Part shown: piece after piece, positions 1-24,865 of the stretch
Layout of the letters: every line of letters begins with the position of its first letter
Position numbering within the stretch: the stretch's first letter is position 1
DNA from: a virus
Strand: one strand, 5' to 3'
IMG/VR virus record: IMGVR_UViG_3300010370_000229
Span: 1 to 24,865 of that record
Length of the DNA: 24,865 nucleotides
The notes under the pieces: generated by a model
Told to the model about the DNA's origin: nothing
The model's database searches: none
What the model saw: only the letters and a program-made list of their open reading frames with translations
Translations under genes and position numbers: made by a program

Positions 1-716
1 CCCCCGCCACCAACGACTCCCCAACCACCACCGCCGCCTCTGCCGCCGCTGCCAACAAAAACCTCCAAGTAATCGCCTGCATTCACTGAAAAACTTGTAG
101 TATTATACAAACCTGGGCTACCAATACCTCCTAAAGTATATGCATCCATTCCACCACCGCCACCACCAGCTCCCCAGGCGTGAGCTGTAATTGATGCTTT
201 AAAAGGCATTGTAACAGCAAACCGGCCAGTCTCACCAACAGCAGGACTTCTTGTGCTCCAAACTACCGGGCCAACATAGGCTTCACCGTATCTATTATTA
301 AAGGTTGTGATCTGCATTACATACTGCCTATACTCTGAAATCGTAACTGCTACTCCTGCAACATCCCCTCCATTGTAAGCATTAATGACTATGTCCATTG
401 TGCCGCCGCCGTGCCAGACAACTTGATTATATAATGGATTTTCTCTTACAATAGCGGAATCAAAACTATAAAGACCAATTGGTGCGCCTCCATTTATACT
501 CACTGAGCCATAATTATCTGCGGTGCCGGTTACATAATAATGGCCTTTCTGAAGTTCTATTTTCCGTCTAATAGTTATTGATTCTACTACAGACCTACCA
601 CTAGTCCAAGCAGCATATGTATTTTGAAATGAGCCCCAGCGCGGATCTGTTCTAGGCGTAAGTGCTTCACTACCTAATTGTATCTCGAATTCTCTTTTGA
701 TTATTTTTGAGGTCAT
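1..716 (-). CDS. Glycine-rich tail-fibre adhesin, 3' end cut by window edge
   Basis: Reading from the ATG at 716 gives 238 open codons that run off the window, so this is the N-terminal part of a longer protein. It begins MTSKIIKREFEIQLGSEA. Residues about 50-125 look like a beta-sandwich (motifs GHYYVTGTADNYG and GTMDIVINAYNGG). From about residue 180 it becomes glycine-rich (HAWGAGGGGGGMDAY, then VGSGGRGGGGGWG at the edge). Glycine-rich stretches of this type are known in phage receptor-binding tips, for example gp38-type adhesins of T-even phages, so host recognition is the likely role; this is inference. It starts 3 bases after the stop of the upstream fibre gene, so translation is probably coupled. 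No Shine-Dalgarno sequence is visible before the ATG. The DNA at 1-60 is very GC-rich compared with the rest of the window, as expected for glycine codons and possibly a swapped domain. Confidence 0.75.
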   Translation of the reverse strand, partial: MTSKIIKREFEIQLGSEALTPRTDPRWGSFQNTYAAWTSGRSVVESITIRRKIELQKGHYYVTGTADNYGSVSINGGAPIGLYSFDSAIVRENPLYNQVVWHGGGTMDIVINAYNGGDVAGVAVTISEYRQYVMQITTFNNRYGEAYVGPVVWSTRSPAVGETGRFAVTMPFKASITAHAWGAGGGGGGMDAYTLGGIGSPGLYNTTSFSVNAGDYLEVFVGSGGRGGGGGWGVVGGG

Positions 717-719
717 ACG

Positions 720-1835
720 TTAAGGAGTATATTTAAACCAAAGATCACCATTTTTTCCATCAAATTGCGTAGGGTCAGAAGTGCTCACGTATTTTCTACT
801 ACCATCCCAATAAGCGTTTTTAACCATAACAAAGTTAGTAGTCGCTATCTGTGAAGAATTTGAAGATATATAAGGACTAGGAGCAGTAGGGATTCCTATA
901 AATGCTGGACTCAATAAATCAGCCTTTAAGGCTAAATTTGCAACCAACGCTATATCAATCGCAGTGTTTACTGAATCCAATCTATTACTAAGATTGGAAA
1001 TATTTACGTTAGCCGCATTCACCCGAGCATTGGCTGCTGCTACATTAGCCAGCATTGCAGTTTCTACTGCAATAGTTTGATTTTGCCTTACTACCAGGTT
1101 GGCATTGATTACATTTAGATTAGCTGTGAGTGCAGTATCAATTGCACTGTTTATACTATTGACTCTGGCAATAGTGTCTCTGAGAGCAATTTGAGCATTT
1201 GCCGCTGTTAGATTTGCTCGTAATTGGCTCTCTTCACTGACTCTAACTGCAAGATTGGAGTTAATGATGTTTACGTTTGATGCCAAGTTTGTGTTGGCTC
1301 GAGATTGTAAAGCAGCTAGTTCGCTGTCAACATAAATTTTGGTAGGAATGCCAAGATTAGTTTCAGCGTTGCCAAGGATGTCAAATAAACCAGTTTGCCC
1401 GTTTAAGTGCAACACTCTGGTGCTTACGCCGTTAACATTGGCGAACAAACTGATATTACCAACATTGGCAGAATTGGTAATTTGAACATTACCATCTAGA
1501 TCTTTAAGCGCAAAATTGTAAGGACCAAATTGTATGTTTCCGGCAACATCAAGATTGCCTTGAATGTCGCTGCCAACAATTACCCAGGTATTTGCAGTAG
1601 TATAAGCCTTTAAATTATTAACACTGGTATCGAACCAAAGTTGCCCGTGTATTGGATTGGCTGGAGCACTTCCAAACGCAAAATTTTCTAATAGATGTAA
1701 GAAATTCTCATTGGTTTGATCGCCATAATTTTGAACTAACCGACCAAAAAGTGTTAGACTGGTACTAGTGGTATCTTTAGTGCCATCTAGTACAACAATA
1801 ACTGATCCATCGGTTTTATTTACAAAATATGACAT
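720..1835 (-). CDS. Tail-fibre protein with trimeric coiled-coil-like shaft
   Basis: This 371-residue protein looks like a phage fibre subunit. Residues 1-80 form a compact head (FVNKTDGS at 4-11, PIHGQLWFDT at 61-70) of a type I associate with fibre N-termini of aquatic phages. Residues 90-165 are short beta repeats (GNLDVAGN, GNVQIT). Residues about 170-305 are Ala/Asn/Leu-rich and look like a long trimeric coiled coil. It contains an internal duplication: residues 224-240 (SINSAIDTALTANL) match 285-301 (SVNTAIDIALVANL), 61 residues apart. Residues 306-337 carry the common fibre motif SP.F.G.PTAP followed by QIATTNFV. The C-terminus ends GDLWFKYTP. The start is supported by AGGA seven bases upstream. 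It lies 4 bases after the preceding stop, and the adhesin gene starts 3 bases after its own stop. It may be the shaft that carries that adhesin. The fibre assignment is firm; attachment site and partner are inferred. Confidence 0.82.
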   Translation of the reverse strand: MSYFVNKTDGSVIVVLDGTKDTTSTSLTLFGRLVQNYGDQTNENFLHLLENFAFGSAPANPIHGQLWFDTSVNNLKAYTTANTWVIVGSDIQGNLDVAGNIQFGPYNFALKDLDGNVQITNSANVGNISLFANVNGVSTRVLHLNGQTGLFDILGNAETNLGIPTKIYVDSELAALQSRANTNLASNVNIINSNLAVRVSEESQLRANLTAANAQIALRDTIARVNSINSAIDTALTANLNVINANLVVRQNQTIAVETAMLANVAAANARVNAANVNISNLSNRLDSVNTAIDIALVANLALKADLLSPAFIGIPTAPSPYISSNSSQIATTNFVMVKNAYWDGSRKYVSTSDPTQFDGKNGDLWFKYTP

Positions 1836-1839
1836 GGTA

Positions 1840-2544
1840 TTATCCTATGCTACTTAAATTTGTTAGTGTTTGAATTCTTACAGTGTAATCAATTTGAATT
1901 AGTCTATTCAAGCTTTTTTGCACAGGATGAAAAATAACATGTGTTAGTAATTTACCTGTTGTTGTTAGACCCGAGCTGCCGTCTGTGCTTCTTGCTTTGA
2001 GCCCAAGCTCATCAAATGTATAAGTATCTTCAAGATTTGTGCTATTATCAAACGCACTCTGACCGGCTGGTTCACCGTAATCTAGCAAGCAACTGATCAC
2101 AATGTCAGTGTACACACGACCAGGTACGTGTCTGATTTCCATTTTATTTCTAGTCGGATCAGCATTTAATGCGCTAGTATTATCCACTATTTTAGCAAAA
2201 GTTGGATTATATAGATTACTGTTGCTTGTGTTTATATTGGGCGGCAAATAGTTTATAATGCCAGTAGGATCCACACTGGTGCCACCGTTACCAAAATGCA
2301 TTTCGTAGATATAACTTTGTCCTTTGTTGGTAAGATTATACGCAATAGCTTCGCTTATATTCTCATAATGTATGGCATTTCGTTTATCTACGTAAACTTC
2401 GCCTGATTCAGGATCAAAAATTTTGATGTGCCCTTGTACGTGTATGCCACCAACTTCGTTGGGTTTAGCGGCATCTTTAGTAGAATCTTTTTGTAAATCG
2501 TCCATATTTTTATCCATATTACTATTTAGTTTGAGATCTGTCAT
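1840..2544 (-). CDS. Small virion protein of unknown role, between baseplate and fibre genes
   Basis: This 234-residue protein has no signal peptide or membrane segment. The first 30 residues are charged and look disordered (Lys/Asp/Asn-rich). An ordered core follows: GGIHVQGHIKIFDPESGEV at 32-50, then VDKRNAIHYENISEAIAYNL, and a C-terminal beta-rich part with LLTHVIFHPVQKSLNRLIQI at 199-218. I have the impression these motifs recur in structural genes of aquatic myoviruses, but I cannot name a family. Its ATG overlaps the stop of the giant gene as ATGA (2541-2544), a standard arrangement for coupled translation, and the fibre gene follows after 4 bases. T4 has gp8 (334 residues) downstream of gp7, so a wedge or fibre-connector role is possible by position, but I see no convincing gp8 similarity. 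Virion component: fairly likely. Exact role: unknown. Confidence 0.7.
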   Translation of the reverse strand: MTDLKLNSNMDKNMDDLQKDSTKDAAKPNEVGGIHVQGHIKIFDPESGEVYVDKRNAIHYENISEAIAYNLTNKGQSYIYEMHFGNGGTSVDPTGIINYLPPNINTSNSNLYNPTFAKIVDNTSALNADPTRNKMEIRHVPGRVYTDIVISCLLDYGEPAGQSAFDNSTNLEDTYTFDELGLKARSTDGSSGLTTTGKLLTHVIFHPVQKSLNRLIQIDYTVRIQTLTNLSSIG

Positions 2545-5500
2545 GGTATATAACTAGGCTCCGCTCTAATAAACTGTGCTCCTATAGTGGTACTATTTTG
2601 CAATGTTGTACTAAACTGTTCCCAAATATTGCTACGTAATATCGGAGTACTTGATAATACTACATTACCATTGGCAAAAACTGAGCCCAATACAGCCACC
2701 GTTACCACATTTGCAGTTGTGCTAGACACGCCTCCGGTAATACTTACCACGTTAACTCTTGTTCCTATATTTGACCCAGTTAAGAATGTGCCTGCAATGC
2801 TATCAACTGCTATCACATTGCCCGACGTGACTTTACCTAATACTCTGACATTTGCGGTGTTACCAACAAACTGTGTGATATAGTCACCAACATTGGCTGT
2901 AATGTTGGCACTTAGTGTTATTTTGTAAGTGACATTAGATGTTACTTTTACATTTCCTGACACTGTTGCTGGGCCAAATATTTGTGCGTTTGGTATCAAC
3001 TGTATGATGGTGCTATCTGATACTGTGTTACCTTGTAAAATAATATTTGCGGGTCCGGTACCATCAACTCCTCTACGCAACTGTCTTAGAGAATTAAGTT
3101 TGATTAATTGTATGTTTGCACTGTTTATGTAGGCATTTGCATTTGCATAAACGTTGCCCTTAGTAAGATACACATTACTGTTTACTGAAATCAATGTGTT
3201 AACTGGTATATTGGTATTTGCAGTCCAAGGTAGCGCAGTAGACAGTTTTGCGAAATCATATTTTTGATAATATTGTATTTTTTCACCGTTTACAAATATT
3301 TCACCTGGTTTTCCTAAAGTAGGATTTGGAGTGGGTAGAACATTGGCATTTGTAACTAGTATTTCGCTGTCCAACAATTCAAGATTAGCAGATAACGTGG
3401 TAGTGGAATTGGCACTTATTCTTGTATACACTAAATTTCCACTCATTGGTTTAAATACTCTAAAACCGTATGTGGCCGTATTACCAACTGTGTTACCAAA
3501 CACACGCATTTCTAATGCATCATACAATCTTCCTGGTAATAATTCTTCAGGTGCATGGCTAGAATAAGCATCTACGTATGCACCACCAACAATGTTAATG
3601 TCTTGAGGTCTAATACCTAGATTGCTATCTAAATATGTGCTGTACACATTACTATCTAAAATATCTTTGAGATCTAGGTAACTTATTTTTACGTCAACAT
3701 TACCGCCAGGATTTATTTCAGCAATATTTGCTGTAATTGTTGTTCCGTTGATAGTGACCAAATTACCTGTTGACACATCAAACGAAGGTGTTGAATAAAT
3801 TATTGAAAGATATTGGGAGTTAACTACAGATTGTAATATGTAAGCATTTGCTGTATTATTAGCCTGAGTAATCCAATCTCCTACATTTGCAGTTACAGGA
3901 TTGTCTAATAATATTTTCCAGGTAGTTTCCACTGGCTGACCAGTAAGTGTCATTGAATCTCTATTTACACTAATAATGCTAAAGTAGCCATTGTTTTGAA
4001 AAGCAAACGGTACGTTTGCTTCAATTCGAATACTTTGATCCAACTCGAATCCTGCGTTGACAAAATCAAAAGCTGCAATGTTACCACTGTCAATTGTCAG
4101 ACCTTCATAACTGAATGATAAAATATTGCTAGAGACTTCAAACGCATTGGCTCTAAAACCTGGACCTTGTAAATAATTACCTGGATAACCTACTCCATTG
4201 ACCAATTGACTTAAATTCTTGCCTGCCATGCCAAGTTCGGGCTGATAATATGCCACTATTCTATCTAATGCATTCAATAAAACATTGCCACTGTCAATGC
4301 GACTGTATCTAGTGAAGTCAAATATAGATTGACTACTGATATTAGCATTTGTTGCCAAAAACGCTTGATTGTTATAAACAATAATATTTCCAGAGGTTAT
4401 GTAAACATTGGATTTGTCAACTGTTGTGTTTCCTGCAACTACAAGGGTATTGCCGTAAGCTGTGTTAGGTTGCCACACAACAAGATTGCTGGTGTAATCT
4501 AATCTATCAAATTTGAGAACTGTATCAATACTTCTAACCAAGTTGTAACTCAAATAACTTAAACTTAAATTTCCTGCAGGAGCATAGTATTCGTTTTTCA
4601 ACAAAGGATAGGCAGTGGCACCCACCCCGTCACCATTGATAAACACATTGGGTGTTGAGGTATAACCGGATCCAGAACTTACCACTGTTATACCACTGAT
4701 TTTTCCGTTGGCAAACAGAGTTGTGACTGCTGCTGCGCCGCTACCGCCACCTCCTCTTATCTCTACATTTGGCGGAAGAATATAATTTAGGCCAATATTG
4801 CCAATAATGTAATCAGTAATTTTAAATTTATAATTGTTTGCCCAATCTGAGTAGAGTTCATTGGAGAATAACTCTGCGTCTGCAGGATCATTGATATTGG
4901 GACTCTTGTAAACTCTAGAACCACTATCATAAGCACTAGGCAAATCAAAATCTGTCCAATCACCGTAGGCAACATCTTGTTTTCTATAAACAGGCACGTA
5001 TTCTCTTACAATAGTTCTATAAGGCTTGACTTCGGCAATATAATCATTGTAAAAATTTTGATTATCTCTAACATAACTAGGAAATTCTTCTAGTTCTCTA
5101 ATACTGTGCAACACATCAATAAAGCTGGTCTTAAACACCCAGTCTGGATTTTTTTGTTCAGCAAAAATGTAGTTGATAATGGTTAAAAACAAATTATTAA
5201 ATTCAACGCTTAAATTTTCTGTTAAAATTTCTCGATATACGCTGTCATATATGTTTTGAAGTTCTAATACGGGTTGAGAGTCGTAAGCCACAGAATCATA
5301 AACAACACTATCATATCCAGCACCGACTGATACATCGTAAACTGTAGAATTAATTTCTAATGTACCGTTTTGTGCAGCTATCAGCTCCAATGTAAAATCT
5401 GGCAAAACTTCATACAGCAACCAGGTGCCTTGCCCACCATCTAAAACTTTGATGTAGTCGTTGACATCCGGAGTCAATGCTTGTATGTCACTGTAAATAT

Positions 5501-8500
5501 TGACTGTGTAATTTATGTCTTTACCAACTTGGAAAGTGTCGGCATACCAATCTTTTGGAGTCCAAAAAAGTGAGGTTTTGTAACTTTGTAATTTAAATAT
5601 TTCAAAAGTTTGAGTATTTGAATTAAAACTATAGATACTCCATCTACCCTCATAAGTTGAATCGGATGTAACTAAAACTTTATATCCATTAGCAAATGAT
5701 TCAATATCTAAATAAGTTAGATCAGCAACGTTGTTGGTCTGTGTATCAAATCCTGAACTAGGCAAAGGATCTGATAGGTACAATGTCGATGGAGTTCTGA
5801 TTAAAAGAATTGGATATTGTTTCAAAACACCATTGAGAGTTTCTATATAGTTTTGTAGTGCTACCAATCTGTTTACCAACAAACTTTGTCTAGGTATAGT
5901 CAATATGCCCAATTTATTTTGAGCTGGTAGTTGCGGATCAGGTACATTCAAACCGCGACTATCAAATCCACTTAAACTGTCTCTCAGTTTCGTAATTACT
6001 CTCAAAGGAATATTGGCAGCACCAGCTCCCTGTTGTACCAATTGCCATTCGTTGTGTAATGAATTTGTGTTTCTTACACTAGCTATATTCAAATGTATTG
6101 CTACATCGTTGCCACTCAAACTTTCATTTACATTATAAACAGCAACAGCATTAGTGTTTAATAATGCAATGTAAGGAATGTCTTGATCTTTTGGATTAGC
6201 GATGAGAGATTCTAATGCGCTAACGCTGAGAGTTCTTTTGGCTCTGTTGACGTCTACAGAAGTCTTGCCAAACACCCAGTAATAATATTTTTGACTAATA
6301 ATTCCTGTGTCTGGGTCAACTAAAGTCACTGAAGTGTAGGCAGAATTGTCAGGATATCTAGGAATTCCATCACCTACTGCATCGGCGTACTGACTAGGTA
6401 AAAATTCGCTTTCTACCCATTCATAAACTATAACACTACTGCCAGGAAATAAGCTTCCCCAATTTTTTGCTCTGTATTGTATTGATCCTTGTTCGTAATC
6501 TATAAAACTTAGACTAGATAGATTCAACCACGTTTTTCCTACCTGACGATCTGACCAGTAAAAATTACTATTGTTTATGGTGTCTGATCTGCTGGATTGA
6601 TTATAACTAGCAGGATCATATTCTTCTTTGAAATCTAGCTCTTGATCAGCTATGCCAAGTAGTTTTCCTTTGACAGGATCTAAGTAATCAAAAAAATCAA
6701 TTATAGTTTCGTTTTTAGTGTTGTATATAAACGAACTAGCTACTGCGCCTATATCTACTCTTGGTTCTTTCCTACGTATCAGTGACCATCCAGATTTTGA
6801 ATTTTGATTGTAGTAAAAATAGATACTGCCGCCTTCATTCACTATGTCAAAATCATTCGATACACCTACTGTTAAAAATTCTCCTCTCAGTGCAATAGCA
6901 GCACCAAAATTAAATCCGGTTGCTAATTCTGGTCCATAAAGTTTCTGTGAATAAGCGTATAGTGCAGGATTGTCTACATCTTCAAATGGGTTCTGCATAA
7001 GATTGTAAATGTAAACGCCACCAGCATCTAATATTAATTGAACAAACTTTGTACCAGTGCCATCAAAAGTGGTGGCACTGCCTTGTTCGAAGTCAAACGT
7101 GGTAGGAATAGCAACATCAGCACCATTGCTTCCTATTACAAGAGTATTGGTAGTTTGATCCACAGACAATGCAGTTCCAAAAATTTCGCCTGTGCTCTCT
7201 GGATGCTTGATTATTTGTACGTATTTGTATTGTTGTATGCCAAGATCAAATAATGCAGTTCCTCCGGAGTTTCCATTTACTATAGTGAGTTTATTGGCTG
7301 CTACAACTACATCGCTGATAATTTTGAGTTTATTGTTCACAGCCTCGGCAGTGACACCCGGAATGTTGGCAGAATTAATATTATTAATAACCGAAGTCAA
7401 TGAAGTTCCAGTAAACGCAACAATGATGTTATTGATTGAAAGACTATGACCTACTGTCACAGTAGGATTGGTTACAGTGCCAGTAACTACTCCATACAAC
7501 CTGCCAATGTTTAAATATCTTGTTACTAAACCAGTGGTGTATGAAGTTTCTTTGTAATTGGGACTTGTGATATAGATATTACATCCGCTGTTACACATCA
7601 CAAGATCGGCACCAAATCTTGCACCTTCTACTCCCAATGCTTCTGGATTAATTGTTTGATCAAAAATTATACCATTTGTTTCAAATCTTAGAACGTTTCC
7701 TGGCAACAAAGGATCAATACCTGGATCACCATACTGAATTGAATTTGAGCCAATTATTGTATACTGAGGGGTTACACCTTCAGGAGCATTTGTTATGTCA
7801 TAAATTAATTCATTGTTTAAATAGACTCTGTAAACAGTGCCAAAGTTATAAGGCAGTGTAAAGGTGTTAGTGATACCATTAGTTATTATTTCAGTGACAG
7901 TCACGTGCCAAGTGTCAACTGAACCAGATGCAGAAACTCCGTCAACAGTTGTATTACTGGCACCAACAGCAAAAATATACCCATCGGCACTGCACGAAAC
8001 AGCGGATCCGTAGTATGAATTTGCTGCACCTGTTGCTGTGCTTATAAAATTATATCTATTATTTCTTCTTAAGATATTGATTTCTAAGCCCACAGCTGGA
8101 GCTGTTCCAAATACCAAATTGGTTGCAGTGCCAACCGTGTTCACTGTGATTGTAATATCATTTGCCGGACTAGCTCCGCCAACGTTGGTACCAAGAATTG
8201 TCAAGGTGTCGGCCGCTGTGTATCCTGTGCCTGCGTTTTGCGTTGTCACTGTATATACACCGCCAGTTTTTTCTACAAAAAACACAGCGCCTGATCCTGT
8301 GCCACCAGAGGCAGAGATTCCGTAATAGCTGTTTGTGCCACTAGCGGCGGTTCCTGAGGTGCTAAATGAACCGATCGCTTGACTAGCACTGGACAAAGTA
8401 TAATCTACATAAGGAAAATACTGAGATATCAACGCAGGTACACTGACTATGAAGTCAATTGGTCTGCTTGCTGGCGAAGCCAATGTGTATGTAGTTGCGC

Positions 8501-11500
8501 CTGAGGTTGTAATTATTTGTACTTCGTTGGCACGTGGATATTCAAAAGCATAACAGTAGACCTTATCTGTGCCCGGAGATCCTACATATAGATATTTGGC
8601 ATCGTCGGACATTGCAATGCTTGCGCCAAATTGATCATCGGCTGCTGGCGTATCGTTGGCCAAAATTTGAATCAGAATCTGATTCTCAAAAATGTAGACC
8701 ACGCCACCAGTGGCACTGTCGGGTGCACCTACTGCAACATAACTTACGCCGTCTACTGTTGCAGTGGCCAAGGTTTTTCCGAAACTATCAAGATTAACAT
8801 TGTTACCGGACAAAAATCCATATGAATCCCATCCGTTGTTTATATTTCTTGCAAACACACTAACACGACCTCGACCACTGTCAGGAGCTCCGCCTATTAA
8901 AAACAAAGCCTTACTATCAAATGCTACCGATCTACCAAAATGGTCGTTGCCTGAATATTGACTTTCGCCTAGTTGAATTTTAGCTTCAAACTCCCAAGGA
9001 TCAGTTTTTCTATAAACACCCCAGTTGTATTCACCATCTAAATTATTAACCCACACTGTGTCATTGGGAATGTATCCATTAAACGGAACGTTACTTACTA
9101 ACTCTATTGGTGTTTCGAATACCGCACTTTGTAATTTGTAAAGTATGCCGCCATTGCTTATAACTGCTTCATTGTCAATTAATTCTTGTAAATTTGATGT
9201 GATAGTAATTAAAAATCTTTCGCTGTCAATTACGTGATCAACCTTGTATATGCCATCGTATCTATCATCAAAATTCTTTAAAACAACCAGATCATTGACT
9301 GCTAGGCCGTGATCGGCATTCATAACCAATTCTGCTTGAAAGTTCACATTGTATCTTAAAATAAACGGAACTCCGGGAACGTTAGTGGCTCTGTAGACAT
9401 TCCAATGATTATTTAAATCTCTGGCAGTCCAAATATTAAAGCCTGAACCAATATTTTGTATTATGTTTTGCGTATCTGTTGGAGATTGTATATCAAAGAT
9501 CAAAGCATCTACATCATCCAAATTAGCGTACCCTGCCACAGGCAATGGTTTAAGTTCAGCTGGCTCACTGTTAGATTCAACCCTCAAGAAATCAGGATTG
9601 AACATCATGTTAGTTTTGTATATATCAGACTCACTGAAGGATTTAATATCAATCTGTTTTGTTGATGCTGCCGACACCAATTGAAAAACTGCCGGGTTAT
9701 TATCAAACTCTGCATCTGACAAAATAAATTCTATGAACTGATTAATGTCATTGGATCCGTACTCGCCTACTCTAATTGCCCAGTTTTCAAAAACTGATAA
9801 CGGGTTTGTATCCAAATTGTTAAACCGAGCTCCTTTAAGGGCATCAATGGCATTCATTGACCCGCCCTGTTTTATAAGTCCTTGATAAAATTTACTTTGT
9901 GTTGTGACATCAATTCCTAAGTTTGTAAAATATTGTCTTGGCCTAAACCCTATCAAGCCATTACTATAAAGTTGAATTTGTTCGTTTAATGGTTGATCAT
10001 TTATATCATAAAAACGCAAAGATTCGCTTGCATTGCTAGCTAGATTGTTGATTACACCAGTTTTAACTTCGTCTTGATTTAATAGTTGCCAACTGTTTAC
10101 TTGAAATGTATCTGCTGCACTGACGTTATCTAATGCTGCATATATTCTTTCTTTGTAATTTATCAAGTCGCCTTTTAAATAATCTACTCCTGTTTGCCAT
10201 TCAGGTATTTCTTCACTGCTGTACAAATACCCAGGTAACTCAAGACTTCCGTTCCATTGATTAGTTTTAGCTCCGTTTATTTTTATCCTAAACTGTCTAT
10301 TGCCAGATTCTGGTTGATAAATTATATCTCTAAAAGCAGTGATGTTGTCTAAAAGCAGTAGGTGTTCGTACTGAACTAAATTAAATTCTGCTAGTCCAAT
10401 AGTCTGATTTGAAAATGCTTTGATAGAAAATTGACCACTGTCTCTCACAACAGTAAAACTATTTTTCTTGATAGGCAAATAATTAATGTCTATTATTCTA
10501 CTGCCTTGGGTAGTATTAGTGATTTCGTCTACCACTGCTGATGTATTGAATATTTTTAATTCATTAGATATTGGACTCAATACAATAATATTTCCTATCT
10601 TCCATCCTTGGCTGGTCCAATGTAAAAATTCTTTGGCACTTAGAACCCAATTTTTAATTTCATTCAGTTGATTTTCTTTGTCCTCAAAAATAAATCCTAA
10701 TGAATTAAGATATCTTTGATAACTAACCAAAAAATCAACGACTTGTTGTACTGTATTAAACTCGAATCCGTAAGGCACAAGTTGAATCACATTACGTGCG
10801 TCTTTAAAGATAGTGGCTCTTTTTCCGCTGGCACTGATAGTGTATGCATTGTTGTTAGGCAAACTAGGAATAATTTTAAAGTAAGGATCATTGAGATTAT
10901 AGCCGCTCACAGTGTATCCGTTGACCGATTTTTCTATAATAACTGCAGAATAAACAACTTTTGCTGCAGGCGCCCCTTTATACAGGCTTATTGAATAATT
11001 TTCATCAGGAATAAGCACACTGTCATTGATACTACTTGGACTAATTTGTTCTGCTAATAATTCAACAAAGTTTTTATCAGAATATCCAGCCATTTTATAA
11101 GAAAGTTGCACTGATAATTTGGTCAAATTATTTTTAATAACGGTACTTGCGTCTGCAACACCATTGTTTTTAATTAAATCTCGTATCCAATTTATATAAC
11201 CTGCACTTCTAGTCACCGTACCGTCGTCGGCAATATAACCATTTACTCTAATCGTGCTTGGTTGCAAATGTTTCCTTGAGTTGGTGTCAAAAAACTGTCC
11301 TAACACTGCGTCTCGTTGATATTTTTTGACATCGGCCATTATAGAAAAATATACAGCTGGTTTTGCTATAGCCAGAGCATATTGCATGGCAAATGCAAAA
11401 TCACTGCTACGTCGCCAAGCTAATTCTGTTGGGCCAATATCTCCTACTGAGTAACTGGTATTGGCTTTGCTACTGTCAAAATCTGTAACCAAAAACTCCG

Positions 11501-14500
11501 ATGGCGGGCGTAGATTACCGCTATCATCTACCGGAATAATGCTTGTTAGTCCAGGACGATTATATCTCAAATCGATACCAGCACGAGGACCAGCGTGTAT
11601 ATACCCTATTTCTAAATCGCTCCAGAGTACAAAATTACCGCCGGTATACGGTGCAGGTCCATATCTATCGTTCCAGTAATCAGGTTTCTGACTGAAACCC
11701 AGCATTTCCCAGGGATGCGTATGCGGACGATCTGTATCAAAAAAATGTCTAAATACGCTACGCCATGTGCCCGGCAACGATTCTGCATTAATGACATCTC
11801 GAAACTTTTTATAGTTCCAAGTAAATGCATCACTTGCATTAAAAGTATCATTGGTAGTAAAATTAACTCTGTTGGTGCCTACCCAGCGTAGAAAACTTTG
11901 ACTTAACAGTTGTGTAAACTCTTGTCTATTGTAATCTCTGATTCTAAATTTTCCTGGCACATAATCATTGATATTAAAGTTATTAATATTATATTCTACT
12001 TTAATATTGTTATAGATTCTGCGCTCAAGTTCTAATAAAAAGTTATCTCTAAAATCTCCAAATGCTGGAGTTAAACTGCCATCGTGCCCTTGAATTACCT
12101 GAATAGGTGTTCTATATGTGTTGTCAAGGTAAATTTCCGGAACAAACTTAGGATATAAACCCAATTTGGTTGGTGTTTCTGGTACATAACTACCGTCAGT
12201 ACTGTTGTACTCAACCACTGTTAATATATCATTGAACAGTAAATTGAATGTGTCTTTGATTACTACACTAGGTCTAGTTTGATCAAAATAATAATCTTGG
12301 TCTTTAACTAACAATGTAGTGCTGGTTACATTTTCCAAAGTTCTAGTAAGATAAACAAATACAGCTTTGTTGCTTATTTCTTTGTCTTGGTAAATGTTTG
12401 TAATTTCATAAGCTCTAATATCAGTATCAAATACTCTATAACTTGGCAAAGTAGTTTTTTCGTCGTCGCCGTGTGGTACCATGTCACTGTAATGCCAAGG
12501 AAAACTATCATTTTTAACAGCATTAATTGCGGCCATAATAGTGTCAACTGACTGAGCTACATTATTTCTATCTAGTTCTAAATTTACTGCTAGTTCTAAG
12601 AATTTAATTTTAAACTGGCTGTATTCTCTTGATGCCAACGTTACAGCGTCTATAAAATTCATTGTTGGATGATTGAGAAATAAACCGCTGTAAATTATTG
12701 GCGCACTGTGTTGTAAAATGCTGCCTCCGCGATCTTTTATATCAATATCTCTAATATTACTTTTTCCTGGCACTTCTCCAACGATGTCTAAGCTATTATT
12801 TTTGAATTCAATTAAATGATTTCTAATTTGACCCAAAGTTAAAGTTTCAACATCAGTGTTTAAACTATTAATATCAAGATTCACAGGAATTTGATAAAAA
12901 CCTTCATTGGAGGTTGATTGACTGCTATACAAGCTTACAAAAACAACATCGCCGGCCTTAAGTAGACTACTGTCGACAAGAATTGCAAGTTTATTAACAG
13001 TGTTTGTTATTGCAAATCTGCCCGATGGCACTGGTTTATTATTAATGACAACTTTGATATTGGGCGAGTCAGTACTCAGATCTGGTAACATATCAACTGG
13101 AAATAAATTAGTTGATCCGTCATATACAAAATTAAAATTTTGGTACTGTTTACTAAAGTATGAATTTATAGTCCAATTGTTCAGTCGAATACTTGTATCT
13201 CGAGATAAATTTTGTTGTATTAATCCAGTATTGATACTAATATCCTGAGATCTTCCTCCTTGAATTAGATAAGAAAAAGTGTCAAGATTATAATTATTTT
13301 CAAAAATTATATCGCCTTGTGTGGTCAAGTTTTTATAACTTAACGGAAAGCCTAATACACTGTCATTATTGCCGGTGCCTTGTTTGTAAGAAAATAACTT
13401 TGTACCTGAAAATTGTGACCCGTTGTAAACCGAAAAATTTGAAAAACTGATACCATTGTCGTCTATTATGTCAAATAACGGGGCCTGGTTAATGGTTGTT
13501 TTTTGTTGACTCGCAATCCAATCTGTACCGCTGTAATACCATTGTTTTGATCCGTTTTCGCCATTTTTTACAATAATGGTGTGCCCTTGAGCCATTTCTG
13601 CATCGCTAGCTTCTTCGATATAGGCTCTATAAACAGTGTCTAGAGCTGATGGAGTAGATGCTGCAACAATTGAAAAATTGAAAATTTTATTTCTAACATC
13701 GTTGTTTTCATCAATGCTAAAAATTACTCTGTTGCCATTTTGCAGTATCAACGGATTGGCATCAGTGGCTGAACCATTTCCTGAGGTTGTGTTACTAGCA
13801 ACAAATTGGTATTTGTAAACAGATCCAGTGGTGTTTGTGGTAACTGGTCCGGTAGCGGTAAACACTGTACCTACAATGTTGGCTGCTGCACCTACTGTGG
13901 TCCAATCAGTGGTACCTACAGATGAAATAATGTATTCTGTATCGGGAATAATACTGGTAGCATCAACGGCAAGAGCGCCTACCAATGACCAATTGGTTGT
14001 TGATCCTAGTGTTGTAATTTTATATGATCTACCAACTACCAAGTCACTTGAACTTCTCACATCATTGATTACCATTTCAGTTGGTACAACAGGTTCTATG
14101 TCTGGTACAATGATACCTTGTACCTGTGTGTAAGCATTGGTTATAAAAAAGTTATCAAGAATATCTATAGGATCTTTGGCTTGCGTTCCAAAATTAAACA
14201 GTTGTAAATCTGCATTAAATTCAATGATTGGCCTTTGTGCTCTGTAATTTTGATTTAGAACTAAATCAATGTTGTTATATTGAGCAGTTTTTTCAATAAT
14301 ATCAACATGAAACCATCGATTACTTCTTGACCATCCATTTAAATCAATACTACTTCTATTAATAGTGATATAATCGGGAGTCTGAACATCATTGAGTTCT
14401 GGGAATACCAAATCTGACGCTCTGATTAATTTAATTGCCTTGCCTACTCCATCAACATAGTAAGTTTTATTGGCATAATCTTCTGATGCGGTAGAATCAA

Positions 14501-15845
14501 ATGTAACTTTTAGTCCGTTAGAAAATATTACTCCATTGGGACTGATATAATTTTTTTGTCCAACAATTTCTGTAGCTGGATCTATGTTAATTGCCTCAAC
14601 ATCAACTAGTAAAATACCGCCAACTGTTTTATCGGATTGATCGCTTTGATAGTATAGTAGGGTTTGTGGTGCAGTAATAGCAGGTACTTCATTGAAGATA
14701 TCAAGTCTACTGTAAAACTCTTTACCTGCATTAGTTGCTCCCGATGTTACTCTTACTTTTTGCTCATTGATGACGCTGGTTTTTCTTTGTAAGTAAACTC
14801 TTGCGTCGTCGTTTTCGTCGTTGTAAATTGTTATTTCGTAACTGTCATTGCGTTCACCAATGGGTATCAATTCATCTTGATCTAAATATATGACCTCCTC
14901 TAGTACCCGGGCAGTATTGTGCCAAAACACATCATCAATGTAAGCTGTATTAACAAATATTAAAGTGGCTCCATTTAATGATGACGTCGGACCATCAATG
15001 CCACCTAGTGTATCTTGAAGATCGCTCACTAGGCAACCTTGCAATGATTGATAGCTATGATTAGTTGCAAACTCAACTGTGTCAGCAATGGTCATATTGG
15101 TCCATTGTACTTGCGAATCGGCCAATGGCGCTTGAAATATAACGCTGCCGACGTCCTGTCCGTTATTGGTTACACCGTAAACGTTTCTCGTGTTCAAATT
15201 TGGAGCATTGGGATCTACACCCAATGAACCGGGGCTAGACTGTATATAAAATTTGTTGCCGGGTTCGTTGATTTGAAACACGTACCGTCCGCCTCGAGCA
15301 AGTGTAAGCAAAGGATTAGGGGTATCGTCAAATCCGGTAAATCTATAAGTTTGAGACAGTGAATCATAAACCACAGTAAAAGTTTGCTCTAACGGAACTG
15401 TAGAAGCGGTCACTTGTACTGCGTCAGGGCCATTTGCCAACCAATAGTACTGTGCAAAATTAATAAATTTATCTAAGTCAATCTGTGGATTATATGAATA
15501 AAATTCATTACCAAATAATCTTGAATGATTATTATTGAACCCACCGTAGTATTCAATTTTGTTAATTATATCAACATAGGTAGTAGCAAAATCTAATTTG
15601 CCTGATACAGGATCTTTAATAATTACACTAGGTTCAAGTTGATAATCCTGTCTAATTTTTGTAGGCTCAGTGATGTAACTATCCGTTGATCGGTACGAAG
15701 GGGCTAATTTCCTACCAATGTATCCGTTAACTTTTATTATATCAGGTTCACTAACTAATTGATCAACAGTGGCATTCAAGAACTTTCTATTTGTGTCAGT
15801 TCTAAAAATTTCTGGTAAAAATTCTAGTGTTTTAAAAGCTGCCAT
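2541..15845 (-). CDS. Giant modular baseplate-wedge/tail structural protein (4434 aa, gp7 position)
   Basis: This is one uninterrupted ORF of 4434 residues, near 490 kDa at 110 Da per residue. The start is supported by AGGA six bases upstream of the ATG in the 12-base gap after gp6. Landmarks in order: an N-terminal domain (FLPEIFRTDTNRKFLNATVD at 9-28; YYWLANGPDAV near 135); a double beta cassette at 602-666; a conserved-looking core with VIQGHDGS and FGDFRDNFLLELERR (about 1227-1280) and HTHPWEMLGF (near 1373); a second VNGYI motif near 1530; seven FG-GAP-type propeller blades at about 2299-3025; a YDS pentapeptide repeat at 3511-3523; a segment with EVKPYRTIVREY (within about 3569-3619); a GSGYT cassette at 3698-3745; HAPEELLPGRLYDALEMRVF (near 4090-4110); and paired TANVGD modules at 3983-4048 and 4313-4382. 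No signal peptide, transmembrane segment or enzymatic motif is evident. Its place between gp6 and the fibre genes is that of T4 gp7 (1032 residues), the wedge scaffold; homology to gp7 is not shown. It may combine wedge and fibre functions. That it is a virion structural protein is near certain; the detailed role is inferred. Confidence 0.85.
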   Translation of the reverse strand: MAAFKTLEFLPEIFRTDTNRKFLNATVDQLVSEPDIIKVNGYIGRKLAPSYRSTDSYITEPTKIRQDYQLEPSVIIKDPVSGKLDFATTYVDIINKIEYYGGFNNNHSRLFGNEFYSYNPQIDLDKFINFAQYYWLANGPDAVQVTASTVPLEQTFTVVYDSLSQTYRFTGFDDTPNPLLTLARGGRYVFQINEPGNKFYIQSSPGSLGVDPNAPNLNTRNVYGVTNNGQDVGSVIFQAPLADSQVQWTNMTIADTVEFATNHSYQSLQGCLVSDLQDTLGGIDGPTSSLNGATLIFVNTAYIDDVFWHNTARVLEEVIYLDQDELIPIGERNDSYEITIYNDENDDARVYLQRKTSVINEQKVRVTSGATNAGKEFYSRLDIFNEVPAITAPQTLLYYQSDQSDKTVGGILLVDVEAINIDPATEIVGQKNYISPNGVIFSNGLKVTFDSTASEDYANKTYYVDGVGKAIKLIRASDLVFPELNDVQTPDYITINRSSIDLNGWSRSNRWFHVDIIEKTAQYNNIDLVLNQNYRAQRPIIEFNADLQLFNFGTQAKDPIDILDNFFITNAYTQVQGIIVPDIEPVVPTEMVINDVRSSSDLVVGRSYKITTLGSTTNWSLVGALAVDATSIIPDTEYIISSVGTTDWTTVGAAANIVGTVFTATGPVTTNTTGSVYKYQFVASNTTSGNGSATDANPLILQNGNRVIFSIDENNDVRNKIFNFSIVAASTPSALDTVYRAYIEEASDAEMAQGHTIIVKNGENGSKQWYYSGTDWIASQQKTTINQAPLFDIIDDNGISFSNFSVYNGSQFSGTKLFSYKQGTGNNDSVLGFPLSYKNLTTQGDIIFENNYNLDTFSYLIQGGRSQDISINTGLIQQNLSRDTSIRLNNWTINSYFSKQYQNFNFVYDGSTNLFPVDMLPDLSTDSPNIKVVINNKPVPSGRFAITNTVNKLAILVDSSLLKAGDVVFVSLYSSQSTSNEGFYQIPVNLDINSLNTDVETLTLGQIRNHLIEFKNNSLDIVGEVPGKSNIRDIDIKDRGGSILQHSAPIIYSGLFLNHPTMNFIDAVTLASREYSQFKIKFLELAVNLELDRNNVAQSVDTIMAAINAVKNDSFPWHYSDMVPHGDDEKTTLPSYRVFDTDIRAYEITNIYQDKEISNKAVFVYLTRTLENVTSTTLLVKDQDYYFDQTRPSVVIKDTFNLLFNDILTVVEYNSTDGSYVPETPTKLGLYPKFVPEIYLDNTYRTPIQVIQGHDGSLTPAFGDFRDNFLLELERRIYNNIKVEYNINNFNINDYVPGKFRIRDYNRQEFTQLLSQSFLRWVGTNRVNFTTNDTFNASDAFTWNYKKFRDVINAESLPGTWRSVFRHFFDTDRPHTHPWEMLGFSQKPDYWNDRYGPAPYTGGNFVLWSDLEIGYIHAGPRAGIDLRYNRPGLTSIIPVDDSGNLRPPSEFLVTDFDSSKANTSYSVGDIGPTELAWRRSSDFAFAMQYALAIAKPAVYFSIMADVKKYQRDAVLGQFFDTNSRKHLQPSTIRVNGYIADDGTVTRSAGYINWIRDLIKNNGVADASTVIKNNLTKLSVQLSYKMAGYSDKNFVELLAEQISPSSINDSVLIPDENYSISLYKGAPAAKVVYSAVIIEKSVNGYTVSGYNLNDPYFKIIPSLPNNNAYTISASGKRATIFKDARNVIQLVPYGFEFNTVQQVVDFLVSYQRYLNSLGFIFEDKENQLNEIKNWVLSAKEFLHWTSQGWKIGNIIVLSPISNELKIFNTSAVVDEITNTTQGSRIIDINYLPIKKNSFTVVRDSGQFSIKAFSNQTIGLAEFNLVQYEHLLLLDNITAFRDIIYQPESGNRQFRIKINGAKTNQWNGSLELPGYLYSSEEIPEWQTGVDYLKGDLINYKERIYAALDNVSAADTFQVNSWQLLNQDEVKTGVINNLASNASESLRFYDINDQPLNEQIQLYSNGLIGFRPRQYFTNLGIDVTTQSKFYQGLIKQGGSMNAIDALKGARFNNLDTNPLSVFENWAIRVGEYGSNDINQFIEFILSDAEFDNNPAVFQLVSAASTKQIDIKSFSESDIYKTNMMFNPDFLRVESNSEPAELKPLPVAGYANLDDVDALIFDIQSPTDTQNIIQNIGSGFNIWTARDLNNHWNVYRATNVPGVPFILRYNVNFQAELVMNADHGLAVNDLVVLKNFDDRYDGIYKVDHVIDSERFLITITSNLQELIDNEAVISNGGILYKLQSAVFETPIELVSNVPFNGYIPNDTVWVNNLDGEYNWGVYRKTDPWEFEAKIQLGESQYSGNDHFGRSVAFDSKALFLIGGAPDSGRGRVSVFARNINNGWDSYGFLSGNNVNLDSFGKTLATATVDGVSYVAVGAPDSATGGVVYIFENQILIQILANDTPAADDQFGASIAMSDDAKYLYVGSPGTDKVYCYAFEYPRANEVQIITTSGATTYTLASPASRPIDFIVSVPALISQYFPYVDYTLSSASQAIGSFSTSGTAASGTNSYYGISASGGTGSGAVFFVEKTGGVYTVTTQNAGTGYTAADTLTILGTNVGGASPANDITITVNTVGTATNLVFGTAPAVGLEINILRRNNRYNFISTATGAANSYYGSAVSCSADGYIFAVGASNTTVDGVSASGSVDTWHVTVTEIITNGITNTFTLPYNFGTVYRVYLNNELIYDITNAPEGVTPQYTIIGSNSIQYGDPGIDPLLPGNVLRFETNGIIFDQTINPEALGVEGARFGADLVMCNSGCNIYITSPNYKETSYTTGLVTRYLNIGRLYGVVTGTVTNPTVTVGHSLSINNIIVAFTGTSLTSVINNINSANIPGVTAEAVNNKLKIISDVVVAANKLTIVNGNSGGTALFDLGIQQYKYVQIIKHPESTGEIFGTALSVDQTTNTLVIGSNGADVAIPTTFDFEQGSATTFDGTGTKFVQLILDAGGVYIYNLMQNPFEDVDNPALYAYSQKLYGPELATGFNFGAAIALRGEFLTVGVSNDFDIVNEGGSIYFYYNQNSKSGWSLIRRKEPRVDIGAVASSFIYNTKNETIIDFFDYLDPVKGKLLGIADQELDFKEEYDPASYNQSSRSDTINNSNFYWSDRQVGKTWLNLSSLSFIDYEQGSIQYRAKNWGSLFPGSSVIVYEWVESEFLPSQYADAVGDGIPRYPDNSAYTSVTLVDPDTGIISQKYYYWVFGKTSVDVNRAKRTLSVSALESLIANPKDQDIPYIALLNTNAVAVYNVNESLSGNDVAIHLNIASVRNTNSLHNEWQLVQQGAGAANIPLRVITKLRDSLSGFDSRGLNVPDPQLPAQNKLGILTIPRQSLLVNRLVALQNYIETLNGVLKQYPILLIRTPSTLYLSDPLPSSGFDTQTNNVADLTYLDIESFANGYKVLVTSDSTYEGRWSIYSFNSNTQTFEIFKLQSYKTSLFWTPKDWYADTFQVGKDINYTVNIYSDIQALTPDVNDYIKVLDGGQGTWLLYEVLPDFTLELIAAQNGTLEINSTVYDVSVGAGYDSVVYDSVAYDSQPVLELQNIYDSVYREILTENLSVEFNNLFLTIINYIFAEQKNPDWVFKTSFIDVLHSIRELEEFPSYVRDNQNFYNDYIAEVKPYRTIVREYVPVYRKQDVAYGDWTDFDLPSAYDSGSRVYKSPNINDPADAELFSNELYSDWANNYKFKITDYIIGNIGLNYILPPNVEIRGGGGSGAAAVTTLFANGKISGITVVSSGSGYTSTPNVFINGDGVGATAYPLLKNEYYAPAGNLSLSYLSYNLVRSIDTVLKFDRLDYTSNLVVWQPNTAYGNTLVVAGNTTVDKSNVYITSGNIIVYNNQAFLATNANISSQSIFDFTRYSRIDSGNVLLNALDRIVAYYQPELGMAGKNLSQLVNGVGYPGNYLQGPGFRANAFEVSSNILSFSYEGLTIDSGNIAAFDFVNAGFELDQSIRIEANVPFAFQNNGYFSIISVNRDSMTLTGQPVETTWKILLDNPVTANVGDWITQANNTANAYILQSVVNSQYLSIIYSTPSFDVSTGNLVTINGTTITANIAEINPGGNVDVKISYLDLKDILDSNVYSTYLDSNLGIRPQDINIVGGAYVDAYSSHAPEELLPGRLYDALEMRVFGNTVGNTATYGFRVFKPMSGNLVYTRISANSTTTLSANLELLDSEILVTNANVLPTPNPTLGKPGEIFVNGEKIQYYQKYDFAKLSTALPWTANTNIPVNTLISVNSNVYLTKGNVYANANAYINSANIQLIKLNSLRQLRRGVDGTGPANIILQGNTVSDSTIIQLIPNAQIFGPATVSGNVKVTSNVTYKITLSANITANVGDYITQFVGNTANVRVLGKVTSGNVIAVDSIAGTFLTGSNIGTRVNVVSITGGVSSTTANVVTVAVLGSVFANGNVVLSSTPILRSNIWEQFSTTLQNSTTIGAQFIRAEPSYIP
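2700..2909 (-). repeat. TANVGD beta module, copy 2 (giant protein residues 4313-4382)
   Basis: This in-frame segment contains TANVGDYITQ, then NTANVRVLGKV, then a Gly-rich beta turn region ending NVVSITGG. It matches copy 1 at residues 3983-4048, which has TANVGDWITQ, NTANAYILQSV and INPGG at equivalent spacings. The repeat is at protein level; the DNA has diverged. It lies in the Asn/Val-rich C-terminal quarter of the giant protein, which resembles fibre shaft sequence. Confidence 0.7.
3702..3899 (-). repeat. TANVGD beta module, copy 1 (giant protein residues 3983-4048)
   Basis: This is the first of two diverged copies in the C-terminal region of the giant protein. The sequence PVTANVGDWITQANNTANAY begins at residue 3983, followed by a strand pattern ending EINPGG. 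It shares the order TANVGD-aromatic-ITQ, then NTAN, then a hydrophobic strand, with the copy at 2700-2909. The two copies are about 330 residues apart and separated by the HAPEELLPGRLYDALEMRVF segment. Confidence 0.7.
4611..4754 (-). repeat. GSGYT beta cassette in the giant protein (residues 3698-3745)
   Basis: The encoded segment starts GGGGSGAAAV, continues with a strand (GKISGITVVSSGSGYT) and ends NVFINGDGVGATA. It follows the same plan as the cassette at 8133-8306: a GGxGSGA start, a strand, G(S/T)GYT, then a short beta unit. By my count 59 of 120 bases at 4621-4740 are G or C, well above neighbouring sequence. Confidence 0.6.
5277..5315 (-). repeat. YDS pentapeptide tandem repeat in the giant protein
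   Basis: From residue 3511 the protein reads YDSVVYDSVAYDS, three units with a five-residue period, and another YDSVY follows at 3533-3537. The repeat probably forms a short beta or linker structure between the segment after the propeller and the EVKPYRT segment. Function unknown. Confidence 0.6.
6765..8985 (-). repeat. Seven FG-GAP-type repeats forming a predicted beta-propeller
   Basis: Within the giant protein, seven units share an FG-start, a hydrophobic strand, a VGAP/GSP-like turn and a final strand such as GVVYIFEN. Conserved aromatic positions are F2303 (HFGRSVAF), F2355 (SFGKTLA), F2406 (QFGASIAM), Y2612 (YYGSAVSC), F2744 (RFGADLVM), F2889 (IFGTALSV) and F2980 (NFGAAIAL). Matching GAP-type turns include GGAPDSG, VGAPDSA, VGSPGTD, VGASNTT, ITSPNY, IGSNGAD and VGVSND. 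FG-GAP repeats are known to build seven-bladed propellers in integrin alpha chains and many bacterial surface proteins. The flanking strands (WGVYRKTDPWEFEAKIQL before blade 1, GWSLIRRKEP after blade 7) are well placed to close the ring. Spacings of 52, 51, 206, 132, 145 and 91 residues show that blades 4-7 carry insertions. Confidence 0.75.
8133..8306 (-). repeat. GTGYT beta cassette inserted between propeller blades 3 and 4
   Basis: Residues 2514-2571 of the giant protein read GGTGSGAVFFVEKTGGVYTV and continue through NAGTGYTAADTLTILG to NDITITVNTV. It is a compact Gly/Thr-rich beta unit on the same plan as residues 3698-3745. By my count 122 of 240 bases at 8161-8400 are G or C, compared with 16 of 60 just beside it (8041-8100), so its composition differs sharply from its host gene. 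Confidence 0.65.
13848..14042 (-). repeat. Double copy of a cassette shared by three baseplate genes (giant protein residues 602-666)
   Basis: Two tandem units are present. The first has LVVGRSYKITTLGSTTNWSL (602-621) and the second has DTEYIISSVGTTDWTTVGAA (635-654) followed by NIVGTVFTATG. The same unit occurs in gp6 (17583-17714) and in the 369-residue protein (20305-20448). By my count 55 of 120 bases at 13801-13920 are G or C, above the local background. Confidence 0.75.
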
Positions 15846-15857
15846 TTTTTATCCTGT

Positions 15858-18800
15858 TTACCCATTAATATTCAATTGAGCCGCTGTGAGAGCCGGAATA
15901 ACTTGCACGTTGTCAACTGTGGCGGCACTGACTAATATTTCATCCGGGTCTGCATTTATTTGATACAGTGTACCAAATTTACTATCTGTGTTAGATGGGA
16001 CTATTACAATGCTACTTACATACGGAACCAATGTGCTGTGTAGGTAGGCACTTAATTCACTGAAATAGAAAGTTTCGCCAAAATCCCAATTGTTAATGTC
16101 AAAAAAGGTGCTAATTGCAGCCACCACTTGACTTTTAATTTCGTTATCACTAATATTTGAGTTTGGATTTTTAACCACCTTGAATGTAGCCCTTAGAGCA
16201 GTTTCTGCTTTGTTTCCAAACAAAGGCTTGAAAACCGCAGGATTGTAAATAATGCTGTCACTGATTGTTTTGAATGCTTCAATGGTTCCAAATTCAGTTT
16301 TCAATTCAGAAATGGTAGGAGCTGTGGGCTCCGGTATCCTGTTACTAGAATCTGACAAGTACGCAAAGTAATCATTGGAATATGTCTTAGTAAGAATATA
16401 AAAATCAATAAGATTATTTGGACTAGGATCAATTCGTCTATTATTTGGGGCGTTGTGCTTGTACTGAAACTGGATGTTTTGTCTGCCAACTCTAGCTATG
16501 TAATTTGTAACAACTGATAAAGTTGCTCCACTTGACTGGTAAAATGTTGGCCCATTTTCAGCAGCTACCAGCGGATCTCCTAACGTTGCGTAGAAAATTG
16601 TGCCGGATGCATAAAGTGTTATATTGTCCAATATGTCAGATTTGGTTTGATAGGTGCCGACTACTTGTGACTGTTCGACTGGGTTGTATTCAAGAAAATT
16701 GTATTGATTAGTTGATTGAATAAAATAAACAATTTTATTTTCAGGATTTGTTGCAGGAGCAACAAAGTCTACGAATAAATCAGGATTGTCTGGTACCTCA
16801 TCTAAGTTATCGTCGGGAAAAGTTATTTTTACTTTTCTGTTATCGTCTATGCCATCGGTACCAACTGCTTTATTCCAGATTCTGTATGTCTGACTGTAAA
16901 ATATTGCGTTACTGCTGTCAGGTTGTGTGTTAATTCTTAAAATCTTAACGAAATCTACTAATGTAGTTGCTGTTCTACTATCATAAACTCTTACGTCAGG
17001 GTCAAAATAAAACCTAGTTTCTCTTTCGCTTTGAAAATAATAATCAATACCTCTGCTGACAGCAGTGTACTCACCATTGGAAAAGCTCAAACTAATGAAC
17101 CAACTGTTATCTGACCCTGTGCCAGCAGTACTTCCGGCATTGGTCAAACTAAAATCTCCAGTGCCAATATTCTGACTTTCGATAATGTTCCAACTCATTG
17201 TGGGAATGTCGTATCTGATCCCAAAAGTTTTATAACTTAAAATTTGTAAAATAATCTGATTTATAAGAGATTCTGACCAATCATTGGCAAACACAGGAAT
17301 AATTTGATCCACAATTGATCCAGTGGGAACCACAACACTTAGGGTAGCGATCGACGATACCCCTGGATCATCATAATTTATTATACTAGCCCATAGGCTT
17401 GTACGTTGATATTCAGTTTCTGGTGTACCAGGTTGTAGTTGATTCTGAGCGTCAAAATATTTTCCGACTGGGGCAATGAATTTAACCAAACTGCCTTGCT
17501 TTAGGTATGTGTAGTTAGGACTTGAAAAAATTCCTGTGCTACGGCCGGAGCTAGAGGCAGTCAGCGTCCAACTGGCCACTAATGCCACTGTGCCTGTGCC
17601 TGTGCCCACTGATGTTGCTTGAAAGATTGTGCCAACAGTGTTTGTTGAAGCACCAAAATTTGTAAAAATACTAGTGCCTACACTGATTATTTTGTAAGTT
17701 CTACCAATAACCATGGTAGTTGCTGCCACAGTTGATCCCAATGGGCTGTTTCTTGTGGCTGTATCATAATATAGATGTTTGGTAGGAATGCTTGAAATCA
17801 ATGGTTTCAAAGTATTTCTAACAATTGCATTGACTTCTGTGCTGCTGGTAAATTGAAAAACCTCAGTCTCTTCATAGTTTTCTTTATAGATGATTCCATC
17901 CTCAGAAAATATATTGGTACTAGAATACTTGCCTGTAGAATCAATCACATCAAGATATCTACTTACACCAGAACTGGTACGATTGACAGCTTTAAGTTTT
18001 AGAATATTACTAAACGTAGTATAAGGTAAAATGTTGTAATCTTCAGCAGTGACCATACGATTTTGAGTATAGTACTGCTGCGGTGCTTTTGTTCTAATTT
18101 CTTCAAGACTCTCTCTTGAAATAGCATTGGTTACTGTGTATTGTAAACTAGCTCTTATTGTGAGACTTTCAGTGCGGCCGGTACGTCCACGATAGGGAAG
18201 AACAATGCTTATTCCTGCCATTTCATCAGGAGTTATTTTATATGTTAAATTATTACTGACTCTATAGTATATTCTAAAATTACCTACAGGAATATTTGTA
18301 AAAGAACCGTCACCAAAAACTAAATCAATTTGATCGTTGGCGCGAGATGCAACGCTGTATAAATTTCTCTCATTGGTATTGTTGTAAATTACATTAATAC
18401 CATTTACAGCAGGAACTTGCGTCCATAGTGTGCCTAGATTACCGCTTGGAGTTAAACTATATAACCACACATCTGTGTTGTTAATATTATCAAAATTTAT
18501 GTTTACTATTCTATTAGATAGGCTTTCGGTAATATTAAAATCTAAGCTGTTTAACAATCCTTGTTTAAAATAGAAAAAATAACCTGTGTTGTTACTTGAA
18601 TTTCCTTGATTGTCATTTCTATACAACACATTGAAGGTAGCAGATGTGCTAGGTGTTGACTCATAAATGTATTCTTGATTGACTGCTGTAGCACTTACTA
18701 CTTCAAACGGATACGATACTCCAGCTATACTGGTAGTAAATGGATAAGTAGGAGTAATACCAGAAATAATGTCAACGCTGTATTCGTCAGTTCTAATACC

Positions 18801-19340
18801 ATTAAGATTTTTAGTTGCTCCTGGTTTTCCTATGGCCTGATTTGCTACCAATGCAGCATTTATAATGGCTGTAAATTGTTCTAACCAGTTATCATTTGTA
18901 CTATCGTTCCAACTGATTACAACATTGCTTAAATTAATTCCGGTACTGTCAAAAAGCGTTTCTGTAGTACTCACACTGTCAAATTTTAAAAACCCCGATG
19001 CCGGTGTGCTGCGCTTAGGGTTGTAACTTACCAGTCTGGCCAGTTTAAGAATGCTGTCACGTCGTTCTGCAGTATCTAAGAAATTTTCTCTAGCATTTAG
19101 ATCTGTACGAAAAGCTAAACTTTGACCTAAAAAAGCAATAAGATCTATTAGAGCTACATATTCAGAACTGTCTGTAAAATCGTTAAAATCTTCAGGATAG
19201 TAAGTACGCAAGTACTCAATCATTGCCTTGCGAATAGTTTCATAGTCAAAGCTCTGAAAGTCAGCTTCTCTGAAAGTTTGATATATTTTAGTCCAATCTT
19301 GTTGAACTAGTAAACTTGTTTGTCTTGTTGTAATAGCCAT
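15858..19340 (-). CDS. 6: Baseplate wedge subunit gp6 (baseplate J-like), enlarged
   Basis: This 1160-residue protein is a T4 gp6-type wedge protein, the dimer that joins wedges into the baseplate ring around the hub. The N-terminus is diagnostic: LVQQDWTKIYQTFREADFQS at 11-30, DSSEYVALIDLIAFLGQSLA (about 58-77), and RLVSYNPKRSTPASGF near 102-117. FGDGSF lies near 339-345, and VTAEDYNILPYTTFSNILKL starts near 428, as in the baseplate J/gp6 family. The C-terminal part (YFSELSAYLHSTLVPYVSSI, then DPDEILVSAA) fits gp6 proteins of aquatic T4-like phages. T4 gp6 has 660 residues, so this one is much longer. Part of the excess is a beta cassette at 543-586 that also occurs in two neighbouring proteins. 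It follows a 47-base gap with a possible late promoter and precedes the giant gene by 12 bases. The family call is firm. Confidence 0.93.
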   Translation of the reverse strand: MAITTRQTSLLVQQDWTKIYQTFREADFQSFDYETIRKAMIEYLRTYYPEDFNDFTDSSEYVALIDLIAFLGQSLAFRTDLNARENFLDTAERRDSILKLARLVSYNPKRSTPASGFLKFDSVSTTETLFDSTGINLSNVVISWNDSTNDNWLEQFTAIINAALVANQAIGKPGATKNLNGIRTDEYSVDIISGITPTYPFTTSIAGVSYPFEVVSATAVNQEYIYESTPSTSATFNVLYRNDNQGNSSNNTGYFFYFKQGLLNSLDFNITESLSNRIVNINFDNINNTDVWLYSLTPSGNLGTLWTQVPAVNGINVIYNNTNERNLYSVASRANDQIDLVFGDGSFTNIPVGNFRIYYRVSNNLTYKITPDEMAGISIVLPYRGRTGRTESLTIRASLQYTVTNAISRESLEEIRTKAPQQYYTQNRMVTAEDYNILPYTTFSNILKLKAVNRTSSGVSRYLDVIDSTGKYSSTNIFSEDGIIYKENYEETEVFQFTSSTEVNAIVRNTLKPLISSIPTKHLYYDTATRNSPLGSTVAATTMVIGRTYKIISVGTSIFTNFGASTNTVGTIFQATSVGTGTGTVALVASWTLTASSSGRSTGIFSSPNYTYLKQGSLVKFIAPVGKYFDAQNQLQPGTPETEYQRTSLWASIINYDDPGVSSIATLSVVVPTGSIVDQIIPVFANDWSESLINQIILQILSYKTFGIRYDIPTMSWNIIESQNIGTGDFSLTNAGSTAGTGSDNSWFISLSFSNGEYTAVSRGIDYYFQSERETRFYFDPDVRVYDSRTATTLVDFVKILRINTQPDSSNAIFYSQTYRIWNKAVGTDGIDDNRKVKITFPDDNLDEVPDNPDLFVDFVAPATNPENKIVYFIQSTNQYNFLEYNPVEQSQVVGTYQTKSDILDNITLYASGTIFYATLGDPLVAAENGPTFYQSSGATLSVVTNYIARVGRQNIQFQYKHNAPNNRRIDPSPNNLIDFYILTKTYSNDYFAYLSDSSNRIPEPTAPTISELKTEFGTIEAFKTISDSIIYNPAVFKPLFGNKAETALRATFKVVKNPNSNISDNEIKSQVVAAISTFFDINNWDFGETFYFSELSAYLHSTLVPYVSSIVIVPSNTDSKFGTLYQINADPDEILVSAATVDNVQVIPALTAAQLNING
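17583..17714 (-). repeat. Shared beta cassette inside gp6 (residues 543-586)
   Basis: The segment begins MVIGRTYKIISVGTSIFTNF and ends TVGTIFQATSVGTGTGTVA. It matches, in the same order, the cassettes in the giant protein (602-666) and the 369-residue protein (147-194): G..Y.I, then GT or GST, an aromatic, VG..F.A, and GTGTGT in two of the three proteins. By my count 31 of 60 bases at 17581-17640 are G or C. Confidence 0.75.
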
Positions 19341-19387
19341 GCTCGATACCTATTTTTTGTATTTATCGAAATAATTAAGTGGTACTT
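19341..19387 (-). promoter_or_regulatory. gp25-gp6 intergenic gap with T4-late-promoter-like box and weak hairpin
   Basis: This is the longest non-coding gap in the window. On the minus strand it contains GATAAATA (19367 to 19360), 7 of 8 bases identical to the T4 late promoter element TATAAATA, about 20 bases before the gp6 ATG. TCGATA (19369 to 19364) and TATCGA (19348 to 19343) form a 6-base inverted repeat around a 15-base loop holding the only AGG upstream of the start. The start site could therefore be partly masked in the RNA. The promoter role is inferred from sequence alone, and AT-rich DNA produces such boxes by chance. Confidence 0.4.
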
Positions 19388-19768
19388 TTAAGCAGCAATT
19401 ACAGTGTTAAGTTCTTTATTGAATTGTAGGACCAAAACGTCGCTTAAATCGTCCGGCAAAAAAGTCATTTCAACTTGAATCTGTAGCCCGTATTCAAATT
19501 GATCAATCAATACATTATCTACTCTGACCCTAGGATCATAATTTGCCACTCGTTGAATATCGTCAACGATCAGAGCTTTGACATCAGCACTTAATGGCTC
19601 AAATAATATATTCCAAATAATGCTGCCAAATTCAGGATTCATTAATTTTTCGCCTTTTCTAATAGCAAAATGATTTAACAAATCCCGTTTAATCAACTCT
19701 AAATCAGTCAGACGGAATTTTTTATATTGATCTATTGTACTGAAACCTCGATATCTTGTTATAGCCAT
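19388..19768 (-). CDS. 25: Baseplate wedge / sheath initiator gp25
   Basis: This 126-residue protein belongs to the gp25/GPW family (T4 gp25 is 132 residues). Members sit in the baseplate wedge core with gp6 and gp53 and act as the platform from which sheath polymerisation starts. The visible family pattern is an N-terminal helical part (LTDLELIKRDLLNHF at 20-34), the GE.LMNPEFGSIIW segment (39-52), LFEP at 55-58, then VDDIQRVANYDPRVRV (68-83) and a beta C-terminus (YGLQIQVEMTFLP). It begins 8 bases after the stop of the 369-residue gene with no clear Shine-Dalgarno, so it may depend on translation of the gene before it. Its neighbour gp6 is its known structural partner. Confidence 0.95.
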   Translation of the reverse strand: MAITRYRGFSTIDQYKKFRLTDLELIKRDLLNHFAIRKGEKLMNPEFGSIIWNILFEPLSADVKALIVDDIQRVANYDPRVRVDNVLIDQFEYGLQIQVEMTFLPDDLSDVLVLQFNKELNTVIAA

Positions 19769-19776
19769 AGTAATAT

Positions 19777-20886
19777 TTATTCTGGTACATCTTTGCCTAG
19801 TGTGCTTATGGCATAACGGCCACTGTTAAAATAAATGTGCCCGGGACGCCCTTGACTATCTAGCGGTTGTCCGGTGTTTCTCCATACATTTGCTTTGGTT
19901 CCTATTGAATAGTTTTCCAGATTAATAGTTTTATCAGGATTAAATGGATTTTGATTCAATTGTGGGTTGCCTAAATCTTGATATTGATACGACAAAGCCA
20001 ACATTCCTGCAATTATTTCCTTGCTATCTCCGTCTCTTATAGCACCTGCTTTTATTAACTCCACATACTGTTCCTGGAAGAAATCGTTCATAATTGCATC
20101 TTGCACTTCGGGTGCTGCTACAAATACCTCATTCGAGTCAACACCATTTTTTCCAGTCCAAGTACCGTTGTCATTTTTGTAGCCATTTCTCCTGAGCAAC
20201 CATTCAGAAGTTTGATATTTGCCTAGTTTTAATGGTGCCAAAGTAAAAGTAACATCACCGCTTATGGAATGGTTGCTACCTAGCATAATTTGGTTGTTTG
20301 TTAAAAAAGCAGTACCAGTTCCGTTTCCGACTGCATTTGCAACAAACACATTGCCTATTACAACGTTGGCCACGTTGCCGGGCAGTCCAAACAAGGTAAA
20401 ATTAGTTGTGCCTATACTGGTAATTGTATAGGTAAATCCTGGTACAAAATTTCCAGAGGTGATGTTTCCGCCCTCAGATTTTTTAATTACCATGGTATTA
20501 CCGCCAAATGATCCCACGCTCGGACTACGTATATTTGCCACCATTCCTAATAAAATGTCTTTATGATCTGCATTGGTTATTGAAATTGTTGCCAAATTTG
20601 CAAAATAAGTGTTAGCATAAGATACCACAGTATTGGCATTGATATTTGCTTTGAATGGTCCCAGTTGCGGAACTCCAAGTGCCACTGAGTTGGCATTAAT
20701 GTTACTTTCAATGTTACTCAACTGAATTTGAATACACTTGGTTTCAAATTTGGTCAACGTTTCGATGTTAGGTCTGAATTTGTCTAAACCTATTCCCCTA
20801 GGAGCAAATACATTGCCCAAGGTATCTCGGCTGGCCGGATTAGTGACTGTAAAATTATTTGAATTAGTTATGCCAAGATCAGACAT
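19777..20886 (-). CDS. Baseplate/spike-associated protein with C-terminal lysozyme-like domain (putative)
   Basis: This 369-residue protein has three parts. Residues 1-130 are Asn/Ala-rich with no family I can name. Residues 147-194 are the beta cassette shared with gp6 and the giant protein. Residues 222-365 contain LGKYQTSEWLLRRNGY, then WTGKNGVDSNEVF (243-255), PEVQDA (259-264) and near the end GRPGHIYFNSGRYAISTLG. The GKYQ...WTGK.G..S...F...P..Q order resembles lysozyme-like domains of phage tail and cyanophage VrlC-type proteins, as I recall them. I see no convincing upstream catalytic Glu (no ESGG-like motif), so it may be inactive, use another residue, or be only a structural relative. 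It lies directly after gp5, with its ATG overlapping the gp5 stop (TAATG). The gp5 protein here lacks T4's lysozyme domain, so this gene could supply that function. Function is tentative. Confidence 0.6.
   Translation of the reverse strand: MSDLGITNSNNFTVTNPASRDTLGNVFAPRGIGLDKFRPNIETLTKFETKCIQIQLSNIESNINANSVALGVPQLGPFKANINANTVVSYANTYFANLATISITNADHKDILLGMVANIRSPSVGSFGGNTMVIKKSEGGNITSGNFVPGFTYTITSIGTTNFTLFGLPGNVANVVIGNVFVANAVGNGTGTAFLTNNQIMLGSNHSISGDVTFTLAPLKLGKYQTSEWLLRRNGYKNDNGTWTGKNGVDSNEVFVAAPEVQDAIMNDFFQEQYVELIKAGAIRDGDSKEIIAGMLALSYQYQDLGNPQLNQNPFNPDKTINLENYSIGTKANVWRNTGQPLDSQGRPGHIYFNSGRYAISTLGKDVPE
20305..20448 (-). repeat. Shared beta cassette in the 369-residue protein (residues 147-194)
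   Basis: The segment begins FVPGFTYTITSIGTTNFTLF and ends with VIGNVFVANAVGNGTGTAF. It is the third occurrence of the cassette found in the giant protein and gp6. By my count 28 of 60 bases at 20341-20400 are G or C. It sits just ahead of the lysozyme-like part, where the catalytic Glu of such domains would be expected. Confidence 0.7.
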
Positions 20887-22367
20887 TATGTTTTTCTCTG
20901 TGATTTTTTAGCTACAACTTTACCATTATTCTGTTTAAGTTTGCCTGTCCGTCTTTCCCATGGTTCATGTGTGGGCGCGAACGGAGATAGACTTTCAAAA
21001 AGTGTACTGGATGTTTTCCACAGTTTTGTATTGTTATCGTATTCCACATTGGCCTGTTGATAAAATTCCAAGGGCAAATTTGTCAACGGCGACGCTGGTG
21101 CACTGGTGTTTAAGAATATTTTTCTACCTTTTAACACTATGTCTGCTGATGTTTTCCATCCGCCGGTAATTGCTTCCATTAACAGTGTGGTTGAACTTTT
21201 AACACCAACGTTGCCGGCATTTAAAGCATAGTTCTTGGTCGCAGTCAATTGATAATGTTGGGTTTCATTTAAAAAATATTTTCCAGACGACATTTTTATA
21301 GTGTTACCGCTGGTGATATTAATGTTGTTATCGGCGTGTAAATTTAAATCTTGTTGAGCTCTAATGCTGACATTGCTATTGCTAAAAACGTTTACACTGC
21401 CGTCGGCGGTTAATTCAACCCAAGCAGTACCACGACTGTTACTGATATAGAGTAAATCTTCGGTGTCGTGCATCAATATCTGATGTCCTGCACTGCTACG
21501 CAACCTAAAAAGTCTATTCTGCCCAAAGATATCACCGTCATCCATGACCAGCGAATGACCACCTTTTCTATTAGGGAATGTTTGTACAGTGGCAATATTA
21601 AGACTTTGATTTTTTAGTAATTCGTCTAAATTTGGAAAGTCTGTGGTATCTGGACTTGTTCTCCCTGGACTACTCAATCCCACAACTTGACTGGGAGTTT
21701 CTCGTTGACTGCTGCTTGTAATTGTTCCACGTATTGGGTCTTTGTCTAAGCCTTGTTCTATAACAATATTGGCTTGAAAAGTGTGGACAACTTTTGATAC
21801 ACTATAAAATTCCGGGTTGTTGTCAACATTGGCACTTTCTGATACCAGTTCCGACGTGGGTAGATACGAATCACTAGAGATTCTACCAGTTCCAAATGAT
21901 GGATCGTCATTGATTGTACCACCAATCACATTGCCAGCAGGCCTAGCCAGGCCAGGTACCATATGGATAGTTTGTGTGTTAGGCACACAGGCAAACCAAT
22001 AGCCTCGACTAGGATCACCCATAACAAAAGTTATTAACACAAAATTGCCTATGTCGGGCGGCACTGCCCAAAAACCATAGGTCTGTTGCGAGAACGCAAA
22101 ACTGTTTGTATCTACAGAACCCGGTAATCCCAACGTGCTACCTAAAAAAGGACTGGCATATCTTACGATATACCATTTACTGGAATCGTCTTCATCGCCG
22201 CCAATATCAGGCACAAACACAGCCAAGCGACCCAGTCTGGCAGGGTCAGCATTGTTCTTGATAATAGCCAAGTATGGACCCGGATCAAGCTTTACACCTT
22301 CGGTGCCCTTGATTCCACCACCGGCCCAGTCTGGTATATTACCTGCACTTGATTTATTTGTTGCCAT
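20886..22367 (-). CDS. 5: Baseplate hub central spike, gp5-like (OB-fold plus beta-helix, no lysozyme domain)
   Basis: This 493-residue protein is the central spike that punctures the outer membrane. Residues about 28-130 are the gp5 N-terminal OB-fold (GPYLAIIKNNADPARLGRLA at 30-49, GFWAVPPDIGNFVLITFVMG at 98-117, RGYWFACVPN at 121-130), followed by IHMVPGLARP. Residues about 145-262 are a low-complexity linker. From about 264 a VgrG/gp5-type spike follows: GGHSLVMDDGD, RLRSSAGHQILMHDTEDLLY (288-307), then short beta-helix repeats (GSVNVFSNSNVSIRAQQDLN, NINITSGNTIKM) to about 420. The C-terminus has PTHEPWERRTGK. T4 gp5 (575 residues) has a lysozyme domain between OB-fold and helix; none is visible here. 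AAGGA lies seven bases before the ATG, and the start overlaps the upstream stop as TAATG. A separate PAAR tip gene is not in the window. Confidence 0.9.
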   Translation of the reverse strand: MATNKSSAGNIPDWAGGGIKGTEGVKLDPGPYLAIIKNNADPARLGRLAVFVPDIGGDEDDSSKWYIVRYASPFLGSTLGLPGSVDTNSFAFSQQTYGFWAVPPDIGNFVLITFVMGDPSRGYWFACVPNTQTIHMVPGLARPAGNVIGGTINDDPSFGTGRISSDSYLPTSELVSESANVDNNPEFYSVSKVVHTFQANIVIEQGLDKDPIRGTITSSSQRETPSQVVGLSSPGRTSPDTTDFPNLDELLKNQSLNIATVQTFPNRKGGHSLVMDDGDIFGQNRLFRLRSSAGHQILMHDTEDLLYISNSRGTAWVELTADGSVNVFSNSNVSIRAQQDLNLHADNNINITSGNTIKMSSGKYFLNETQHYQLTATKNYALNAGNVGVKSSTTLLMEAITGGWKTSADIVLKGRKIFLNTSAPASPLTNLPLEFYQQANVEYDNNTKLWKTSSTLFESLSPFAPTHEPWERRTGKLKQNNGKVVAKKSQRKT

Positions 22368-24718
22368 TAAATTGTCCTTGTACCGTCATTGACTACACCA
22401 GGTAAGCCCGGCGAAGAATTAGTATTGTTTGTTTGATTTTTTACTGCTGAGCTTTGATTTCTTCCGCTGTAATCACTGCTTTCATTATTTACAGGTTGTC
22501 CAGAAGCAGTTGAAACTTTTGGCAATTCATCTGGCATTCTGATTATGTCTAAAGTTTGCGTAAATTGCCCTCTACTGAAGTCACTTTGTACAGTTTGAAC
22601 TTTGTAAACTCCGCTAAAAGATCCGTCTGTTTTTCTTCCATTTTGCAAAGTTTCCTGTTTGTTTTGTATGCCAATACTGTCATTGATATCTACAGCATTT
22701 TTAAAATTTAATTTCACATACACTTGTTCGCTATCAAATATTATTTGTCCGGCAGCAGGTCCGTTTTGTACAATGGGCGATTTGCCTCTGTTGTTAACGA
22801 TTTCAGCATATTCCTCAGATCTAGGATTATAGTAGATATCATCTTGTTTGATAAAATCTGGGTCGCCTATAATTTGTAGTTTGATATTGAGATTGTCACC
22901 TCTAGATTTGGTATAAATGCTGTTTTTTAAATCGCCCACTAATTTTTCTGCAGGATTTGTGGCAGTGTTCATACCAGTGGATTTGGCGTTGTATCCTTGC
23001 ACTTCCGTTGTTTGAGGAACTACGGTAGCTGTGGATTTCACTTCTGTTGATTGAAGAGTTTGACTGAAATTCCCTTCGTCACTAAATCTACTTGTTCCGC
23101 CACGTGCAACCTGATCTCTGTAGGTACTGATTTGTGTATAGTATGCTGTATCAAAATCAATATCGCATCTTAGAATGTCTTGATTTTTTCCTGTATAAAG
23201 ATAATTGTATTCTCTAACCACTTGTTTTTCAACATCAACACCTGTGGTTTTAGGAAAATTAGGATGATAAGCATTTGATGTGGTATAAGGTAATATGGCA
23301 TAATTAACTGTTTTACTGTAGTTGTTTCTAATAATATCCAAGTTTTTTAATTCTACAGTGGGAATGATTTTGTACCATTTTAAATTGTTTACACTTTTTT
23401 TATCTTCTGTTCTTTCATTGCCGCCGGTGTATTCATCTTTGGCTTCAGCATCGTTTTCTAATTTGTTCTTTGTGTTTATCTGACTTTTGATATAATCACT
23501 TTTGCCTAACACCTGATCAATAACTTCAATGACACTTATTCCTTCTTTGATTGGAAAAGCTAATTTGTTTTTATATGACGGATCAGCGGTATTGTTAACA
23601 CCTTTGGTCTGACTTGCCAGTCTAGTATCACTTCCTTGTGCCAATTGATCAACTATATTTGAATCAGCTATTTCTTTAGGCATTGTGAAGGTGATCTTAG
23701 CTGGCGGATACTGAGTAATTTTTGATTTAGTGGCTAGTTCATCCATGTATCTATTATACGCAGCAGTAAAACTTCCGGTGTTGTAAATAATGGCATCTTT
23801 CAATGATTTTCTTTTTTCTGCAATTTCTGCCGCAGTTGGCGCTCGACCAATTTGATTAACTACTACAGGATTAGATTTAATCCATTTATCAATATCAGCC
23901 TCTAATCTTTCTTCATTGGATTTTAACTGTCCAGCAAACATTTGAGATTGATCGTCGTTGTTGGCAAAAAAATCGCCCACGGTTTTTGCTTCCACATTCA
24001 ATGGTACTGGTACTGGTGCAGTGGTTTGATCGAATGCACTATGATTAAACGGAATAGCTCTTAAAGAATAAGTACTGCCGCTAGCTGACGGTTTAATTTT
24101 CATTTCAGTTATCTTAATTGCTATTCGTTTTCTATCAATCAAGTTATCGGTTTTGTTAAATCTAGTAAGCATATCATCAGTGGGGCTGGCTAATAAATCT
24201 ATTTGTAACAGATAAGGTTGAGTTGCATAGTTAGGATTTTTGTCTTCGGAAGTTTCGCAGGCACTTAACAGTCGATCTAACAAACTCAATCCGTAGGGCT
24301 CGGTTATGGTAAAGCTGATATCAACAGCATTAGTGGCTTTGTTTTTTGCATTAAGTCCTACAATAGTTTGAATTGATAACCCATCAATGAAAAAGTCTGT
24401 TCTAAAATCAGGATGCCTCACAGTGTCCAAATCTCCAGTGCCTTGTGCTTTGCTGTATCCGCCGGAACTGCTTATCAAAGCCTGTTTTGGCACAAATTTA
24501 CTAGGATTTGCAGAAAGATTGTTATAGTCTTTAGAAGTCAAAAAGAATAGTGTTATGCGATAGGTATAACTTGTGTAAGCGTGTAACTTGTTGAAAGGTT
24601 TGTTTTCTGGTGGCTTTGGAGCCACAGTGGTTGCATTGCCCGAAGAACCTTCGCCCACTACCGAGCTACTAGGATTTGTCTTTGGCGTATCGCCGCTGAA
24701 ATTAGCTTCTGAAGCCAT
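22367..24718 (-). CDS. Putative baseplate hub protein (gp27-like position), 783 aa
   Basis: This 783-residue protein lies between gp53 and the gp5-like spike. Residues 1-45 are Ser/Pro/Asn-rich and probably disordered. Residues 48-230 look ordered: TSYTYRITLFFLTSKDY (49-65), FRTDFFIDGLSIQTIVGLNA (105-124), TNAVDISFTITEPYGLSLLD (129-148). Residues 250-345 include a charged, probably helical stretch. Later motifs are LKWYKIIPTVELKNLD (446-461), DILRCDIDFDTAYYTQIS (514-531), LNIKLQIIGDPDFIKQDD (610-627) and GVYKVQTVQSDFSRGQFTQT (703-722). The last ones resemble the final strands of tail-hub (gp27/gpD-like) domains, which bind the spike. Residues 735-783 are again Ser/Asn-rich. T4 gp27 has 391 residues, so a direct match is not claimed. 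AGGGG eight bases before the ATG supports the start, 3 bases after the gp53 stop. Hub is the best guess; a wedge or tape-associated role is possible. Confidence 0.65.
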   Translation of the reverse strand: MASEANFSGDTPKTNPSSSVVGEGSSGNATTVAPKPPENKPFNKLHAYTSYTYRITLFFLTSKDYNNLSANPSKFVPKQALISSSGGYSKAQGTGDLDTVRHPDFRTDFFIDGLSIQTIVGLNAKNKATNAVDISFTITEPYGLSLLDRLLSACETSEDKNPNYATQPYLLQIDLLASPTDDMLTRFNKTDNLIDRKRIAIKITEMKIKPSASGSTYSLRAIPFNHSAFDQTTAPVPVPLNVEAKTVGDFFANNDDQSQMFAGQLKSNEERLEADIDKWIKSNPVVVNQIGRAPTAAEIAEKRKSLKDAIIYNTGSFTAAYNRYMDELATKSKITQYPPAKITFTMPKEIADSNIVDQLAQGSDTRLASQTKGVNNTADPSYKNKLAFPIKEGISVIEVIDQVLGKSDYIKSQINTKNKLENDAEAKDEYTGGNERTEDKKSVNNLKWYKIIPTVELKNLDIIRNNYSKTVNYAILPYTTSNAYHPNFPKTTGVDVEKQVVREYNYLYTGKNQDILRCDIDFDTAYYTQISTYRDQVARGGTSRFSDEGNFSQTLQSTEVKSTATVVPQTTEVQGYNAKSTGMNTATNPAEKLVGDLKNSIYTKSRGDNLNIKLQIIGDPDFIKQDDIYYNPRSEEYAEIVNNRGKSPIVQNGPAAGQIIFDSEQVYVKLNFKNAVDINDSIGIQNKQETLQNGRKTDGSFSGVYKVQTVQSDFSRGQFTQTLDIIRMPDELPKVSTASGQPVNNESSDYSGRNQSSAVKNQTNNTNSSPGLPGVVNDGTRTI

Positions 24719-24721
24719 TGC

Positions 24722-24865
24722 TTATACCCCTAGATCTTGTTTAAGTGTTTCTATCTTGGGTATATAAATTCTAGCACCTGCTACAAAGTCGCGCAGCGGA
24801 TCAACCAGTGTGTTGGGATTGCGTTGTGCAAACACCCACCATAATGCACTTGTGCCGTACAAATC
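24722..24865 (-). CDS. 53: Baseplate wedge protein gp53, C-terminal 47 residues (5' end outside window)
   Basis: The window edge cuts this gene, leaving 47 codons and a TAA. It reads DLYGTSALWWVFAQRNPNTL, continues VDPLRDFVAGARIYIPKIET, and ends LKQDLGV. This matches the gp53-type C-terminus: a G(T)xxLWW helix, a short D-P loop, then a strand ending in Ile-Pro, the LysM-like fold reported for T4 gp53. In T4, gp53 contacts gp6 and gp25 at the wedge core, and gp53 and gp5 are also neighbours. Three bases separate its stop from the next ATG, and its last codons contain that gene's Shine-Dalgarno (AGGGG). Confidence 0.8.
   Translation of the reverse strand, partial: DLYGTSALWWVFAQRNPNTLVDPLRDFVAGARIYIPKIETLKQDLGV

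Follow-up and report, generated by a model that had tools for sequence, protein, structure and literature searches.

A closed seven-bladed FG-GAP propeller of the integrin-alpha type is predicted within a 4,434-residue protein from the baseplate locus of an uncultured giant phage, on a virus fragment of 24,865 bases (hereafter the window, to which all gene coordinates refer), where it appears to have been inserted as a whole into a larger scaffold protein. Phage tail propellers and viral FG-GAP repeats are already known; what would be new is a propeller that has itself been grafted in and keeps its seven blades while the domains between them turn over, an arrangement that recalls, in a protein of a phage baseplate locus, the way the I domain is inserted in integrins. 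The ring and its inserts may thus be regarded as a natural map of the points at which a baseplate protein can accept new domains, and the variation of host contact in jumbo phages would become testable at defined positions.

Table 1. Features of the ring protein and its neighbours in the window; residue i of the 4,434-residue ORF starts at position 15845-3(i-1)
Feature	Residues or length	Window position	Strand	Basis
Baseplate-locus protein ORF carrying the ring	4,434 aa	2541..15845	(-)	PHROG 10938 virion structural protein, E 0
gp6-like baseplate wedge gene, immediately upstream of that ORF		15858..19340	(-)	PHROG 10646, E 1.6e-298
gp25-like baseplate wedge gene		19388..19768	(-)	PHROG 261/43
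Upstream edge of graft site, scaffold strand NWGVYRKT	2274-2281	9003..9026	(-)	Ring-less scaffold HMM spans this point in PA5oct, SCTP-2 and L091
Predicted seven-bladed FG-GAP propeller	2284-3015 (379 ring and 353 insert residues)	6801..8996	(-)	Profiles and model
Insert 1, beta-rich, blade 3 strands 3/4, holds nested cassette	2439-2593 (155 aa)	8067..8531	(-)	
GTGYT cassette, nested in insert 1	2490-2574	8124..8378	(-)	
Insert 2, beta-rich, blade 4 strands 3/4	2650-2724 (75 aa)	7674..7898	(-)	
Insert 3, blade 5 strands 3/4	2785-2872 (88 aa)	7230..7493	(-)	
Insert 4, blade 6 strands 2/3	2908-2941 (34 aa)	7023..7124	(-)	
Downstream edge of graft site, scaffold segment GWSLIRRKEPRVD	3019-3031	6753..6791	(-)	Scaffold HMM
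Post-ring scaffold module, common to ring-less jumbo phages	3032-3690	4776..6752	(-)	29 invariant residues in 71 sequences

Seven blades in sequence and predicted structure

A previous sequence-only reading of the window had located seven FG-GAP anchors (F2303, F2355, F2406, Y2612, F2744, F2889 and F2980), all of which are present in the ORF translation, each with a glycine immediately after it and with the spacings then reported (52, 51, 206, 132, 145 and 91 residues). The Pfam family FG-GAP_2 (PF14312) matches an 821-residue slice of the protein with 45.3 bits against a cut-off of 23 (E 9.7e-12), and 16 of 16 aligned homologues as well, with no FG-GAP match in three inter-blade pieces taken as controls. 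When the blades are scanned singly, five of them match (E 4e-4 for blade 1, 8e-5 for blade 3, 0.035 for blade 4, 0.10 for blade 6 and 0.0017 for blade 7), two weakly and only blade 3 above the family cut-off, and blades 2 and 5 give no FG-GAP_2 match. HMMs built with one blade left out score each of the seven held-out blades of the window above the best of 273-297 shuffles, by narrow margins for blade 5 (7.4 versus 7.1) and blade 4 (9.5 versus 8.0), and the family medians lie at 8.8-33.6 bits versus shuffle maxima of 5.2-8.7. Training on blades 1-3 only yields a profile that fails to separate blades 4-7 of the window from shuffles. Given this and the narrow margins, blades 4-7 are supported by the family profile in combination with the structure.

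An AlphaFold2 model from 16 sequences (pLDDT 82.9, pTM 0.85) offers this second line of evidence. Its residues ~2280 to 3018 superpose in VIA-align 2 on complete seven-bladed propellers, with Z about 31 for the integrins alphaM and alphaL (9t3y_A at 2.9 A over 346 residues and 20% identity; Z 30.7 for 5e6s_C) and Z 30-32 for WD40 proteins at 10-18% identity. Integrin alpha chains rank first by E-value in a Foldseek search of the PDB, and in BFVD the same tool retrieves FG-GAP proteins, with E down to 8.5e-29, that come from giant viruses and from uncultured phages. In all the blades, a contiguous strand precedes the FG motif and a third strand follows the GAP strand, and the ring has an ordinary size of 379 core residues, to which the inserts add about 350. 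The earlier proposal of a closed, integrin-type ring of seven blades is therefore borne out by a full-ring superposition of the predicted model: neither an open ring nor an absence of FG-GAP units past blades 1-3 was found, since FG-GAP_2 also scores blades 4, 6 and 7 and the leave-one-out profiles recover all seven. Its limits have to be moved from window positions 6765-8985 (residues 2288-3027) to 6801-8996 (residues 2284-3015).

The same structural matches bear on the idea that the ring is an enzyme, for instance a polysaccharide-cleaving propeller whose inserts shape the active site. Some phage propellers are enzymes, for example the K1F endosialidase cited in PMC10607447, but the closest structures to the ring are non-enzymatic integrins and WD40 proteins, the 821-residue slice matches no enzyme family and a Lactonase match of blade 3 stays below its cut-off, all of which makes a catalytic ring highly improbable.

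A ring grafted onto a baseplate-locus scaffold

The ring protein is encoded in a minus-strand baseplate cluster made up of a hub/lysozyme-type gene, a gp25-like gene, a gp6-like gene and then the 4,434-residue ORF. PHROG matches to the neighbouring wedge genes agree with the baseplate half of the former description as a baseplate/fibre protein; the fibre half is not borne out, the gene slot being the one after the gp6-like wedge gene. This order is that of gp6-gp7 in T4, and comparison with T4 gp7 by HMM and hhalign gave nothing significant. The scaffold was likewise compared with the T4 proteins gp5-gp12 and gp53, again with no significant result, and PDB sequence searches made with the complete protein and with profiles of the ring and of the scaffold returned zero matches. 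Gene order points to a probable place of the scaffold in the baseplate.

On both sides of the ring the protein belongs to a scaffold family present in many isolated phages, with 57 isolate records matching the N-terminal module and 55 the post-ring module, the latter mostly from jumbo phages of 284-490 kb, along with two shorter records. All six isolates examined (PA5oct, SCTP-2, PBECO4, K64-1, Atu_ph07 and Phosso) have the scaffold with no FG-GAP ring, and tblastn with the ring region finds in isolates only the cassette described below. An HMM of the scaffold from which the ring has been removed continues across the junction in SCTP-2 (E 1.4e-11) and, with a gap of 3 residues, in PA5oct (E 1.3e-19); at this point it also matches Phosso (3e-19) and Atu_ph07 (4.7e-19). 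Long cassette arrays occur near the junction in Atu_ph07. Two ORFs 12 nt apart take the place of the single gene in the relatives L091 and L093, the break falling at the graft point, and in L124, L126 and L128 the slot is occupied by unrelated sequence of about 410, 155 and 96 residues. From these alignments, the FG-GAP ring is best described as an insertion at a single fixed point of the scaffold, a feature that the sequence-only reading had missed. In a quick tree with long branches, which leaves the direction of change undecided, the ring-less isolates fall on one side and a clade of L091, L124, L126 and L128 is nested among the ring carriers, a topology for which two changes suffice.

The model of the post-ring module (pLDDT 78, pTM 0.48) gave an unconvincing best match in the PDB, GVE2 ORF18, with Z 5.4 over 66 residues. 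An alignment of the L128 scaffold across the graft site, intended for folding, was dropped because its upstream rows had 10-17% identity.

The scaffold family is virion material. The record of PA5oct gp355, a ring-less homologue, carries an ESI-MS/MS note, and phAPEC6 gp245, a protein of 381.9 kDa listed beside the baseplate wedge gp244 and detected in virions by mass spectrometry (PMC7247149), probably belongs to the same family, as suggested by its size and position.

Domains between the blades

Extra domains had been expected after blades 3, 4 and 5, and inserts are indeed located at all three places (Table 1), together with a short fourth insert within blade 6 that had been overlooked. The GTGYT cassette is present after blade 3 as reported, although it turns out to be nested within another insert. 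Five relatives (L006, L007, L013, L015 and L016) contain the outer insert 1 domain without the cassette, three (L008, L009 and L014) contain it in two tandem copies, and 48 residues of it are 58% identical to a structural protein of cyanophage Syn1. Similar cassettes recur in the gp6-like ORF of the window and in its ORF 19777-20886, as well as in cyanophages. Inserts 1 and 2 align by hhalign in a plausible but weak register (E 0.033, probability 1.5%). As inserts 1-3 each follow the third strand of their blade, all three would be expected to stand out on a single face of the ring, which under the usual propeller geometry would also be the face where the scaffold enters and leaves it.

The piece after blade 5 had been called flagellin-IN-like, a resemblance that the profile searches do not show: Pfam Flagellin_IN had no match at E<=1 in any of 16 members, and insert 3 alone did not match it at E<=10. 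This insert occurs in 15 of 15 close relatives, with a mean pairwise identity of 62% versus 60% for the ring, and so would not be an exchangeable part, its conservation being more in keeping with a structural part than with rapid change driven by the host. The insert of blade 6 is nearly as conserved as the ring, and L010 and L011 have a large extra insert at the position of insert 3.

Such conservation is what would be expected if the ring were a structural bolt, between baseplate wedges or to the fibres, with inserts that touch other virion proteins instead of the host. The ring gene adjoins wedge genes, and the nozzle propellers of T7 and SU10 are structural (PMC10607447). On the other hand, insert 1 varies in size repeatedly, related jumbo phages have no ring, and the clade of L091, L124, L126 and L128 has lost it or carries a replacement; the scaffold persists in these cases and consequently does not need the ring. 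On balance, a purely structural bolt seems rather unlikely.

Variation among relatives

Scans of viral contigs recovered over 100 loci, reduced to a non-redundant set of 71 proteins that includes the one of the window. All the ring carriers found are metagenomic, and a search of bacterial and archaeal genomes with the ring alignment yielded no relative. With an iterated blade profile, refined on these same 71 proteins and read at an arbitrary cut-off of 5 bits, seven units are counted in 60 proteins, six in 6, eight in 4 and five in 1. The spacings of the 60 seven-unit members differ widely from one pair of blades to another: medians (and ranges) are 54 (51-628) residues for blades 1-2, 56 (47-154) for 2-3, 196 (49-298) for 3-4, 116 (97-221) for 4-5, 153.5 (135-417) for 5-6 and 88 (81-131) for 6-7. 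The pattern of conserved blades and variable inserts anticipated for related phages is thus observed, with seven units in 60 of 71 proteins and spacings of 47-628 residues, insert 3 being the constant element. Some rings are nearly insert-free (L132, L127 and L129), and others (L117, L133-L137, L139 and L141) have 600-870 residues between two detected blades. The insert of L141 contains a carbohydrate-binding domain (CBM_5_12, 41.7 bits versus a cut-off of 26.2), the single case with a Pfam domain above cut-off among ten inserts or slot fillers scanned. On a tree of the post-ring module, the class of the insert between blades 3 and 4, with class limits of our own choice, changes at least 19 times over 62 tips, compared with a mean of 30 changes and a minimum of 24 when the tips are shuffled, which indicates that it is partly inherited and often changing.

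Frequent change would also be produced by selfish or neutral in-frame cassettes that settle in tolerant surface loops of big virion proteins and have no display function. The occurrence of similar cassettes beyond the ring, in the gp6-like ORF, ORF 19777-20886 and cyanophages, is in keeping with such drifting material, as is their near absence from some relatives. However, several inserts are constant in most of the family, the spacing between blades 5 and 6 is at least 135 residues in 60 of 60 seven-unit members, and an insert with a carbohydrate-binding domain, as in L141, is hard to call neutral; neutrality of the inserts as a whole is accordingly judged unlikely, more so than a bolt. These alternatives are not fully exclusive of one another, nor is the catalytic one of them.

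A possible platform for host contact

The preferred reading is a grafted ring with variable inserts that acts as a display platform for host contact, a complete explanation to which we give about an even chance. The ring would have been inserted at one fixed point of a large conserved scaffold, encoded in the baseplate locus of jumbo myophages. Since the first and last residues of a closed propeller are neighbours in space, a scaffold loop could accommodate the ring without disturbance to the scaffold. It would then bear domains in the strand 3/4 loops of blades 3, 4 and 5, the first of them carrying a small cassette. Seven blades would be kept because the ring must close, and the inserts could freely come and go, be duplicated or be exchanged. 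A constant scaffold on which the ring may be missing, bare or heavily decorated is best accommodated by display of variable domains to the host during adsorption; we infer host-contact display as the likeliest role, as well as the position of the ring in the virion. A more elaborate version, tentative and somewhat doubtful, has three levels, one fixed graft site in the scaffold, the ring as a common mount and interchangeable one-face inserts that would determine host range, their cassettes coming from a pool that unrelated phages also use.

Comparison with known systems

None of the papers searched combines FG-GAP, baseplate and phage. A close architectural parallel is that of integrins alphaM and alphaL, which share with the predicted ring the seven FG-GAP blades, their closure and a domain grafted between blades. 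In integrins the I domain is placed between the second and third blades, whereas the phage grafts come after strand 3 in blades 3, 4 and 5. The calcium-loop motif DxDxDG of integrins is absent from the window and occurs in 1 of 493 blades of the family, and the phage ring is embedded in a scaffold protein, in contrast to the membrane-anchored integrins. Being encoded by a phage, within a cluster of baseplate genes, the ring protein is not classified as an integrin.

Among phages, a seven-bladed propeller is present in gp131C of phiKZ (PDB 4GBF), at the baseplate periphery of this Pseudomonas myophage, for which receptor binding has been speculated; it differs in being a C-terminal domain and, compared by description, the available part of the source reports neither FG-GAP repeats nor grafts between its blades (PMC4901313). 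The receptor-binding protein of phi11 also brings propellers to a baseplate platform for host recognition, though these are five-bladed in a trimeric protein, and no such grafted domains are described in the portion of that source at hand (PMC4901313). Further propellers occur in the nozzle proteins of T7 and SU10 and in phAss-1 (PMC10607447), and viral FG-GAP propellers are the point of likeness with the BFVD proteins of giant viruses and phages, a comparison drawn from structure matches alone. The nearest kin of the protein as a whole are those of PHROG 10938 (PA5oct gp355 and RaK2-like), which have the same scaffold in the same order after a gp6-like gene.

Variation at the ring site

The point at which the FG-GAP ring is grafted into the giant scaffold protein is occupied differently in some relatives. 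In two loci (L091 and L093) the giant gene is broken, at the position occupied by the ring in other phages, into two open reading frames separated by 12 nt. Elsewhere the slot holds fillers without FG-GAP units, that of L126 giving a sub-threshold match to DUF4214. Blade 3 of L004 and L105, which come from one contig, carries an in-frame deletion of 11 residues, corresponding to SDDAKYLYVGS in the window; this deletion may be genuine or may stem from misassembly.

Cassettes shared among genes

A second small in-frame cassette of about 45-50 aa, with the pattern G.TY.I...G.T.FT..GA, is present in three different window genes and also within the ring inserts of L033, L108, L112 and L113, and is missing from some other relatives. 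A further GSGYT-type unit, downstream of the scaffold module, matches PHROG 460 (head closure; E 3e-10); it probably does not represent a head-closure protein but a cassette that is shared. Repeats of this type also form arrays, both in the blade 1-2 insert of L083, L086 and L095 and in gp180 of Atu_ph07 (residues about 1690-3110), in which this same kind of cassette apparently stands in tandem.

Coordinates of the ring-site variants and cassettes
Feature	Gene or locus	Residues	Nucleotides	Strand	Remark
Gene split	L091, L093		around locus position 9923-9935		frames in L091: 2275 and 1271 aa
Slot filler without FG-GAP	L124		8717-10021		
Slot filler without FG-GAP	L126		5851-6375		
G.TY.I...G.T.FT..GA cassette	gp6-like ORF 15858-19340	542-586			
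G.TY.I...G.T.FT..GA cassette	ORF 19777-20886	146-194			
G.TY.I...G.T.FT..GA cassette	giant ORF	601-630 and 636-673			
GSGYT-type unit	window	3673-3744	4614-4829	-	PHROG 460 match
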